From the NCBI GenBank assembly GCA_949282305.1, contig CASDPB010000065.1:1-64000 (forward strand): a stretch of 64,000 nucleotides of DNA. The letters run 5' to 3'. This DNA comes from an uncultured Lentisphaeria bacterium. GTDB taxonomy: Bacteria; Verrucomicrobiota; Lentisphaeria; Victivallales; UBA1829. This document shows, in pieces, positions 1-64,000 of this stretch (position 1 is its first letter; each line of letters opens with the position of its first letter). Position numbers and translations under genes: made by a program. The notes beneath the pieces are model-generated. The model saw only the letters and a program-made list of their open reading frames with translations, was not told the DNA's origin and made no database searches.

Positions 1-359
1 CTTCCGGAGACGGAAGTCTTCTCCGGGGAGAATGACTTTAATCTCTCTTTTCCGGTTTCGCAATCCGAATCCGGTTTTTTTTTCGATTTTTTTAGTGAAA
101 AATCAGATCCTCCCGCTTTTTATTATGAATTATTGCTTTACAAAATTCTGCAACCGATGTATCTTATCCGAATAAACGGGAATCCGGGGAAATGTGTTTC
201 ATGACGGTTCTGGAATTCAGGGCAATGGCAGGCGTAAAGACATGGATTGCGGAGAAAAGTTCCTTGTCCGCCGGATATGTTTCTTTATTTGCAGATAAAC
301 CTGGAGACAGACCGGTATGCCCGGATGTTCCCGAAAACCAATAAACAACCAGGTGATCC
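1..359. other. upstream region, no confident gene
   Basis: No gene can be supported here. A reading frame open from base 1 to a TGA at 202-204 (67 codons, Phe-rich) could be the end of a plus-strand gene cut by the window edge. A second plus frame is open to about base 177, so openness alone is weak evidence in this T-rich stretch. The last 150 bases presumably hold the promoter and ribosome binding site of the kinase that starts at 360. A minus-strand frame covering the region is the complement of the kinase gene and is not credible. Confidence 0.4.
137..165 (+). promoter_or_regulatory. candidate promoter of the PfkB kinase gene
   Basis: TTTACA, 17 bases, TATCTT. This is a modest match to a sigma70-type promoter, about 190 bases before the kinase start. 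It is the best -35/-10 pair I found in the upstream region, but a 190-base leader would be long. Confidence 0.25.
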
Positions 360-1568
360 ATGAAAAAAACAACAGTTTCCGTTGCCGGCTGTTCTCTTGC
401 CGACATTCTCTATGCCGACATTGACTTTACTGCACCCGCGTTTGCCGCGTGTGCATCGAAAAAAGACGGCGACGGCGGACTCGCTCCCGGAAAGCTGGTG
501 TTTGCCGATGCACTGGAGGCATTCACGGGAAAATGTTATCCGGAACTGAAACGTGCCCTGACCGGCGGACGCGCTCCCCATGCTGAGAATCTCGGCGGAC
601 CGGCAGTCGTCGGTGCGATCAATGCCTCTCAGATTCTTTCCGATCTGCCCGTCACTTTTAAATTTTACGGCGCGACCGGAAATGACGAAACCGCGGACTT
701 TCTCCGTTCCATCATTGCAAAGACTCCTTTGGACGCCTCCTGTTATGTGACGCTGCCCGGAGCATCTCCCAGCACGGATGTGCTTTCCGATCCGCGCGCG
801 CACGGCGGAAAAGGAGAGCGCACTTTCATCAATACGATCGGAGCATGTTATGCTTATACGCCGGAACATCTGCCGGATGCTTTTTATGACGCGGATATTA
901 TCTGGTTTGGCGCGACGGCTCTGGTTCCCCCGCTGCATGAAAATCTTTCGGCGCTGCTGAGGCGCGGGCATGAAAGAGGGAAGATCAATGTTGTATCAAC
1001 GGTTTTTGATTTCATTAATGAGAAGCGCAATCCCGACAAACCATGGCCGATGGGAGATGGAGCGGAATCTTATCAGTTTATTGACCTGCTGATCGTGGAC
1101 TGGGAGGAAGCGGTTCGCCTTACCGGAAAAAATGATCTTGCGGGGATTACCGGTTTCCTGAGCAGTTCCGGTGTTTCGTCATTTGTCATAACTCATGGTG
1201 CAAAAGATTTTTATGTATGGTCTGACGGACGTGTGTTTGCAAAGACGCCTTTGACGCCTTATCCCGTTTCGGCGCTTGTGGATGAAGAACTTGCCGCCGA
1301 TCCGTCACTTCGCGGCGATACCACCGGATGCGGTGACAATTTTGCCGGCGGTTTTGTCTCTTCGCTTGTCAGACAATTTGCGGAAGGCAGGGAAAAGGGA
1401 GAGTTCGATATCACCGATGCGGCTGCATGGGCGGCGGCATCCGGTGGATTTGCCTGTTTCTGTCTTGGCGGCACTTATCTGGAGAAGGAGGAGGGGGAGA
1501 AACGGGAGAAGCTCCGGCGTTACCATGACGCATATTATCGTCAGATCGGCAGAAAAATGAAAAATTGA
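360..1568 (+). CDS. PfkB/ribokinase-family carbohydrate kinase
   Basis: A 402-residue cytoplasmic sugar kinase of the ribokinase/PfkB fold, expected to use ATP to phosphorylate a sugar or nucleoside hydroxyl. The N-terminal glycine-rich substrate signature is at about residues 78-90 (NLGGPAVVGAIN). The C-terminal signature GDTTGCGDNFAGGF is at about 320-333; the Asp of GCGD is the catalytic base and the preceding glycines form the anion hole. The protein is about 80 residues longer than a typical ribokinase, with insertions near the N-terminus (residues 30-70) and around 290-315. The ATG at 360 follows an AGGTG element and is the first start with both conserved ends. The substrate cannot be told from the sequence. 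The gene stands alone, with a strong inverted repeat directly after it. Confidence 0.85.
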   Translation: MKKTTVSVAGCSLADILYADIDFTAPAFAACASKKDGDGGLAPGKLVFADALEAFTGKCYPELKRALTGGRAPHAENLGGPAVVGAINASQILSDLPVTFKFYGATGNDETADFLRSIIAKTPLDASCYVTLPGASPSTDVLSDPRAHGGKGERTFINTIGACYAYTPEHLPDAFYDADIIWFGATALVPPLHENLSALLRRGHERGKINVVSTVFDFINEKRNPDKPWPMGDGAESYQFIDLLIVDWEEAVRLTGKNDLAGITGFLSSSGVSSFVITHGAKDFYVWSDGRVFAKTPLTPYPVSALVDEELAADPSLRGDTTGCGDNFAGGFVSSLVRQFAEGREKGEFDITDAAAWAAASGGFACFCLGGTYLEKEEGEKREKLRRYHDAYYRQIGRKMKN

Positions 1569-1593
1569 TGTTCATAATTCATTGATTGTTAAT

Positions 1594-1649
1594 ATATAAT
1601 AAAAATGACGGAATTTTGACGCTTGCAAAATCCGTCATTTTTATTATAT
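1594..1649. terminator. long near-perfect inverted repeat, likely terminator
   Basis: Arms 1594-1618 and 1626-1649 pair over about 24 base pairs with a single bulged base and a seven-base loop. The right arm ends in a T-rich run, so transcription from the kinase gene would probably stop here. The motif AAAATGACGGA, which forms the stem core, recurs a third time at 1670-1680 just before ribF. The stem is much longer and more A/T-rich than the other terminators in this window. Confidence 0.65.
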
Positions 1650-1694
1650 TACCCTAAATCAATTTTATGAAAATGACGGAGTGAATGAAAGACA

Positions 1695-2663
1695 ATGGCA
1701 GACGGTAAAGTTCTGGAAGTGAGTTCGATAGAGGAACTTTCCGATTATGGAATTTCTTCTGTCGCAGTGGCTGTCGGGGTTTTTGACGGAGTGCATCTGG
1801 GACACCGGAAACTTCTGACGGAACTGCTGAAGGTGGCGGGGAAATATGACGCCGTTCCGGTTGCCATGACTTTCTACCCGCATCCGAGAGAACTGGTGAA
1901 TCCGCATTCCGCGCCTCAGCTGCTTTTGCCCGCGGAAGAAAAAATCCGTCTGCTTGGGCACTACGGCATGAAAGCGGTTGTGTCAATTCATTTTACGAAA
2001 AAATTTGCGGCGCAGGCTCCGGATGAGTTTATTGAGTCCTGTCTTTTTGCAGGAGCTGTTGAGGTCAGGGGGCTTTGCGTCGGGCAGAAATGGCGGTTCG
2101 GGGCGGGAGCAAGCGGGGACTCCGTTTTTCTGGAAAGAAAAGCGGAAGAAAAGAAATTTGCCTTTGTTCCCGTTGAGGAACTGAGGACTCCGGAAGGCAT
2201 GATAATCAGCAGCACGGCAATCCGGAAGGCTTTGACGGAAGGGAATCTTGAACTGGCGGCGTCCATGCTGGGGCGGAACTATTCTCTGTTCGGAACTGTG
2301 GAGGAGGGGTATCACAATGCCACGCGGAAGCTGGAGTCGCCGACCGCGAATCTCCGCATGACCGCCGGGGTTCTGCCGCCGAACGGTGTTTATGCCGGGT
2401 TTGCGCATGTGGACGGGATGCGGTATCCCGCGGCGATGAATCTCGGGGTCTCTCCGACTTTCCGTGCGGAATACGGCAGGATTGACCGGCGTCTGGAACT
2501 GCATCTGCTCGGAGGGTTCCGGGGAAGCCTTTACGGAAAATATCTTCAGGCGGAACTGGTTTCCTTCCTTCGTCCGGAAAGACGGTTCGCAAATCCCGGA
2601 GAACTGAAAACGCAGATTCAAAACGATATTGAAAAGATCAGTCATATATTGGAAAGGAGTTGA
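1695..2663 (+). CDS. ribF: bifunctional riboflavin kinase/FAD synthetase RibF
   Basis: A 322-residue enzyme that converts riboflavin to FMN and then to FAD in the cytoplasm. The N-terminal nucleotidyltransferase domain carries GVFDGVHLGH at residues 28-37 (the HxGH-type ATP site) and an STAIRKAL segment near 173-180. The C-terminal riboflavin kinase domain runs from about 190 to 315, with GVYAGFAHV and the conserved NLGVSPTF strand. The length is normal for the family. The start is the ATG following GGAGTG at about 1678-1683. Its stop codon at 2661-2663 lies three bases before the GTG of the downstream MerR-like gene, so the two are almost certainly cotranscribed and translationally coupled. 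Confidence 0.95.
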   Translation: MADGKVLEVSSIEELSDYGISSVAVAVGVFDGVHLGHRKLLTELLKVAGKYDAVPVAMTFYPHPRELVNPHSAPQLLLPAEEKIRLLGHYGMKAVVSIHFTKKFAAQAPDEFIESCLFAGAVEVRGLCVGQKWRFGAGASGDSVFLERKAEEKKFAFVPVEELRTPEGMIISSTAIRKALTEGNLELAASMLGRNYSLFGTVEEGYHNATRKLESPTANLRMTAGVLPPNGVYAGFAHVDGMRYPAAMNLGVSPTFRAEYGRIDRRLELHLLGGFRGSLYGKYLQAELVSFLRPERRFANPGELKTQIQNDIEKISHILERS

Positions 2664-2665
2664 CA

Positions 2666-3688
2666 GTGGAAAACGAAAAAAAATATTCCGTCATCGAACT
2701 TGCCGAGCTTCTCGGGGTGCCAAGAACAACGATCAACGACTGGCTCTCCAAATACTCCATGTACATTGATTTCACCGTTCAGGGGAAACGCCGTGTCTAT
2801 ACGGATTCTTCTCTTGCGGTGCTGAAGGAAATTTCCGAACTCCGCAATTCCGGCATGTCCTCAGTGGATATTGAAGCCGAGCTGGCAAAACGGCATCCCG
2901 TCCGTGCGGAGCCTGAACCTTCGGAAACGGTTCAGGCTTCTTCCATACCGCAAAAAAGCGGAGAGAAGGTTTCACATGCCTCCCAGCCAGTACCGCAGGG
3001 GACGGCAAAAACAGAAAATGAATTCCAGCTGATTGCGCAGCGGCAGTCCGAGGAGCTGGGAAAAGTCATTGGGGAGACGTTCCAGAATATGGTTCTCCGC
3101 ATGGAAGAGCTGGAACACCTGAACCGCGTTCAGAACAGCCGCGCAAAGGTTTGGATGGCGGCGACGGCATTTTTCATGGTGCTGCTGCTGATCGGCGCCT
3201 GTTTTGCTTACAGACAGGTCATGCTGTTTTCCCGCGCCAATACGGAGTTGAAACAGGAGGCGGTCAATACGAATCAGCAGCTTCAGACTCTCCAGCGCCA
3301 GTCCATAGAACTGGTGGCGGGGACAAAAAGTTTTCGTGATAACATTGCGCTTCTCGAAAAACAGTTGAAAGAACAGCAGGCGGCATTTGAAAAAAATATC
3401 AATGCGGTGAAACAGAACTTTGAAAAGGCTCAGCGGGAGCATCAGTCGCGGCTGTCTGCAGAGCGGGAGAAGAACTCGGCGCTTCTGAAAATGAAGGAGG
3501 CGGAACTGGCGCTTGAAAAAGAGAAGTTTGCGGCGGAACGTCTGAAATTTCTGCGTGACTTGGAGCGTATGAGCACTGACAATGAGAATATTGTCAATGA
3601 ACTGAAGAAAAAGATCGAAGAGCAGAAAGCCCTGGAGAAACAATCAATGCCGTCTTCTGTTCCAGAAGAGCCCCCGGCCGTAAAATGA
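2666..3688 (+). CDS. membrane-anchored MerR-like HTH protein with C-terminal coiled coil
   Basis: A 340-residue protein. Residues 5-75 form a MerR-type winged helix (VIELAELLGVPRTTINDWL, then a wing and the helix starting LKEISELRNSG). A low-complexity linker covers about 75-120, one membrane helix about 160-183 (WMAATAFFMVLLLIGACFAY), and a highly charged heptad-rich coiled coil about 190-325. No effector domain or cysteine sensor follows the HTH, unlike classical MerR. With the HTH in the cytoplasm the coiled coil would be periplasmic, or the protein could tether DNA to the membrane, as RacA-like proteins do without a membrane helix. I start at GTG 2666 because AGGAG sits eight bases upstream; the TTG at 2660 would leave no spacing. 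The partner or target genes are unknown. Confidence 0.75.
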   Translation: MENEKKYSVIELAELLGVPRTTINDWLSKYSMYIDFTVQGKRRVYTDSSLAVLKEISELRNSGMSSVDIEAELAKRHPVRAEPEPSETVQASSIPQKSGEKVSHASQPVPQGTAKTENEFQLIAQRQSEELGKVIGETFQNMVLRMEELEHLNRVQNSRAKVWMAATAFFMVLLLIGACFAYRQVMLFSRANTELKQEAVNTNQQLQTLQRQSIELVAGTKSFRDNIALLEKQLKEQQAAFEKNINAVKQNFEKAQREHQSRLSAEREKNSALLKMKEAELALEKEKFAAERLKFLRDLERMSTDNENIVNELKKKIEEQKALEKQSMPSSVPEEPPAVK

Positions 3689-3742
3689 GTTTTTCCCGGA
3701 TTGGCAATGCTAATTAATACGGAACTTTTATCCGCTGATTGA

Positions 3743-4996
3743 TTAATAATGGATCAGTGAGTTTCGTTTGATGGAAAATGCCATGGTCCAGGCAATCGGG
3801 GCGTTAGTCCAGCCGCTGTAGATACTGTTTGCTCCTCCTTCGTAACGATCGCCTCCTCCCCAGTTTTCTGATTCCAGGTCATACATTCCGCGCCAGCAGC
3901 CATATAGATGCTTTGCCGGAGTATTATCCTGGATTTTTAATAAGAGAGATTGTATTTTCTGGACACTTTGCCAATATTTTATTTGTCCCGTCAAATCTGC
4001 CATACATTGCAGTGCCAACAATGCCCAGTTAATTGTATAGATTGTGTCTACAAGTGATGGACCGGAGGGGGCTTCAATATGTTCAGCAGGAATATTACCG
4101 CTTTGCGGATCCATCTTTCCCAGTAGTTTTGCGGAGAATAATTCCGCAGTTTCCAGACTGAGCCGATCCCCGTAAACGCAATGTGCCATCGTCGCTCCAA
4201 TTACTGCATAGGCGCATTCGCTGCTGGAAAGATGTTCATGTTCTTCCAGCAGGAACTTATGATAGATATTAGCAACGTCCTGAAAGCCTTTTTCAGGCTT
4301 TACCTGATACGCCCGTGCAAGTGCCATTACTACCAGCGATCCCCAATGAGGCATGTTGACTTTGCCAGACCAGATAAATTCTGGAGCATAAGGGAGTGGA
4401 AACTGTTTTTTAAAACCTTCTTCAAGCAGGTATGCCAGTTTCAACGCCCATTTTGTTAATCCGAATTTTGTGTTCAATTCCGGTGCTGTCCGTGCAATCA
4501 TCAGCTGCAGAGCGCACATCCAGCTGTTATCGTCCAGCCATAGATAGGATCCGTGTTTGATATGGCTCCAGTTCCATGCGCCACACAGATTATGCTGTGA
4601 TGAGGGAAACTTCACCAGTAGTCCGCTGCGGTTGAAAAGATATTTCAATAAGTTTTCTGTCAGAATTCCGTAATCAGGTTTTCCAAGCGTTTCAGCCATT
4701 AGCAAATACATGAAGGCGGTTTCCAGATTGCAGTCCGCACGCCGCTGTTCAATTACGCTGTATCCATCGAATTCACTCCATGCGGGGAAAGAGCGGTAAA
4801 CCTGCTCTACGGCACTGTTTCCGTCTGTGAGCAGAATTCTTTCTGCAACTCCCCAAGTTCCGTCATTAGGATCCATGATGCCTGAATTTCTGAACCAGTC
4901 TGCCATTTTCAGCAGACTTTGGCGAAGTTGCGTTTCCGACACTGCAGAAGAGCTGTTGATGGGATTGAGGCTTATTTTTTCAGATACAGTAGACAT
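3743..4996 (-). CDS. predicted cytoplasmic alpha/alpha-barrel carbohydrate-active protein
   Basis: A 417-residue protein without a signal peptide. The sequence is a succession of amphipathic helices with Trp/Gly/Asp-rich loops (WLDDNSWMCALQ, CGAWNWSHIKHGSYL, WGGGDRYEGGANSIYSGWTNAPIAW). That pattern fits the (alpha/alpha)6 toroids of unsaturated glucuronyl hydrolases and related glycosidases. I do not recognise a named family and cannot point to catalytic residues with certainty. The start at 4996 lies inside the last codons of the upstream hydrolase gene (25-base overlap), so it is the last gene of the LacI-led unit and is probably translated by coupling. Its position after a secreted hydrolase suggests it acts on imported oligosaccharides. 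Confidence 0.6.
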   Translation of the reverse strand: MSTVSEKISLNPINSSSAVSETQLRQSLLKMADWFRNSGIMDPNDGTWGVAERILLTDGNSAVEQVYRSFPAWSEFDGYSVIEQRRADCNLETAFMYLLMAETLGKPDYGILTENLLKYLFNRSGLLVKFPSSQHNLCGAWNWSHIKHGSYLWLDDNSWMCALQLMIARTAPELNTKFGLTKWALKLAYLLEEGFKKQFPLPYAPEFIWSGKVNMPHWGSLVVMALARAYQVKPEKGFQDVANIYHKFLLEEHEHLSSSECAYAVIGATMAHCVYGDRLSLETAELFSAKLLGKMDPQSGNIPAEHIEAPSGPSLVDTIYTINWALLALQCMADLTGQIKYWQSVQKIQSLLLKIQDNTPAKHLYGCWRGMYDLESENWGGGDRYEGGANSIYSGWTNAPIAWTMAFSIKRNSLIHY

Positions 4997-7230
4997 ACTT
5001 GATCCTTTGGTACATTGAGTTTTAGTGTTTTCGCCGGAGAATACTCCCTGCCGCTGCGGATATCCCGAATGGTTTTTGCCAGGAAAGGAAGTTCGATTGT
5101 TGTTTCTTCTGTGGCATTCAGATAATTGCCGACCAATAGCAACGCCCGGTCTGAATTAGTCCATCCAGAATAGAAGAGTCCTTTATTGCTGCCCGATCTG
5201 AACCAAGGACTGCCATTTTTCAGGATTTCCCAGTAAGGGGCGATAGTTGCCAAGGCTTTGACATGATAATAATAATCCAAAGGCGTATCGAAATCGCCGA
5301 ACCAGTAATAACCAAATCCATCTCCGCCGTTCAACAGCACTTCATAAATCATCTGTTCCAATTTGTAGGAGGGAAACTCACCATAAGTACCGGTGCTTAA
5401 CCAGGGAAAGATACGGCGTGCTCCGACTGCTTCGTAATTCTCCCGCATGACCTGATGAACCAGTTCAGTGCGTCCTGCCACATACAGACTCGGTTGCATT
5501 TGATCTATGAACTCCGGATAACTGTCCAGTCCGGAAAACAGATAATGGTGTGGTGCAGGTGAAGCGTGATGGTTGTAGGAACCGATGACTGGTAGCCGTC
5601 TGCCAGCCATGCCTTTGCGGACAGCTTCTTTCAGATCGCGCAGCATCCTTACACCACATTGCCGTAGATAATGTTCCATGTCAAGACCGGACTTTTTCTG
5701 CAGTTCAGTGCATCGGATGCATCTGCCGTGAATCGCATCCAATGCACCATCGTACCAGCATTCGATATCCCAGTAAATACGGTCGGGAACAGTCAGGTGC
5801 ACATTGTCTTCAATGCGTTCAAGTTCTTTCCTATAATATTCTCCGGTATAGGAAGGGCATAGATTCCGATTGTTTGTTCCATTTGCAAGTTGAGTGTAAA
5901 TTTCTTTCTTGTCTGCATATTTTTTTCCCATCAGGTGAAACGGCGATTCATTTACAACTACTTTGTAACCCTTTTCACGAGCTTTTTTCAAGTAGTCCGC
6001 AAGCTGTTTCCGTTTCTGCGGTGTCGGATAGTAGCGGGGAAAACAGGTAACAGCATCGAAACCAAATTTTTTCCAGTTGCCCAGAAAACCGGGCCATCTT
6101 TGCTGATCGCTGACTCCCATCCAGGAGAGATCAATTGGGAGTCCGTCCAAAGGATGTTCTATTTCCGGAAACTCCAATATTTCCAAGGGATAAGACTGAG
6201 GCCATACCGGTTCATCTGCACATTCAACATAGAGTGCGGCCATTGCTCCCGGAGCAGTTTTTCCAGTTGCCTTGAAGTAGAACATATCAGTTTGGGAACG
6301 ATTGCCGAGTTTTTTCAGCGGGACTTTGTAACGGTTGATTTTTCTGCCGTTTTTTATGGAGCTTTCCAATGTGGCGGATGGTGTTTCCAAAATAATTTCA
6401 GGTGGCACTTCAATGACCAGCTCGGCTTTTGCATTTTTATTTTTCGGGTTGCGCATATCGCTGATGAAAAATGAATTCGGTGCGGAGAGATTTCGAGGGA
6501 TAACGAAACGGCCGCTGTTCGGTTTTGCCACGATTCCTTTCATCGGCAGTTGCTCCGGAACATTTCGATAAGCATGATTAAAGCCGGGAACAGCCGGACT
6601 GCCTTCCAGAATAACGACTTCATCGGAGAAAACAGCACTGCTGGCACCGTGAATCCGGATTATGACATATCGGGCGGCAGCCTGCACATTGATTGTGAAT
6701 GGGTATACATAAGCTGTACCATCTTCAGGCAGGAAAAAGCATTGCTTGAAATCGCTCTGATCTTTTTCGCCAGGCATCAGTTTCTGTAGGCAGCCTGTTG
6801 GATAATAATTCCGTCCGTCTTTGGAAATATAGACTGCGACTGATTTAGGGAAGATCAAGCCACGCTGTTCCGCTCCTCCCAGAAGGCGGATGACGGCTTT
6901 TCCTATATTTTCCACTTTACCGAGATCCATCAGTAGATTCAAGCCGGCTGGCACCTCATTCGTGTGCCAGCCAACTGCGTTGCGGTCAAACCAGATTTTG
7001 TCTTTTGAATGGCTTGAAAGTTTTCCATCAGTGAGCTCATACGGGTCTGCATCACTTTTTGTTAGATGATAACCAGGTAATATGGAGTATTCAAATGCTT
7101 TTCCCGCAGCCAGATTATGCCCTCTGGTTTCTTGGTGCCAGAGCCGGGCGGTGGTGCACTTGAATTCACCGCTGTAAGCATTGAGAAGTATAGTGCCGAT
7201 GATGAACAAGAAAATTTTCTTTTTTGACAT
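4972..7230 (-). CDS. secreted glycoside-hydrolase-like protein with discoidin-type domain
   Basis: A 752-residue protein with a signal peptide at about 1-20. Residues 30-215 look like a galactose-binding/F5-8C (discoidin) beta sandwich: they contain YELTDGKLSS, FDRNAVGWHTNE and a closing RYVIIRIHG strand. Residues 230-350 form a beta-rich linker domain. Residues 360-690 read as a TIM barrel with DLSWMGVSDQQRWPGF, YWDIECWYDG and GDGFGYYWFGDFD; acidic residues at DIEC and the FGDFD strand are candidates for catalysis. The C-terminal beta domain ends with RSGREYSP. I cannot assign a CAZy family. The gene is 19 bases after the prepilin-like gene and overlaps the next gene by 25 bases. An AAAGGG ribosome site precedes the ATG. 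Confidence 0.7.
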   Translation of the reverse strand: MSKKKIFLFIIGTILLNAYSGEFKCTTARLWHQETRGHNLAAGKAFEYSILPGYHLTKSDADPYELTDGKLSSHSKDKIWFDRNAVGWHTNEVPAGLNLLMDLGKVENIGKAVIRLLGGAEQRGLIFPKSVAVYISKDGRNYYPTGCLQKLMPGEKDQSDFKQCFFLPEDGTAYVYPFTINVQAAARYVIIRIHGASSAVFSDEVVILEGSPAVPGFNHAYRNVPEQLPMKGIVAKPNSGRFVIPRNLSAPNSFFISDMRNPKNKNAKAELVIEVPPEIILETPSATLESSIKNGRKINRYKVPLKKLGNRSQTDMFYFKATGKTAPGAMAALYVECADEPVWPQSYPLEILEFPEIEHPLDGLPIDLSWMGVSDQQRWPGFLGNWKKFGFDAVTCFPRYYPTPQKRKQLADYLKKAREKGYKVVVNESPFHLMGKKYADKKEIYTQLANGTNNRNLCPSYTGEYYRKELERIEDNVHLTVPDRIYWDIECWYDGALDAIHGRCIRCTELQKKSGLDMEHYLRQCGVRMLRDLKEAVRKGMAGRRLPVIGSYNHHASPAPHHYLFSGLDSYPEFIDQMQPSLYVAGRTELVHQVMRENYEAVGARRIFPWLSTGTYGEFPSYKLEQMIYEVLLNGGDGFGYYWFGDFDTPLDYYYHVKALATIAPYWEILKNGSPWFRSGSNKGLFYSGWTNSDRALLLVGNYLNATEETTIELPFLAKTIRDIRSGREYSPAKTLKLNVPKDQVCLLYLKK

Positions 7231-7249
7231 ACCGTTTTCCCTTTTGAGA

Positions 7250-7948
7250 TTATTTGTAGCCTGTTTTCAGAACGGCGTCATTATAGAAATCTTTGCGGCT
7301 GCGGCTTTCCACGTGTCCGTCATAATATCCGACTGTTGCCGTGCCCCAGGCATATTCCTTGCGTTCCGTGTTAATCTGCTGAGCCAGAATGCCGCCATGC
7401 CGCATGGCATACCAGGTTGCATATTGCAGTGCATAGCTTCGGAAAGTCGCACTGTCCCCGCTGTATACTGCAACCGAAGGCTGGGTAATCGAAGAGTCTT
7501 TTCTCATGCTGGCTGGTAATGTTGCTTCTGCACTGCTTCCCCCTGCCAGCCTCGTATTGACACCATAATGAGTATAGGGGAAGAGATTGTTGGGATAGGT
7601 TCCGAATCCTGCACTTTCTGCCGGGCAGACAAACATTTTCAGTTTATTCTTATTGGCTTCGTTGATGCTTGGAATGTTTCTGCCTGTGATTAACTGATAA
7701 ATTTCTCCTACCCAAAGTTTTGAAGTGGCTCCCAGAGCTCCCGGAAGAACCCAGCCGTTTGATTGATCAGAATACATCATGACTGCATTCATTTGCTGCT
7801 TACTGTTGTTTACGCAGGCAATCTTTTGAGCCATTCCTCTGGCCTTGTTCAATGCCGGCAGCAGTATGCTTGCCAGAATTGCAATGATTGAAATAACGAC
7901 AAGAAGTTCTATTAATGTAAATAATACTCCCCTCTTTCTCACTGTCAT
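7250..7948 (-). CDS. prepilin-type (type II pseudopilin-like) secreted protein with H-X9-DG-like end
   Basis: A 232-residue protein beginning with a ten-residue basic leader and the class III prepilin helix [20 protein letters not shown] (residues 10-29), with the conserved Glu at +5. The body is a secreted globular domain ending in an RHGG and YYDGHVES pair, the motif found in the large Lentisphaerae/Planctomycetes pseudopilin families. The residue before the expected cleavage site is Leu instead of the usual Gly. Its ATG overlaps the TGA of the LacI gene (TGATG), and GGAGGAG lies upstream, so it is translated from the regulator mRNA. The location inside a glycan-degradation unit suggests a role in surface display or secretion of the hydrolases; this is inference. 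Confidence 0.85.
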
Positions 7949-8955
7949 CAGGCACTCCTCCTTTTTCTTTTTTTTGTTTTTATATTTTGAACACTGTCGC
8001 GTTCAATTAATGTGGGAACAAGTTTTATCTGTCGGATCCTTCGCGAGGGATCGGCCAGCAAATCAAGAATCAGTTTTCCGCCAGCTTGTCCGAGACCGTG
8101 TTTCTGCTGGTGAATTGTTGTCAGTTCCGGATTCATCAGGCGGGTGAAGGACATATTGTCATAGCCGATGATAGATACATCCCGCGGGATTTTCAGTCCC
8201 TTTGCTGCACAACATTTGTATAATTCCAGCGCCAGAAGATCGGAAAAACAGAATACGGCCGTATACTCGCGAATGTGAGGAAGATAACTTTTTACGTTCG
8301 GAAACATATTGACTTTTGCACCGGCCAGGACCAATTGATGTCGGAAATGAAATCCCCGTGAGAAAATCTGATTTCCCCCAATCACTGCCACTTTGTCATG
8401 TCCGTTGGATGAAAAACATTCTGCCACCAGTTTACCACCTATTTCTTCGTCAGTCGCTACACCACTGAGATTTTCCTCTAGGTAAGTCATTGTAATAATA
8501 GGGTATCCTGCAGTTAGTTTCTGAATGGCGTTCAAGTTATAGGCGCCGACTTTGCCAATGACCGGAACCCATACATAAGCATCGACACCCTTGGCACGCA
8601 GAAATTTAAATGCGTTTAATTCTTCCTCCGGTTTTCCTGATGAGACCGTAAGCACCAGATGATAATTATGTGACTGAAGCACTTCATTCAGACCAGACAG
8701 GATTTCCATCCAAAAAGAATCTTCCAGATCATTACGCAGAACACAACCGATCAGATTCGTTGTCTTCATCGCCATGGCGCGGGCATTGATATTAGGCTGG
8801 TAGTTTTCCCGCTGCATAACTTCCCGGAGACGTTCACAGGTTTTTTGGGAAATACGATGCTCCTTAGCTTTTCCATTCAAAAACATGGAAGCTGTCGTAA
8901 CGGAAACATTTGCTTTTTTTGCAATTTCCCGTAGAGTGATATTATTTCCAGCCAT
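7948..8955 (-). CDS. LacI-family transcriptional regulator
   Basis: A 335-residue repressor-type protein. The N-terminal LacI helix-turn-helix covers residues 4-55 ([23 protein letters not shown], then the hinge [17 protein letters not shown]). A periplasmic-binding-protein-like effector domain follows, with [21 protein letters not shown] and [11 protein letters not shown] start at ATG 8955 with GGTGA seven bases before it; a TTG at 8967 and GTG at 8964 are possible but have weaker ribosome sites. It is the first gene of the unit, so it is cotranscribed with the genes it presumably controls. A dyad just downstream of the promoter suggests autoregulation by a sugar ligand. Confidence 0.92.
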
Positions 8956-8971
8956 AATTTTCACCAAATTT

Positions 8972-8987
8972 GCGAAACCTGTTTAGC
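8972..8987. promoter_or_regulatory. candidate LacI-type operator
   Basis: A 16-base imperfect palindrome, 12 of 16 positions symmetric, with AAAC and GTTT half-sites. It lies between the predicted transcription start (about 8991) and the regulator start codon. The size and the AAAC/GTTT core resemble LacI-family operators. A repressor bound there would block initiation or early elongation. Confidence 0.5.
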
Positions 8988-8997
8988 TATATCTTAG

Positions 8998-9025
8998 ATT
9001 ATATAACAAAAAAGAATAATGTCAA
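8998..9025 (-). promoter_or_regulatory. consensus sigma70-type promoter of the LacI operon
   Basis: On the minus strand: TTGACA (9025-9020), 16 bases, TATAAT (9003-8998). Both hexamers match the consensus exactly, the best promoter in the window. Such a strong promoter makes sense if the operon is normally repressed. Confidence 0.8.
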
Positions 9026-9184
9026 GGGGGGAATATCAGAAAAAATGAAAAATCTGCAGATGTCAGACGGCAGCGCAGGTGTGCTGCTTCAAAATATCTG
9101 CAAATCAGCTGATTCCATGAAAATTATGAAAGAAGAAGGAAATTGAATTCATGCTTTCCCGCATCGCTTTTTTCGGAAGATGAT

Positions 9185-9212
9185 TTGGAGAAACGGGAAA
9201 ACAGGCTATATT
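9185..9212 (+). promoter_or_regulatory. candidate queC promoter
   Basis: TTGGAG, 16 bases, TATATT, ending 22 bases before the queC start. I looked for a preQ1 riboswitch in the upstream 200 bases and saw none. Confidence 0.5.
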
Positions 9213-9234
9213 ACCGGAAAAATGGAGTCGTTTT

Positions 9235-9918
9235 ATGGATACAAGGAAAAAGGCGGTGGTGCTGCTGAGCGGAGGACTGGATTCCGTAACCTGTCTTGCC
9301 GTGGCGAAACACGAGGGATTTGAAGTGCATGCGCTGACGTTTGACTACGGGCAGCGGCATAAGGTCGAACTGGATTGCGCGAGACGCAGTGCGGAAAAGA
9401 TCGGCGTGGAACGTTTTCACCTGATCAGTTTCGATCTGCGGATGTGGGGGGCGTCCGCCTTGACATCGGACAAACTGGATGTGCCGGACTATAATCCGCA
9501 CTCGCATTCGGTTCCCATTACTTACGTTCCCGCACGAAATCTGATTTTTCTATCCTTTGCCACTGCGCTGGCGGAGGGACTGGATGCCCGTGATATTTTC
9601 ATTGGCGTGAATTCTCTGGACTATTCCGGTTATCCCGACTGCCGCCCCGAGTTTGTTGAAGCATTCCGCCAATGCGCGCGGCTCGGCACGAAAGCGGTGG
9701 ACGAAGGATGGGAATACAATATCCGCGCTCCGCTTCAGCATCTGCGCAAGAGCGAGATCATAAAACTGGGGCTTTCCCTCGGGGTGGATTATTCCATGAC
9801 GCACAGCTGCTATAATCCCGATGCGGAGGGTCGTGCGTGCGGCCGCTGCGACAGCTGCGGACTGCGGCGGGATGCGTTTCATGAGCTCGGACTCGAAGAT
9901 CCTGCCCTGATGAAATGA
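9235..9918 (+). CDS. queC: 7-cyano-7-deazaguanine synthase QueC
   Basis: A 227-residue ATP-dependent enzyme that makes preQ0 from 7-carboxy-7-deazaguanine in queuosine biosynthesis. It has the PP-loop LLSGGLDSVTCLA at about residues 11-23, the TFDYGQRHKVEL motif near 38-49, YVPARNLIFLS near 97-107, and the C-terminal zinc site built from a CYNP cysteine and the CGRCDSCGLR cluster. The length is normal. GGAG sits nine bases before the ATG. No other queuosine genes (queD, queE, queF) are next to it in this window. Confidence 0.96.
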   Translation: MDTRKKAVVLLSGGLDSVTCLAVAKHEGFEVHALTFDYGQRHKVELDCARRSAEKIGVERFHLISFDLRMWGASALTSDKLDVPDYNPHSHSVPITYVPARNLIFLSFATALAEGLDARDIFIGVNSLDYSGYPDCRPEFVEAFRQCARLGTKAVDEGWEYNIRAPLQHLRKSEIIKLGLSLGVDYSMTHSCYNPDAEGRACGRCDSCGLRRDAFHELGLEDPALMK

Positions 9919-9928
9919 GATTTCCGTT

Positions 9929-9956
9929 TTGCAAAATGGAAAAAGGCGTTTATATT
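9929..9956 (+). promoter_or_regulatory. candidate promoter of the KDG-kinase-like gene
   Basis: TTGCAA, 16 bases, TATATT. The -35 overlaps a short inverted repeat around 9922-9941 that starts just after the queC stop and may double as a queC terminator. Confidence 0.45.
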
Positions 9957-10000
9957 GTGGAATGCAGAGCTTTCAAACATAACTTTTAAGGAATGAGAAA

Positions 10001-11092
10001 ATGGAAATCAAAGCAGCCGATCAGTGCAAGTACGACATTCTCTCTCTCGGAGAGGTAATGCTCCGACTCGATCCCGGTCCGGGAAGAATCCATACCGCAA
10101 GGTCTTTCACCGCATGGGAAGGCGGCGGCGAATACAATGTGGCGCGCGGTCTCCGCAGATGTTTCCGCCAGCGTGCGGGCGTGATTACGGCATTCGCGGA
10201 TAATCCGGTCGGGCGCCTGGTCGAGGATTTCATCATGCAGGGCGGCGTGGATACCTCTCTCATTAAGTGGGTGCCCTATGACGGAATCGGGCGCACAGTC
10301 AGAAACGGGCTCAATTTCACGGAACGCGGCTTCGGCATCCGTGGCGCGGTCGGCTGTTCCGACAGAGGCAATACCGCCGTTTCCCAGTTGAAGAAGGGGG
10401 ACATTGATTTTGATTACATTTTCGGCAAACTCGGGGCGAGATGGTTCCATACCGGCGGAATTTTTGCGGCTCTTTCCGATACGACGCCCGAAGTCGTGGT
10501 TGAGGCGCTCAAGGCTGCCAAGAAATACGGAACGGTCACAAGCTATGACCTGAATTACCGTCCCTCTCTCTGGAAGGCGATCGGAGGAAAAGAGCGCGCG
10601 CAGGAAGTGAACAGGGAAATTGCGAAATACGTTGATGTGATGATCGGCAACGAAGAGGATTTCACCGCCTGCCTCGGATTTGAGGTGGAGGGAACGGATG
10701 CGAACCTCAGCAAACTGAATACGGACAGCTTCAAGAAGATGATTGAGAAGGTCGTCAGGACATATCCGAATTTCCAGGCGGTGGCGACGACTCTCCGGCA
10801 GGTCAGGACGGCGACCATCAACGACTGGAGTGCGATCGTATGGCAGGGCGGGCAGTTCTACAAAGCGGCGCAGCGCGACGGTCTGGAGATCTTCGACCGG
10901 GTCGGCGGCGGCGACAGTTTTGCGTCCGGTCTGATCTATGGTCTTATGATCAAGGGGGATCCGGCTCTTGCCGTGGAATATGGCGCGGCGCATGGAGCAC
11001 TTGCCATGACGACACCCGGCGATACCTCGATGGCACGTCTCGAAGAAGTTGAGAAGCTGGTCAAAGGCGGCGGCGCCCGTGTTGACCGCTGA
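10001..11092 (+). CDS. PfkB-family sugar kinase, 2-keto-3-deoxygluconate kinase-like
   Basis: A 363-residue cytoplasmic kinase. LSLGEVMLRLDPGPGR near residues 13-28 and WEGGGEYNVARGL near 40-52 form the sugar site. SYDLNYRPSLWK at about 181-192 is typical of 2-keto-3-deoxygluconate (KDG) kinases. GGGDSFASG near 302-310 carries the catalytic Asp. It would yield KDPG for aldol cleavage if the assignment holds; no KDPG aldolase is in the window. It is monocistronic: its own promoter lies upstream and a strong terminator follows 23 bases after the stop. The ATG at 10001 has AAGGAATGAGAA before it. Other PfkB substrates remain possible. Confidence 0.8.
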   Translation: MEIKAADQCKYDILSLGEVMLRLDPGPGRIHTARSFTAWEGGGEYNVARGLRRCFRQRAGVITAFADNPVGRLVEDFIMQGGVDTSLIKWVPYDGIGRTVRNGLNFTERGFGIRGAVGCSDRGNTAVSQLKKGDIDFDYIFGKLGARWFHTGGIFAALSDTTPEVVVEALKAAKKYGTVTSYDLNYRPSLWKAIGGKERAQEVNREIAKYVDVMIGNEEDFTACLGFEVEGTDANLSKLNTDSFKKMIEKVVRTYPNFQAVATTLRQVRTATINDWSAIVWQGGQFYKAAQRDGLEIFDRVGGGDSFASGLIYGLMIKGDPALAVEYGAAHGALAMTTPGDTSMARLEEVEKLVKGGGARVDR

Positions 11093-11114
11093 ATCATTGA
11101 GGGGAATTATCCAG

Positions 11115-11150
11115 AAGCAGCCTTCCGAATGGCCGGGAGGCTGCTTTTTT
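11115..11150 (+). terminator. rho-independent terminator after the sugar kinase
   Basis: Stem AAGCAGCCT/AGGCTGCTT with a GC-rich inner stem, followed by a run of six T. It ends the sugar kinase transcript before yajC. Confidence 0.85.
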
Positions 11151-11194
11151 AGCATTCCCCGATTTTTTTTTGAGTTAAAAATAGCAATGAAGAC

Positions 11195-11222
11195 TTGCGC
11201 TTGCGATATTATGGGTTAAATT
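11195..11222 (+). promoter_or_regulatory. candidate yajC-secDF promoter
   Basis: TTGCGC, 16 bases, TAAATT, about 50 bases before the yajC start. Confidence 0.4.
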
Positions 11223-11274
11223 AAGGATTCTTGTTGTTTTATAGTGAAAATTTAACTAAGATTGGAGAATATCA

Positions 11275-11646
11275 ATGCAGAATTTCATCGTCACACTCGC
11301 ACAGCAGGCGGCATCGGTTCCCGCCGCAGGAAATGCCGCCGGTCAAACCGCCGCCGGTCAGCCTCAGACATTTTTAGGATCGCTCGGGGGAATGCTCCCC
11401 ATGATTATTGTCTTTGCCGTAATCATTTATCTGATGTACCGTTCGCAGAAAAAAGAGCAGAAACGCCGTGCCGAGATGCTTGATTCCATCAAAGCGGGGG
11501 ATAAGGTTCTGATGGTCGGCGGTATTTACGGTGAGATTGTTTCTGTGAAAGACGATCGGTTTGTCGTCAAGATTGCCGATAATGTGAAAATCGATGTTGT
11601 GAAGACCGCGATCAGCACAATTGTCGGCAAGGAAGAGCAGAAATGA
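11275..11646 (+). CDS. yajC: preprotein translocase subunit YajC
   Basis: A 123-residue inner-membrane accessory of SecDF. An Ala/Gln-rich N-terminal segment (residues 1-40) precedes one membrane helix (about 42-58, LPMIIVFAVIIYLMYRSQ). The basic QKKEQKRRAEML stretch and the small cytoplasmic domain follow, with GDKVLMVGGIYGEIV and a closing VDVVK-type strand. The N-terminus is longer than in E. coli YajC. GGAGAATATCA provides the ribosome site for the ATG at 11275. The stop overlaps the secDF start (ATGA), the usual yajC-secD coupling. Confidence 0.95.
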   Translation: MQNFIVTLAQQAASVPAAGNAAGQTAAGQPQTFLGSLGGMLPMIIVFAVIIYLMYRSQKKEQKRRAEMLDSIKAGDKVLMVGGIYGEIVSVKDDRFVVKIADNVKIDVVKTAISTIVGKEEQK

Positions 11647-14210
11647 ATAAAAAACCGGTTATTCTGAGATCTGTTTTCGCGCTGCTGGTGCTGGGAGTGT
11701 TCATCTTCTCCATGTATCCGCTCCAGGAGCGTGATTTCTATGAGACTTTCAAGGAACTGCTTTCCAACCCTCAGGATCAGGAAGTGGTTGAGCTGATCGC
11801 CGCGGCGAAGGCAAAGAAGGCGAAAGATCCCTCCATGTATGATTCCACTGCGCTGGAAGACGCCGCAGCGGAAAAGGGGGTCTCTCTTGACAAATACGTC
11901 AAGCCGTCCATTGTGAAGTCCCAGAAAGTGACAGGCACCCGCGACGTGATTTCCCTGATCCGCAAGAACTCGGCGGGTTCGATCCGGCGGGGCATTGACC
12001 TGAACGGCGGTGCCGAATTTATTCTTGAACTCGTGCCTGATCCGAACGACAAGGAGAAAATAGAGAAGAAATTCAATGAATACCGCGATATTGCCATTGA
12101 AACTCTGAGAAAACGCCTGACGGCGAAAAATATTTACGAGGCGGACATTTCTCCTGCCGGCGGCAGATACATCTCCATGCGTGTGCCTGTTGTGACCAAA
12201 GAAGAGAAAGCCACTTTGGAAAAGCTGATTAAGCTGAGTGCGAAGCTCCAGTTCCGCCTTGTTCACGTGAACAACGATCAGGAAGTTGCGAAATATCTGG
12301 CCGACAAAAAGAATTATGAAGCCCCGGAAGGTTATGAAATTCTGGAAAGCGTTGAAACCAAGGACGGGAAAGTAATCAAGAAACCGTATCTGGTGGAGCG
12401 CGAGGCGCAGATGGACGGCAAGGAGATTGATGAAGCCTATCCGACGATGGACCAGTTCGGTCAGCGTGAGATCATTCTCAAATTCAAGCCTGCCGGAGCG
12501 GCGCAGTTCGGAAAAGTGACAGGGGATAATGTCGGGCGCCTTCTTGCGATTGTGCTTGACGGACAGCTTTATTCCGCGCCGCAGATCAAAGTCGCGATTA
12601 CCGGCGGCAATGCTTCCATTACGGGGAACTTCTCCCGGGAAGATGCGGAAAACGTATCCAACGCCCTGGTCAGCGGAAGTGTTCCGTTCTCCATGACAAT
12701 TCAGGCGCAGTCCGATATTGACCCGACAATCGGTGAGGCTACGGTCCGTGACGGTTTGTACAGCGGTATCGCCGGTATGGTGCTGGTCATGCTTTTCATG
12801 GCTTTTTACTATATGAGAAGCGGTGTCATCGCGAATATTTCACTGCTGGTCAATGCCATATTGATTCTCGGTGCTCTTGCCGCGTTTGACGTGACTCTGA
12901 CTCTGCCGGGTATTGCCGGCATCATTCTGACAATCGGTATGGCGGTGGATGCGAACGTTCTGATTTATGAACGTATCCGCGAAGAGATAGAGTCAAAGAA
13001 AACCGTGCTGAATGCGATTGATCTCGGTTTTGACCGTGCGTATTCGGCGATTTTCGACTCGAACATCACAACGCTGGTTGTTGCGGTGATTCTGCTCTGG
13101 CAGGGAACCGGGGCAATCAAGGGATTTGCGATTACGCTGGCGATCGGCGTGTTCACGACTCTTTTCACCGCCGTGTTCCTGACACGTCTGCTCTTTGATC
13201 TGATGACCCGTTTCATGAGTGTCAAAACCTTGAAGATGCACTCATTCGTCGGACGCGGGACGCGCGTCGACTTCCTTGCCCTCCGGAAGTATGCTTTGAT
13301 ATGTTCCGGCGTTCTGATCCTGGCGTCTTTTGTTTATGTGGGAATCTGCGGCAAGGAGTGTCTCGGCATTGACTTCACCGGCGGCACACAGGTGGAACTG
13401 AGCTTCAAGGAGGCGGTGCCTGCGGAAAAGATTTCGACGTTCCTGAAAAGCCAGGGATTTGAAAATAAAGTGACTTACAAGACCGGAAGCGCCGTTGACG
13501 CTCAGAAAAAACTTGAGATCATCATCCGCGACACCGAAGGGGGAACAACGGAGAAAACGGCGGAAGCCGGCGCCGCTGTAATGGAAAAGGTGACGAATGC
13601 CCTGAACGGGGAGTTCCCGACTGCCGCATTTAAAGGGGAAACGCAGTCCACACTCGGAGCGCTGATCGGGCAGACCTTCATGAAATCCGCTTTGATTTCG
13701 TTGATCCTGTCCTTTGTCGTGATGATCATTTACCTGACTTTCCGCTTCCAGTTTTCCTATTCCATTGCGGGAACGGTGGTGCTGGTTCACGACGTTATCA
13801 TTGGCGTAGGGCTTTATCTCATGTGCGGCGGACAGATCACTTTGAACGTAGTTGCCGCCGCACTGACGATTGTCGGTATTTCGATCAATGATACGATTGT
13901 CACCTTTGACCGTGTCCGTGAAAACCTTACGCTGGTGAAAGACAAGTCTTACTGGGACATCATCAACCTGAGTATCAATCAGACCCTCGGCAGAACGATT
14001 CTGACGACTTCCACGATTTTGATGGTGCTGGTGATGCAGCTGATCTTCGGCGGTTCCGGAATCCGCGACTTTGTCAGCGTCATGTTGTTTGGTCTGCTGG
14101 TCGGAACATACTCTTCTGTTTTCATCACTAACCTGATCATTGCCTACTGGCACAAGCCGGTCAAAACGGTAAAGACGGACAAATCGGAGGCTGCGGTTAC
14201 AAAGGTCTGA
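11643..14210 (+). CDS. secDF: SecD-SecF fusion, protein-export membrane protein
   Basis: An 855-residue single-chain SecDF that uses the proton gradient to help proteins leave the Sec channel. The SecD half has a first helix at about 7-25, a long periplasmic region with RRGIDLNGGAEFILEL (about 114-129), and a six-helix block including GIILTIGMAVDANVLIYERIREE (about 425-447). The SecF half begins near 545 with LGIDFTGGTQVEL (about 575-587) and holds a second helix bundle with AALTIVGISINDTIVTFDRVREN. Both conserved D4/D6-type motifs are intact. Two separate genes are the norm in Proteobacteria; the fusion is common in Firmicutes, Bacteroidetes and PVC bacteria. Confidence 0.96.
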   Translation: MNKKPVILRSVFALLVLGVFIFSMYPLQERDFYETFKELLSNPQDQEVVELIAAAKAKKAKDPSMYDSTALEDAAAEKGVSLDKYVKPSIVKSQKVTGTRDVISLIRKNSAGSIRRGIDLNGGAEFILELVPDPNDKEKIEKKFNEYRDIAIETLRKRLTAKNIYEADISPAGGRYISMRVPVVTKEEKATLEKLIKLSAKLQFRLVHVNNDQEVAKYLADKKNYEAPEGYEILESVETKDGKVIKKPYLVEREAQMDGKEIDEAYPTMDQFGQREIILKFKPAGAAQFGKVTGDNVGRLLAIVLDGQLYSAPQIKVAITGGNASITGNFSREDAENVSNALVSGSVPFSMTIQAQSDIDPTIGEATVRDGLYSGIAGMVLVMLFMAFYYMRSGVIANISLLVNAILILGALAAFDVTLTLPGIAGIILTIGMAVDANVLIYERIREEIESKKTVLNAIDLGFDRAYSAIFDSNITTLVVAVILLWQGTGAIKGFAITLAIGVFTTLFTAVFLTRLLFDLMTRFMSVKTLKMHSFVGRGTRVDFLALRKYALICSGVLILASFVYVGICGKECLGIDFTGGTQVELSFKEAVPAEKISTFLKSQGFENKVTYKTGSAVDAQKKLEIIIRDTEGGTTEKTAEAGAAVMEKVTNALNGEFPTAAFKGETQSTLGALIGQTFMKSALISLILSFVVMIIYLTFRFQFSYSIAGTVVLVHDVIIGVGLYLMCGGQITLNVVAAALTIVGISINDTIVTFDRVRENLTLVKDKSYWDIINLSINQTLGRTILTTSTILMVLVMQLIFGGSGIRDFVSVMLFGLLVGTYSSVFITNLIIAYWHKPVKTVKTDKSEAAVTKV

Positions 14211-14232
14211 TTGCGATCGGTTGGTTTCTTCC

Positions 14233-14277
14233 AAAGACGGATTCCGCTTTTGCCAGTATCCGTCTTTTTGCTTTTTT
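14233..14277 (+). terminator. terminator after secDF
   Basis: Stem AAAGACGGAT/ATCCGTCTTT with a 15-base loop, then TTGCTTTTTT. It lies 22 bases after the secDF stop. Confidence 0.8.
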
Positions 14278-14345
14278 CAGGATAGGAAAAGCCGCGGTCC
14301 GGCGCATACTAGTTCCCGCAGCTTGAGGTTGATTCAGACAGACTG

Positions 14346-14383
14346 AAAGCGGTATGCACTGGCTGACAGCGCATACCGTCTTT
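14346..14383 (-). terminator. probable terminator of the RRM gene
   Basis: Arms 14346-14357 and 14371-14383 pair over about 12 base pairs with one bulge (core GGTATGC/GCATACC). It begins two bases after the stop of the minus-strand RRM gene. The following T-run is short, so termination may be partial. Confidence 0.5.
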
Positions 14384-14385
14384 CT

Positions 14386-15138
14386 TCACTCGGAATCGTT
14401 GTCATGGTTTCCGGAATTGTTTCCGTACTTGTTGAAACGCGGCTTCCACTGCCGGTCATCCCGGTCGAAATCACGCCGGAATCCGCCGGAACGTTTGTCA
14501 TTATAATTGCGATGACGTTCCGTCATTTTGCCGTCATATTCATGATTGAACTTATAACGCGGACGGAATGAACGTTCTCCGTTTCCGTCATAGTTGAATC
14601 TGCGCGAGGGACGATCTTCCCAATTGGGATCGTTGCTGAAGTCCCGTCCCGGTCTGCCGTTGTCCCTGAATCTGTGCGGCGGCTGTTTCCTTTTTTCATC
14701 ATAATGAAACTGTTTCCGCTGCCGTTCCCCGTAACTGAAATCGTTATTGAATTTCCGTTTATACGTAAAATGGCGTTCTTCCTCCCCGTCCCGCTCGAAT
14801 CTGCGCTGTGTCCGTTCCGGTTTTCCGTCCCTGTTGAATTCCCGTTCCCGCCGGAATGAACGCCCGCCGCCATCGAATCTGTTCCGGTTTGTCTGCGTCC
14901 GTTCTCTTGACTCATTGACTCTCAGGCTGCGTCCTTCAAAATTGTAACCGTCCATTGCCTGCATCACATCGGGAGCTTCCTCGTCATCCAGCAGAACAAA
15001 GCCATATCCGAGCGGTCTTCCTGTTTCGCGGTCCGTTTTGATTTGCGCACCAAATACTTTTCCATGCTGTTCAAATAATGTTCTGAGCTCTGCTTCAGTG
15101 GTGGCATACGGCAGATTGCCGACGTACACACTCTTCAT
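14386..15138 (-). CDS. RRM RNA-binding protein with long disordered Arg/Asn/Asp/Phe-rich tail
   Basis: A 250-residue protein. Residues 1-80 are one RNA recognition motif: RNP2 is KSVYVGNLPY at 2-11 and RNP1 is RPLGYGFVLL at about 42-51. Residues 85-250 are a low-complexity tail dominated by Arg, Asp, Asn, Gly, Lys, Phe and Tyr, with repeated RRF/RKF/YKF plus acidic patches. Single-RRM Rbp proteins of cyanobacteria and many PVC bacteria are usually about 80-150 residues with a short Gly-rich tail, so this tail is unusually long. I start at ATG 15138 because GGAGG sits ten bases upstream and RNP2 begins at once; an upstream in-frame extension to 15312 has no RRM-like sequence. It probably binds mRNA as a chaperone; targets are unknown. 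Confidence 0.88.
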   Translation of the reverse strand: MKSVYVGNLPYATTEAELRTLFEQHGKVFGAQIKTDRETGRPLGYGFVLLDDEEAPDVMQAMDGYNFEGRSLRVNESRERTQTNRNRFDGGGRSFRREREFNRDGKPERTQRRFERDGEEERHFTYKRKFNNDFSYGERQRKQFHYDEKRKQPPHRFRDNGRPGRDFSNDPNWEDRPSRRFNYDGNGERSFRPRYKFNHEYDGKMTERHRNYNDKRSGGFRRDFDRDDRQWKPRFNKYGNNSGNHDNDSE

Positions 15139-15538
15139 AATCTGGAATCCTCCGTTTTCAACTGGCCCGCCTCCTGCTGTGCGCCATGCGGGCATTACTA
15201 AACTCACGGACATATTTCCGGAAGCCGCTCCTGCGGTTTCCGATATATCCATATCCTCCGACTTTTCATCCAGCCAACCGGAAGAACCCTTTGCCGCTCC
15301 GGCAGTATGCAAAAATCCGAATCCTACTAAGTTATCCTGTCAAAATGACATTACAATTTGATTTTGCAAAAAAAACGGATTTTTGTCATCGGAGGCAAGG
15401 GAGTATCCGGGAATTTCCGCAGCAGACGCATTTGACTTGTCTCTGCTTCTGAAGATCCCCGCTACGATTTCCCTCTCTTTTCCATATCCTGAGACCCGCG
15501 GAAAAGATATGCGTCATCATTGTATTGCCATTTGGCAT
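15139..15538. other. 400-base intergenic region between AraC regulator and RRM gene
   Basis: No convincing gene. It should contain the end of the AraC transcript and the promoter and 5' leader of the RRM gene, both on the minus strand. A minus-strand TTGACA is present near 15337-15342, but I could not pair it with a well-spaced -10. A long leader would suit an RNA-binding protein that regulates its own mRNA, but I see no clear structure. Confidence 0.4.
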
Positions 15539-16390
15539 TCATGAACCGGGCTGGTCGGCATCCGGGTCTGTGGCAGACCGCAGGATCTGTTTCCGATAAG
15601 CGGCGGGGGAGGAACGGGTAATCTGCTTGAACGCTTTCGAGAAATGATAGCGGTCGGCAAATCCGGCGCTGTCGGCAATCTCTTCGATGGAAAGAGAGGA
15701 ATTGAGCAGAAGATTCCTGCCCCATTCAATGCGGCGCATCTGCAGATACTGCTGCGGTGAGACCTTCATCTCTTTTTTGAACACCCGTATGAAATTGTTT
15801 TCGGACATTCTGATGACAGAGCTGATTTCCCTGTTGCCCGGAGATTTCGCAAGGGAGTGGTTGATGTACTGGATTGCATGTTCGATACGCGGGTCCATCG
15901 CTTTTTCCTCACGTGACAGGAAACATGCGGAGGGGATCAGGAAAAGACTTCGGAAGACAATATCATAAAGGCGCATGGAAAGCAGAAAACGGTTTTTGCT
16001 GCAAAGCTGGATTTCGCGGAAAAAATTTCCTCCTTCCGTCCCGAAAAGGGATTTTGCCGGAATGACAATCGGTTCCCGCCGGATCTGCCGGAACGAATCA
16101 CCGGCTGTAAAATGAATGTAGAACTGGTTGAACGGCATGGAACTGCTGCGGGTTGAAAAAATCGTGTTCGGAGGCATCAGAAGCGTCATATCCGGGACCA
16201 GTTCGAGCTTCCGTTTTTCATAGATCACATAAGCCCCGGCTTCATCGTTGTGCCAGAGATACCAGAACGGCGAACTGAGATGACTGTGATTCCAGGACGT
16301 GACTCCGTGAAAATAATTATACTGCAAAATTTTTACATCCGGCGGTTCCAAATCTACAATATAATGGTTGCTTTTGGTGATATTTGACAT
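15539..16390 (-). CDS. AraC-family transcriptional regulator
   Basis: A 283-residue regulator with an N-terminal cupin-like sensing domain (about 15-150; SWNHSHLSSPFWYLW and VPDMTLLMPPNT). The C-terminal double helix-turn-helix covers about 175-275 (EISSVIRMSENNFIRVFKKEMKVSPQQYLQ, then IEEIADSAGFADRYHFSKAFKQ). It is transcribed away from the 1018-residue hydrolase gene at 16582, the standard arrangement for an activator of a divergent sugar-utilisation operon. The ribosome site upstream of the ATG is weak. The ligand is presumably a breakdown product of that hydrolase. Confidence 0.92.
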   Translation of the reverse strand: MSNITKSNHYIVDLEPPDVKILQYNYFHGVTSWNHSHLSSPFWYLWHNDEAGAYVIYEKRKLELVPDMTLLMPPNTIFSTRSSSMPFNQFYIHFTAGDSFRQIRREPIVIPAKSLFGTEGGNFFREIQLCSKNRFLLSMRLYDIVFRSLFLIPSACFLSREEKAMDPRIEHAIQYINHSLAKSPGNREISSVIRMSENNFIRVFKKEMKVSPQQYLQMRRIEWGRNLLLNSSLSIEEIADSAGFADRYHFSKAFKQITRSSPAAYRKQILRSATDPDADQPGS

Positions 16391-16432
16391 ATTTTTTCAA
16401 GTCCATGCCATTTTTAATTTTCCGTTTTCCCA

Positions 16433-16462
16433 TATAATAATAGAAGAAACGGAAAGATGCAA
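16433..16462. promoter_or_regulatory. overlapping divergent promoter elements between AraC and hydrolase
   Basis: On the minus strand TTGCAT (16462-16457), 17 bases, TATTAT (16439-16434) could drive the regulator. On the plus strand TATAAT at 16433-16438 could be the -10 of the hydrolase gene, but its -35 is poor, as expected for a promoter that needs an activator. The two -10 elements overlap, so the transcripts would compete. Confidence 0.4.
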
Positions 16463-16507
16463 TCGCAAACGGGGAAATAACAGGGGAAACATCGGGGAGA
16501 ATCCGGC

Positions 16508-16537
16508 ACCGGTATTTCGCGGGCAGGGGATACCGGT
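16508..16537 (+). promoter_or_regulatory. hairpin in the hydrolase 5' leader
   Basis: Perfect eight-base arms ACCGGTAT/ATACCGGT around a 14-base loop, followed by four T. It lies between the candidate promoter and the start at 16582. It could be an attenuator or an mRNA stabiliser, or a DNA site for the AraC protein. Confidence 0.35.
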
Positions 16538-16581
16538 TTTCATATCACGACGAATTCAAGGAAGGAATGAGGTGGGAAACA

Positions 16582-19500
16582 ATGAAAAAAACGCTTCTGC
16601 TTTTGCTTTTCCTCTGGACGGGTGTTTGTTCCGCCCGGACCGCAAATCTGCTGAAAGGTGACGCCGATGTCGAGATTGAACCGCTGAACATGACGAATGG
16701 TTCCTACTCAAATTCAACCGCAGAAGCTCCGAAATGGAGACTCGACAATACAACGGGGTATCAAAGCCCCAGCAGCATCAAACTGCTGGAGTTCTGCGGA
16801 ATCGGCATCCATGATGTGAAACTCCCCGCAGGGGCTTATACATTCTCGTTCTGGGCGAAGGGAAGCGAACCGGATACGCGGGCTTATATTACGGTCAACA
16901 AGCAGGACAGCTCATGGCCCGTCGCACTGAAAAACCGTGCCGATTCCCCGATTCTCCTTACCACGGACTGGAAACTTTATTCCTTCACGTTCAAGGCGGA
17001 TGGCACTTCACGCTATTCCCCCTATTATGGAATTGAAAAACAGCCGGCATGGTTCGACCGTTTCATGCTCAATGCGGGCGACAAGCCGCTGGACTGGGAG
17101 CCGACGACCAGCTGCATTCCCCATATCGGGCTTCCGAAAGCGGACGGCAATGTATACGAGATCGGGAAGCCGGTTGATGTCAATATCAGCCTGACAAAGT
17201 TTACGAAAGAAAAAATGGAAGGCCCCCTGGATGTCAAAGTGACGGATTACCGTGGGACGGTCATCATGGAGCACAGACTTGAACCGAAATTCGATTCCGG
17301 GGAAAAATATGAATATTCCTTCCGTTTTCCCGGGGACCGGAGCGGCTGGTTCATGGTATCGGCATCCATGAAAGGCGTTCCGGCGCATTACAATACGTTT
17401 GTCATTACGCGTCCGCCGGAACCCGCGATCAGGGAAACAGAGCCGTTTCTTGGACTTTGTGGCGGGGAGCATCATATCGAAGCGATGAAGCGGATTGGCG
17501 TAAGATGGCTCCAGAAATATCTTGCGTGGTATATGATGGAAGAGGTAAAAGGAAAATACGATTTCTTTGGTTTTGACAAATTCCGCGAATATAAAAAACA
17601 GGGCTTCAAAGTCCAGATTCTTGTGACGTCGGGTGTGCCCCGCTGGGTTCTTACGCCTGAAGTGGAGAAAGCCGCGGCGAAATACGGCATGGATTACCCG
17701 CGTCTTCTGCCGTCGGAAGACAAGCTCGAAAACTGGAGAATGTTCATGCGCAGTTTCATGAAGCAATACAAAGATGTGGTGGACATCTATGAACTTGGTG
17801 GCGAACTTGACGCGCTTCTGGGACTCAATACTTACTACAAGAGTCTTGACAACAAAAATATGGTCGGTCCATTCGTGCTTGGCGAATCGTTCGATATCAT
17901 CACGAAACAGATGGCAATCGCAGCGGAGGAGATCAGGAAAGAGGTTCCCGACGCCCGTATTTCCGCAGTCCGCCCCAGCGATGTGGATGCCCGTTACGCT
18001 TATGCCTATTCCAGGGAGTTCTTCAAGCAGAACGGAAAAGACATCAACTGTTTCGGAATCGACTGTTACCCGCAGCCCCGCTGGATCGGGCCGGGACAAC
18101 CTGCGACAGGAACGGAGCAGGATCTTGCGAAGCGTTATAAAGACGCGAAAGCGGTCCTGGCGCAATATGGGAAAGGTTCTGACGTCTATATTGCGGAATA
18201 CGGATATTTTATTGACTTTAATGAAGTGACCAATCCGGTTTATCTGCAGGAACAGGTCAACCGTCTGGCACGTTCCTACCTGAAGGCAAAACTTGTCGGT
18301 ATGAAATCGCTTCACTGGTTTACCGCCGACAATACGGGACTGGAGGGCGGACGTTATCACATGGGCATCTGGTGGAGACAGATGCCGCTTCCGGCAGTCG
18401 CCGCCTTAAATATCGTCGGACGTGTCGTTGACAATGTCAGGGAATGTGCCGAGATCCCGATCAGTGAAAATATGGGAGTCGCCGTTTACCGCAAATATGA
18501 CGGACGTGCCGTCGGTGCGCTCTGGAGCCTCAAGCCGGATTTCAGCCCTGCCGTAATGTTTAATGCGGATCAGTTCACTGTGACCGATGTCATGGGGAAT
18601 CCGGTCAAGCCTGTGGTCGAGAACGGGAAGATCAAACTTGTGCTTTCCGAGCATCCATATTATGTGTGGCGCACCGTAAAGGGGGAGGACAACTACTCTA
18701 AACTTCATATGGCGTTCCGGAAATTGAAGATTGAGGAAAAGATCCCCGCCGAGCTTTTCTTCCGCCCAGCGGCAAAGGACCGGCTTAAAATTTATATGAA
18801 GTCGACTTCGCTTGTCAATGACAATTCCGGCGTCGTGGAGTTTGACTGCGACGGAAAAAAAGGACGGACGGCGTTCATGCTTCCCCGGGGCCGGACAGAA
18901 ATTGTGAATGTGCCTCTGCCGCCTTCCGGAAAGACGATTCAAATGACAGTCCGCTTCAAGGGGGATTACCAGCCGTATTTCTGTGAGTTCACTGCGCCGG
19001 AACTGATCCGGGTTCCGAGGGTTGGCGGAATCAGGATCGACGGTTCCCTTGATACATGGAAACAGGTCAGACCGTTGATTGTCAGCGGCAAAGACCATAT
19101 TCATCCCGTAGACCACACGACTTACGACGGACGGGAGGACTTGAGCGCAGAGTTTTATCTGGCGCATGACGGGAAGTATCTTTACTTTGCCGCGGATGTT
19201 GCGGACGACAGGCATTTCCAGAAGTTTCCGCTTTCCGGAATCTGGCGTGGAGACTGCGTCCAGCTCGGAATCGATCCGCAGATGAATTATATTCGCAATG
19301 TCAATGATCTTGATCCGGATGATTCGCTTCTTACAGTCGGTCTGCTTGAGAAGGGACCGGCGCTTGCCGCGCACCGCGGACCGTTCAGGAATGCTCTGGA
19401 AAAACAGTCTGAATATAAGGTCGTGCGCAATGAGGCACGGAAGCGGACATTGTATCAAGTCAAAGTGCCGCTTGCAACGGTTGACGGGACGTTGAAACCT

Positions 19501-19638
19501 GATAGGATTTTCGGCTTCAACTGTGTCGTGATGGATGATGACACCGGTTCCGGGGCGGATTACTGGCTTTTCCTGAGACAAGGACTTGCCGGAGGGCTTC
19601 GCCCCGATAAATTTGCACCGTGCGTATTGGAACAATAA
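16582..19638 (+). CDS. secreted GH clan A-like hydrolase with C-terminal CBM9-like domain
   Basis: A 1018-residue exported protein with a signal peptide at 1-18. Residues 25-165 form a beta-sandwich binding domain (GAYTFSFWAKGSEP). A linker domain follows to about 280. Residues 285-640 are a TIM barrel: GGEHHIEAMKRIGVRW, YELGGELDALLG (acid/base Glu position) and DVYIAEYGYFIDF (nucleophile Glu position) are laid out like GH39/GH5-type clan A enzymes. Residues 640-800 are beta-rich. Residues 810-1018 resemble the DOMON/CBM9-like fold (GGIRIDGSLDTW at the start, YLYFAADVADDRHF, DYWLFLRQG). I chose ATG 16582 since GAGGTGGG lies seven bases before it and it gives a clean signal peptide. The exact substrate is unknown. 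The next gene starts 20 bases downstream. Confidence 0.8.
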   Translation: MKKTLLLLLFLWTGVCSARTANLLKGDADVEIEPLNMTNGSYSNSTAEAPKWRLDNTTGYQSPSSIKLLEFCGIGIHDVKLPAGAYTFSFWAKGSEPDTRAYITVNKQDSSWPVALKNRADSPILLTTDWKLYSFTFKADGTSRYSPYYGIEKQPAWFDRFMLNAGDKPLDWEPTTSCIPHIGLPKADGNVYEIGKPVDVNISLTKFTKEKMEGPLDVKVTDYRGTVIMEHRLEPKFDSGEKYEYSFRFPGDRSGWFMVSASMKGVPAHYNTFVITRPPEPAIRETEPFLGLCGGEHHIEAMKRIGVRWLQKYLAWYMMEEVKGKYDFFGFDKFREYKKQGFKVQILVTSGVPRWVLTPEVEKAAAKYGMDYPRLLPSEDKLENWRMFMRSFMKQYKDVVDIYELGGELDALLGLNTYYKSLDNKNMVGPFVLGESFDIITKQMAIAAEEIRKEVPDARISAVRPSDVDARYAYAYSREFFKQNGKDINCFGIDCYPQPRWIGPGQPATGTEQDLAKRYKDAKAVLAQYGKGSDVYIAEYGYFIDFNEVTNPVYLQEQVNRLARSYLKAKLVGMKSLHWFTADNTGLEGGRYHMGIWWRQMPLPAVAALNIVGRVVDNVRECAEIPISENMGVAVYRKYDGRAVGALWSLKPDFSPAVMFNADQFTVTDVMGNPVKPVVENGKIKLVLSEHPYYVWRTVKGEDNYSKLHMAFRKLKIEEKIPAELFFRPAAKDRLKIYMKSTSLVNDNSGVVEFDCDGKKGRTAFMLPRGRTEIVNVPLPPSGKTIQMTVRFKGDYQPYFCEFTAPELIRVPRVGGIRIDGSLDTWKQVRPLIVSGKDHIHPVDHTTYDGREDLSAEFYLAHDGKYLYFAADVADDRHFQKFPLSGIWRGDCVQLGIDPQMNYIRNVNDLDPDDSLLTVGLLEKGPALAAHRGPFRNALEKQSEYKVVRNEARKRTLYQVKVPLATVDGTLKPDRIFGFNCVVMDDDTGSGADYWLFLRQGLAGGLRPDKFAPCVLEQ

Positions 19639-19657
19639 TCAGGAAAGGAACTCGATT

Positions 19658-20341
19658 ATGAAAAAGAGACTCTTTGCCGCAGCTCTGCTTCTCACCGGAA
19701 TCTGGCTTTATGGGGCGGAACTCAAAACAACAAAGACATCCGTGGAATTCGGAGACGCGAAACTAAACATCTGGCCTTCGGGCATTATGACGCTTACCGG
19801 AAAACAGGGGCTGTTTACAAACTGGTATCTGCATTTTACAACAAAACACCCGGCAAAATGGTTTGCCATGTCGCACAAGTCCTGCAATGTTGAGGCTTTG
19901 CCGACGGAAAATGGAGTTTGGAAGTTCAAAGCGTCGGTTCCTGTTTCCGAAACGGAAAAGGCCGATGTGTCAATGGAACTTTCCGTTACTCCGTTCAATA
20001 CCGTTGAAATCACCTGCGGCTGGAAAACAGTCGATATGAAAAATATTCTGGAGATAGGCTTCTTTGTTTCATTTCCTGTAAAACTGATGGAAGGCAGGGA
20101 ACTGCTGGTCAACGGGCAGGCTTATAAGATCGTGAATGAGACGAAATATGGTTGGTTCAGCAAGACGCTTGAAAATCCTGAATTCAAGGTATTTCAGGGT
20201 GATCTCTCCCGCGAATATACTCTTTCCGCTTCGGGGAAATATTATGTCAGCATCGGTTCCGTCAAAGACGACAGTGTCACGATCCGGATCAATGCCATGG
20301 CAGGCGTCAATGAAATGAAATTGATCTTTATTCCGAGATGA
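19658..20341 (+). CDS. small secreted beta-rich protein, unknown function
   Basis: A 227-residue exported protein with a signal peptide at about 1-18 (KKRLFAAALLLTGIWLYG). The mature part alternates hydrophobic and polar residues in a predicted all-beta pattern, has no membrane segment, and ends in VNEMKLIFIPR. I do not recognise a family. The start at ATG 19658 follows AGGAAAGGAA. It lies 20 bases after the large hydrolase and ten bases before the prepilin-like gene, so it probably belongs to the same transcript. A sugar-binding or accessory role for the hydrolase is possible. Confidence 0.6.
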   Translation: MKKRLFAAALLLTGIWLYGAELKTTKTSVEFGDAKLNIWPSGIMTLTGKQGLFTNWYLHFTTKHPAKWFAMSHKSCNVEALPTENGVWKFKASVPVSETEKADVSMELSVTPFNTVEITCGWKTVDMKNILEIGFFVSFPVKLMEGRELLVNGQAYKIVNETKYGWFSKTLENPEFKVFQGDLSREYTLSASGKYYVSIGSVKDDSVTIRINAMAGVNEMKLIFIPR

Positions 20342-20350
20342 GGCGGAAAT

Positions 20351-21298
20351 ATGGAATTTCATGTTTTGGAAGAGGCAGCTGGAATGAGAAGCACAGGGAA
20401 AAACAGTGAAAAAAGTATTTTCCTTCAGCAGAAGAGAGGCAGGGGACGGGTTGACTGCAGCGGGCGCAGTCAGTCCCGGCTTTTTCCGGCTTTTCCGTTT
20501 TTCATTCGACTGTTGAGTTGTCCCAATGCTGAAACTGATTTATCGCTTTTCCCTTCCCGCTTCCGTGCCTTTTGTCCGACATTCTTGCGTCGCAGGGGAA
20601 AAATAAAAATTTTTTCCCTGATAGAACTTCTCGTCGTCGTGGCGATCATCGCGATTCTGGCTGGGATGCTTCTGCCGGCTTTAAGCAAAGCGAGAGACAA
20701 GGCAAAAGGAGTTGCCTGCATGAGCAATCTGAAACAGCAGGGACTGGCGCTGCAGAATTATTTCAATGACTGGAAAGAGTATTTTCCTGTTTGCGGAGGC
20801 GGCACGGATCCGCAGACATGGAGCCGCAATCTTGCTCTTTACATTGCACCCGCACTTCAGGAGAATGTTCCCGCGAGGTGGAGGAAAAGCGTATTTGCAT
20901 GTCCTGCCGACGATCATGTCGGGAAATGCGTTGCCTTTTTCTCCGACCGCATTTCCTACGGTATGAACTATCTGCTGGGACAGGAGGAAACATGGACGGG
21001 AAAACCGTGGCCTCTCAAATTCCAGCATATTCCTCTCCCGACGGGACATCTGTTCGCCGCCGACATCAACGGCGAAATGAACAACGGGGACAGTCTGGGG
21101 CATTATACCGCCATTTATACCAATGCCGGCGGTCCGACGAGAATTACGGCACGGCATGGAAACACTTCGCCGAATGCCCTGATGACGGCGGGCAATGTGC
21201 GGTCCGTTCCCTTTCCGCTTTTAAGCGACATCAGCTATACTGACCGTTACCAGCCATGGAATGTATATTTGAAAAAGGATGCGGTTCCTTTGCCTTGA
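20351..21298 (+). CDS. prepilin-type N-terminal methylation protein with very long leader
   Basis: A 315-residue reading frame whose class III helix ([20 protein letters not shown]) starts only at about residue 88. The usual leader is below 30 residues. The secreted domain ends with [20 protein letters not shown], a variant of the RHG/DG motif of Lentisphaerae pseudopilins. The residue before the Phe is Ile, not Gly. ATG 20351 has GAGGCGG seven bases upstream. An internal TTG at 20516 would give a 32-residue leader. A different frame from GTG 20406 encodes a short peptide that looks like a second leader start (see findings). It is the last gene of the AraC/hydrolase module. Confidence 0.8.
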
Positions 21299-21365
21299 AA
21301 TGGAGGAATCCTGACAGATTGTCCCGATTTTATGGAAAAAAGATCTGTTTTACTTGAAAAACATT

Positions 21366-21393
21366 TTGAAAGAATGCAAAAGCAAGTTAAATT
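21366..21393 (+). promoter_or_regulatory. candidate promoter of the acyltransferase operon
   Basis: TTGAAA, 16 bases, TAAATT, ending 18 bases before the first start codon of the lipid operon. Confidence 0.45.
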
Positions 21394-21411
21394 ACCCGTT
21401 GTGGATTAGAC

Positions 21412-22302
21412 ATGACAAGACAGGTTGTCCAGGCGGGAACGTTCCGGGATGTCCTGCATGAAAGAAATATGAAAATAACGGGGTTGGGCATGGACGTTTC
21501 AGAGTTGCGTGATAAACTTTGCAATCCGCCGGTTCTGGCAGAAAAGGATCAATACAGAATCAAGTTTGCGGATACGCCGGAGGAGATACGGGCAGCTTTC
21601 AAATTGAGATATGAGATCTTCAATCTGGAACAGGGAAAGGGGCTTGAGATTGCAGCTCGGGACGGCATTGACCGTGACGTGTTTGACGATTACTGTCTGC
21701 ATCTCATTGTGGAGGAGAAATCTCAGCATAAGATTGTCGGCACCTACCGCATTCATCTCGGCGCCGTCGCATCCAAGGCGCTCGGCTTTTACTCCGAGCA
21801 GGAATTTAAAATCACAGGGCTGGATCAGATTGCCGAAAATACGATTGAAGTCGGTCGTTCCTGTGTTTCCCCGGAGCACCGTGACGGAACCGTGGTTGCT
21901 TTGCTCTGGGGGGGGATTGCGGAAATTATTTATCGCTCCCGCATTCGCTACATGTTCGGCTGCGTGAGTCTGGAGGATACCAATCCCGCTTCCGGCTGGG
22001 CAATTTACGAGCATCTTAAGGAGACAGGGAAGATTTCAGATCAGATTTTTGCGGAGGGACTTCCGAAATGTCTGATGCCGCGTTCGTCGCAGGAGGAGAT
22101 CCGTGCCATCCTCAATGACCGCAAGCAGCTGCGTGGACTGATTCCGCCGCTGTTCAAGGGCTATCTCCGCCTTGGCGCCAAAATCTGCGGGGAACCTGTT
22201 TTCGACCATGAATTCGGTACGATTGATTTTCTGATTCTGCTGGATGTCAGCGGAGTGCCGGAGCGCTATATCAAGCATTTCAATGTTGCAGGCATAGGGT
22301 GA
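21412..22302 (+). CDS. GNAT-type N-acyltransferase, OlsB-like (ornithine lipid synthesis)
   Basis: A 296-residue protein of the Acetyltransf_5/hemolysin-type GNAT family that makes lyso-ornithine lipid from an acyl-ACP and ornithine. Diagnostic stretches are IRAAFKLRYEIFNLEQGKG near residue 60-78, ENTIEVGRSCVSPEHRDGTV near 143-162 and the C-terminal LIPPLFKGYLRLGAKICGEP. The next gene is a PlsC-type O-acyltransferase four bases away, the classic olsBA order, which is the main basis for the lipid call. A start at 21469 (MKITGLGMD) is possible; the ribosome site at 21412 is weak. Some relatives acylate other amino acids. Confidence 0.8.
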   Translation: MTRQVVQAGTFRDVLHERNMKITGLGMDVSELRDKLCNPPVLAEKDQYRIKFADTPEEIRAAFKLRYEIFNLEQGKGLEIAARDGIDRDVFDDYCLHLIVEEKSQHKIVGTYRIHLGAVASKALGFYSEQEFKITGLDQIAENTIEVGRSCVSPEHRDGTVVALLWGGIAEIIYRSRIRYMFGCVSLEDTNPASGWAIYEHLKETGKISDQIFAEGLPKCLMPRSSQEEIRAILNDRKQLRGLIPPLFKGYLRLGAKICGEPVFDHEFGTIDFLILLDVSGVPERYIKHFNVAGIG

Positions 22303-22305
22303 TCA

Positions 22306-23082
22306 ATGAGAGTTTTTTTCAGAAGAATCTTCCGTCTGGTGCTTCTTCTCCCGTGGCTGATCTACCTCGGGGTCATTTCCGTTCCCGTCACTTTGCGGCG
22401 CGACAAATGGGCGGCGATTGCGGGAATGGCGAAAATGACGAAATACTGGGGACGCGGTCTCCTGCGTATTTTCAACATCCGGCTTCATGTGACGGGCGAT
22501 ATTGACGGATATGACGGCGGTCTCGTCGTTTCCAACCACATGGGATATGTGGATGTGTTTGTCCATGCGGCTGTCTTCGGACTGCGTTTCGCACCGAAAA
22601 AGGAGATCCGGTCCTGGCCGGTTCTCGGCTGGTATACTTCTTTTGTCCATCCGATCTGGGTGGACCGCTCCTCGCGCATCAAATCGCAGAAGACTCTGGA
22701 GGAGTTCCGCGAGACTCTGGAACACAAGGTTCCCCTGATCGTCTATCCCGAGGGGACGAGCACCGACGGCGGCGTGATTCTGCCGTTCAAATCCTCGCCG
22801 TTTGAGCTGGCGGCGTCCGGCGGTTTTGATATTCAGCCGATTCTGACGGTTTACCGGGTTCCCGAAGGCGCCGACACACCGTGCTGGTATGGTGACATGG
22901 AGCTTCTCCCGCACCTCTGGCAGCTGGTCGGAATTCCATATATCGACGCCGATGTCTACATTCTTCCGAAGATTTCGGCGGAGGGCAGGAGCCGCAAGGA
23001 ACTTGCGGAAGTCACTCATGAGGCGGTTCGCGCGGCACACGAGAGGATTGTATTGAAGAAGGAGCTTCCGGAACATGCCTGA
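22306..23082 (+). CDS. PlsC-family 1-acyl-glycerol-3-phosphate/lyso-lipid acyltransferase (OlsA-like)
   Basis: A 258-residue inner-membrane acyltransferase with one N-terminal helix (about 5-25). The catalytic HX4D box is NHMGYVD at about 77-83; a VYPEGTSTDGG motif near 145-155 is the glycerolipid-binding EGT block. Directly behind the OlsB-like gene it most likely adds the second acyl chain of ornithine lipid, though phosphatidic acid synthesis cannot be excluded. The ATG is four bases after the upstream stop. Its last eight bases overlap the start of the CobS-like gene. Confidence 0.88.
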   Translation: MRVFFRRIFRLVLLLPWLIYLGVISVPVTLRRDKWAAIAGMAKMTKYWGRGLLRIFNIRLHVTGDIDGYDGGLVVSNHMGYVDVFVHAAVFGLRFAPKKEIRSWPVLGWYTSFVHPIWVDRSSRIKSQKTLEEFRETLEHKVPLIVYPEGTSTDGGVILPFKSSPFELAASGGFDIQPILTVYRVPEGADTPCWYGDMELLPHLWQLVGIPYIDADVYILPKISAEGRSRKELAEVTHEAVRAAHERIVLKKELPEHA

Positions 23083-23893
23083 CATCGGCGCATGCCTTGC
23101 ACAGTTTTCCGAAACGTGGAATCTTTTCATCCGCTGGAAACTGCCTGCGTTCATTGATGACAACGAGGACGGGCAGTTCGGATTGATTGACGGGAAGCCT
23201 GCTCTCGCGAGGATCATGATGCCGCTGGTCGGTGCGGTCATGGGGATTTGCATTTACCTGCCGCTGTGGGGATTTACCGCGGTGTTCGGGCATGTGGCGG
23301 GAGGAATTGCCGCCGCGGTTCTTGTGACGCCGGCGATTGAGATCGCGACCGGATGGAGGGGACTCTCCGCGCTGGCGACTTATTTTCAGCTGCGGCGTGC
23401 CGGCGCTTCCCAAGAAGAAGCGCTTTTTGCCAGGCCGCAGTCCATGACGGAACCGCGTCCCCCGGTTTCCATGATCGGAATTGTGACGATTTACGTCCTG
23501 CGGATGGTGATGTTCGGTGCGCTCGGTTTTGTCTGCTGTTCTTTCTGGTTTATTGTCGTGCTGACCGGCGGATATCTTGTCCGTATGCACCTCTGCGGCA
23601 TGAATGAACCGGGCGGCACCGTCGGAGATCATTACTATGCCCTGCCGGATGAAAAAATGCAGAAATACGGCTGGTATGCCGGGCTGGGCGTCATGCTGAT
23701 TGCGGGGATTTTCCATATTCCCGCGACTCTGATCGGTTTTCTTTTTGCCGGGGGAATCGCGTGGCTTGCAAAACAGCTTTGTCTTGACTCGATTTCCGGC
23801 ATTAACCGGCAGGCTGTGGATGTATTCGGATATACGGCTGAAATCATTCTTCTGTTTCTCGGCGTTCTGTTTTTCACCGGTCCTGCGATGTGA
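23075..23893 (+). CDS. CobS-fold membrane protein lacking the acidic catalytic motif
   Basis: A 272-residue polytopic protein with about six membrane helices. It aligns by eye with adenosylcobinamide-GDP ribazoletransferase (CobS): an RIMMPLVGAVMG helix like the PLVG motif at the N-terminus, and near the C-terminus DVFGYTAEI in the place of the usual GDxxGAxxE. However, the DGLxDxxDG motif that binds the metal in CobS is replaced by TGWRGLSALATYF (about residue 90-102). No other cobalamin gene is nearby. It overlaps the acyltransferase gene by eight bases, so it may act on a lipid head group instead of cobinamide. That role is inference. Confidence 0.6.
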   Translation: MPDIGACLAQFSETWNLFIRWKLPAFIDDNEDGQFGLIDGKPALARIMMPLVGAVMGICIYLPLWGFTAVFGHVAGGIAAAVLVTPAIEIATGWRGLSALATYFQLRRAGASQEEALFARPQSMTEPRPPVSMIGIVTIYVLRMVMFGALGFVCCSFWFIVVLTGGYLVRMHLCGMNEPGGTVGDHYYALPDEKMQKYGWYAGLGVMLIAGIFHIPATLIGFLFAGGIAWLAKQLCLDSISGINRQAVDVFGYTAEIILLFLGVLFFTGPAM

Positions 23894-24007
23894 CGGGAAT
23901 CTTCTTCATGGGACGCAAGGGATGCTGAAAAAATCTTTTTCCATTTTCTTTTTGCGTATTCCGCTGTATATTAATGGTCTTCATTGAGCAAAAATACAGA
24001 GGAAGCG

Positions 24008-25348
24008 ATGTATCAGAGTATTTGCAGGAAAAAAGCGCCGGGAATGAATGCTTCGCGGATCAGGACGCAGGCGAATACCTGTATGACGGTTCTTGCGCAG
24101 ACGCTTGACGCCGTGCTGGGAAAATCCGTTCCGGCGGATAAGTTCGTCAGCAGTTATTTCAGGAACGACAAGCGGCTCGGTTCCCGTGACCGGCGACTGA
24201 TCAGCCAGGTCGTATTTTCCGTCTTTCGCCAGTTCGGTTTTCTGCGTGCCGCATTTCATGGACATCGGAGCATCCGTGCGTCCGGGCATACTTTGTCGCT
24301 TTACATGCTGGGAGCGTCGGTTCTGGAAGGATTCGACCATGAGGTTTCCCGCTGCTGGCTCGAGCATGTTTCCATTTCCGAAAACGACTACGGCGCGCTG
24401 GCGGAGATCGAAGCCCCGCTGGAACGCTTCAGAGCATTTGCCGCGCTCGCAGGGGCGGAATATGTGCCGGATATTGCGGACTCCGTTCCGGAATGGGCGC
24501 TGCCTGAACTGGCTGTGCCGTTCGACGAACGTTTTTACAGGACACTTCAGACACGCCCCCCGATGTGGATCAGGGCACAGACAAAAGATATTTCCGGGCT
24601 GGTCGCTTCCCTTGCGGAACAGGGGCTCCATGCGGTGCCTCATGCCCGTATCGCCAATGCGCTGTCCATTGCGGACGCCCATGTGAATCTGTATACGATT
24701 GAGGCGTTTCAGAAAGGGCTTTTTGAACTGCAGGATATTTCTTCGCAGTGCATCGGACTGGCGTGTATGCCTTCCCCCGGCGAAATCTGGTGGGACGCCT
24801 GTTCCGGCGGCGGGGGAAAGGCGCTTCAGCTTGCCTCTCTCATGGAACGCAAAGGCGTTGTGACCGCAACGGATGTCCGGGGATACAAACTTCTTGACTT
24901 GAAGAAACGTGCCGCCCGTGCCGCGTTCCCGAATATCCGTACCGCGGAATGGAACGGGAAGGAGCCTGACCGGGGCAAGCGTGATCTTTACAACGGAGTT
25001 CTGGTTGACGCCCCGTGCAGCTCCTCCGGACGCTGGAGACGGAATCCCGATGCGCGCTGGATTGCGCAGCCGGAGTGGCTGGAGGAACTGCCAGCGACTC
25101 AAAAGGAGATTCTCGACCATGCGTCGAAAGCGGTCAGACACGGCGGGGTTCTGGTCTATGCGACCTGTTCCATGTTCCGGCGGGAAAACGCGGATGTCGT
25201 CAATGCGTTTCTTGAGACTCATCCCGAGTTCAAACTGGAACCGTTCCCGAATCCGCTGACCGGGGAGCTCAATCACGGAATGCAGCAGATTCTGCCGTGG
25301 GATGCCGACTGCGATGCTTCGTTTGCGGCGCGGTTCCGCAGAATATGA
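24008..25348 (+). CDS. RsmB/Sun-family RNA (cytosine-5) methyltransferase
   Basis: A 446-residue SAM-dependent methyltransferase expected to modify rRNA or tRNA cytosines. The N-terminal helical domain is about 1-200. The SAM motif DACSGGGGKALQLASLM is at about 260-276, ATDVRGYKLLDL follows, and the two catalytic cysteines lie in VLVDAPCSSSG (about 334-344) and VYATCSMFRREN (about 380-391), so both the nucleophile and the release cysteine are present. I start at ATG 24008 behind AGAGGAAG; TTG 23984 and ATG 24044 are alternatives. The gene ends 23 bases before the next open reading frame. The exact target base is not determinable. Confidence 0.9.
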   Translation: MYQSICRKKAPGMNASRIRTQANTCMTVLAQTLDAVLGKSVPADKFVSSYFRNDKRLGSRDRRLISQVVFSVFRQFGFLRAAFHGHRSIRASGHTLSLYMLGASVLEGFDHEVSRCWLEHVSISENDYGALAEIEAPLERFRAFAALAGAEYVPDIADSVPEWALPELAVPFDERFYRTLQTRPPMWIRAQTKDISGLVASLAEQGLHAVPHARIANALSIADAHVNLYTIEAFQKGLFELQDISSQCIGLACMPSPGEIWWDACSGGGGKALQLASLMERKGVVTATDVRGYKLLDLKKRAARAAFPNIRTAEWNGKEPDRGKRDLYNGVLVDAPCSSSGRWRRNPDARWIAQPEWLEELPATQKEILDHASKAVRHGGVLVYATCSMFRRENADVVNAFLETHPEFKLEPFPNPLTGELNHGMQQILPWDADCDASFAARFRRI

Positions 25349-25371
25349 ATTGACAAGCAAGGAGATTTTCA

Positions 25372-27324
25372 ATGCCGGACGGAAATAAACGCACTCGGAA
25401 GGAATGGACACTGTTCCTGATTCTCGCCTCTCTTCTTTTTCTTGCTCCGCTGTTTCTGGAACCGGTTTATGAGACGTTCCGCAACCGGAATGTATACCTG
25501 CTGGACGGTACTCCCTGTTTTGACGGCGCTTTTCCTGAAGCCGGGCAAATCTGCATGACAGACAAGCCCGCCTCCTATCGGGTGCTGGAATGGAAACGTG
25601 TGCCTTATCTTCCCCGGGATTTCAACAACGGACACTGGTTTCCCGCGGAATACGTTCTGACTTTCTACCGGATTCAGCTGGAAGACGGAAAGGAGGTCTG
25701 GGCATCGCCCGATCTGCTTGTCATCGATGGCAGGACTGAAATTTTTACGTTTACGCAGGAGCGTCATCTGCCTGCCGCGGTGTCTGCGCTTCTCGGTTTG
25801 CTGCTGACTTTTCTTTTCGGCAGCCGGATTCTCCGGGAACCGTTTGCACACGGCGGCAGGGGCAGTGCCGGGGGGTTTGCTCTTGTCATGTGCCTGGTTG
25901 TGTTCCTGAAACAGTTTTTTCTTGCGGCGTGGTCCTTTTTCGGAACCAGTGTGCAGATCCGGCTTACGGATGAAAGAGCCTATTTCCGGATTGCCTATGA
26001 ACTGTTTCACGGGGCAACGGAGGCATGGAACTATACGGTCGGATACCCGCTGCTGGTTTCGCCGGTTCTTTCCGTAACGGGAATTTCCGAGGAGGGGATG
26101 CAGAAGGCCGGCGAACTGCTGTCCGCATGCAACGGATATGTGGTCATGCCGCTCTGCACTGTCATGCTGGGGATCATCCTGTATCATTTTTCCGCTTCCC
26201 TGCGGCGCACGTTTTATATTCTCTGCGGGCTTTCCCTGATTCCTTTCGTTGTTTTTCCCTATGAGAATTTCCCGCTCAGCCTTTTTTCCATCTGGATCGA
26301 CCTGCCCGCCCTGTTTCTCTCCTACAAAACCTATTACACGCTGATAGGAAGCGGCTGCAACGCCTTGAGCGATCCGGCATCGAATTTCTTTGTCCTGCTG
26401 TGTATTCTGCTGGGGATTTTCCGTGCCCGGGGAACATGGCGGATGATGTTCCTTTCCGCAATTTTCGCTTTTGCGTGCCTGATCCGGATCAACAACATCT
26501 TTTTTGCCCCGCTGCTTGCATTTCTTTTCTGGGAAGGCAACAAGGATGTTTTCCGGGAAAAACGCTTTGCCGTTTTTCGGGACGCCGCATGCTGCCTTGC
26601 TGCGTTTCTGATTGTGTTTCTGATCCAGTTTCTGGTCAATCTGCGCGACTTTTCCTCTCCGTTCATCTGGCCGTATGTTCTGCATGACACCGCGAGTCAG
26701 GGATTCCAACTGAAAGCCCTGCTGGAGGGCGGAATGACCTATTTCGTCAAATGCAATCTGCTTCTTTTCTCTTTCGGCATTGCGGCAATTCTTTTTATGA
26801 AGGAGGCAAGACTGCGGATTCTGTTCATCTTCTGGACATTGCCCCTGAGTCTCTTTTTCAGCGGATACGTCTGTTTTGCCGCGAGCCCGATCCGTTTTAT
26901 CCTGCCGGTTCTTTTCGGGCTTGCCGCGGCGATCGGCTGCGGCGAATTCTGGAATGCTGCGCGGAACAGGCGTGCCTTGACAGGCGCCGCGGGACTGCTG
27001 TTGCTGATGATACTTGCTTATAATCCATATTTTCACGTGTTCATTTCGGCACGGCTTTATCACAGCATCTCAGGCGGTGCGCATCTGGACGCATGGTTCG
27101 TGATCCGCATGGCGGCGCTGGGAATCAGTCTTGCTGCCGTGCTCTTTGCGGTGCGGAGGAAGATTTCGGTTCCTGCCGGCTGCTGGATTGCCGCTTTTTC
27201 CCTGTTCTTCATCGGAAGCGGTGAACTGCTTTGGGGACTCTCCCTGCTTCTGCTGATCTACGGCGTCTGGCTGTTCTGCAAAGATGTCTGCCGTGCCCTT
27301 TTTTTCCGTTCCGTCAGCCATTGA
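25372..27324 (+). CDS. polytopic GT-C-like membrane protein, probable glycosyltransferase
   Basis: A 650-residue protein with about 12 membrane helices. The first helix (about 12-32) is followed by a periplasmic domain of some 110 residues. Later, RLTDERAYFRIAYELFHG and YTVGYPLLVSPVLSVTG (about 200-240) resemble the first loop of GT-C (PMT/ArnT-like) glycosyltransferases, where an Asp in the loop binds the lipid-linked donor. The call rests on topology and that loop only. AAGGAG precedes the ATG. Its last 67 bases are shared with the 3' end of the minus-strand gene that follows. Confidence 0.55.
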   Translation: MPDGNKRTRKEWTLFLILASLLFLAPLFLEPVYETFRNRNVYLLDGTPCFDGAFPEAGQICMTDKPASYRVLEWKRVPYLPRDFNNGHWFPAEYVLTFYRIQLEDGKEVWASPDLLVIDGRTEIFTFTQERHLPAAVSALLGLLLTFLFGSRILREPFAHGGRGSAGGFALVMCLVVFLKQFFLAAWSFFGTSVQIRLTDERAYFRIAYELFHGATEAWNYTVGYPLLVSPVLSVTGISEEGMQKAGELLSACNGYVVMPLCTVMLGIILYHFSASLRRTFYILCGLSLIPFVVFPYENFPLSLFSIWIDLPALFLSYKTYYTLIGSGCNALSDPASNFFVLLCILLGIFRARGTWRMMFLSAIFAFACLIRINNIFFAPLLAFLFWEGNKDVFREKRFAVFRDAACCLAAFLIVFLIQFLVNLRDFSSPFIWPYVLHDTASQGFQLKALLEGGMTYFVKCNLLLFSFGIAAILFMKEARLRILFIFWTLPLSLFFSGYVCFAASPIRFILPVLFGLAAAIGCGEFWNAARNRRALTGAAGLLLLMILAYNPYFHVFISARLYHSISGGAHLDAWFVIRMAALGISLAAVLFAVRRKISVPAGCWIAAFSLFFIGSGELLWGLSLLLLIYGVWLFCKDVCRALFFRSVSH

Positions 27325-28646
27325 ACCAGCCGGAACAGACCGTAAGCCGCGAAAATGGATGCAAACGGAGCGAAGAACGGGTAACGGTAACGCAGGATCA
27401 TCAGAAACGGAACTGCAAGAATCACGGCGCAGAGAGGGGAGAGCAGCAGAAGCAGCGCGCATATGTTTTTTCTTGCAAACCATATTCCGCAGAGGAAAAG
27501 CGCAGAAAAGCATGCAAAATATATTCTGAGGCAGATTATGGTTGCAGTGGAAACTGCTGCTGCGTTGGGGGCTGCCCTGAAGCAGTGCAGAACTCTGTTC
27601 CAGACGATGAAAGCCATTTTGCGGGGATTTTCCCGGATGTATTCCCATGCCCATTTCTTCCAGTGAGGATTGGCGTCGACGAGAGAGTAGATCTTCATTT
27701 CCCGGAGCTGTTTCACCTTTTCGCCGTGAAATGTATTCCATGCCAGGTCTGTCTGTTCTTTATATTCGGGCGTGTCCACATAGCGGTAGGTGATGTAGGA
27801 TACGTCGCTTGAAGCCTGGGAAAAGGAATACGGACCGTAAAAAGAGAGCGGCGATGGAATTCCCGCGGCGCGCTGGTTGCGGATCATCCATGGCAGAAAC
27901 ACAAGCAGACCGGCAAGACCGAATGCCGCAGCGCTTTTGAAAATGGACGCGCGTGCTTCTTTCCGCCGGAGAAAGTAAATTCCTGCGCAGAGCCCGAGAA
28001 GCGGAAAAAGCAGGATTCCCTGCGGACGGGTCAGTGTGGCGAGCGCCAGCATGGCGCCGCACAGTGCGGCATGTTTCCAGGCAAAGGAACGGCGGATGCA
28101 CCGGCACAGGAAAAGGTAGGAGGCGCAAAGAAAAATCAGGAAGAGATTTTCCGAAGACCAGCATAAGGAATGGTAGATGGAATATGGATAGAATGTGTAG
28201 ATCCCGGCGGCGAGAAAACCGATGGTGCTGCCGGAAAAAACCTCCCGTCCGAGCAGAAAGGTCATCAGAGTACAGATTGCGCTCAGGAGAAGGGCTGTGA
28301 CTTTTGCGGATGCGGTCCAGTCGAACGGCAGACAGTAAAGCCCCGCTCCCAGCAGAGGCAGAAGCGGAGGACGGCTGAAATCCGTATGAAGATCGCTTGT
28401 GCGGTCCGGAGGGACTGCCTCATACCAGCGGTAGGAGGTGACGGAGAAGCCGTTGCCTTTGTAAAGCTGTTCTGAAATGTCCCGGTATTCATTGCCGTCA
28501 TTGTGAAAAAATTCGTGGGGCAGACGGTGCAATCCGTAAATTCGCGGTATCATGCCGGCAATCACGAGCAGGCAGAGAGCCGCGATCAGGAATTTCCGGT
28601 TGTTTTCCAAAGGATTTTTCTTTAAAAACGCATACAGTTTATTCAT
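27258..28646 (-). CDS. GT39/PMT-2-like membrane glycosyltransferase
   Basis: A 462-residue protein with about ten membrane helices. The first luminal loop has HNDGNEYRDISEQLYKG (about 48-64) with a DxxE-type pair, and FSRPPLLPLLGAGLY (about 90-104) matches the 'RPPLYP' element of ArnT/PMT family enzymes. SSENLFLIFLCASYLFL forms a later helix. It would move a sugar from a polyprenyl phosphate donor to a lipid or protein outside the membrane. Its 3' end overlaps the convergent gene by 67 bases. Its start faces guaB across a 172-base divergent region. Confidence 0.75.
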   Translation of the reverse strand: MNKLYAFLKKNPLENNRKFLIAALCLLVIAGMIPRIYGLHRLPHEFFHNDGNEYRDISEQLYKGNGFSVTSYRWYEAVPPDRTSDLHTDFSRPPLLPLLGAGLYCLPFDWTASAKVTALLLSAICTLMTFLLGREVFSGSTIGFLAAGIYTFYPYSIYHSLCWSSENLFLIFLCASYLFLCRCIRRSFAWKHAALCGAMLALATLTRPQGILLFPLLGLCAGIYFLRRKEARASIFKSAAAFGLAGLLVFLPWMIRNQRAAGIPSPLSFYGPYSFSQASSDVSYITYRYVDTPEYKEQTDLAWNTFHGEKVKQLREMKIYSLVDANPHWKKWAWEYIRENPRKMAFIVWNRVLHCFRAAPNAAAVSTATIICLRIYFACFSALFLCGIWFARKNICALLLLLSPLCAVILAVPFLMILRYRYPFFAPFASIFAAYGLFRLVQWLTERKKRARQTSLQNSQTP

Positions 28647-28681
28647 ATCAGGTTCTTTCCGGCAGTTGAAAATAAAAGCCT

Positions 28682-28709
28682 AATTTAATGCCTCGTTGTA
28701 TTTTTACAA
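28682..28709 (-). promoter_or_regulatory. candidate promoter of the GT39-like gene
   Basis: On the minus strand TTGTAA (28709-28704), 16 bases, TAAATT (28687-28682), about 36 bases before the start codon. Confidence 0.45.
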
Positions 28710-28728
28710 AGTTTTTTCCCTTCTGAAT

Positions 28729-28756
28729 TTGAAAAAAAAACATTTTATGATACAGT
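28729..28756 (+). promoter_or_regulatory. candidate guaB promoter
   Basis: TTGAAA, 16 bases, TACAGT. A small GCCGC/GCGGC hairpin at 28778-28791 lies in the leader between this promoter and the start codon. Confidence 0.35.
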
Positions 28757-28818
28757 ACAATGGCAAATGAAGAATTTGCCGCGTCTGCGGCCCACCACTC
28801 AATTTATGGAGAAGTAAA

Positions 28819-30318
28819 ATGGGCAATCTTTATCTGGATCAATTCATGTCCAAGTTTGAATTTGAAGGTCTTACCTTTGACGACATTTCACTGTTGACTC
28901 AATATGCGGACTTTCTGCCGGATCAGGCGGATATTTCCACTTATTTCTCCAAAAACATCAAGCTCAACGTGCCTTTCATCAGCGCCGCCATGGATACGGT
29001 GACGGAAAGCGAAATGGCGATTGCCATGGCGAAGCTCGGCGGTATCGGCGTGATTCACAAGAACCTGACTCCCGCGCTTCAGGCGGATGAAGTCCGCAAA
29101 GTCAAGCAGTATTTGAATGGACTGATCCGCAAACCTGTCGTCTTCAACGAGAATGCGACACTCGGCGAGATGCTCAAGGAAAAAACCGAGAAACAATATT
29201 CCTTCTCCGGTTTTCCGATTGTCAACTCTGACGGCAAACTGGTCGGCATCCTGACCTCCCGCGACATCAAATTCCTGACGGATTATTCCCAGAAGCTGAA
29301 AGACGTCATGACGACGCAGCTGGTGACTGCCCCCACTGGCACGCAGCTGGAAGAGGCGTTCAACATCATGCGCAAAAATAAAGTCGGGAAACTCCCGATC
29401 GTCGACAAGGAAGGCAATCTCAGGGGACTTTACAGTTTTCAGGATGTCAGCACCCTGATTGAAAAAGAGGAGCCTGCCTATAACCGTGACTCGGAGCACA
29501 GACTCCGGGTTGCCGCGGCGATCAGTCCCTATGACTATGAACGTGCCGCCGCTCTTGCGGAAGCCGACGTGGATGCACTGGTCATTGATACGGCGCACGG
29601 GCACAGCAAGGGCGTGATAGAGACGATCCGGCTGTTCAAGAAAGAATATCCCGAACTCGATATTGTCGCCGGGAATATTGCGACTGCCGCGGCGGCGGAG
29701 GCTCTGGTCGAGGCGGGGGCGGACGCGATCAAGGTCGGCATCGGGCCCGGCTCCATCTGCACGACACGGGTTGTCGCCGGAGTCGGCACCCCGCAGGTGA
29801 CGGCTGTTTATCAGGCGGTCAAGGCGACCGGAGGCAGAGTGCCGATCATTGCGGACGGTGGAATCAAACAGTCCGGTGATGTGGCGAAGGCTCTGGCGAT
29901 CGGTGCATCCTCGGTCATGATGGGTTCGGTTCTCGCCGGAACGCTGGAAAGCCCGGGCGAAAAAATCATTCACCACGGAAGACGTTTCGTCGTTTACCGC
30001 GGCATGGGCAGTCTTGAGGCGATGAAGACCTCCAAAGGCAGCCGTGAGCGTTATGGTCAGGCGGATGTGGACGATTCCAAGAAGCTGGTTCCCCAGGGCG
30101 TTGAGGGGATGGTTCCTTACAGAGGTCCCCTCTGGGAAGTCATTCACCAGTTTGCCGGCGGACTCCGGTACTCTCTCGGATACTGCGGTGCTCGTGATCT
30201 GCCGACTCTGCGCGAAACTTCAAAATTCATCCGTGTCAGCGGAGCCGCTCTCCGCGAGGCGCACCCGCACGACATTCTGATGCTCAAGGATGCGCCGAAT
30301 TATACACCGGAAGCATAA
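28819..30318 (+). CDS. guaB: inosine-5'-monophosphate dehydrogenase GuaB
   Basis: A 499-residue enzyme that oxidises IMP to XMP with NAD, the committed step to GMP. The (beta/alpha)8 barrel starts with LTFDDISLL and [16 protein letters not shown]. Two CBS domains are inserted at about 105-220. The catalytic Cys is in [13 protein letters not shown] at about 305-317. The mobile flap holds the KLVPQGVEG stretch near 420-428. The length is normal. GGAGAAG stands before the ATG at 28819. guaA lies 4 kb downstream, not in the same operon. Confidence 0.97.
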
Positions 30319-30325
30319 ACTTTCC

Positions 30326-30363
30326 CGATACGGGTTTTCTGGTTCTGCTTGAAATCCGTATCG
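30326..30363 (+). repeat. inverted repeat after guaB
   Basis: Perfect eight-base arms CGATACGG/CCGTATCG around a 22-base loop. No T-run follows, so termination is unlikely to be of the intrinsic type; it may protect the guaB 3' end or be a pause site. Confidence 0.3.
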
Positions 30364-30389
30364 CGGCAGATTGAGAGGGAACGGGAAAA

Positions 30390-30713
30390 ATGAGGCTTCT
30401 GTTTTCGTTGTTCATGTTTCCCGCAATCGTCACAATCGCAATTACGGCACTTGCCGCCATGTTCATTTATCTGGACGGCGGCGGGTTCCGGCCGAATATC
30501 GAGTTTCATTCTTTCTGGTCGCATTTTTATTTCGCAATGCTGCACCTGTCGATGGTGGTCGGTTTGATTCTTTCGATCCTGACATGTGCCTATACCGCGG
30601 CAATGTGCCTGATCGGATTTGTGATCAAGACATGGCTCGGCGCTCTGCTCGCCGGAGGAATCGCGGTATTTTCTTTTCTCATTATGAACTATCTGATGAA
30701 TACCGTCATTTAA
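30390..30713 (+). CDS. small membrane protein, unknown function
   Basis: A 107-residue protein with three predicted membrane helices (about 3-25, 45-70 and 75-105) and a short polar loop GGGFRPNIEFHSFWSHF between the first two. No motif I recognise. GGGAACGGGAAAA precedes the ATG. It ends 12 bases before ispF, so it is probably cotranscribed with it. It could be a membrane stability or assembly factor, but nothing in the sequence shows that. Confidence 0.6.
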   Translation: MRLLFSLFMFPAIVTIAITALAAMFIYLDGGGFRPNIEFHSFWSHFYFAMLHLSMVVGLILSILTCAYTAAMCLIGFVIKTWLGALLAGGIAVFSFLIMNYLMNTVI

Positions 30714-30725
30714 GGGGGGAATATC

Positions 30726-31208
30726 GTGTTTTCAGACATTCGGATCGGACAGGGCTGTGACGTGCACCGTTTTACGGAAGGGCGTCCGCTGATGCTCTGC
30801 GGAGTGAAAATTCCGTATGAAAAGGGACTTCTCGGACACAGCGATGCGGATGTTGCCGTTCATGCGCTGATTGATGCGCTGATCGGCGCGCTGGCTCTTG
30901 GCGACATCGGCCGTTTTTTCCCCGACACGGATCCGCAGTATCAGGGGGCGGACAGCATGGAACTGCTGCGGAAAACTCTTGCGCATCCGGCGTTTTCCGC
31001 ATGGCGGATTTCCAATGTCGATTTGACGCTCATAACCCAGAAACCGAAGCTGGCGCCTCATATTCCGGCAATGAAAGAATCTCTTTCCTCCGCATTGTCT
31101 CTGCCGGAGGAACGTGTTTCGATCAAGGCGAAGACGAATGAAGGCATGGGGTTTGTCGGCAGACTTGAGGGGATGGAGGCGCGTGCCGCCGTGCTGCTGG
31201 TCAGATAG
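30726..31208 (+). CDS. ispF: 2-C-methyl-D-erythritol 2,4-cyclodiphosphate synthase IspF
   Basis: A 160-residue trimeric enzyme of the MEP isoprenoid pathway that forms the cyclic diphosphate and releases CMP. The zinc ligands lie in GCDVHRF (Asp 11, His 13) and [10 protein letters not shown] (His near 38). The [10 protein letters not shown] loop and the C-terminal [10 protein letters not shown] strand match the family. The start is a GTG at 30726 with GGGGGGAA directly before it. The IspD partner gene is not in the window. Confidence 0.96.
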
Positions 31209-31289
31209 TGTTTGCGTCTGCTCCGGAGATTGCGGCGGGCTGCGGAACGGATTTGATTTCTTGTCTGCGGCGAAGAATCCTCACCGCGC

Positions 31290-31317
31290 TTGACAAATCA
31301 CAAAAGCACTTTATGTT
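31290..31317 (+). promoter_or_regulatory. candidate promoter of the MscS-type channel gene
   Basis: TTGACA, 16 bases, TATGTT. The predicted transcription start (about 31324) leaves a leader of about 180 bases before the chosen ATG. The region 31209-31505 otherwise holds no gene I can support. Confidence 0.6.
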
Positions 31318-31505
31318 AACATGATATGGCGGAAACTGTTTCGCGGACATGCCTTGTTCAGCAATACATGTTCCGAAAGCAAGTCCTGAAGCAGGGGGGA
31401 TGGCGGCATGCGGACAGCTGTCAGAAGGAATCCCCGAAGTTATCCGGCAGGACATCCTCTGTGTCCGGGGAGAAGCGTCCGGTTCAGGACGGAAGGGAAT
31501 TTTCA

Positions 31506-32810
31506 ATGAAAAGCTCGAAAAAATGGAAGTCCTCTTTTTATTTCATGCTGATTCTGGCGGGTTTGTTTCTGCCGCTTTGCCTGAACGGTCAGTTGGCGTT
31601 GCCGGAAAAAGAGGCAGCGGCTCATGCGGAAAAGCAGAAGACGGATACGGCGGAGGAAAAGCAGGAAGGGGAGGACATTGCCGACATTTCGCCGGAGGAG
31701 ATTCTCAGCAGACTGGATACCGATGCGGAAAAGACAAAGAGCTGGTTTTCGCGGGAACGGGATCACCTGCTGAATTTCCTGATCGGGAGCGCGGTATCCG
31801 TCCTTGCGGGAGTGTTCCTGACGTGGCTCTTCCGCCGTCTGACTCAAAGCAGGATTGAGAAATGTAAAAATCTCTGGCGCTGGGAGGTGCTGAACGTTCT
31901 GGTCACGCCGGTGATCCTGCTGATTGTCCTTACCTCCTGTTTTCTGTTTTTCTTTCCGGTTCTGAAAAGTCTGCCGCGGAATCTGCATGACATGGACATG
32001 CGCTTTTTCTACGCGACGGTCACTCTGATTGTCGCATGGGGAATCTTCGGGCTGGTTTCCGTCCTGGACCGCAGAATCCGGCAGTTTGCAGAGCGCAATG
32101 ACAATTCTCTTGACAATCTGACGGTCAGCATGATCGGAAACACGCTGAAAATCGCGATTGCGATTACGACCGTCCTGTTTATCGGGCAGAACATCTTTCA
32201 TCTGGACATTACGGCTCTTCTGGCGGGCGCGGGCGTCATCGGTCTGGCGATCGCTCTGGCGGCGAAGGATACCGTCTCCAACTTCTTCGGAACGATTGTC
32301 ATTATCGCGGACTGCCCGTTCCGGCTCGGCGACCGGATCAAAGCCGGCGATGTGAACGGCATTGTCACGCACGTCGGAATGCGGAGCAGTAAAATCATGA
32401 CCGCGGACGAGTCGGTTTATACGATCCCGAACAGCATGCTCACCAATACGACGGTCTGCAACGTCAACCGCAGCGGCTGCATCAAACATGTGATGGACAT
32501 CGGGCTGACCTATGACACGACGCCGGAACAGATGGACCGGGCGATAAAGATTCTGCATGAGATCATGGACAACTTCCATGGTCCCGACGCGGCAGGTTAT
32601 GCGCCTCATATTTTCTTCTCGCAGTTTGCCGCATCCTCCATGAATATTCATGTCATCATATGGTTCAAGACAAACTCTTTCGCGGAGGAGGAAATGTTGC
32701 TTAATGAACTCAATATGGAGATTCTGAAGCGCTTCAATGAGGCGGGGTTGAGCATGGCGTATCCCACGCAGACCATTTATCTGGAAAATGTTCCGCAGAA
32801 GAATTCCTGA
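31506..32810 (+). CDS. MscS-family mechanosensitive ion channel
   Basis: A 434-residue membrane channel that releases solutes on osmotic downshock. A signal-like helix at about 10-28 starts an acidic, Glu/Lys-rich periplasmic segment (about 35-85). Membrane helices follow near 100, 140, 175 and 215. The pore helix and MscS beta domain are seen in GAGVIGLAIALAAKDTVSNFFGT and FRLGDRIKAGDVNGIVTHVGMRSSKI, then VYTIPNSMLTNTTVCN. I chose ATG 31506 because AAGGGA lies seven bases upstream and a signal sequence follows. An in-frame ATG at 31326 would add 60 residues with no membrane or signal character. Confidence 0.9.
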   Translation: MKSSKKWKSSFYFMLILAGLFLPLCLNGQLALPEKEAAAHAEKQKTDTAEEKQEGEDIADISPEEILSRLDTDAEKTKSWFSRERDHLLNFLIGSAVSVLAGVFLTWLFRRLTQSRIEKCKNLWRWEVLNVLVTPVILLIVLTSCFLFFFPVLKSLPRNLHDMDMRFFYATVTLIVAWGIFGLVSVLDRRIRQFAERNDNSLDNLTVSMIGNTLKIAIAITTVLFIGQNIFHLDITALLAGAGVIGLAIALAAKDTVSNFFGTIVIIADCPFRLGDRIKAGDVNGIVTHVGMRSSKIMTADESVYTIPNSMLTNTTVCNVNRSGCIKHVMDIGLTYDTTPEQMDRAIKILHEIMDNFHGPDAAGYAPHIFFSQFAASSMNIHVIIWFKTNSFAEEEMLLNELNMEILKRFNEAGLSMAYPTQTIYLENVPQKNS

Positions 32811-32818
32811 CCGGGCTT

Positions 32819-33400
32819 TCAGAATGTTTTTTCCGCCGCCGCCAGAGCTTTGATTTCCTCATCAGAAGGCGACTTCCCCGGATAGTTTTTCAGACATTCC
32901 GCGGCTTTCTGAAATTCCGGATTGCCGGTGATGCGGTATTTCCAGCGGGCAAGATTCAACTCCGCCTGATTCAAAGCCAGACGTGCCTGCATATATTTTT
33001 CAAAAGAGGCATTGCCTGCTTCATATTCCTTTTTCAGCTGTCTGCTCACTTCCCGCCGGAATTTTTCCTCCATGACCGCCTCTGCAAGCCCTGCGGAAAC
33101 TGCTGTTCCGTTTATCCGGAGATGTGCCAGTCTCAGGCGAGCCTGATCGTATGCAAAGCGCACATTGAGGATTTTGCAGGGATGGACCACGCCTGCCTTG
33201 CGTTGATTTTCAAGCCCGGCTGCCTGCAGCCGCAGAAGTTTGACCCGTTCCTGATAAAGTTTCATATATGCCTTGCAGGAAACCACATCGGGACAATCTG
33301 TCTGGCGGGGGCTTTCCTCCACAGAAACAGCGGAACAGGAAGTCAATATTGCGACAGTTATTCCCAGCAGAATCATTCCTGACCATTTTTCAAGACTCAT
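32819..33400 (-). CDS. lipoprotein resembling a TolC-family helical fragment
   Basis: A 193-residue lipoprotein. The signal peptide ends in the lipobox LTSC at about residues 18-21. The mature part is almost all helix, with ARLRLAHLRING and a LALNQAELNLARWKYRITG segment that resemble the long coiled-coil hairpins of outer-membrane efflux (TolC/NodT) proteins, but it is far too short for a full one. The start at ATG 33400 follows GGAGG; the ATG at 33412 would overlap that site. It is the last gene of the comEB-led minus-strand group. Its stop is eight bases from the convergent MscS gene. No function is evident. Confidence 0.65.
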   Translation of the reverse strand: MSLEKWSGMILLGITVAILTSCSAVSVEESPRQTDCPDVVSCKAYMKLYQERVKLLRLQAAGLENQRKAGVVHPCKILNVRFAYDQARLRLAHLRINGTAVSAGLAEAVMEEKFRREVSRQLKKEYEAGNASFEKYMQARLALNQAELNLARWKYRITGNPEFQKAAECLKNYPGKSPSDEEIKALAAAEKTF

Positions 33401-33423
33401 GAAAACCTCCATTTTCCGTGATA

Positions 33424-33594
33424 TTATTCCATCCAGCGATGCCCGCAGTCCCTGCAGACGTAACAGATGCCGATTGGAATAAAGGTGAAGAGTTGGACCA
33501 TTAGAAAAATGAGCGCCCCCGTTTTTCCGCTGAATCGGATTTTATGTGAACCGCATTGCGGACAATGAGGAATATACTGCCGGAACGACTTCAT
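33424..33594 (-). CDS. 56-residue zinc-ribbon membrane-type protein
   Basis: A small gene that fits the gap between the comEB and lipoprotein genes. The product has a CPQC pair at 11-14, a hydrophobic segment at about 27-45 (ALIFLMVQLFTFIPIGI), and a CRDC pair at 47-50, followed by GHRWME. Two CxxC pairs flanking a hydrophobic stretch form a plausible zinc ribbon tied to the membrane. The start codon is ATG 33594; the ribosome site is weak, and translation may be coupled to comEB, whose stop is 33 bases upstream. Its role is unknown. Confidence 0.6.
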   Translation of the reverse strand: MKSFRQYIPHCPQCGSHKIRFSGKTGALIFLMVQLFTFIPIGICYVCRDCGHRWME

Positions 33595-33627
33595 ATGACC
33601 ATGATCGATCCATTCCGGCAGACCTTT

Positions 33628-34107
33628 CTATGCTTCTTTTTCGATCAGCGGGCGGAGTTTGACTTTGGCTTCCTTGAGAATCCGCTTGGAAGTGTCGTCG
33701 ATGGAGTAACGCTCCTTGTAAACGACTTCTTTGATTCCCGCGTTGATAATCATTTTGGCGCAGAGCAGACACGGACTGAATGTAGTGTAGAGAGTCGCGT
33801 CTTTGACCGATATGCCGTGATATGCGGCCTGGACGATGGCGTTTTCCTCGCCGTGGCAGCAGAGGCATTCTCCGAGATGCGTGCCGGAGGGAGCATCGGA
33901 CGCACAGCGGGGACATCCGCCGTCACTGCAGTTTCTGATCCCGCGCGGAGTTCCGTTATAACCGGTGGAAATGATCCGGCAGTCCTTCACGATTACCGCC
34001 GCGACCTGTCGACGGGAACAATTGCTGCGGAGAGCGACGACCTGTGCAATCTGCATGAAATAACTGTCCCAGTCCGGACGTTTCAACTTTCTGGTTTTTC
34101 CTGCCAT
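33628..34107 (-). CDS. comEB: dCMP deaminase (ComEB-like)
   Basis: A 159-residue zinc deaminase that turns dCMP into dUMP for thymidylate synthesis. The zinc/proton-shuttle motif reads HGEENAI at about 85-91, where most relatives have HAEENAI; the second ligand pair is FSPCLLCAKMI near 109-119. An extra Cys-rich insert (CSDGGCPRC, GECLCCHG) is the second metal site seen in the family. AAGGAG precedes the ATG. It heads a minus-strand group with a zinc-ribbon peptide and a lipoprotein, and its promoter region is shared with the divergent guaA gene. Confidence 0.93.
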   Translation of the reverse strand: MAGKTRKLKRPDWDSYFMQIAQVVALRSNCSRRQVAAVIVKDCRIISTGYNGTPRGIRNCSDGGCPRCASDAPSGTHLGECLCCHGEENAIVQAAYHGISVKDATLYTTFSPCLLCAKMIINAGIKEVVYKERYSIDDTSKRILKEAKVKLRPLIEKEA

Positions 34108-34143
34108 AGTCTAAAAGGCTCCTTGTCTGTTTGATATGAAAGA

Positions 34144-34171
34144 AAAGTATCACGGGAAGAAAAAAAATCAA
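34144..34171 (-). promoter_or_regulatory. candidate comEB promoter
   Basis: On the minus strand TTGATT (34171-34166), 16 bases, TACTTT (34149-34144), about 37 bases before the start. Confidence 0.4.
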
Positions 34172-34208
34172 GTTTCAGGACCGGATTTGCGTTTCCGGTT
34201 TGCCCGGT

Positions 34209-34228
34209 ATGGAAAATAATTTTTCCAT
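34209..34228 (+). promoter_or_regulatory. inverted repeat upstream of guaA
   Basis: Perfect eight-base arms ATGGAAAA/TTTTCCAT around TAAT in the comEB-guaA divergent region. A TATTATAT box follows at about 34270. It could be an operator for purine control; no purine riboswitch core is visible. Confidence 0.3.
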
Positions 34229-34311
34229 TTCCTTGCAAAAAAACTGGAAAAAAAGAGAAAAATGGAGTCTATTATATAGCAAAATAATTCAGAAAGCAAA
34301 GAGAAACGTCT

Positions 34312-35856
34312 ATGTCGAAAAGCGAAAACATACTGGTTCTTGATTTCGGTTCCCAGTACAGCCAGTTGATCGCGCGCAGAATCCGTGAGTGCAATGTCTA
34401 CAGCCGGATTGTTCCTTTCAGAATCAGCGCGGATGAAATCAGGAAAGAAGCGCCGGCGGGAATTATCCTGAGCGGCGGTCCCGCAAGTGTTTATCAGGAT
34501 GGTGCGCCGAAGTGCGATCCCGCGGTTTTTGAACTTGGAATTCCGGTTCTCGGCATCTGTTACGGAATGCAGCTGACGGTGCAGACTCTCGGCGGGGAAG
34601 TTGCGCGCGGCAAGGCACGCGAATACGGCAAGGCGGAGATTGAAGTCTGCGGGGAATCCGCATTGTTCGATGGATTTCCCGGAAAGGGGCAGGTCTGGAT
34701 GTCTCATGGAGACAAAGTCACGAGAATTCCCGACGGCTTTTCCCGTATTGCCCGCACGGACAATACGGAATTTGCCGGAATCCAGAATCCGGAAAGGAAA
34801 ATCTACGGAATTCAGTTCCACCCCGAGGTTGTGCATACGCCGAAGGGACAGATCCTCATTACAAATTTCTGCCGCAGAATCTGCGGTTGTTCCGGCAGCT
34901 GGAACATGGAGTCGTTTATAGAAACCGCCGTCCGTGAAATTCGTGAGAAAGTCAAAGGGGAGAAAGTGATTCTCGGGCTCAGCGGCGGTGTGGACTCCTC
35001 CGTTGCCGCGGCTTTGATTCATAAGGCAATCGGGGATCAGCTCACCTGTATTTTTGTGAACAACGGCGGACTTCGCAAAGGAGAGCCGGAACGGGTCAAG
35101 GCGCTGTTCGGCGGTTCTTTCAAAATGCCGCTGAAGTATGTCGATGCCGAGGCGCGTTTTCTTGAAAGACTCAAAGGTGTCAGCGAACCGGAAAAGAAGC
35201 GCAAGATCATCGGTCACGAATTTATTGAGGTGTTCGACGAGGCGGCGTCCGAGATTTCCGATGTGAAATTTCTTGCGCAGGGAACCACCTATCCCGACGT
35301 GATCGAAAGTGTTTCGATTGACGGCAATCCGAGCGCGGTCATCAAAAGCCATCACAACGTCGGCGGGCTTCCTGCCACGATGAACCTGAAACTGCTGGAG
35401 CCGCTGAGCCGTCTGTTCAAGGATGAGGTCCGCGAAGTCGGGCGCAAGCTCGGACTGCCGGAAGAGATGGTCATGCGTCAGCCGTTCCCGGGACCCGGTC
35501 TTGCGGTGCGTATGCTCGGCGAGGTCAACAAGAGAGACCTGGACACGCTTCGCGACGCCGATGAAATCATCGTCGATGAAATGAAAAAAGCGGGACTTTA
35601 CTATAAGACGTGGCAGACTTTCGGAGTCTTCATCCCCGTGAAAACGGTCGGGGTGATGGGCGACGAGCGCACCTATGACAATGTGATTGCGCTGCGTGCC
35701 GTGGAAAGTCAGGACGGCATGACTGCGGACTGGGTTCAGCTTCCCTATGATCTGCTCGGCAGAATATCGAGCCGTATCATCAACGAGGTTAACGGCGTGA
35801 ACCGCGTGGTGTATGACATTACGTCCAAGCCTCCGGGAACCATTGAGTGGGAATAA
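34312..35856 (+). CDS. guaA: GMP synthase (glutamine-hydrolysing) GuaA
   Basis: A 514-residue amidotransferase making GMP from XMP. The class I glutaminase has its nucleophile Cys in GICYGMQL at about 82-89 and the His-Glu pair in QFHPEVV near 168-174. The ATP pyrophosphatase domain starts with [14 protein letters not shown] at about 221-234. The C-terminal dimerisation domain ends with [17 protein letters not shown], the usual last residues, so the 3' end is intact. An AGAGAAACGTCT stretch precedes the ATG. rsmD starts eight bases after its stop. Confidence 0.97.
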
Positions 35857-35863
35857 GGCCGGC

Positions 35864-36424
35864 ATGGAAATTCTGGGCGGCATGGCGAAAGGCATTTCTC
35901 TGAAAGTGCCCGGCGGAGCGACGGTAAGACCGACGGCTGTCAGGGCACGCAGGGCGCTGTTTGACAGTCTGGGTATCCTTGACGGGAAAAGTGCATGTGA
36001 TCTTTTCGCAGGCAGCGGCGCTGTCGGATTCGAGTTTGCGAGCCGCGGCGCGGAATCCGTATTGTTTGTGGAGAAGTCTCCGCAGTCTCTTGGCGCGCTC
36101 AAAGCCAATCTGAAAAAAATCGAGCCGGTCTGTTCTTCATGCCGCTTTACCGTATTCAGCGGGGCATTGCCGGAGTGTGCCGCCCGTTTCACATCGCTTC
36201 CCGCGCCGGATTTCATCTTTGCGGATCCGCCGTATGCGGAGTCGGCGGAGCTGCTGGACGGTCTTCTGCATGAAAAAGCGTTTACTGCCTGGGCAAAGCA
36301 TTCTCTCATGATCTGGGAACTCCCGGAAACCAGTTTCCAGCTGAAGGTTTTCCCCCCGGAATGGCGTGTGCAGACCATCAAACAGTTTGGAGGAGCCCGT
36401 TTCCTCTATGTGACGGGGGCGTGA
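35864..36424 (+). CDS. rsmD: 16S rRNA (guanine966-N2)-methyltransferase RsmD
   Basis: A 186-residue SAM methyltransferase for 16S rRNA. MEILGGMAKGISLKVP at the start matches the family's 'RIIGGxxKGrxL' opening, TVRPTAVRARRALFDSL follows, LFAGSGAVGFEFASRGA is the SAM motif (about 48-64), and FADPPY near 122-127 is the catalytic DPPY-type motif. I start at ATG 35864, eight bases after the guaA stop; the upstream in-frame start at 35813 lies inside guaA and adds no family sequence. Confidence 0.93.
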   Translation: MEILGGMAKGISLKVPGGATVRPTAVRARRALFDSLGILDGKSACDLFAGSGAVGFEFASRGAESVLFVEKSPQSLGALKANLKKIEPVCSSCRFTVFSGALPECAARFTSLPAPDFIFADPPYAESAELLDGLLHEKAFTAWAKHSLMIWELPETSFQLKVFPPEWRVQTIKQFGGARFLYVTGA

Positions 36425-36456
36425 TTTTCCGGAAAAACGGCGGTTTTTCCGGAAAA
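36425..36456. terminator. perfect inverted repeat after rsmD, likely terminator
   Basis: Arms 36425-36438 and 36443-36456 pair perfectly over 14 bases, loop GGCG. It starts right at the rsmD stop. The T-rich left arm and A-rich right arm mean the U-run is inside the stem, so it is not a textbook terminator. The core TTTTCCGGAAAA recurs at 39175-39186. Confidence 0.5.
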
Positions 36457-36502
36457 AATGAAAAAAATACGGGAAAATCTGCCTGTAACGGCAAATTTTT
36501 AT

Positions 36503-36530
36503 TTGACAAGCTGATTTGTGAATGTAGTGT
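36503..36530 (+). promoter_or_regulatory. candidate promoter of the coiled-coil membrane protein cluster
   Basis: TTGACA, 16 bases, TAGTGT. A second -10-like TATAAT lies closer to the gene at 36566-36571 but lacks a good -35. Confidence 0.4.
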
Positions 36531-36599
36531 AAGCAGACCATACTTTATAAAACTGGTGTCTAATTTATAATAACATTTTTGACAGGAGAGAAAAGGGAC

Positions 36600-37859
36600 A
36601 TGGGTATTTTGAACAGAGTCATCAACATCCTGATTTTACTTGCTGCGATTGCAGCCGTTGTGTTTTCGTATATGCTGTTCAGCAAGCGCAATGAACTGAC
36701 GGACGGATGGCAGAAGATGGCGGATGCGATCAATGCGACCGCGGCGACTTTGGACGACAAAGGTGCTTCGGGGACAAAAGCGGCACAGGAACTTGCATCG
36801 GACAAGCTCAGACATACCCAGTATGCGAATCTGGATCAGGTATTGCCGAAATTGAAATCCAATGCGTCAAAAATCGTAAAGCAGCGTAATGATCTTGCGG
36901 AATCTTTCCAGAAAACGGCGGATACACTGGAAATTGCAGGAGTCAATGCCAAGGATTTCCAGAATACAACCACTTATGAAGCCAAGGGCAAGGAATTCGG
37001 AACCAAAGTCTCCGATTTCAAACGCAACCGGGATGACGTTTTTGCAAATTATGTCAAAACCGGAAGTATCGCCGGAGCCTCTATTTCCGCCAATGAGCTG
37101 AAAGATTCCGCCCAGGCGAATGCCGCCGCCCAGAAAATCAATACAAAAATCAATGACATCAAAAGCCGCAGAGACCGTTTTGCCTCCCACATTGCAACGA
37201 TCAGCAAAACGCTCGGCGTCAAGAGCCCGAACCTGAATGGAAACAACTATGCCAGTGAGCTGAATGCTTCTCTTGCCGCGATCAACAAATATAAACGCAC
37301 AGCGGACACCACACGGAACGCACTGGCGGCGGAAAAGAGAAAGACGGCTTCCCTGAACAGTCAGATTGCGGCTCATCGCAAGACAATTTCCGATCATCTG
37401 GCGGACATCAAGGCAAAGCAGAAAAGAATTGATGAACTGCTCCGTGTCATTTCCGATGATGGCAAGTCCCATGTCCCGAACAAGGTGCTGACCGGAAAAG
37501 AGCCGGAGTGCTACGGGTATGTCAAGGGCAAAATTGAATATATTGATAAGGATTTCGGCTTCATCACCATCAACATCGGCAAAAAATACGAGTTTGTCCA
37601 GAAATACGGAATCAAGGAAAACAAAGTTGCGTTTCCGCTCCCTGCCGGCAAGATCATGACGATTGCGCGCGGTCTGAACAGCGACAAGCCTGAATTTATC
37701 GGAAAACTGGTTGTGACGAAGGTCGATGACCACAATGCAATCTGCAACCTTGTCAGCGGTGAGCTTTCAGAGCTGAGAGTGGGCGATGATGTCTACTTTG
37801 CAGATGAGGATATTGCCGCCGCAACGGAAAAAGCCGCCGCTCCGGCTGCCGCTAAATAA
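36600..37859 (+). CDS. membrane-anchored coiled-coil protein with C-terminal beta domain, unknown function
   Basis: A 419-residue protein. One membrane helix at about 5-28 (VINILILLAAIAAVVFSYML) is followed by a long helical region to about 295 rich in Ala, Asn, Lys and Asp with heptad character, with AAEKRKTASLNSQIAAHRK as its clearest coiled coil. Residues 305-400 are a beta-rich domain: GYVKGKIEYIDKDFGFITIN, later LVVTKVDDHNAICNLV and LRVGDDVYF. The tail is Ala/Pro-rich. I start at ATG 36600; a TTG at 36579 lies in the ribosome site. It resembles no named family I know. Two tiny membrane/lipoprotein genes follow. Confidence 0.7.
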   Translation: MGILNRVINILILLAAIAAVVFSYMLFSKRNELTDGWQKMADAINATAATLDDKGASGTKAAQELASDKLRHTQYANLDQVLPKLKSNASKIVKQRNDLAESFQKTADTLEIAGVNAKDFQNTTTYEAKGKEFGTKVSDFKRNRDDVFANYVKTGSIAGASISANELKDSAQANAAAQKINTKINDIKSRRDRFASHIATISKTLGVKSPNLNGNNYASELNASLAAINKYKRTADTTRNALAAEKRKTASLNSQIAAHRKTISDHLADIKAKQKRIDELLRVISDDGKSHVPNKVLTGKEPECYGYVKGKIEYIDKDFGFITINIGKKYEFVQKYGIKENKVAFPLPAGKIMTIARGLNSDKPEFIGKLVVTKVDDHNAICNLVSGELSELRVGDDVYFADEDIAAATEKAAAPAAAK

Positions 37860-37870
37860 GGAGGCGGGTC

Positions 37871-37978
37871 ATGTATTCATCGAAATTTTTTACAATCTGC
37901 TCGATTCTCACATTTCTCCTTCTTGCAGGCGTGTTGGTTCTGCAGGCTCTTGAAATGAAATGCTATGAGATGTTCTGA
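37871..37978 (+). CDS. 35-residue membrane peptide
   Basis: A short gene with a good GGAGGCGGGTC site before ATG 37871. The product is a single hydrophobic helix (about 6-26, FFTICSILTFLLLAGVLVLQ) and a polar tail with two Glu-Met and a Cys. It lies 11 bases after the coiled-coil protein and is followed by a terminator, so it is likely cotranscribed with it. Too short for family assignment. Confidence 0.5.
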   Translation: MYSSKFFTICSILTFLLLAGVLVLQALEMKCYEMF

Positions 37979-38004
37979 GCTTTCCTGAACTAAATCGAAT
38001 GAAG

Positions 38005-38036
38005 AACCGTCCGCTGGAAAGTCGTGACGGTTTTTT
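38005..38036 (+). terminator. rho-independent terminator after the small membrane peptide
   Basis: Stem AACCGTC/GACGGTT with a 14-base loop, then six T. It would separate the lipoprotein gene from the preceding pair unless read-through occurs. Confidence 0.8.
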
Positions 38037-38054
38037 CGTATATGGAGGCATTTT

Positions 38055-38210
38055 ATGAAATACCTGATGATGGCGTTGTTCCTTGCCGCTGCGGGAATTT
38101 TTCTGAGCGGCTGCACCGACTATGAGCGTGCGGGCGTGAATCCGCGTCCTTTCAATGAACCGAGAGACTGGGAGGTCAATCCCTACGGTCCCAATATGTT
38201 CCAGAACTGA
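38055..38210 (+). CDS. 51-residue lipoprotein with conserved PRPFNEPRDWE-type tail
   Basis: The ATG at 38055 has GGAGG seven bases upstream. A signal peptide ends at the lipobox LSGC (residues 17-20). The mature 32 residues contain NPRPFNEPRDWEVNPYG. Very short lipoproteins with an 'xPxPFNxPxxWE' tail occur, as I recall it, in PVC bacteria, but no function has been given to them. It stands alone between a terminator and a convergent AraC gene. It may act with the coiled-coil protein upstream, but this is inference. Confidence 0.6.
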   Translation: MKYLMMALFLAAAGIFLSGCTDYERAGVNPRPFNEPRDWEVNPYGPNMFQN

Positions 38211-38314
38211 CAGTGCGCCGAAGGAAAGCAGAGAATGAAATTCCGCTTTTCTTCTCCGTTTTCTGTGCGTTTTCAGGCGAAGCGGTCGTTCGCTTGCCGG
38301 ATTCCGGAAAAGAA

Positions 38315-39136
38315 CTATGGAAGTTTCCGGCCGGCGGCCTGCCTTAAGAGCTCCTTCTTGTAATGAAGCGGCGAGTTTCCGGTCATCCGTTTGAAAAAGT
38401 CGGAGAAGTGGAATTGCGAGGAAAAACCCATGATCGCGGCAATTTCACCGATATTTTTGTCCGAATAGCGCAGGTAGCGTTTTGCGCTTTCAACCCGGAG
38501 CTGATTCAGGAAATCCTTCGCCGGGAGCCCTGTCATCTGCTTGACCAGCACGGAGAAATGATTTCTTGAATAATTACATGCCTCGGCGGCCTCTGCCACG
38601 GAGAAGGGGCAGCGTTCCTGTTTTTCGAGAATGTCGTAAATTCTCGCAAGAGGGCCGGAATAGCGCTGGGAGTGTTGAAACAAAGTTGCGATGACACCTG
38701 TCAGGTAATATTCCATCAAGGTCTGGTAATGATCCTGCGGGAGAATGATCGTGCCTTCCGGAATTCCGAAGAAGCGGGAAGGGAACGTGGTCTCGAAAAT
38801 GGTTCTTGTCGCCTCGATTACCCCGCGCGTGAAATCACTGGAAGCGACATGGAGAAAAGGGGGAAAGACGGGCTGTATCATGTAAAACTTATAACAGAGA
38901 GAAAGATATTTTTCCGAATATTTCAAAGCGTGCCGGATTCCCGGCGCTATGAACAGCAGATCATTTTCCCCGACGGAGCAGCTGCCGTTTTCCGTAATGA
39001 GTTCACACTTTCCCGACAAGGTAAAATTTGCCTGGTAGAAATCATGAATGTGCATTTTTATCCTGATGGAAGGATTTCCTTCGGCGTATCCCCAGTAGCA
39101 CAGTTTGATTTTTCCCTGATTTTTTTCCGCTTCCAT
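38315..39136 (-). CDS. AraC-family transcriptional regulator of the efflux operon
   Basis: A 273-residue regulator with an N-terminal cupin sensor (about 25-115; HIHDFYQANFTLSGKCEL and VGENDLLFIAPGIRHAL) and a C-terminal double HTH (about 170-265; SVAEAAEACNYSRNHFSVLVKQMTG and NIGEIAAIMGFSSQFHFSDFFKR). It is transcribed away from the RND efflux genes at 39316, and probably controls them. I start at ATG 39136 behind AGGAG, six bases before; the ATG at 39190 adds residues with no cupin character. Confidence 0.92.
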   Translation of the reverse strand: MEAEKNQGKIKLCYWGYAEGNPSIRIKMHIHDFYQANFTLSGKCELITENGSCSVGENDLLFIAPGIRHALKYSEKYLSLCYKFYMIQPVFPPFLHVASSDFTRGVIEATRTIFETTFPSRFFGIPEGTIILPQDHYQTLMEYYLTGVIATLFQHSQRYSGPLARIYDILEKQERCPFSVAEAAEACNYSRNHFSVLVKQMTGLPAKDFLNQLRVESAKRYLRYSDKNIGEIAAIMGFSSQFHFSDFFKRMTGNSPLHYKKELLRQAAGRKLP

Positions 39137-39162
39137 AGTTTTCTCCTGCTTTTTCCCGAGAT

Positions 39163-39190
39163 AAAATAGGACGGTTTTCCGGAAAAACAA
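39163..39190 (-). promoter_or_regulatory. candidate AraC promoter containing a TTTTCCGGAAAA palindrome
   Basis: On the minus strand TTGTTT (39190-39185), 16 bases, TATTTT (39168-39163). The spacer and -35 overlap the 12-base palindrome TTTTCCGGAAAA (39175-39186), a candidate regulator site. Confidence 0.4.
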
Positions 39191-39243
39191 TCCGGAATGC
39201 GGTTTCCGGTATGTTTTTTCCTGTCCAAAAGATTTTTTTCTTC

Positions 39244-39271
39244 TTGACTTTCCTTTTCCGGCAGGTATTGT
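39244..39271 (+). promoter_or_regulatory. candidate promoter of the RND efflux operon
   Basis: TTGACT, 16 bases, TATTGT, about 45 bases before the start of the fusion protein gene. Confidence 0.5.
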
Positions 39272-39315
39272 GTTACAGGAATGCGGAACTTAATTTTTGA
39301 GCGGGGGATAAGAAA

Positions 39316-40449
39316 ATGGGTTTTCGGAAAATCATATTGCTGTCCGGAGCGGTTTTTCTCGCCGGATTTTCCGCGGGATGCGGAAAAACGGAGAAGAGCG
39401 CCGGCGCTGAAGCGGAAGTGCTGTCCGTCCGTTTCTATACCTTGGAGAAAAAAAGTAACGGGCGTTACCGCATGTTTCCGGGTATTATCCAGCCTGAGAA
39501 GCAGGTCAATCTTTCCTTTCGTGTGGACGGACAGCTGATTCAGTTCAACGCCGGTCCCGGAAAGACGTTCCGGAAAGGGGATCTTCTTGCGAAGCTGGAC
39601 CCGGTTGCCTTTCAGGCGGCGCTGGACTCCGCCGACGCGAAATATAAAGAGGCGCTCAAGGATTATGAACGCTATAAGCTGCTTTACGGCAAAAAGGTCG
39701 TTGCGGCAACCGAGTATGAGAAGAAAAAGCGTGACCTCGACATAAGCGAGGCGGCTGTCCGCAATGCCCGGGACGATTTGCAGAATTCCGAAATTTACGC
39801 TCCGTTCAGCGGGATCACGTCCAATACCTATGCGGACAATTATCAGCACATCAAGGCAAAGGAAACTCTGATCCGGCTGCAGAACCTGAGCGCGCTTCAG
39901 GTTTCGATCGACGTGCCGGAAAAGGATTTTTCCGCCAGTATTTCCAACGACATCAATGAAGTGAACAGGCTTGCGGCTGAAAACGGCGGTTTCTACGGAA
40001 CGGTTCCCGCTCTTCCGGGGAAAAGGTTTAAACTCTCTCTGAAGGAAACCTCCACGGAGGCGGATTCGGTGACACAGACTTTCCGCGTCACGTTCCGCAT
40101 CAGCAAACCGGAAGACATCCGCCTGTTTCCGGGGATGACGATGGCGGTTTATGTGCCCGATCTCCGGCATAAGACCGAGGCGGAACGCAATGCGGCGATG
40201 TTCGAGATTCCCTTCTGCGCCGTTTTTACGAAAGACGGCAAAAGCTATGTCTGGCTGATCGGCAAAGACGGTGCCGTGCAGCCGGTTCAGGTCATACTTG
40301 GAACCGTGTACGGCTCGAATGTCAGCATTACCGCGGAACAGCTGAAGCCGGGAGATGTGATTGCAGCCTCCGGCGTGATGGTGCTCCATGACGGCGTCAG
40401 GGTCAGAGAACTGCCGGAAGTCGGCAGCAGGAAATCCATCGGGCAGTAG
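39316..40449 (+). CDS. RND efflux periplasmic adaptor (membrane fusion lipoprotein)
   Basis: A 377-residue periplasmic adaptor of a tripartite efflux pump. Its signal peptide ends in the lipobox-like FSAGC at about 18-22. A lipoyl/barrel-sandwich half is VNLSFRVDGQLIQFNAGPGKTFRKGDLLAKLDP (about 70-100), a coiled-coil hairpin follows (about 105-150), and the second lipoyl half is YAPFSGITSNTYADNYQHIKAKETLIRLQ. The beta-barrel and membrane-proximal domains complete it. It is 23 bases from the transporter gene. No TolC-type partner is encoded next to it, so an outside channel must be shared. Confidence 0.93.
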   Translation: MGFRKIILLSGAVFLAGFSAGCGKTEKSAGAEAEVLSVRFYTLEKKSNGRYRMFPGIIQPEKQVNLSFRVDGQLIQFNAGPGKTFRKGDLLAKLDPVAFQAALDSADAKYKEALKDYERYKLLYGKKVVAATEYEKKKRDLDISEAAVRNARDDLQNSEIYAPFSGITSNTYADNYQHIKAKETLIRLQNLSALQVSIDVPEKDFSASISNDINEVNRLAAENGGFYGTVPALPGKRFKLSLKETSTEADSVTQTFRVTFRISKPEDIRLFPGMTMAVYVPDLRHKTEAERNAAMFEIPFCAVFTKDGKSYVWLIGKDGAVQPVQVILGTVYGSNVSITAEQLKPGDVIAASGVMVLHDGVRVRELPEVGSRKSIGQ

Positions 40450-40472
40450 TCCGGGAAGCAGGGGGACATCCG

Positions 40473-43400
40473 ATGAATATTGCAGAATGGTCGATCCGGA
40501 AACCGCTTCTCACGTGGACTTTCACAGGCATGGCGGTGATTGCGGGCATCATAGCCTATTATCAGCTGCCGCGCTTTGAAGACCCTGAATTTACGATCAA
40601 GGAAGCGCAGATCATTACTTCATATCCGGGAGCGTCTCCGCGCGAGACTGCGCAGGAGGTGACTTCCCGGATCGAAGAGGCGGTTCAGCAGATGGGGCAG
40701 CTGAAGGAGATTCAGTCCAAGTCCTCCTGCGGGCTTTCCATTGTCCGTGCGGAGATGCAGGACAAATACAACAAGGATTCGCTGCCACAGGTCTGGGACG
40801 AGCTCCGTAATAAGATTGCCGATTCTTATACCACGCTTCCCCCGGGCGCTTCCATGCCGCAGGTCATTGACGACTACGGCGATGTGTACGGCGCATTTTA
40901 TGCCCTGACCGGAAAGGGCGCGACGCATGTCCAGCTGCACGAATTTGCGAAATATCTTCAGAAGCAGCTTCTCTTTGCGGAGGATGTCAAGAAAATCAAG
41001 TTGTTCGGGGTGCTTCCGGAGGCGCTGTATGTGACGCTTCACCGGGAAAAGATGGGGACGCTCGGGATTGCGCCGGAGGATATTTACGGGATTCTGAAAG
41101 AACGCAATCTTGTCACGAACGAGGGCTGGGTCGGCATCGGCGGTGAATGGCTGCCGATCAAGATGGATGCGGGAAGCATTACTCCCGAGGCGATCCGGAA
41201 TATTGTGATTACGCGCAGCACAGACCGTCTGATTACGCTTGGAGACATTGCAACCGTGACTCTGACGAAGAAGGATCCACCTTCGGAAATGCTCTTTTTC
41301 AACGGCGAGCCGGCTGTCGGCATCGGCATTTCCACGGTCGGCGGCGGCAATGTCGTAACCATGGGCGAATCAATTCAAAGGAAACTCAGAGAACTGGAGC
41401 CGATGTTTCCCGCGGAAATGAAGCTCCATACGATTTCCATGCAGTCGGATTCCGTATCCCGGGCGGTCAGGGGCTTTGTGGAGAATCTTGCCGAAGCCGT
41501 GGCGATCGTGATTGCCGTACTCCTGATTTTCATGGGATTGAAAAGCGGGCTCCTGATCGGTTTTGTTCTTTTTCTGACGATCTGCGGGACACTGTTCGTC
41601 ATGAACTGTTTTCAGATTGCGCTCCAGAGAGTTTCGCTCGGCGCGCTGATCATCGCCCTTGGAATGCTGGTTGACAATGCAATCGTCATCACGGAAGGCA
41701 TGATGATCCGCATCCGGCAGGGCGAAGACAAAATCAAAGCGGCGCGCGAGGTCGTCGGGCAGACCATGTGGCCGCTTTTCGGGGCAACGGCGATCGCGGT
41801 CACTGCATTCGGCGCCATCGGGCTTTCCGAAGACAGCACCGGAGAGTTCTGCGGCTCGCTGTTCCATGTTCTGCTGATTTCCCTGACCCTGAGCTGGGTT
41901 GCCGCCATTACGATTACGCCGCTTCTCTGTTATCATTCCTTTAAGAAAGACCCCGTGAAAACGGACGGCGGGATCGCTGATCCGTATGACAAGCCGATGT
42001 TCCGCGCTTACAGAAATATGCTGGTGTTTGTGCTCGGCCACAAGACCGCGGCGGTTGTCGTCATGGCGGCTGTTCTTGCTCTGAGCATCTGGGGATTCCG
42101 ATATGTGGACAGGAATTTCTTTCCCGCTTCGACACGTTCCCAGTTCCTGATTGACGTCCGGCTTCCTTACGGAGTGAATATCGCTTCGACCAATGACAAG
42201 ACGGCGGAAATCGAAAATTATGTGAAAACCCTGCCGGGGGTGACGGATGTCAGCCGTTTTGTCGGTGGCGGGGCACTGCGTTTCCTTCTGACTTATGCGC
42301 CCGAAGAGCCCGATACCGGATTCGGGCAGCTTCTGGTGAGCGTCAGGGACTGGCGCGAAATTGACGGTCTGGTGGAACGGATCCATGAATACAGCAAAAT
42401 TCATTTTTCGGATGTCAGTGTGATTCCTTACAAGTTTCGTCTCGGTCCCGGCGCAAACGGTGCGATTCAGGCGCGTTTCAGCGGAAATGATCCCGATGTC
42501 CTGCGCAGTCTTGCGGAGCAGGCAATGGACATTATGCGGAAAAATCCGAATGCGCGGGCGATTTACACCGATTGGCGCGACCGGATGAAGGTGATTCGTC
42601 CCGTCTTTTCGGAGCCCCGTGCCAGCCGTGCGGGGATCAGCAAACAGGAGGCTTCCGATGCGATCCGTGAAAACTTCGAGGGGCTGCCCATCGGGACTTT
42701 CCGCGATGGAGACGAGCTGATTCCGATCATTGCCCGTGCGGACGACAAACTCCGGAGCATCGAAAATTTCAGCAATATCATGATCTGGAGCCCGAATGCG
42801 AAAAAGATGATTCCGCTGACGCAGCTGTTCGACCAGACTGATATTGTCTGGGAGGATCCGATTATTGTGCAGCGTGACCGGATTCCGACGATCACGGTCA
42901 AATGCGATCCGGTCAAAGGACTCGCCGGCACTCTTTTCAATGAATTGCGCCCGGAGATTCAGAAGATAAAACTCCCGCCCGGCTATCGGCTGGAATGGGG
43001 CGGTGAATATGAGGATTCCCGAAACGCATCCGACGGCGTGTTTTCAAAACTTCCGCCGTCTATCGTGATTATGGTGCTGATTCTGCTGTTTATGTTCAAC
43101 TCGGTGAAGCAGTCGCTTGCGATCTGGCTGACAGTTCCGCTGGCGGTGATCGGTGTTGTCTGCGGTCTGCTTCTGACGGGACAGCCGTTCGGGTTCATGG
43201 CGCTGCTTGGTTTTCTGAGTCTGTCCGGAATGCTGATTAAAAATGCAATGATTCTGATTGATGAAATCAATGTGCAGCGCAGGAACGGCAAAGAACCGTT
43301 TCTGGCGGTCGTGGATTCATCGGTCAGCAGAATGCGCCCCGTTGCGCTGGCGGCATTCACCACGGTTCTGGGGATGCTGCCGCTGATTTTCGATGCGTTT

Positions 43401-43511
43401 TTTGCTGCAATGGCGGTTACAATCATGTTCGGTCTGACTTTTGCCTGTGTGCTGACACTGGTTATGGTTCCGGTGTTTTATGCAATGTTTTACCGGATCA
43501 GAAAGACATGA
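40473..43511 (+). CDS. RND-family efflux transporter (AcrB/HAE1-like)
   Basis: A 1012-residue proton-driven exporter with 12 membrane helices and two large periplasmic loops. GALIIALGMLVDNAIVITEGMMIRIRQG at about 390-417 is TM4: the AcrB DD pair reads DN here, so one of the two proton-relay Asp residues is replaced by Asn. The TM10 Lys is present in SLSGMLIKNAMILIDEINVQRRNG. PGASPRETAQEVTSRIEEAVQ near 50-70 is typical of the family. GGGGGAC precedes the ATG at 40473. The palindrome CATGAATCATGATTCATG overlaps its stop codon. Substrates are unknown. Confidence 0.94.
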   Translation: MNIAEWSIRKPLLTWTFTGMAVIAGIIAYYQLPRFEDPEFTIKEAQIITSYPGASPRETAQEVTSRIEEAVQQMGQLKEIQSKSSCGLSIVRAEMQDKYNKDSLPQVWDELRNKIADSYTTLPPGASMPQVIDDYGDVYGAFYALTGKGATHVQLHEFAKYLQKQLLFAEDVKKIKLFGVLPEALYVTLHREKMGTLGIAPEDIYGILKERNLVTNEGWVGIGGEWLPIKMDAGSITPEAIRNIVITRSTDRLITLGDIATVTLTKKDPPSEMLFFNGEPAVGIGISTVGGGNVVTMGESIQRKLRELEPMFPAEMKLHTISMQSDSVSRAVRGFVENLAEAVAIVIAVLLIFMGLKSGLLIGFVLFLTICGTLFVMNCFQIALQRVSLGALIIALGMLVDNAIVITEGMMIRIRQGEDKIKAAREVVGQTMWPLFGATAIAVTAFGAIGLSEDSTGEFCGSLFHVLLISLTLSWVAAITITPLLCYHSFKKDPVKTDGGIADPYDKPMFRAYRNMLVFVLGHKTAAVVVMAAVLALSIWGFRYVDRNFFPASTRSQFLIDVRLPYGVNIASTNDKTAEIENYVKTLPGVTDVSRFVGGGALRFLLTYAPEEPDTGFGQLLVSVRDWREIDGLVERIHEYSKIHFSDVSVIPYKFRLGPGANGAIQARFSGNDPDVLRSLAEQAMDIMRKNPNARAIYTDWRDRMKVIRPVFSEPRASRAGISKQEASDAIRENFEGLPIGTFRDGDELIPIIARADDKLRSIENFSNIMIWSPNAKKMIPLTQLFDQTDIVWEDPIIVQRDRIPTITVKCDPVKGLAGTLFNELRPEIQKIKLPPGYRLEWGGEYEDSRNASDGVFSKLPPSIVIMVLILLFMFNSVKQSLAIWLTVPLAVIGVVCGLLLTGQPFGFMALLGFLSLSGMLIKNAMILIDEINVQRRNGKEPFLAVVDSSVSRMRPVALAAFTTVLGMLPLIFDAFFAAMAVTIMFGLTFACVLTLVMVPVFYAMFYRIRKT

Positions 43512-43723
43512 ATCATGATTCATGAAACAGGGGATGCCTGTTACCGTAATCCCGCTTTCTCATGTCACTGGCTTTGCAATTTCCCCTGCCGCGTTCCGGG
43601 CGGGAGCGCCGATGACTTCCATAGGTCGCCCCGGAAGCATTTCCCGTAACCGCCGCCGGAGATGAAATTCCCTGATTCCCCGTATGCTTTACTGAAAACG
43701 GGGATAAAAATTTTCCACCGGCA

Positions 43724-43751
43724 TTGAATCGGAAAACAAAGGCGGTATATT
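43724..43751 (+). promoter_or_regulatory. candidate promoter of the MoxR operon
   Basis: TTGAAT, 16 bases, TATATT, ending 34 bases before the chosen MoxR start. The rest of the gap 43512-43723 holds nothing I can identify apart from an 18-base palindrome at 43507-43524. Confidence 0.55.
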
Positions 43752-43784
43752 GCAGAAAACAACTGATGAAAGGGAGTGGAACTG

Positions 43785-44726
43785 ATGCCGGATAAAGTGC
43801 TTTATGACAAGGTTCAGGAAGTGAAAAAGCAGCTGAATCGCGTGATACGCGGGAAGGAAACGGTTTTACAGCTGCTGTTTGCCGCGCTTTTTGCGGAGGG
43901 GCATGTCCTTATGGAGGATGTCCCGGGAACTGGAAAAACCACACTGGCAAAGGCGCTTGCGCTTTCCGTCACGGCGGATTTCAGCAGAATTCAGTTTACG
44001 CCGGATCTTCTTCCCGCGGATATTCTGGGGTCTTCCATCTATTCACCGAAAGAAGGGACTTTCTTTTTCCGGCAGGGGCCTGTTTTTACAAATCTGCTTC
44101 TGGCGGACGAGATCAACCGTGCGTCTCCCCGCACTCAGTCTGCATTGCTTGAAGCGATGAACGAACGGCAGGTTTCCATCGAAGGCAGAGAACTGAAACT
44201 CAATCAGCCTTTTCTGGTGATTGCGACGCAGAACCCGATTGAATATTATGGAACCTATCCGCTGCCTGAAGCGCAGCTTGACCGTTTTGCGCTGCGGCTT
44301 TCGCTCGGTTATCCCGATGAGGAATCTGAACTTCAGGTGCTTCGGGATCGGCGCATGAAGGATCCGCTTGAAACGCTCCGGCCGGTTCTTGACTGTGACG
44401 AGATCCGGCGTATTCAGGAAGAGGTCAGGACAGTTGAAATCGAAGATTCCCTTGCTGGCTACATGATGCAGGTTGTCCGGGCGACGCGCGAAAATAATGA
44501 AATCCGCCTCGGAGCCAGTCCGCGTGCGCTCCTGACGCTTTCACGGTGTGCGCAGTCCATGGCGTGGCTGGACAACCGCATGTTCATAAAGCCGGATGAC
44601 GTTCTCGCCCTGATCCAGCCGCTGCTGGCGCACCGTCTTGTGATGACGCTTGAAAGCAAACATGCCGGTGTCACTCCGTCAATGGTGCTGGAAGACATTG
44701 TGAAGAAAATCAGGATCCCGGTATAA
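43785..44726 (+). CDS. MoxR-family AAA+ ATPase
   Basis: A 313-residue ATPase of the MoxR type, which usually works with von Willebrand or DUF58 proteins in assembly of secreted or membrane complexes. Walker A is EDVPGTGKTTLA at about 44-55, Walker B is LLLADEINRASPRTQSALLEAM at about 105-126, with sensor 1 in FLVIATQNPIEYYGTYPLPEAQLDRFAL. The C-terminal lid is LGASPRALLTLSRCAQ near 240-255. I start at ATG 43785 with GGGAG eight bases upstream; a GTG at 43776 is in that site. The DUF58 gene follows after four bases. Confidence 0.95.
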   Translation: MPDKVLYDKVQEVKKQLNRVIRGKETVLQLLFAALFAEGHVLMEDVPGTGKTTLAKALALSVTADFSRIQFTPDLLPADILGSSIYSPKEGTFFFRQGPVFTNLLLADEINRASPRTQSALLEAMNERQVSIEGRELKLNQPFLVIATQNPIEYYGTYPLPEAQLDRFALRLSLGYPDEESELQVLRDRRMKDPLETLRPVLDCDEIRRIQEEVRTVEIEDSLAGYMMQVVRATRENNEIRLGASPRALLTLSRCAQSMAWLDNRMFIKPDDVLALIQPLLAHRLVMTLESKHAGVTPSMVLEDIVKKIRIPV

Positions 44727-44730
44727 GCCG

Positions 44731-46092
44731 ATGCGGAAAATGGCCGACAGATGCAGACGTTTCTGGGAGGGGTTTCTCAGCGGTCCCCGCTGGTTTTCCG
44801 CGCCTTCCTGCGGAAAAAAGGGACGGTATGTATCTTCTTCCCTCATGCTGTTTGTCTGGATATATGCGCTGCTGGACCGTGTTCTGACACCGCAGGGACG
44901 CATGTTCGGCGCGGTTTATCTTGCAATAGCATTCTATTCCATGATTTTGACGCGCAGCCCCGCCGTCGTTCTGTTTTTCGTCCTGTCCGGCGTTATTTTC
45001 TTCAATCTGGTTGCGGGACTTCTTTTCTTTCCGTGCATTCGGATTGCGCGCAAAGTTCCCGCCCGCGTTTCCTGCGGCTCGGAGTTCCAGATATTCTACA
45101 CTCTGTTCAACCGTTCCTTTCTCCCGTGTTTCGACCTTGCTGCGGATACGTCGCTTTCCCTGAAGAATCTCAAGTGCACGGATCAGGCGGTCAGCCGTAT
45201 GACGCTCATGCCGAAACAGGAAGGCACTTTTTCCCGCAGGTTCAGGATTCTCCGGCGCGGTGTCTACCATCTGCCTTGCCCGCTGATTGAAACGGGATTC
45301 CCGTTTCAGCTGTTCAAATTGAGCCGGACTGCCGGACAGTCCCAGCAGATCATCTGTCATCCGGCATATACCCGGCTGCGTTCGCTGAAGCTGCCGGACG
45401 GTTCGGCGAAGAACAATGAAAGCATGAATACCGTATCCAGTGAAGGGGAGAGCATGGACTTCTACGGGTGTCGTGAATACCGGACCGGTGACGATCCCCG
45501 GAAAATTCACTGGGTGGCAAGTGCAAAGCGCGCCCAGTTTGTAGTCAAGGAGTTTCAGGAGGAAAAGCTGTCGCGTGCTGCGCTGGTTATGGATAATTCC
45601 CTGGTTGCGGGCAGGGAATCGGTTCTTTCTTTTCTGAAAAAACTTTTTCAGCTGAAACCGATTGGCGGACGGTATGACGATACATTGTTCGAGGCGGCGG
45701 TTTCCCTGACGGCGTCCATTGCCACGTCTCTTTCCGAAAGTGATTTCATCGTGGACATTTTTGCGGCAGGTTCGGAGATTCATCACTTCCGCACTGGGCG
45801 CAACTATATGACGCAGGAAGCGTTCCTGGATCTTCTTGCCTCGCTGAAACCGACAACGGGACTCCGGCGTTTCAGCAGGATTACGCCCGAAGACGTCAGC
45901 GGAATCGCTTCTTCCGGCGCGGTCTACCTGATTCTCCTGAGCATTGATTCCGAATCGGAAAAACTTTATAAATCGCTTGTCCGCACCGGGGCGCCGGTCC
46001 GGGTGTTTCTCATTTCCTCCAAAGGCGGTCCCGCATGGGTCGAGACGCTTCGCGCGGATGACATTCTGAGCGGAAAGGCGGGTGAACTGTGA
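44731..46092 (+). CDS. DUF58 membrane protein
   Basis: A 453-residue protein with two membrane helices near the N-terminus (about 33-80; FVWIYALLDRVLTP and VVLFFVLSGVIFFNLVAGLLFF). A beta-rich region follows to about 235, then the DUF58 block EYRTGDDPRKIHWVASAKRAQFVVKEFQEEKLSRAALVMD near 248-288, which precedes a degenerate vWA-like domain. It is a regular partner of MoxR ATPases. Its stop overlaps the GTG of the transglutaminase gene by four bases (GTGA), showing strict coupling. Confidence 0.9.
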   Translation: MRKMADRCRRFWEGFLSGPRWFSAPSCGKKGRYVSSSLMLFVWIYALLDRVLTPQGRMFGAVYLAIAFYSMILTRSPAVVLFFVLSGVIFFNLVAGLLFFPCIRIARKVPARVSCGSEFQIFYTLFNRSFLPCFDLAADTSLSLKNLKCTDQAVSRMTLMPKQEGTFSRRFRILRRGVYHLPCPLIETGFPFQLFKLSRTAGQSQQIICHPAYTRLRSLKLPDGSAKNNESMNTVSSEGESMDFYGCREYRTGDDPRKIHWVASAKRAQFVVKEFQEEKLSRAALVMDNSLVAGRESVLSFLKKLFQLKPIGGRYDDTLFEAAVSLTASIATSLSESDFIVDIFAAGSEIHHFRTGRNYMTQEAFLDLLASLKPTTGLRRFSRITPEDVSGIASSGAVYLILLSIDSESEKLYKSLVRTGAPVRVFLISSKGGPAWVETLRADDILSGKAGEL

Positions 46093-48287
46093 CACCGCCT
46101 CCATTTGACAGTCTGCGGAAGGGGATTGATTTCCGCACGTTCTTTCTGAATGCGTTTCTGATTCTCCCGCCGGCATTTCTGTATTCCATGAAGACGGATA
46201 TGCCGCATATTTTTCTGATTACGACGGCAATTCTGCTGATCTGCCTCTTCAAGAGAAGCTACCTGCCTTACAGCGATCGTCCGATCATCTACTGTGTCAC
46301 GGCGGCACTGGTGCTGACAGTCATTCCGGACATGGTGGTGACGGTGGATGACGCGAGATTCGGGCTTTTCGACCTGATGCTTCGCTCCAGTCTTGCTGTT
46401 CCGATGCTTCTTTATTCCGCGGCGCTGAGCTGTTTCTTTTCACCGAACCCGCACCGGACCGGACTTACGGCGGCGTTTGCGCTGGCTGCCGTTCTGATCT
46501 GCGGCGACATCTTCAATTCGGCGGATTTGACGAACAACATTCTCTCTTTTCTTGACGTTCCGCTTCGCAATTACCGGACAACCTATGCCGTGACCGTAGT
46601 CATTCAGGCGCTTGCGCTGCCGTTCTATTTTCATACGACGACGAAAAGGATTTATCCGGGACGGACGCACAGGGCGGCTTCCGCATTCCGTTTTCTGATC
46701 CGTTTTCTCTGTATTGCGCTGATTCCCCTGTTTGCGTTTTCCGTGTCGAAGTTTTACTACACTCATGTTTCGTTTTTCCGGAATCTGGAGTTTTATTTTC
46801 TGAGAGTCGGCATGCGGCCGCAGATGCGCGGCGGCGGTATGATGATTCTTTCCAATTCGGTCAATCTGAATGCCACGATGCAGGAAAATCTGCTCAGGAA
46901 CCCGGACAAGGTGTTGATTCGGGCGAAAGCGGAGGCGCCTCCCGGTTATCTCCGGGGCGGTGTGTATACGGTATACCGCAGGGGGGAATGGTTTGCCAAT
47001 GCCGTCAGAACGCCGCTCCAGTCCACCCGCCGCGCCACAATTCTCTCTGAAAACACATTTACCGTCCAGGACTTTCCCGGTGCTCCGGATACGGTTCCCG
47101 ATGATCCGCGCGAGCTTCCGCCGGAACCGATTCGCCGTGTGGAACTCTATTTCGACGGACTCATTACACGCGGTGTGATTCCCGTTCCCGGCAACACTTA
47201 CCGCCTTGATGCCGTCGCGGATGATGCGGAAATCACCGGGGAAGGCATTTTTTCGCTGAAATTGTGGAGAAATGATGGCGGATGCACATTTTTTGTCACG
47301 AGTTATGATCCCCAGGCCGCTTATCCCATGCCTGTTCCGGATGAGGCGTCGGCACAGGAGCTGACGGAAGTTCCGCGCCGGATCCGGCCGATGCTGGAAC
47401 AATATGCCCGGAAGCTCCTGTCAGGGAAAAAAATCAGGAAGGACCGCGACAAGCTGGCTGCGGTGGTCAATGGTCTTTCCCGTTACCGTTATTCCCTGGA
47501 TTTTCAGCCGCCGGTAGATAGAAGCGATCCCGTTCTGCATTTTCTCACGAAGGAACGCAAAGGGCATTGTGAACTTTTCGCCTCTTCCGCCGTTCTTCTG
47601 CTGAGAAGCATGGGACTGCCCGCACGCTACGTGACTGGTCTGATCTGCGAGGAGCGTCATCCGTATTCCCAGTATTATATTGCCCGCGCCTCCAATGCTC
47701 ATGCGTGGGGCGAAGTGTATCTTGCCGATGAAAAACGCTGGGTTCTGGTGGAGGCGACCCCGCCGTCCGATGACCTGCCCTCGGCGCGGAACATCAGAAA
47801 ACAGGGTTTTTTCTCTTCGGCGGCGGATCTGTTGAAAAAGACTTTCCAGCAGGCGTTTGCAGGTGTTCGCCGGGGATACTTCGCCAACGCTGTTCTGACA
47901 GGCATTGAGGCTGTTCTGGGATTTCTGCCGCGTCTGCTGAAACATCCTGCCGCCTGGGTTGTCCTTCTGTCCGCCGCAGTTGTGCTGCTGTATCGTTATT
48001 TCAGGCGGCTTCCCCGGAAGCGCCGCAAAAAACATCTGAATTATGAGATGCGTCTGCTTGCCGCCGCCTTTGCTTCCTTCGAGCGGAAGTATGCCGCCCG
48101 GTTTCATAAGAGACGCCGCAAGGAGCAGACACTTCAGGATTTTTATCAGGATGCCCCGGGAGAGGTCAGGGAATATGTCGCGGAATATGAATCCATGCGT
48201 TACCGGGAACAAGTTCCGGATTCCCGCCGGGTCCGCCGTTTTTCCGAACGCGGCAAACTCCTTCTGAAAAATTTCCCGAAACGTTGA
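46089..48287 (+). CDS. transglutaminase-like membrane protein (TgpA-type)
   Basis: A 732-residue protein. The first 210 residues are about six membrane helices. A periplasmic transglutaminase-like domain follows, with the catalytic Cys in RKGHCELFASSAVLLLRSMGLPARYV (about 495-520), the His in SNAHAWGEVYL (about 535-545) and the third residue in LVEATPP (about 553-559), where the usual Asp is Glu. One more helix is near 620-640, and the cytoplasmic tail is basic. The start is GTG 46089, overlapping the DUF58 stop. MoxR, DUF58 and TgpA-type proteins in this order are widespread; the substrate is not known. Confidence 0.9.
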   Translation: MTPPPFDSLRKGIDFRTFFLNAFLILPPAFLYSMKTDMPHIFLITTAILLICLFKRSYLPYSDRPIIYCVTAALVLTVIPDMVVTVDDARFGLFDLMLRSSLAVPMLLYSAALSCFFSPNPHRTGLTAAFALAAVLICGDIFNSADLTNNILSFLDVPLRNYRTTYAVTVVIQALALPFYFHTTTKRIYPGRTHRAASAFRFLIRFLCIALIPLFAFSVSKFYYTHVSFFRNLEFYFLRVGMRPQMRGGGMMILSNSVNLNATMQENLLRNPDKVLIRAKAEAPPGYLRGGVYTVYRRGEWFANAVRTPLQSTRRATILSENTFTVQDFPGAPDTVPDDPRELPPEPIRRVELYFDGLITRGVIPVPGNTYRLDAVADDAEITGEGIFSLKLWRNDGGCTFFVTSYDPQAAYPMPVPDEASAQELTEVPRRIRPMLEQYARKLLSGKKIRKDRDKLAAVVNGLSRYRYSLDFQPPVDRSDPVLHFLTKERKGHCELFASSAVLLLRSMGLPARYVTGLICEERHPYSQYYIARASNAHAWGEVYLADEKRWVLVEATPPSDDLPSARNIRKQGFFSSAADLLKKTFQQAFAGVRRGYFANAVLTGIEAVLGFLPRLLKHPAAWVVLLSAAVVLLYRYFRRLPRKRRKKHLNYEMRLLAAAFASFERKYAARFHKRRRKEQTLQDFYQDAPGEVREYVAEYESMRYREQVPDSRRVRRFSERGKLLLKNFPKR

Positions 48288-48347
48288 TTTTACGGAAAAA
48301 ACAGGTTACATTATCTGTTCACAAAATCAATGAGATGGTGACGGTTC

Positions 48348-51209
48348 ATGAGGATTTTCAGCAAAAAAATCAGATGTTTTTTCCCTGTCTACCTGCTTTT
48401 TTCCCAGGCGGTGATTCTTTTGGCGGGTCTGCTGCTTGCGCTCAACATCTGGCTGGAATATTATGGTGTTCCCGCCTGTGTCATGACCGGAATTTCCAAC
48501 CATTTGCGGATGTACGGTCTGGAGTTCCGTGCCTCTTCGTGCAGGGCGGGTGTGCTGAAGGGAATCGTATTTGAAAATATTGAACTCAGAGGGGAAAACG
48601 GGTATGAATACCCGTCTCTTCAGGCGGAAAGACTTCGGATCACAGCGGCTCCATGGCGTATTTTTGAAGGCACGTTCCTGCCGTTGAGGATGCGGATTGA
48701 GAACGGCTGTCTGGATTTGCCGCTGCTGCCTGAATTCGGAAAAGAGGGGGAAACGGATCTGCTTTCCTTCTCCTGTCTGGATGCCGATATCGGGGGAGAT
48801 CCGGGTATGATCGTCTTTCACAAAGCCCGCGGGAAGATCCGGAATTTTGAATTTTCCGTTTCCGGCACGATGGACAATCTTCTGCATCTGGCGGGAGCGC
48901 GCGGAAGTGAGCTGCTTCATGACAAACTCATGGAAAAGGAATCGGAAGAGACGCTTCCGCGGCAGCGGCTCAACTGGTACCGGCGCCTGATGGAAAATAT
49001 TCCGCTTTCCATGCGCAAATACATGATTCGATCCCTTGACAAACTCAGTGAACGCAGTTTTGAAGGAGTCCCGAAAATTCATGCGTTTCTCGCTCTTGAC
49101 GCAAAGGATTTCAACAAGACACATGCGGAAGCATCGCTTTTTTTCCCTGATTTCCAGTACGGATATCTGGAAATCGGAGCGATTCATGAAAAACTGATTC
49201 TGAAAAACGGGATACTCCAGTTCCAGGATTTGAAACTGGAACTGGGCGACGGGGAATACATTTTGTCGCAGGGGCGGTATGACAGCAGCATGAGCAGCAT
49301 CAGCGGCACATTTTCGGGGAGCTGTTCTCCGGAAAAAATGCTTCTGTTTGTGAATGAATCCGCCCGTGAGACACTGGTGGACAAGCTCAGGCTTTCCGAA
49401 GCGAAGCGGATTTCCTTCAACGGCACTCTTCACCATTTTTCCATCCTGACCGGAAGTTACGCTGGCACGGTTGAACTGCGTATTCCCGTGATGACATTCA
49501 ACGGAGTCAGGCTCAAAAACGTATCTACGACTGTTGACATCGGGGATAACGCGATTTCCGGAAAAATTGTCAGCAACGATCCGGGCGGCAATGAAATCCG
49601 TTCCACTTACACGATTGCCGGAAATACCTTTCAGGCTGTTGTGGACGGCAGGGCTTCCCCGTATGCCCTGCGTAATTTTCTATCGGACAGTGCGGCGGAA
49701 TTTATTTATGGCAATATTGAATTCAGGAAACAGCCGGAGCGTCTGCATTTTTCCGGTGAAATCACCTCGCGCAACTGGAAAAATTCCGAATTTGAGGGCA
49801 AGATCAGATTGACGCTTCCCGCGATTGCCTGTCATGGTCTGGAGATCAATCAGACTGTGGCGGAGATGACGTTCACTCCGCATACGCTCGCAATCAACAA
49901 CATCGAGGCAAAAATTGATGACAGCCTCAGCCTTTCCGGCAATATGAAGTGTCTGCTGAAAGATCAGCTTATCACGGCATCCGTCATCTGCCGCGGTTCA
50001 CCCGGAAAAACGATCAAAATGCTTGATCCCCAGCATAAATCCTTTATTGAGAGTCTGACTGCGGATATTCAGTGGCCGGCGAAGGGCAATTTGATGGAGA
50101 CCAATGCCGACATCAGCATCAGCTACGGCAGGAATCCCGCATATTTCATTACGGGTTCGCTGGTCATGACGGATTTTGAATACCGCGGCATTCATTTCAA
50201 TTACGGCGCCACCCGCTTCCTGATTGATTCCAACAAGCTGCTGGTTCTTCCGGGGGCAATTCTTCAGACCAGGGACGGACAGTCACTGCTGACGGTTTCC
50301 TATAAGGGAACGGCGGCTTCCGGCGAGGAGAAGCTCACACATAAGTTCATTTCACCGAAGGGAATTCTGAACTTCTCAATCGACAGCACCATGTCCGGCA
50401 ATGACATCATGCGTTGTCTCTATCCGGCATGGCAAAGTGAATTCATTGATTTTCCGCAGAGAATGAGAGTCACGGCATCCGGTCTGATTGACTACAGAAA
50501 TGAGGAAAATACCCGTTTTTCCGCGGAGATCAACAATGGAACCTGTTTCTGGAACGGTATCCGGATCACGGATGTGGACACGGGCGTCAGATATGAGAAA
50601 AACAAGCTCTACATCAAAAATGCCGCTGCGGCGGTATGCAACGGAAGAATCGGCATGGACTATGAGTTCGACTTCAATACGAAGAGCGGGCAGGTCGACG
50701 CCAAATTGAAAGGCGCCCTCCTCACGTCCGTTCTCCGGGAATTCCATATTGACATGCTGAATGCGTCACAGGCGAATGCTCTGGTTTCCGCGGCAATGAA
50801 TGCCAGACTGCATTACAATGAAAAGAACCTTCTGCAAATGGACGGTTCCGGCGATTTGCAGGTAAAGGGAACGGATCTCTGGTCCGTTCCCGTTCTCGGG
50901 GAACTGCTGAAAATTCTCGGCAAGGCGTGGAATACAGACAACCTGGGCAGCATTACGGAAGTCAACGGCGAATTCAAGCTGCATGGGGATGAGCTGACTA
51001 CGACAAGCCTGAAATCGGACGGAAGTGTAGTTGCGCTCAATGCGAACGGCGTCTATCACTGGAATACGAATGAATTTGATTTCCGCGTCCGTGCGGAACT
51101 TCTGAAAGGCACTCTGCCGTTTGAAACGCTTTCCACTGTCCTGACTCCGATCTCGTGGATTCTGGAGCGTCGCATTCAGGGGAAACTGGACTCTTACAAG
51201 TGGCAGTGA
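48348..51209 (+). CDS. AsmA/TamB-like large envelope protein
   Basis: A 953-residue protein with one N-terminal membrane helix (about 12-35, CFFPVYLLFSQAVILLAGLLLA) and then almost pure beta repeat structure. The middle and C-terminal parts have the VKGTDLWSVPVLGELLKIL and LTTTSLKSDGSVVALNANGVY type sequences of AsmA/DUF3971 proteins, which form bridging grooves for phospholipid transport or control outer-membrane assembly. It starts 60 bases after the transglutaminase gene, possibly in the same transcript. No BamB or BamA gene is near it. Confidence 0.8.
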   Translation: MRIFSKKIRCFFPVYLLFSQAVILLAGLLLALNIWLEYYGVPACVMTGISNHLRMYGLEFRASSCRAGVLKGIVFENIELRGENGYEYPSLQAERLRITAAPWRIFEGTFLPLRMRIENGCLDLPLLPEFGKEGETDLLSFSCLDADIGGDPGMIVFHKARGKIRNFEFSVSGTMDNLLHLAGARGSELLHDKLMEKESEETLPRQRLNWYRRLMENIPLSMRKYMIRSLDKLSERSFEGVPKIHAFLALDAKDFNKTHAEASLFFPDFQYGYLEIGAIHEKLILKNGILQFQDLKLELGDGEYILSQGRYDSSMSSISGTFSGSCSPEKMLLFVNESARETLVDKLRLSEAKRISFNGTLHHFSILTGSYAGTVELRIPVMTFNGVRLKNVSTTVDIGDNAISGKIVSNDPGGNEIRSTYTIAGNTFQAVVDGRASPYALRNFLSDSAAEFIYGNIEFRKQPERLHFSGEITSRNWKNSEFEGKIRLTLPAIACHGLEINQTVAEMTFTPHTLAINNIEAKIDDSLSLSGNMKCLLKDQLITASVICRGSPGKTIKMLDPQHKSFIESLTADIQWPAKGNLMETNADISISYGRNPAYFITGSLVMTDFEYRGIHFNYGATRFLIDSNKLLVLPGAILQTRDGQSLLTVSYKGTAASGEEKLTHKFISPKGILNFSIDSTMSGNDIMRCLYPAWQSEFIDFPQRMRVTASGLIDYRNEENTRFSAEINNGTCFWNGIRITDVDTGVRYEKNKLYIKNAAAAVCNGRIGMDYEFDFNTKSGQVDAKLKGALLTSVLREFHIDMLNASQANALVSAAMNARLHYNEKNLLQMDGSGDLQVKGTDLWSVPVLGELLKILGKAWNTDNLGSITEVNGEFKLHGDELTTTSLKSDGSVVALNANGVYHWNTNEFDFRVRAELLKGTLPFETLSTVLTPISWILERRIQGKLDSYKWQ

Positions 51210-51245
51210 TGAGCTGTGCGCGTCTGCCGGAACGGAGTTCTTTTT

Positions 51246-51273
51246 TTGACATGCCGAATGCGGCTTTTATCCA
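51246..51273 (+). promoter_or_regulatory. candidate promoter of the isomerase-oxidoreductase pair
   Basis: TTGACA, 16 bases, TATCCA. A small GCCG/CGGC hairpin with four T after it (51253-51268) lies in the spacer and could terminate the AsmA transcript. Confidence 0.35.
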
Positions 51274-51359
51274 TTCAAAAATAAGATTTCCGTGTAAAAT
51301 TACCGTATGCAGGCAAATTGATTTCTTCATCAGAACTGAAATTAACAAGGAGTGTCAGT

Positions 51360-52205
51360 ATGAAGATCGGAGCTCTTGCGAGTTCGTTGAGACTGCCCTT
51401 GCTGGAAACGTTCGATGCGTACCGGCGAATGGGGCTTGAAGGTGTCCAGATCGGCGTGGATATGGAATTTCTTGCGTATCCCGACGGGAAAATCGAGGAG
51501 ATCAAGGCACGCTGTAAAGAGAACGGACTGACGATTTCCGCAATCTGCGGCGACATCGGCGGACATGCGTTCCAGACACGGGGAGAGAACATGAAGCGCG
51601 CGGAGTTCCTGTGCCGCGTTGTGGATCTTGCGGAACGTCTTGAGACACACGTTATTACAACTCATATCGGCGTTATTCCGGAAGACGGAAACGACCCGGT
51701 CTATCCGCTGATGCTTGAGTCCATCCGCCATGCCGCAAACTACGCCGCGCCCAGGAATGTCACATTCGCGATCGAAACCGGACCGGAAAAACCGGAAACA
51801 CTGAAAGCATTCATCGAGGAGGTCGATTCCAGAGGACTCGGCGTCAATCTCGACCCCGCAAACCTCCGCATGGTTTCCTGCGTTGATCCTGTGCATGCGG
51901 TTGAAGTGCTCGGCAAATATATCGTGCATACTCATGCCAAGGACGGCGTCAATCTGTTCCCGGGTTCCGCCGCGGCGGCATACGGCATGGTCAATCCCGA
52001 TGGGACGAAGCGCGATCTCGGAGTCGAACCCGCGAGATATAAAGAGGTGCCTCTCGGACAGGGGCAGGTTCCCTGGGACGGCTATCTCGCCGCACTGAAA
52101 AAGGCAGGTTATGACGGATTCCTGACCATTGAGCGCGAATGTGGCGATGATCCGGCGGGCGACATCCGGCTTGCACAGAAATTTCTGCTTGAAAAACTTA
52201 ATTGA
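51360..52205 (+). CDS. sugar phosphate isomerase/epimerase-like TIM-barrel protein
   Basis: A 281-residue protein of the xylose isomerase-like (AP endonuclease 2) TIM-barrel fold. Metal-binding segments are visible in THIGVIPEDG, FAIETGPEKPETL, GVNLDPANLRMV and VHTHAKDG, with the closing ERECG near the C-terminus. Such proteins are inositol or keto-sugar isomerases and epimerases. The start at ATG 51360 follows AAGGAG. It is 11 bases from an oxidoreductase gene with which it probably converts a sugar or inositol derivative. The substrate is unknown. Confidence 0.88.
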   Translation: MKIGALASSLRLPLLETFDAYRRMGLEGVQIGVDMEFLAYPDGKIEEIKARCKENGLTISAICGDIGGHAFQTRGENMKRAEFLCRVVDLAERLETHVITTHIGVIPEDGNDPVYPLMLESIRHAANYAAPRNVTFAIETGPEKPETLKAFIEEVDSRGLGVNLDPANLRMVSCVDPVHAVEVLGKYIVHTHAKDGVNLFPGSAAAAYGMVNPDGTKRDLGVEPARYKEVPLGQGQVPWDGYLAALKKAGYDGFLTIERECGDDPAGDIRLAQKFLLEKLN

Positions 52206-52216
52206 GGAACGGAATC

Positions 52217-53215
52217 ATGGCAAAAAAGCTGAAAGCGGCTCTGATCGGATTCGGCGGCATGGGACATTTCCACGCAACGCAGTACAAAAAGCAGAAGAAT
52301 TGCGAACTGGTTGCAATCTGCGATATTGACAAGAGGAAATTTGAAAAACTTTCCGCCGACATCAATCTGGGAAACAGCGGAGACGCCGATCTCTCCAATG
52401 TGCATCAGTATCTTTCCTACGGGGAACTGGTCAGGAATGAGACCTTTGATTATCTTGATATTTGTCTGCCCTGCCATCTTCATGCGGAATATGCGGTCCG
52501 CGCAATGAAGGACGGTTATCATGTGCTGTGCGAAAAGCCGATGGCACGTGACGTCAGGCTTGCGGATAAGATGATCGAAGTATCGGAAAAAACAAAAAAA
52601 TTCCTGATGATCGCCCAGTGTCTCCGCTTTGAAAAGACATTCAATACGGTCAAGCAGGCGTATGACTCCGGAAAATACGGCAGGCTCCTGCGTCTTTCCA
52701 TGACCCGTTGCGGCGGCGCTCCTTCGCAGGGGTGGTACCGTGACGTCAGGTGCAGCGGCGGCGCGCTTCTTGACCTTCACCTGCATGACACAGATTTTAT
52801 CAACTACATGATCGGAGTTCCCGACGCCGTTCTCACCAGCGGCGTGACACGTGTCAGCGGAGGTTTTGACGATCTCATGACGACCTATTATTTTGAAAAC
52901 GGTCCGATTGTCAATTCCGAGGGAAGCTGGTGCCGTTCCAAATGGGGATGTACGACGGTTGCCGTCTTTGAGAAAGCCACCATGGAGATTGCCGCTCCGA
53001 AGGTGATTGTCCACATGGAAGATAAGAAGGACAGGGAAATCGACTGTTCCGGAACCAACGGATATTTCAATGAAATTGCCTATTTCTGCGATTGCATTCT
53101 GAAGAACAGGCGTCCCGCGACTGCGTCCATTGAAAGTACGCGCGACTCCATCCGCATCGTGCTTGCGGAAGAAAAGTCCGCGCGGACCAACCGCAAGGTG
53201 TTCCTGAAGAAATAA
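52217..53215 (+). CDS. Gfo/Idh/MocA-family NAD(P)-dependent oxidoreductase
   Basis: A 332-residue dehydrogenase. The Rossmann nucleotide site is AALIGFGGMGHFHATQY at about 6-22, and the catalytic Lys lies in the ECEKPM-type motif LCEKPMARDV near 110-119. The C-terminal beta sheet carries the conserved Asp-His pair in LLDLHLHDTDFINYMIG. The start at ATG 52217 has GAGGAACG upstream; an ATG 15 bases earlier overlaps this site. Coupled with the TIM-barrel isomerase upstream, it is expected to oxidise a sugar or inositol; the exact compound is unknown. Confidence 0.9.
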   Translation: MAKKLKAALIGFGGMGHFHATQYKKQKNCELVAICDIDKRKFEKLSADINLGNSGDADLSNVHQYLSYGELVRNETFDYLDICLPCHLHAEYAVRAMKDGYHVLCEKPMARDVRLADKMIEVSEKTKKFLMIAQCLRFEKTFNTVKQAYDSGKYGRLLRLSMTRCGGAPSQGWYRDVRCSGGALLDLHLHDTDFINYMIGVPDAVLTSGVTRVSGGFDDLMTTYYFENGPIVNSEGSWCRSKWGCTTVAVFEKATMEIAAPKVIVHMEDKKDREIDCSGTNGYFNEIAYFCDCILKNRRPATASIESTRDSIRIVLAEEKSARTNRKVFLKK

Positions 53216-53235
53216 GAAAGTCATCCATGCGGGAA

Positions 53236-53276
53236 ATGCGGGGACGTTTCCCCGCATGGACTGATTTTATTTTTTG
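53236..53276 (+). terminator. terminator after the oxidoreductase
   Basis: Stem ATGCGGGGA/TCCCCGCAT, loop CGTT, then a T-rich tail. An alternative pairing with the upstream CCATGCGGGAAA (53225-53236) can form. Confidence 0.75.
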
Positions 53277-53339
53277 TGGCGGAGCTGTCCTGCCGATGAG
53301 ATTTTACCGGATTTCAGGGGGACAAAGGACGGCGGGGAC

Positions 53340-53368
53340 TTGAAACTGCCGACCGGAAAGAATAGATT
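53340..53368 (+). promoter_or_regulatory. candidate promoter of the S41 protease gene
   Basis: TTGAAA, 17 bases, TAGATT, about 30 bases before the start codon. Confidence 0.35.
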
Positions 53369-53397
53369 ATCCCACTATTATATGACAAGGTGAAATC

Positions 53398-54690
53398 ATG
53401 AGACAGTTTGCTTTTCTTCTATTTTTGTTTCTTTTCGTTCCGGCTGCCGTCTTCTCCGATGAAAAGAAATCCGCCGTGCCTGTGCCGCCTGCGCTTCCTG
53501 TTCCATCCATTAAGGAGGCAGCGGAGAAAGACCCCTATCTTTACAAGGAGATTGCTTTTTTCCTGCGGGCACTGGCAATCGTGAGGGAGAATTACGTTGA
53601 CAAGGACAAAGCATCCGATGAGAAACTTCTGAAGGCGGCGCTGCGGGGAATGCTTCAGGAGCTGGATGAATTCAGCACGTATGAGGCGCCGGAACAGTTT
53701 AAGGCGATTCGTGAGGATACTGCCGGCCGTTTTGCCGGAATCGGGCTGACGCTTTCTCAGCGCGGGAGGGCGGTTCAGGTGGTCTCCGTCGTGGATGGCG
53801 CTCCTGCCCAGAAGGCAGGTCTTCTTCCCGGAGATGTTCTGACGGACGTTGCGGGAAAACCGGTGGCGAAAATGACGTTTCAGGAGTGTGTCTCCATGTT
53901 GAAAGGCGCGCCGGGAACCAGGGTGACGGTCAGGGTTTACCGCCGGAAAACCGATGCCTTCCAGGAATTTACGTTAACCCGTGAGATCATCAGGATTCCA
54001 TCGCTTCGCGGCGTCCGGATCATTGATGGAAAATTCGGTTATCTCAGGATCACGAATTTTTCCAATCCGACCGCAGCCGATCTTGACAAAGTGCTGGCGG
54101 AATTTGCGGAAAAGAACGTCAAGGGGATCATCATTGACCTGCGGAATAATCCCGGCGGGCTTTTGAGCGCGGCAATTGAAGTATGCAGCCGGTTCCTGAA
54201 GAAAGGTGAGCTTGTTGTTTATACGGAGGGGCGGTCCGCGCGTGCGAAACAGGAATTTCATGCTGTCGAGGCGAAGAAGTATCTGGATGTTCCTCTGGTC
54301 CTGCTGGTCAACGGAAATTCCGCCAGTGCCGCGGAAATTTTTTCCGGATGCCTTCAGGATCACAACCGTGCGGTGCTCCTCGGCACGAAAACATTTGGCA
54401 AAGGTTCGGTCCAGACGATGATTCCCCTGCCGGATCAGGGGGCAATACGCCTGACGACCGCCAAATATTACACTCCGAGCCGCCGTGTCATTCACGGCAG
54501 GGGGATTACACCGGATATTATCGTTCCCATGACTCCGGCTTCGGAGGCGGCTCTTGCGATGCGCTTGAATACCGCGCCCGGGGAGGTTTATGCGGAAAAC
54601 GGCCGCGGAGTGAAGGATATTCAGCTGGAAAGAGCCCTGGAGCTTCTCAAAGGAGTCACTCTTTTCATGAAAAACCGGAATATCGAATGA
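53398..54690 (+). CDS. S41-family C-terminal processing protease (CtpA/Prc-like)
   Basis: A 430-residue periplasmic protease with a signal peptide at about 1-20. A PDZ domain lies at about 112-185 (RFAGIGLTLSQRGRAVQVVSVVDGAPAQKAGL and GDVLTDVAGKPV). The protease fold has GKFGYLRITNFSN, GIIIDLRNNPGGLL, the nucleophile Ser in LVNGNSASAAEIFSG and the general-base Lys in GTKTFGKGSVQTM, so the Ser-Lys dyad is complete. It probably trims envelope proteins. A short hairpin follows the stop and a lipoprotein gene is 96 bases downstream. Confidence 0.94.
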   Translation: MRQFAFLLFLFLFVPAAVFSDEKKSAVPVPPALPVPSIKEAAEKDPYLYKEIAFFLRALAIVRENYVDKDKASDEKLLKAALRGMLQELDEFSTYEAPEQFKAIREDTAGRFAGIGLTLSQRGRAVQVVSVVDGAPAQKAGLLPGDVLTDVAGKPVAKMTFQECVSMLKGAPGTRVTVRVYRRKTDAFQEFTLTREIIRIPSLRGVRIIDGKFGYLRITNFSNPTAADLDKVLAEFAEKNVKGIIIDLRNNPGGLLSAAIEVCSRFLKKGELVVYTEGRSARAKQEFHAVEAKKYLDVPLVLLVNGNSASAAEIFSGCLQDHNRAVLLGTKTFGKGSVQTMIPLPDQGAIRLTTAKYYTPSRRVIHGRGITPDIIVPMTPASEAALAMRLNTAPGEVYAENGRGVKDIQLERALELLKGVTLFMKNRNIE

Positions 54691-54694
54691 TTTA

Positions 54695-54726
54695 CCCGGA
54701 AAATTTCGTCTTCCGGGCTTGTCTTT
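54695..54726 (+). terminator. weak terminator-like hairpin after the S41 gene
   Basis: Stem CCCGGAA/TTCCGGG with a nine-base loop, then CTTGTCTTT. The T-run is broken, so read-through into the lipoprotein gene is likely. Confidence 0.4.
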
Positions 54727-54786
54727 CTGCAAAAGAAAGTGCATATTTCCATACTTATGTTTCAACAATGACCTGAAAGGAAGCCA

Positions 54787-55359
54787 ATGAATAAAATAAC
54801 GACACTGATTCTGTCCATTTTCTCCCTGATGCTGTTTGCAGGCTGCGCACGGACCATCATTCCGGAAGAGGTGCTCCAGCTGCCGGAATATGCGTCGGTC
54901 TATACTTCTTACAATCTCTGGGCGAATGAGAAAGACGAAATTCCAAGCGCTAACATTCAGAAGGGGACCATTATTCCGTTCGGGACGGAGATCACGTTTG
55001 TCAACGCCAATGAGAACGAGATCAATTTCAAACGGGTCAGCGACGGCAAGGTGTTCAAGATAGTCTACGACAAGAACAAGAACATCATTCCGATTGAGAT
55101 GTTCATCAAGCGTCTCTTTGTCTTTGACAATGCCGAGATGCTTGCCGCCGGAATTCGCCCGGTCATTTATGAAAAGCTCAGACGCGGCATTGTGGAAAAA
55201 GGCATGACACGCAATGAGGTGCTCCTTGCGTTCGGGCCTCCGCCCGCCATGAGAACGCCGGTGGAGTCGGTGGATACCTGGACTTACTGGACGGATGACG
55301 GTGTTTCCAAAAAAGTCGTGTTTTTCGGAAACAGGGTCATTGAGATTATTGAGATTTGA
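54787..55359 (+). CDS. BamE/SmpA-like outer-membrane lipoprotein
   Basis: A 190-residue lipoprotein with the lipobox LFAGC at about 16-20. The C-terminal third has [21 protein letters not shown], the helix-turn element of SmpA/OmlA (BamE) proteins, then two beta strands ([12 protein letters not shown] and [14 protein letters not shown]). The middle part (about 45-110) is an extra domain not seen in BamE. AAAGGAAGCC precedes the ATG. The exact partner is unknown. Confidence 0.72.
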
Positions 55360-55373
55360 AACGGAGGGGCTGG

Positions 55374-56330
55374 ATGAACAACAGAACGGTTCTTGTCACC
55401 GGCGGCGGCGGTTTTATCGGGTCGCATCTCTGTGAGCGTCTTCTTGCCGAGGGCATGGACGTCATTTGCCTGGACAACTTCTTTACAGGCTCGAAAAACA
55501 ACATCCGTCATTTACTCGTCAATCCGTCATTTGAGTTGATCCGTCATGACATTACGACTCCGATCAGCCTTGAAGTCAATGCGATTTTCAATCTGGCGTG
55601 TCCGGCGTCGCCTGTCCATTACCAGCATGACCCGGTTCAGACTGCGCGGACCAATGTGCTCGGCGCCATGAACATGCTGGAACTGGCGCGCCGTCTCAGG
55701 ATTCCGATTCTTCAGGCATCCACGTCCGAGATTTACGGCGATCCGAAAGTTCATCCGCAGAAGGAAACCTACTGGGGAAATGTGAATCCCATCGGCGTGC
55801 GGAGCTGTTATGATGAAGGCAAACGGTGCGCGGAGACCCTGTTCTTCGATTATCACCGTCAATATGGACTGGACATCAAAGTCGTGCGTATCTTCAACAC
55901 ATACGGGCCGCGTATGCACCCGAACGACGGACGGGTTGTCAGCAATTTCATCATGCAGGCTTTGACGAAAAAAGACATCACGATCTACGGAGACGGTTCA
56001 CAGACACGCAGTTTCTGCTATGTGTCCGATCTGGTGGAAGCTCTGATCCGTGTTATGAATACGCCGAAGTCCTTCACCGGTCCTGTCAACCTCGGCAATC
56101 CGCAGGAGTTCACCGTACGTCAGCTCGCCGAAAAAGTGCTTGAACTGACCGGCAGCAGATCCAAATTGATTTTCAAGGATCTCCCGCAGGATGATCCCGT
56201 CAAGCGCAAACCGGATATTTCCCTCGCGAAGAAAGTCCTCGGATGGAAACCGGAAGTTTCAGTCGATGAAGGTCTTACATGGACAATTGCCTATTTCAGC
56301 GACCTGATCAGAAAGAAGAACAAGCAGTAA
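55374..56330 (+). CDS. UDP-glucuronate decarboxylase (UDP-xylose synthase)-like SDR enzyme
   Basis: A 318-residue extended SDR. The NAD site is [19 protein letters not shown] at about 6-24. [22 protein letters not shown] is the UXS signature near 75-96, and the active-site tyrosine-lysine pair is [11 protein letters not shown] (YxxxK) near 144-154, with [10 protein letters not shown] after it. It forms UDP-xylose from UDP-glucuronate. GGAGGGG precedes ATG 55374; an ATG at 55356 overlaps that site. It lies upstream of murF/murE with no large gap but is not a peptidoglycan enzyme, so it probably serves capsule or glycan synthesis. Confidence 0.93.
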
Positions 56331-56357
56331 TATTTCAGTTCATGGAGAAGTGTCCGA

Positions 56358-57752
56358 ATGCCTTTGTTTTCATTTGCCGAGATACTGAATGCCTGCAACG
56401 GGGAGTTCGTCAATGTAACGGATTTTCATATTTCCGTTGATTCGGTTTCGACGGACTCCAGAGAGAAAATGAAAAGGGGGCTTTTCATTGCTCTTGCCGG
56501 CGAAAATTTCGACGGGCATGATTATCTCCGGCAGGCAATCGCCAACGGCGCGGTTCTTCTCTGCATTGAAAAGGCAAAACTTTCCAAACTTCCGCCCGGA
56601 GTTCCCGCCATACTGGTGGATTCTCCCCTGCGTGCCTATCAGGAGCTGGCTCATCTTTACCGCCGCCGCTTCAGGAATCTGAAAGTCATTGCGCTGACCG
56701 GTTCCTGCGGTAAAACCAGCACAAAGGAAACGCTGTATGCGATTTTCAAACAGGTCTATGGCGAGGAGCATGTTCTTGCAACACTGGGCAATACGAACAA
56801 CCAGATCGGGGTTCCGCAGAATATGATGCGCCTTGCGCCGGAACACAGGATCTGCATTCTTGAAATGGGAACCAATCATTTCGGGGAAATTGAACCTGTT
56901 GCAAAAATCGCGGAACCGGACGTGTCGCTTGTGGTCTCCATTGGAAACTGCCATTTGGAATATCTGAAGAATCTCGACGGCGTGGCGACGGAAAAAGCGC
57001 ATATCCTGCTGGCGCTTTCCAAAGACGGAACGGCGGTGATCCCCCAGGAATCTCCCGGAAACGGAATTCTTCGTTCCGCCGCATCGAATGCGGCAAGAAT
57101 CCTGACGTTCGGCTTTTCAGAGAAGGCAACAGTTCAGGCGGTTTACAAAGGCGGCAATATCAACGGAAGCTCCTTTGAGCTGATAAATCATGAAAACGGT
57201 GAACATGCACTGGTGAACTGGAGTCTTTCCGGCAGACATCAGGCGTGCAATGCGGCAGGGGCGGCGGCGGTCGCCGTCGCGTTCGGGATTCCGCTGCCGC
57301 AGATTGCCGAAGGAATCCGGCAGACCTGTCTGCCCGGAATGCGGATGCGCCGGACGGAGCATGGCGGCGCGACCTGGCTGAACGATGCTTATAACGCCAA
57401 CCCGGACAGTATGCGGGCGTCTCTGGAGTGGCTCGGCGAATTTGCCGACGGCAACAAACTTTTTCTGGTGCTCGGCGATATGGGGGAGATCGGGAAAAGC
57501 GCACTCAAGGAACACCTCAAGGTGCTTTATTATGCGAGGCAGAAGTTCCCCGAAGCCAGAATTGCGGCGGTGGGAACCCACATGTCCAAGGCAGTTGCCG
57601 TAATGGATCTGGTTTCCAGGAAGAATATTCTTGCGTTTCCCGTCACGGAGGAGGCGGCAGTTCCCATACGGCGGATGGTGCAGAAAGGCGATCTTGTGTT
57701 TTTGAAGGCTTCCCGCCGGACCGGTCTGGAGGCGATTGAACCGGAGGATTGA
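56358..57752 (+). CDS. murF: UDP-N-acetylmuramoyl-tripeptide--D-alanyl-D-alanine ligase MurF
   Basis: A 464-residue Mur ligase adding D-Ala-D-Ala to the UDP-MurNAc tripeptide. The ATP site is VIALTGSCGKTSTKETLYAIF at about 113-133. TLGNTNNQIGVPQNMMRL and ILEMGTNHFGEI follow, and the C-terminal WLNDAYNANPDSMRASLEWL is typical of MurF. GGAGAAG lies before the ATG. The order here is murF then murE, the reverse of the E. coli dcw cluster. Confidence 0.95.
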   Translation: MPLFSFAEILNACNGEFVNVTDFHISVDSVSTDSREKMKRGLFIALAGENFDGHDYLRQAIANGAVLLCIEKAKLSKLPPGVPAILVDSPLRAYQELAHLYRRRFRNLKVIALTGSCGKTSTKETLYAIFKQVYGEEHVLATLGNTNNQIGVPQNMMRLAPEHRICILEMGTNHFGEIEPVAKIAEPDVSLVVSIGNCHLEYLKNLDGVATEKAHILLALSKDGTAVIPQESPGNGILRSAASNAARILTFGFSEKATVQAVYKGGNINGSSFELINHENGEHALVNWSLSGRHQACNAAGAAAVAVAFGIPLPQIAEGIRQTCLPGMRMRRTEHGGATWLNDAYNANPDSMRASLEWLGEFADGNKLFLVLGDMGEIGKSALKEHLKVLYYARQKFPEARIAAVGTHMSKAVAVMDLVSRKNILAFPVTEEAAVPIRRMVQKGDLVFLKASRRTGLEAIEPED

Positions 57753-57757
57753 GGAGA

Positions 57758-59248
57758 ATGGAAAAAACTCTTTCCGCATATCTGCAGGCTCTGGGACCGC
57801 TGGTGAGGAAGTCTGTCATTTATGATCCGGAACAGCTGATCTCCGGAGTTGCCAACGATTCCCGCCGGACCGGGAAAAATTTCATATTCTGTGCAATCAA
57901 GGGGGCGAAAATTGACGGACACTGTTTCATTTCTGATGCCGTCAAAAACGGAGCATCCGTCATTTTTGCCTCGGAAGAGGTTTCCGTCCCTGAAAATATA
58001 TCCGTCATTTTGGTTTCCGACTCCTATCATGCGTGGGGAATCCTCTGTGCCGAATTCTTCGGCAATCCGGCAGACCGTCTGGATGTTTTCGCCGTCACAG
58101 GCACCAACGGGAAAACGTCGATTGCATTTATGCTGAAACGGATTCTGACGGCTTACGGTCTTTCCTGCGGACTGATCTCCACGGTGGAATACGACGTCGG
58201 CGGCAAAGCTCCGCCGGAAGAAGCCGCCCGGACAACGCCGGATTCCTACAGCATTCAGGAACTTTTTGCGCGAATGCTTCGGAACGGATGCCGTTGTGCC
58301 GTGATTGAGGCGTCCAGCCACGGACTTCATCAGCACCGGACCGGCAATGTCCGGTTTGCAGGCGCAATTTTCACCAATCTGACGGGCGACCACCTGGATT
58401 ATCATCATACGATGGAGGCATATTATCAGGCGAAAAAACTGCTTTTCAGCGAAATGCTGCGTCCTGACGCTCCGGCAGTCGTCAATATTGACGATGAATG
58501 GGGACGCCGTCTCGCATCCGAACTTCCGGGGAAAAGAGTTCTGACGCTTTCACGGGAAAATCCCCGCGCCGACGGTTATATCCATTCGGTCAGTCTTTCG
58601 GGAACCGGCACGGAATTTTCCCTCCGCGCGGCGGGAACGGAGATCAGAATCAGGTCCGTGTTGATTGGTGAACATAATGTCTGCAATATGTCTCTTGCGG
58701 CCCTTGCGGCTCTTGCCGGCGGCATTCCTCCGGAACTGATTGCGGAGACGCTCTCCGCGCCGGACATTGCGCCGCCGGGACGCCTTGAGCCGTTCAATCT
58801 TCCCAACGGTGCGCGCGCGTTTGTCGATTACGCTCATACCGATGATGCCCTGTTCCGCGTATTGACGGCGATCCGGGCATTCCGGAAGAAAGGACGGATC
58901 ATTACCGTTTTCGGCTGCGGCGGCGACCGCGACCGTACGAAACGTCCGCGGATGGCATCGGCTGCTTCAGAGCTTTCCGATGTAGTCATTGTGACCAGCG
59001 ACAATCCCCGCACGGAAGATCCTCATGCCATTATTGCGGAGATTCTTTCCGGAATCAGACCGGGGAAGAAGTTTTTTGTCGAACCGGACCGGCGGAACGC
59101 GATTTTGAAAGCCGTGGCGGTTTCCCGCAGGGACGACATTGTCCTGATTGCCGGGAAGGGGCATGAAAACTATCAGGAGATCAACGGCGTCAAACATCAT
59201 TTTGACGATCGCGAAGTTCTGCGTTCCATTCAGCGGAATTCTCCGTAA
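57758..59248 (+). CDS. murE: UDP-N-acetylmuramoyl-tripeptide synthetase MurE (meso-diaminopimelate type)
   Basis: A 496-residue Mur ligase adding the third amino acid. The ATP site is FAVTGTNGKTSIAFML near 111-126. The carbamylated-lysine region is GDHLDYHHTMEAYYQAKKLLF near 210-230. SDNPRTEDP near 411-419 carries DNPR, the meso-diaminopimelate recognition motif, so m-DAP is predicted in the peptidoglycan. I use ATG 57758, ten bases after GGAGG; the TTG at 57749 would leave almost no spacing. It is five bases after the murF stop. A hairpin spans its stop codon. Confidence 0.96.
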   Translation: MEKTLSAYLQALGPLVRKSVIYDPEQLISGVANDSRRTGKNFIFCAIKGAKIDGHCFISDAVKNGASVIFASEEVSVPENISVILVSDSYHAWGILCAEFFGNPADRLDVFAVTGTNGKTSIAFMLKRILTAYGLSCGLISTVEYDVGGKAPPEEAARTTPDSYSIQELFARMLRNGCRCAVIEASSHGLHQHRTGNVRFAGAIFTNLTGDHLDYHHTMEAYYQAKKLLFSEMLRPDAPAVVNIDDEWGRRLASELPGKRVLTLSRENPRADGYIHSVSLSGTGTEFSLRAAGTEIRIRSVLIGEHNVCNMSLAALAALAGGIPPELIAETLSAPDIAPPGRLEPFNLPNGARAFVDYAHTDDALFRVLTAIRAFRKKGRIITVFGCGGDRDRTKRPRMASAASELSDVVIVTSDNPRTEDPHAIIAEILSGIRPGKKFFVEPDRRNAILKAVAVSRRDDIVLIAGKGHENYQEINGVKHHFDDREVLRSIQRNSP

Positions 59249-59257
59249 TCCGGAGAA
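59239..59257. terminator. hairpin at the murE/AraC convergent junction
   Basis: Stem TTCTCCG/CGGAGAA with the murE stop codon in the loop. No T-run follows on either strand, so it is a weak terminator candidate. Confidence 0.25.
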
Positions 59258-59276
59258 CCCGCGGGCGCGGAGGCAT

Positions 59277-60176
59277 TCATGAATCCCGGTTCCTGAAAAG
59301 GGGACGGATTTTTTCCTGCGGAATTTCCGGGGAAGCCTGATCGTTTCGCCGATACGTTGCTTTTCTGTATTGAAGCGGAGTTCTGCCGTACCTCTCCCGG
59401 AACAGCCGGCAGAAATAAGCGGGATTCCGAAAGCCCAGTTTTGCCGTGATCCCGTAAACGGGAATTGCCGTCTCTTTCAAAAGACGTGCCGCTTCTCCAA
59501 GTTTGAGCTCCTGCAGATATGCCGCGGGAGATACCGGGAAACAGCGCTTCCAGCAACGGTAGAAATTCCTGCGGGAGAAACCGTATCTTCCGGCGATCTC
59601 GTCCAGATTGATCTCCCCGCAGAAATTCAGCTGAAAACAGGAGGCTATCCTGTGAATCCGGGCATTCATATATTCCTCTTTTCCCGGAGTGGAATCACGC
59701 ATCAGGAGCAGTTCCTCAAACAAACTCATGGCGAGCAGGTCCATGCGGTCCGCAATGCCGGGTTCCGTGCTCCGCACCATCAGTTCACGCATTTCACGAA
59801 GCATCCGGCTGATCTGCGGCGTCATGCGGAATTCCCAGCAGTAGGGTGGCTCAATGAAACCGGCGTGTTTCATGGCGTCCGCCAGCGCAGGATCGAATTT
59901 GAAGTAAAATGCGTCCCGGGGATGATCCACAACGAAGGAGTGTGTCACGTCCGGGACCTTCAGTGCCGCATTCGGATAACGCACCGTATAACAGGTGTCA
60001 TCAAACCATTCCCGCGACTGTTCCGCATCCGAGGAGAGCCGAACGCATAATTCCAGCTTCCCTTTCACAACCGCCGACATGTAAGGATGATTCTCGATGA
60101 TCCCCACCGACTCCAGCGGAAACGGCAGATGAAATCTGCGCCTGATCTTGCTCAGATCGACACAACTGACCGGCAT
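59277..60176 (-). CDS. AraC-family transcriptional regulator
   Basis: A 299-residue regulator. The N-terminal sensor (about 10-150) lacks a clear cupin signature. The C-terminal double HTH is at about 185-280 (LDEIAGRYGFSRRNFYRCWKRCFPVSPAAYLQ and VYGITAKLGFRNPAYFCRLFRERYG). It is transcribed away from the DUF6259-like hydrolase gene and presumably activates it. GGAGGGAATGCC precedes the ATG. The candidate operator is the TGGCAC direct repeat described separately. Confidence 0.9.
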   Translation of the reverse strand: MPVSCVDLSKIRRRFHLPFPLESVGIIENHPYMSAVVKGKLELCVRLSSDAEQSREWFDDTCYTVRYPNAALKVPDVTHSFVVDHPRDAFYFKFDPALADAMKHAGFIEPPYCWEFRMTPQISRMLREMRELMVRSTEPGIADRMDLLAMSLFEELLLMRDSTPGKEEYMNARIHRIASCFQLNFCGEINLDEIAGRYGFSRRNFYRCWKRCFPVSPAAYLQELKLGEAARLLKETAIPVYGITAKLGFRNPAYFCRLFRERYGRTPLQYRKATYRRNDQASPEIPQEKIRPLFRNRDS

Positions 60177-60234
60177 GGCATTCCCTCCTTTCCCCTTTCA
60201 ACTTACCTTGTCCGTCCGATGTTTTCAAGAGCAC

Positions 60235-60262
60235 TGGCACAAAAACAATATTTATTTGGCAC
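60235..60262. promoter_or_regulatory. direct repeat, candidate AraC half-sites
   Basis: TGGCAC occurs at 60235-60240 and 60257-60262, 22 bases apart centre to centre, about two helical turns. The second copy ends ten bases before the -35 of the hydrolase promoter. This is the usual geometry of an AraC activator site. Confidence 0.55.
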
Positions 60263-60271
60263 GGACACCCA

Positions 60272-60299
60272 TTGAGTTTCTGTTCTGTTCCGGTATAAT
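60272..60299 (+). promoter_or_regulatory. promoter of the DUF6259-like hydrolase gene
   Basis: TTGAGT, 16 bases, TATAAT, about 50 bases before the start codon. Confidence 0.65.
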
Positions 60300-60348
60300 A
60301 ACATGGAAACGGCACATATCCGACAACTAAATTCAATGGAGAAACAGA

Positions 60349-62289
60349 ATGAACATTGCAGGCTGGAACATTGAAAGCAAATGGAAATTCAGACTCGGAA
60401 CTCTCCACGGAGAATTGCGGGAACTGGTTCCGGAAGACATGATGCGGTACCGCAGGGAGGAAAGCGGCGGTTGCACTGCCGAAATCTGGACGGGACACCC
60501 TTCATACGGACAGGACTTCCGGGTCAAGGTCGTATGGGAGGAAAAAGAAGATTGCCTGTATGCCGGCAGAATCTCCTATTCCGGTTATGAGGGGGCGCTT
60601 TTCATTGAGGAAATTCATTTTCCCATTGCAGTTTGTCCTCTTTACAGAGATTCCAGGTTTCTCTGGGGCGGCAGTGACATGGGGCTGATCGTGAATCCTG
60701 CGGAGCTGAATGAAAAAACATGGGAAGGAGCATATTGCTCCATGCAGTTCGCGGCGTTTCTGAACGGAAAGGAACCGGGGATTTATTTCGATCACCGCGA
60801 CACCCGCCACAGTTCAAAAAACGGACGTTGTCAAATCACGGAAACGGCACAGATTTACAGCGGCATTCATTTTATCGGCAATACCGAAACGCCGGCAAGG
60901 GAATATGCCCTGCCCTATGAAAACTGCATCGGGGTCTTTCAGGGCGGATGGTTCAACGCGGGACAGATCTACAGGAAATGGGCGCTGCGGCAGAGCTGGG
61001 CGGTCAACAGAAAGCACGAAAATCCGCTCCGGCATATCGGCATGTGGGTCTGGAACAGAGGACTCGCAGAAGAGGTCATTCCTCCGGTTCTGAAACTTCA
61101 GGAAGATTTGGGTTCGATTCCTGTCGCTCTTGACTGGTACTGGTGGCATCACAATCCGTATGACACGGATTACCCGGATTTCTGGCCTCCGCGGGAAGGG
61201 GAGGAAAAATTCAAGGCGGATGTGGCGGCACTCAAAAAACACGGCGTTTTCACGCAGGTCTACGTCAACGGCATGACATGGGATATGGACGGCGCCTCGT
61301 GGAAGGAGGGCGGCGATGAATCGGTTGTCATTTTGCGGGACGGGAAACCGCGTGCGGTTGCGTTCAACCAGTTCAATTACCATCGCCTCGGTTACATGTG
61401 CGGGGAATCTCCAAAATTCCAGGAAAAGATGTCCGTTCTTGTAAGACGCCTTCGGGAAAGCGGACTTGACGGTCAGTATCTGGACATGATCGGCTGTGCC
61501 AGCTACACACCGTGCTACAATCCCGCACATCATCATCCGCGGGGAGACTCCGCTGCCGGAGTGGAGGGATTCCGGCGTATGCTTGCGCGCCTGAAAGCGG
61601 AGAATCCGGGATTTCCGCTTTCCACGGAATGCTGCAATGAGGCTTACATGGATCTTGTCGACAGTGTCATCACCTGCGGAGCGGTATCCGCCGAACGCAT
61701 GGGCAGCAGATTGGAACCGGTTCCGCTGTTTACTTCAATTTATCATGGCAGTCTGGCTGTATTCGGCAGCTATGCGCTTCCGGACGGCATTCCGTCATGG
61801 GATCCTCTCTGGCCGGACAAGGAACGCTGGCAGGGGGAGGAGCCGTGGCATCAGCTTTATCCCGATCAGTTTTTCATTGAACTGGCACGGGATGTGGCAT
61901 GGGGTGTTCAGCCGATGGTCTGCAATCTCAGCAGGAAGATACAGGAAGATCCCGAATTCTCGGAAAGCTGGCGTTTTATTCTTGAAACGGCAAAGTTCTA
62001 CCACGCAAACAGAAAATTTCTGTTTGACGGCACCATGCTTTCCCCGGAAGGATTTCAATGCGGAAAAAAAGAGGTGAAATTCATGAAACGGATGATCTTT
62101 ACGAAAAAGAGAGACAGCACCGTTATCGTAAAGACGTTTCCGGCGATTCTCCACAGCGTCTGGAAAGCGCCGGACGGTGAAGAAGCTCTGATTCTGGCAA
62201 ATTATACAGCCGGTGAACAGGAGTGGAGCTATCGGAAACAATCCGGAAAAATTCCGGCGCGTTCTTACCGGAAAATCATGCTTTCATAA
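60349..62289 (+). CDS. DUF6259-like TIM-barrel glycoside hydrolase
   Basis: A 646-residue protein without a signal peptide. The N-terminal 215 residues are a beta-sandwich domain. A TIM barrel follows: DWYWWHHNPYDTDYPDFWPP near 260-280, VFTQVYVNGMTWD near 300-312, LDGQYLDMIGCAS near 374-386 and STECCNEAYMDL near 425-436; Asp of YLDM and Glu of STEC are the candidate catalytic residues. A beta domain ends it. I compare it with the DUF6259 family, frequent in Victivallis-like genomes, from memory. The divergent AraC gene should regulate it. GGAGAAACAGA precedes the ATG. A bidirectional terminator lies after the stop. Confidence 0.72.
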   Translation: MNIAGWNIESKWKFRLGTLHGELRELVPEDMMRYRREESGGCTAEIWTGHPSYGQDFRVKVVWEEKEDCLYAGRISYSGYEGALFIEEIHFPIAVCPLYRDSRFLWGGSDMGLIVNPAELNEKTWEGAYCSMQFAAFLNGKEPGIYFDHRDTRHSSKNGRCQITETAQIYSGIHFIGNTETPAREYALPYENCIGVFQGGWFNAGQIYRKWALRQSWAVNRKHENPLRHIGMWVWNRGLAEEVIPPVLKLQEDLGSIPVALDWYWWHHNPYDTDYPDFWPPREGEEKFKADVAALKKHGVFTQVYVNGMTWDMDGASWKEGGDESVVILRDGKPRAVAFNQFNYHRLGYMCGESPKFQEKMSVLVRRLRESGLDGQYLDMIGCASYTPCYNPAHHHPRGDSAAGVEGFRRMLARLKAENPGFPLSTECCNEAYMDLVDSVITCGAVSAERMGSRLEPVPLFTSIYHGSLAVFGSYALPDGIPSWDPLWPDKERWQGEEPWHQLYPDQFFIELARDVAWGVQPMVCNLSRKIQEDPEFSESWRFILETAKFYHANRKFLFDGTMLSPEGFQCGKKEVKFMKRMIFTKKRDSTVIVKTFPAILHSVWKAPDGEEALILANYTAGEQEWSYRKQSGKIPARSYRKIMLS

Positions 62290-62315
62290 GTTTTGCCGGC
62301 ATCTCCGGACAACAA

Positions 62316-62348
62316 AAAAGCAGCACCCGTCTGCCGGATGCTGCTTTT
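62316..62348. terminator. bidirectional terminator between hydrolase and rpsU
   Basis: Stem AAAAGCAGCA/TGCTGCTTTT with a further CCG/CGG pair inside. It serves both the plus-strand hydrolase gene and the minus-strand rpoD-rpsU transcript. Confidence 0.8.
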
Positions 62349-62368
62349 ACAAATTTCAGGCGGAAAAC

Positions 62369-62536
62369 TCAGCCGCGACGACGCTGTGAGCGGCGTTTCT
62401 TTTCGCTGGGCTTCTCGAAGTGTCTTCTGTTGCGAAGTTCCTTGAGGGTGCCTTCTTTGTCAAGCTTCTTTTTGAGACGGCGAAGAGCTCTGTCGATCGG
62501 TTCGCCTTTCTTCATGCGAATTTCTGTTGCTTCCAT
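62369..62536 (-). CDS. rpsU: 30S ribosomal protein bS21
   Basis: A 55-residue basic ribosomal protein, below the length of most predicted genes. It begins [20 protein letters not shown] and continues with [30 protein letters not shown], a normal bS21. A strong GGGGGTGA site precedes the ATG. It is 38 bases after the sigma factor stop, so it is cotranscribed with it, the reverse of the E. coli rpsU-dnaG-rpoD order and with no dnaG. Confidence 0.95.
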
Positions 62537-62574
62537 TGTGTTCACCCCCTTTCGAGATAGTTGTCTTTTCCTAT

Positions 62575-64000
62575 TTATTCATTTGCAAAACCGGCTTCGT
62601 CAACCAGCAGGTCGCGAAGCTTGCTCAATGCCTGATTCTGAATCTGGCGGACACGTTCACGGGTTCTGCCGATCTCCTGGCTGACCTCTTCCAGAGTTCT
62701 GGAACGGGTGCCGTCGAGACCGAAGCGCATTTTCAGAATCATGCGTTCACGTTCATCCAGCTCGCCGAGCAGATCAACCAGACGCCCGACGGATTCCACA
62801 TCGCTCAGGATGCGGTCGGGAGTCATGGCTCCGCGGTCGGGGATAATGTCCTGAAACTCTCCGTCCTCGCCCTGCTGGATCGGATCATGTAGCGAAAAAG
62901 TCCTTAAATCCGCCAGACGCAGTCCGGCAACGGTTCTTTCACTGTAGTCCAGATTTTTTGCAATTTCCGCATCGGTGGGTTCACGCCCGAGCTTTTCGGC
63001 AAGTTTCATGCGGATCGACTTGATTTTGTTGATCTTGCCGGCGGACTGCACCGGAATGCGGATGATGCGGCTCTGGTTTGCGAGTGCGCGGCGCATGGAC
63101 TGCTTGATCCACCACGCGGCATAAGAGCTGAACTTCGCTCCTTTTGCGGGGTCGAATTTTTCCACGGCGCGCATCAGGCCGATATTGCCTTCGGAAATCA
63201 GGTCCAGCAGCGGAAGCCCGAGTCCTTTAAAGTCATGCGCAATTTTGACAACCAGGCGCAGATTCGCCTTAATCAATGTGGCGCGCGCTTCATCATGCGC
63301 CATGTTGTCACTGCCGTGAATTTTTGCGGCAAGATCGACCTCCTGCTCCTTTGTGACCAGGGAAATCTGCCCGATATCCTGCATATAGACTTTCATCGTG
63401 TCGTTTTTTGAAACGACGCCGACTTTGCCGCCGGGGAGCTGATCCTTTTTCTCTTCATCAAGTTCGGCTTCATTATCCGCTTCACCCGCTTCGGACGGTT
63501 CCGGCTCAGGTGTCACCTGAAGAGTCGCAGGCGCATAATCGGTTTTATCAGGCAGCTGTCTGCTTTTCTCTGCAGCGTCGGTCTTTGCGTTTTTCTTTGC
63601 CTTTGCCTCCGGCTCTTTTTTAGCCTTCGGCTTTGCCGCCGGTTTGGACATCTCTTTTTTGTCCGGTGTCTTTGACTTGGCGGCAGTCGGCTTTGCCGTG
63701 TCTTTTGCCTCCGTTTTTGATACGGGCTTTGAAGCCGCTCCTGCAGGGGCTTTTTTCGCGGTTTCCGCGGGAGCTTTCACCGGAAGCGCTTTTCCCGAAA
63801 CCGCTTTTACGGCGGATTTCGGCTTGGATTCCGCTTTTTCCTGCACTTTGGGAGCCGTTTTTGCGGAGACTTTCACCGGTGCGGATTTTTCTTTTTTTGC
63901 CGGGGCAACTGTCTTTGCCGGCACTGCCTTGTCCGAATCTTTCTTATTTTTTCTGGCTGTTTTGGTGGCGGGAACCGCAACTTTCTTTACAGGCGGCGCC
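62575..64000 (-). CDS. rpoD: primary-type RNA polymerase sigma factor with long Lys/Ala/Pro-rich N-terminus (5' end beyond window)
   Basis: The frame is open to the window edge, so the start is missing. The last 280 residues are regions 1.2 to 4: [25 protein letters not shown] (1.2), [12 protein letters not shown] and [15 protein letters not shown] (2.1-2.2), [29 protein letters not shown] (2.3-2.4), and [25 protein letters not shown] (4.2). Region 1.1 is absent; instead at least 170 residues of repeated Lys, Ala, Pro, Ser and Thr, then an acidic Glu/Asp segment, precede region 1.2. The tail is like histone H1 or AlgP proteins. A GTG start at 63924 is possible but upstream codons are of the same composition. 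It most likely is the housekeeping sigma. Confidence 0.9.

Follow-up and report, generated by a model that had tools for sequence, protein, structure and literature searches.

A three-gene locus that may encode an envelope module of Verrucomicrobiota

The window analyzed here, a stretch of 64,000 nucleotides from an uncultured Lentisphaeria bacterium, carries three consecutive forward-strand genes that appear to represent an envelope component marking most of Verrucomicrobiota and nameless in every family library searched. They code for a 419-residue coiled-coil membrane protein (CC, 36600-37859), a 35-residue single-helix membrane peptide (PEP, 37871-37978), and a 51-residue lipoprotein (LIP, 38055-38210). 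From the predicted fold of CC and the sequence features of its two small neighbors, we tentatively infer that they may scaffold or link the inner and outer membranes. The core gene extends across a whole order and the tiny lipoprotein survives in genomes that match Xiphinematobacter in size, which together point to an important job in the envelope. Gut-dwelling Akkermansia and common soil bacteria are among the members of Verrucomicrobiota.

Conservation and arrangement of the three genes

CC occurs in a single copy in this genome and is conserved throughout the order. It was found in 35 of the 36 genomes of the family and in 109 of the 112 genomes of the order, including all 61 of high quality, and a few order genomes harbor two copies. 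In a sample of 388 genomes from the phylum, CC profiles matched 202 (E ≤ 1e-6). A contig scan with one protein retrieved three near relatives only; near relatives of the window are annotated as Victivallales or Lentisphaeria. In four genomes the CC profile matched two separated pieces within longer frames, in a manner that resembles an insertion.

The first-pass annotation had recognized no family for any of the three proteins, and our searches of Pfam and NCBIfam agreed with it: no model exceeded its cut-off for CC, for which chance coiled-coil matches alone were obtained, for PEP, or for LIP, for which nothing useful came up. Searching PDB sequences with the profiles of CC, LIP, and the CC head domain returned coiled-coil, signal-peptide, and other noise. 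Among the titles and abstracts listed for papers on essential genes of Akkermansia, tethers in Verrucomicrobia, and lipoproteins of Verrucomicrobiota, none concerned these genes; subscription papers may hold an earlier description. Work on PVC signature proteins (PMC3444138) reports that a different small uncharacterized protein, CT421.2, marks that clade. By its description there, it is set apart from the genes of the module as an ORF of cytoplasmic length that is described singly and not in such a cluster.

Profile searches in Verrucomicrobiota showed that the genes co-occur and sit together in relatives rather than being scattered. In 84 of the 87 order genomes with a LIP match, which are the genomes that this count covers, LIP is found immediately downstream of CC in the same orientation, with a median gap of about 200 bases; in the other three, CC and LIP are on different contigs. 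Both PEP and LIP come after CC in nearly all loci of the family. Beyond the order, CC is immediately upstream of LIP in 33 of 40 genomes, with gaps of -4 to 176 nucleotides, in a non-random set chosen by LIP match, mostly one genome per family, whose upstream DNA was tested with CC profiles. The genes that flank the module vary between lineages.

The dN/dS ratios among the four species of the genus were 0.06 to 0.09 for CC, 0.02 to 0.16 for PEP, and 0.07 to 0.19 for LIP, with a highest value of 0.45 for the closest LIP pair; all are rough, many synonymous distances being near saturation and two not computable. As judged from these sequence comparisons, the ratios indicate purifying selection on CC, PEP, and LIP, and the two small genes, whose lack of conservation would by the first-pass annotation's own terms have refuted it, are indeed conserved. 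One might object that the frames of PEP and LIP arose by chance next to a conserved CC gene, given that both are very short and belong to no family library searched. However, their conserved motifs and position and their low dN/dS, across genera and across the phylum, make this explanation hardly credible.

PEP consists of one membrane helix and a short tail, with the pattern VxQxxEMxxYxMF. Its distribution covers Victivallales, related orders, and several families beyond these, and it is absent from many families. In other families its start often lies 14 nucleotides before the CC stop codon, an overlap that suggests coupled translation. The ribosome sites noted earlier before the two tiny genes were found again, as AAGGAGG upstream of PEP and TGGAGG upstream of LIP.

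Upstream of CC, a promoter-like island on the forward strand (36502-36533, TTTGACAAGCTGATTTGTGAATGTAGTGTAAG) hardly differs between the genus's four species, whereas the surrounding DNA does. It includes TTGACA at 36503-36508 and a weak -10 box, and may be the promoter of CC. In the gap between PEP and LIP, a terminator-like stem-loop on the forward strand (38005-38036) pairs AACCGTC with GACGGTT and is followed by a run of T. Its fold has a z score of -2.2; a short-loop scan did not pick it up. An Rfam search gave nothing at the gathering threshold. All four species of the genus keep the hairpin; its stem letters are invariant among them and so offer no evidence of covariation. This terminator had been taken earlier as an argument for separate regulation of LIP. 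In another genus of the same family (g9), however, a gap of only a dozen or so nucleotides separates PEP from LIP; because the genes are so closely packed there, separate regulation would be at most a feature of the window's genus.

Predicted structure of CC

The first-pass annotation had described CC as a protein with a single membrane anchor, a helical rod, and a small beta domain, and AlphaFold2 modeling supports this description. The single hydrophobic segment is N-terminal. It is followed by a predicted helical region (residues 72-283, 36813-37448), with helices at residues 72-109, 126-157, 170-205, and 217-283, and by a predicted C-terminal beta domain, or head (residues 309-399, 37524-37796). 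The model of the whole protein has a mean pLDDT of 82.5 and a pTM of only 0.42, which leaves it uncertain how the helices are arranged. Modeled alone, the beta domain reached a pLDDT of 90.7 and a pTM of 0.80. In other classes, short forms of CC have roughly 110 to 145 residues from the anchor to the head. By sequence arithmetic rather than measurement, such an arm would span about 16 to 22 nm, the scale of the periplasm, if it formed one straight helix.

Structural comparison of the predicted head placed it in the fold of the FlgT C-terminal domain, its top matches being the FlgT entries 3w1e (Z 9.6, rmsd 2.2 over 81 residues) and 8z5n (Z 10.8, but rmsd 6.3). FlgT, a periplasmic protein, forms part of the flagellar H ring of Vibrio and acts with FlgO and FlgP (review PMC7693769). 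CC differs from FlgT in its membrane anchor and its long helical arm. The Pfam FlgT_C model (PF16538) was touched by 8 of 33 relatives, whereas the domain of the window's own CC gave no match to it at E up to 1. ATP-synthase barrels also matched the head, with Z scores slightly below those of FlgT. As modeled, the head fold is clear but common.

The succession of anchor, coiled coil, and beta domain is also that of MreC. CC could accordingly be regarded as a second, MreC-like morphogenesis scaffold for cell-wall synthesis, with PEP and LIP as its partners. This would agree with the shared plan and with the weak contact that 4 of the 33 relatives make with the Pfam MreC barrel (PF04085), and a murG-like gene, identified by eye, adjoins the module in a few relatives. 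Yet a separate, genuine MreC was found in 14 of 15 genomes checked, that of the window included; FlgT_C is matched by more relatives than the MreC barrel and gives the best structural match; and the neighbors of the module change by lineage. Together, these points make an MreC-like role improbable. The narrower idea that CC is the MreC ortholog itself was ruled out, as the true MreC is encoded elsewhere in the genome, on contig C35, with a PF04085 match of 3.8e-30; the CC protein of the window has no match to that model.

The lipoprotein and its occurrence apart from CC

LIP has a signal peptide with the lipobox LSGC (residues 17-20), whose Cys codon is at 38112-38114; this Cys is kept in 24 of 24 diverse relatives. 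From the residue that follows the Cys, LIP is probably located in the outer membrane, if the sorting rule of E. coli applies. Further along the protein, the short mature part carries the conserved tail motif PFNEPRDWE (38148-38174, forward strand), in which P32 and W39 are likewise kept in all 24 relatives. The consensus of the tail is P-[WF]-N-x(4)-W-E. It had been proposed that this tail is shared by PVC bacteria; we found it to be shared, as P[WF]N.P..WE, throughout Verrucomicrobiota, the phylum searched. Across all six frames, the window contains a single occurrence of the motif P[WF]N.{3,5}WE. A cross-class LIP profile matched 350 of the 388 genomes of the phylum sample (E ≤ 0.01), a figure to be read as an upper bound, since its weak matches will include some to the lipobox only.

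LIP is also found where CC is not. Two complete genomes of Xiphinematobacter size (915,884 and 917,278 bp) keep LIP, with the motif IPWNRPADWE; the same two lengths have been published for two Xiphinematobacter genomes (PMC7857533). Neither CC nor its head domain was detected in these ~0.916-Mb genomes, in which LIP adjoins other genes instead. A LIP gene without a detectable CC domain was also found in two genomes of family f32 and one of family f27, while f22 and a second f27 genome gave very weak matches to the CC domain only. In one f24 genome, CC is present on a contig other than that of LIP. At three loci, in genomes that we presume to be Akkermansia-like, two tandem CC paralogues are followed by a divergent small lipoprotein, the tail of which is degenerate (LPHN...FE).

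Of the two, LIP is more likely to be the indispensable one, because it survives in genomes from which CC is absent or in which CC has changed beyond recognition, and it may be the core of the module. Its retention in a small genome suggests, without proving it, that LIP is needed. The first-pass annotation had treated the three genes as a set. The order of CC and LIP is near-constant. The three are not an obligate trio, because PEP is missing in many families and LIP persists without detectable CC.

These exceptions bring in the main alternative, namely that LIP is a small accessory that serves a beta-barrel machine of the outer membrane, for example Bam or the LPS translocon, much as LptM does, and that CC is a neighboring helper or regulator. 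LptM (YifL) is a short lipoprotein that binds LptD and LptE (PMC10567701); like LIP, it is very short and has a conserved motif (PMC10567701), and it is described as conserved in Enterobacteriaceae. The precedent of LptM and the retention of LIP where CC is undetectable, including the Xiphinematobacter-size genomes, argue for such a role. However, a purely barrel-directed role leaves unexplained why most genomes have CC and LIP side by side, and LIP has no match to the LptM family beyond the signal peptide: the NCBIfam LptM model aligned with that part only (E 0.65, 10.1 bits against a cut-off of 27.7). Detection of LptD in Verrucomicrobiota was patchy, and its co-occurrence with LIP was uninformative. 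We consider this alternative possible, if doubtful.

A possible link between the two membranes

The reading that we prefer, still tentatively, is that of a trans-envelope scaffold or link, and a bridge between the two membranes, already raised in the first-pass annotation, would be in keeping with the topology of the proteins. According to this model, one helix would hold CC in the inner membrane, and the helical arm would extend into or across the periplasm and present the small beta domain of FlgT_C type. LIP would be lipid-anchored, probably in the outer membrane, and its P-[WF]-N-x(4)-W-E tail would dock on a partner, for which the CC head, or a complex that includes it, is the simplest candidate. 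Where present, PEP could be an inner-membrane partner of CC. In this way the three products would join the two membranes as a scaffold or link, of which LIP would be the part hardest to dispense with.

Several points speak for such a link: the order of CC and LIP is near-constant while the flanks change, CC has a predicted plan of anchor, arm, and head, the head resembles the periplasmic protein FlgT, LIP combines a lipobox with a near-invariant tail, and the overlap of PEP with CC in other families suggests that their translation is coupled. Against it stand the genomes with LIP and no CC, the absence of PEP from many families, and the commonness of the predicted beta fold. Because LIP persists in genomes without detectable CC, it cannot always act through CC. 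A bolder proposal would be a phylum-defining trans-envelope machine, apart from Tol-Pal, Lpt, Bam, and Mre, with a lipoprotein core of ~50 residues that even an endosymbiont with a 0.9-Mb genome cannot do without; we regard this as rather unlikely.

An attempt to read the function of the module from its neighbors was dropped, as the flanks change by lineage. Identified by eye, the genes upstream of CC in the window are a guaA-like gene (GMP synthase, 34312-35856) and an overlapping rsmD-like methyltransferase gene (35813-36424), a pair shared by four of the loci compared. Just downstream of LIP are a gene for an AraC-type regulator on the reverse strand (38315-39190) and an RND-type efflux pair on the forward strand (39316-43511), also recognized by eye. 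In four loci from several families, a large repeat-type protein of about 800 to 1060 residues with an N-terminal signal is encoded near the module.
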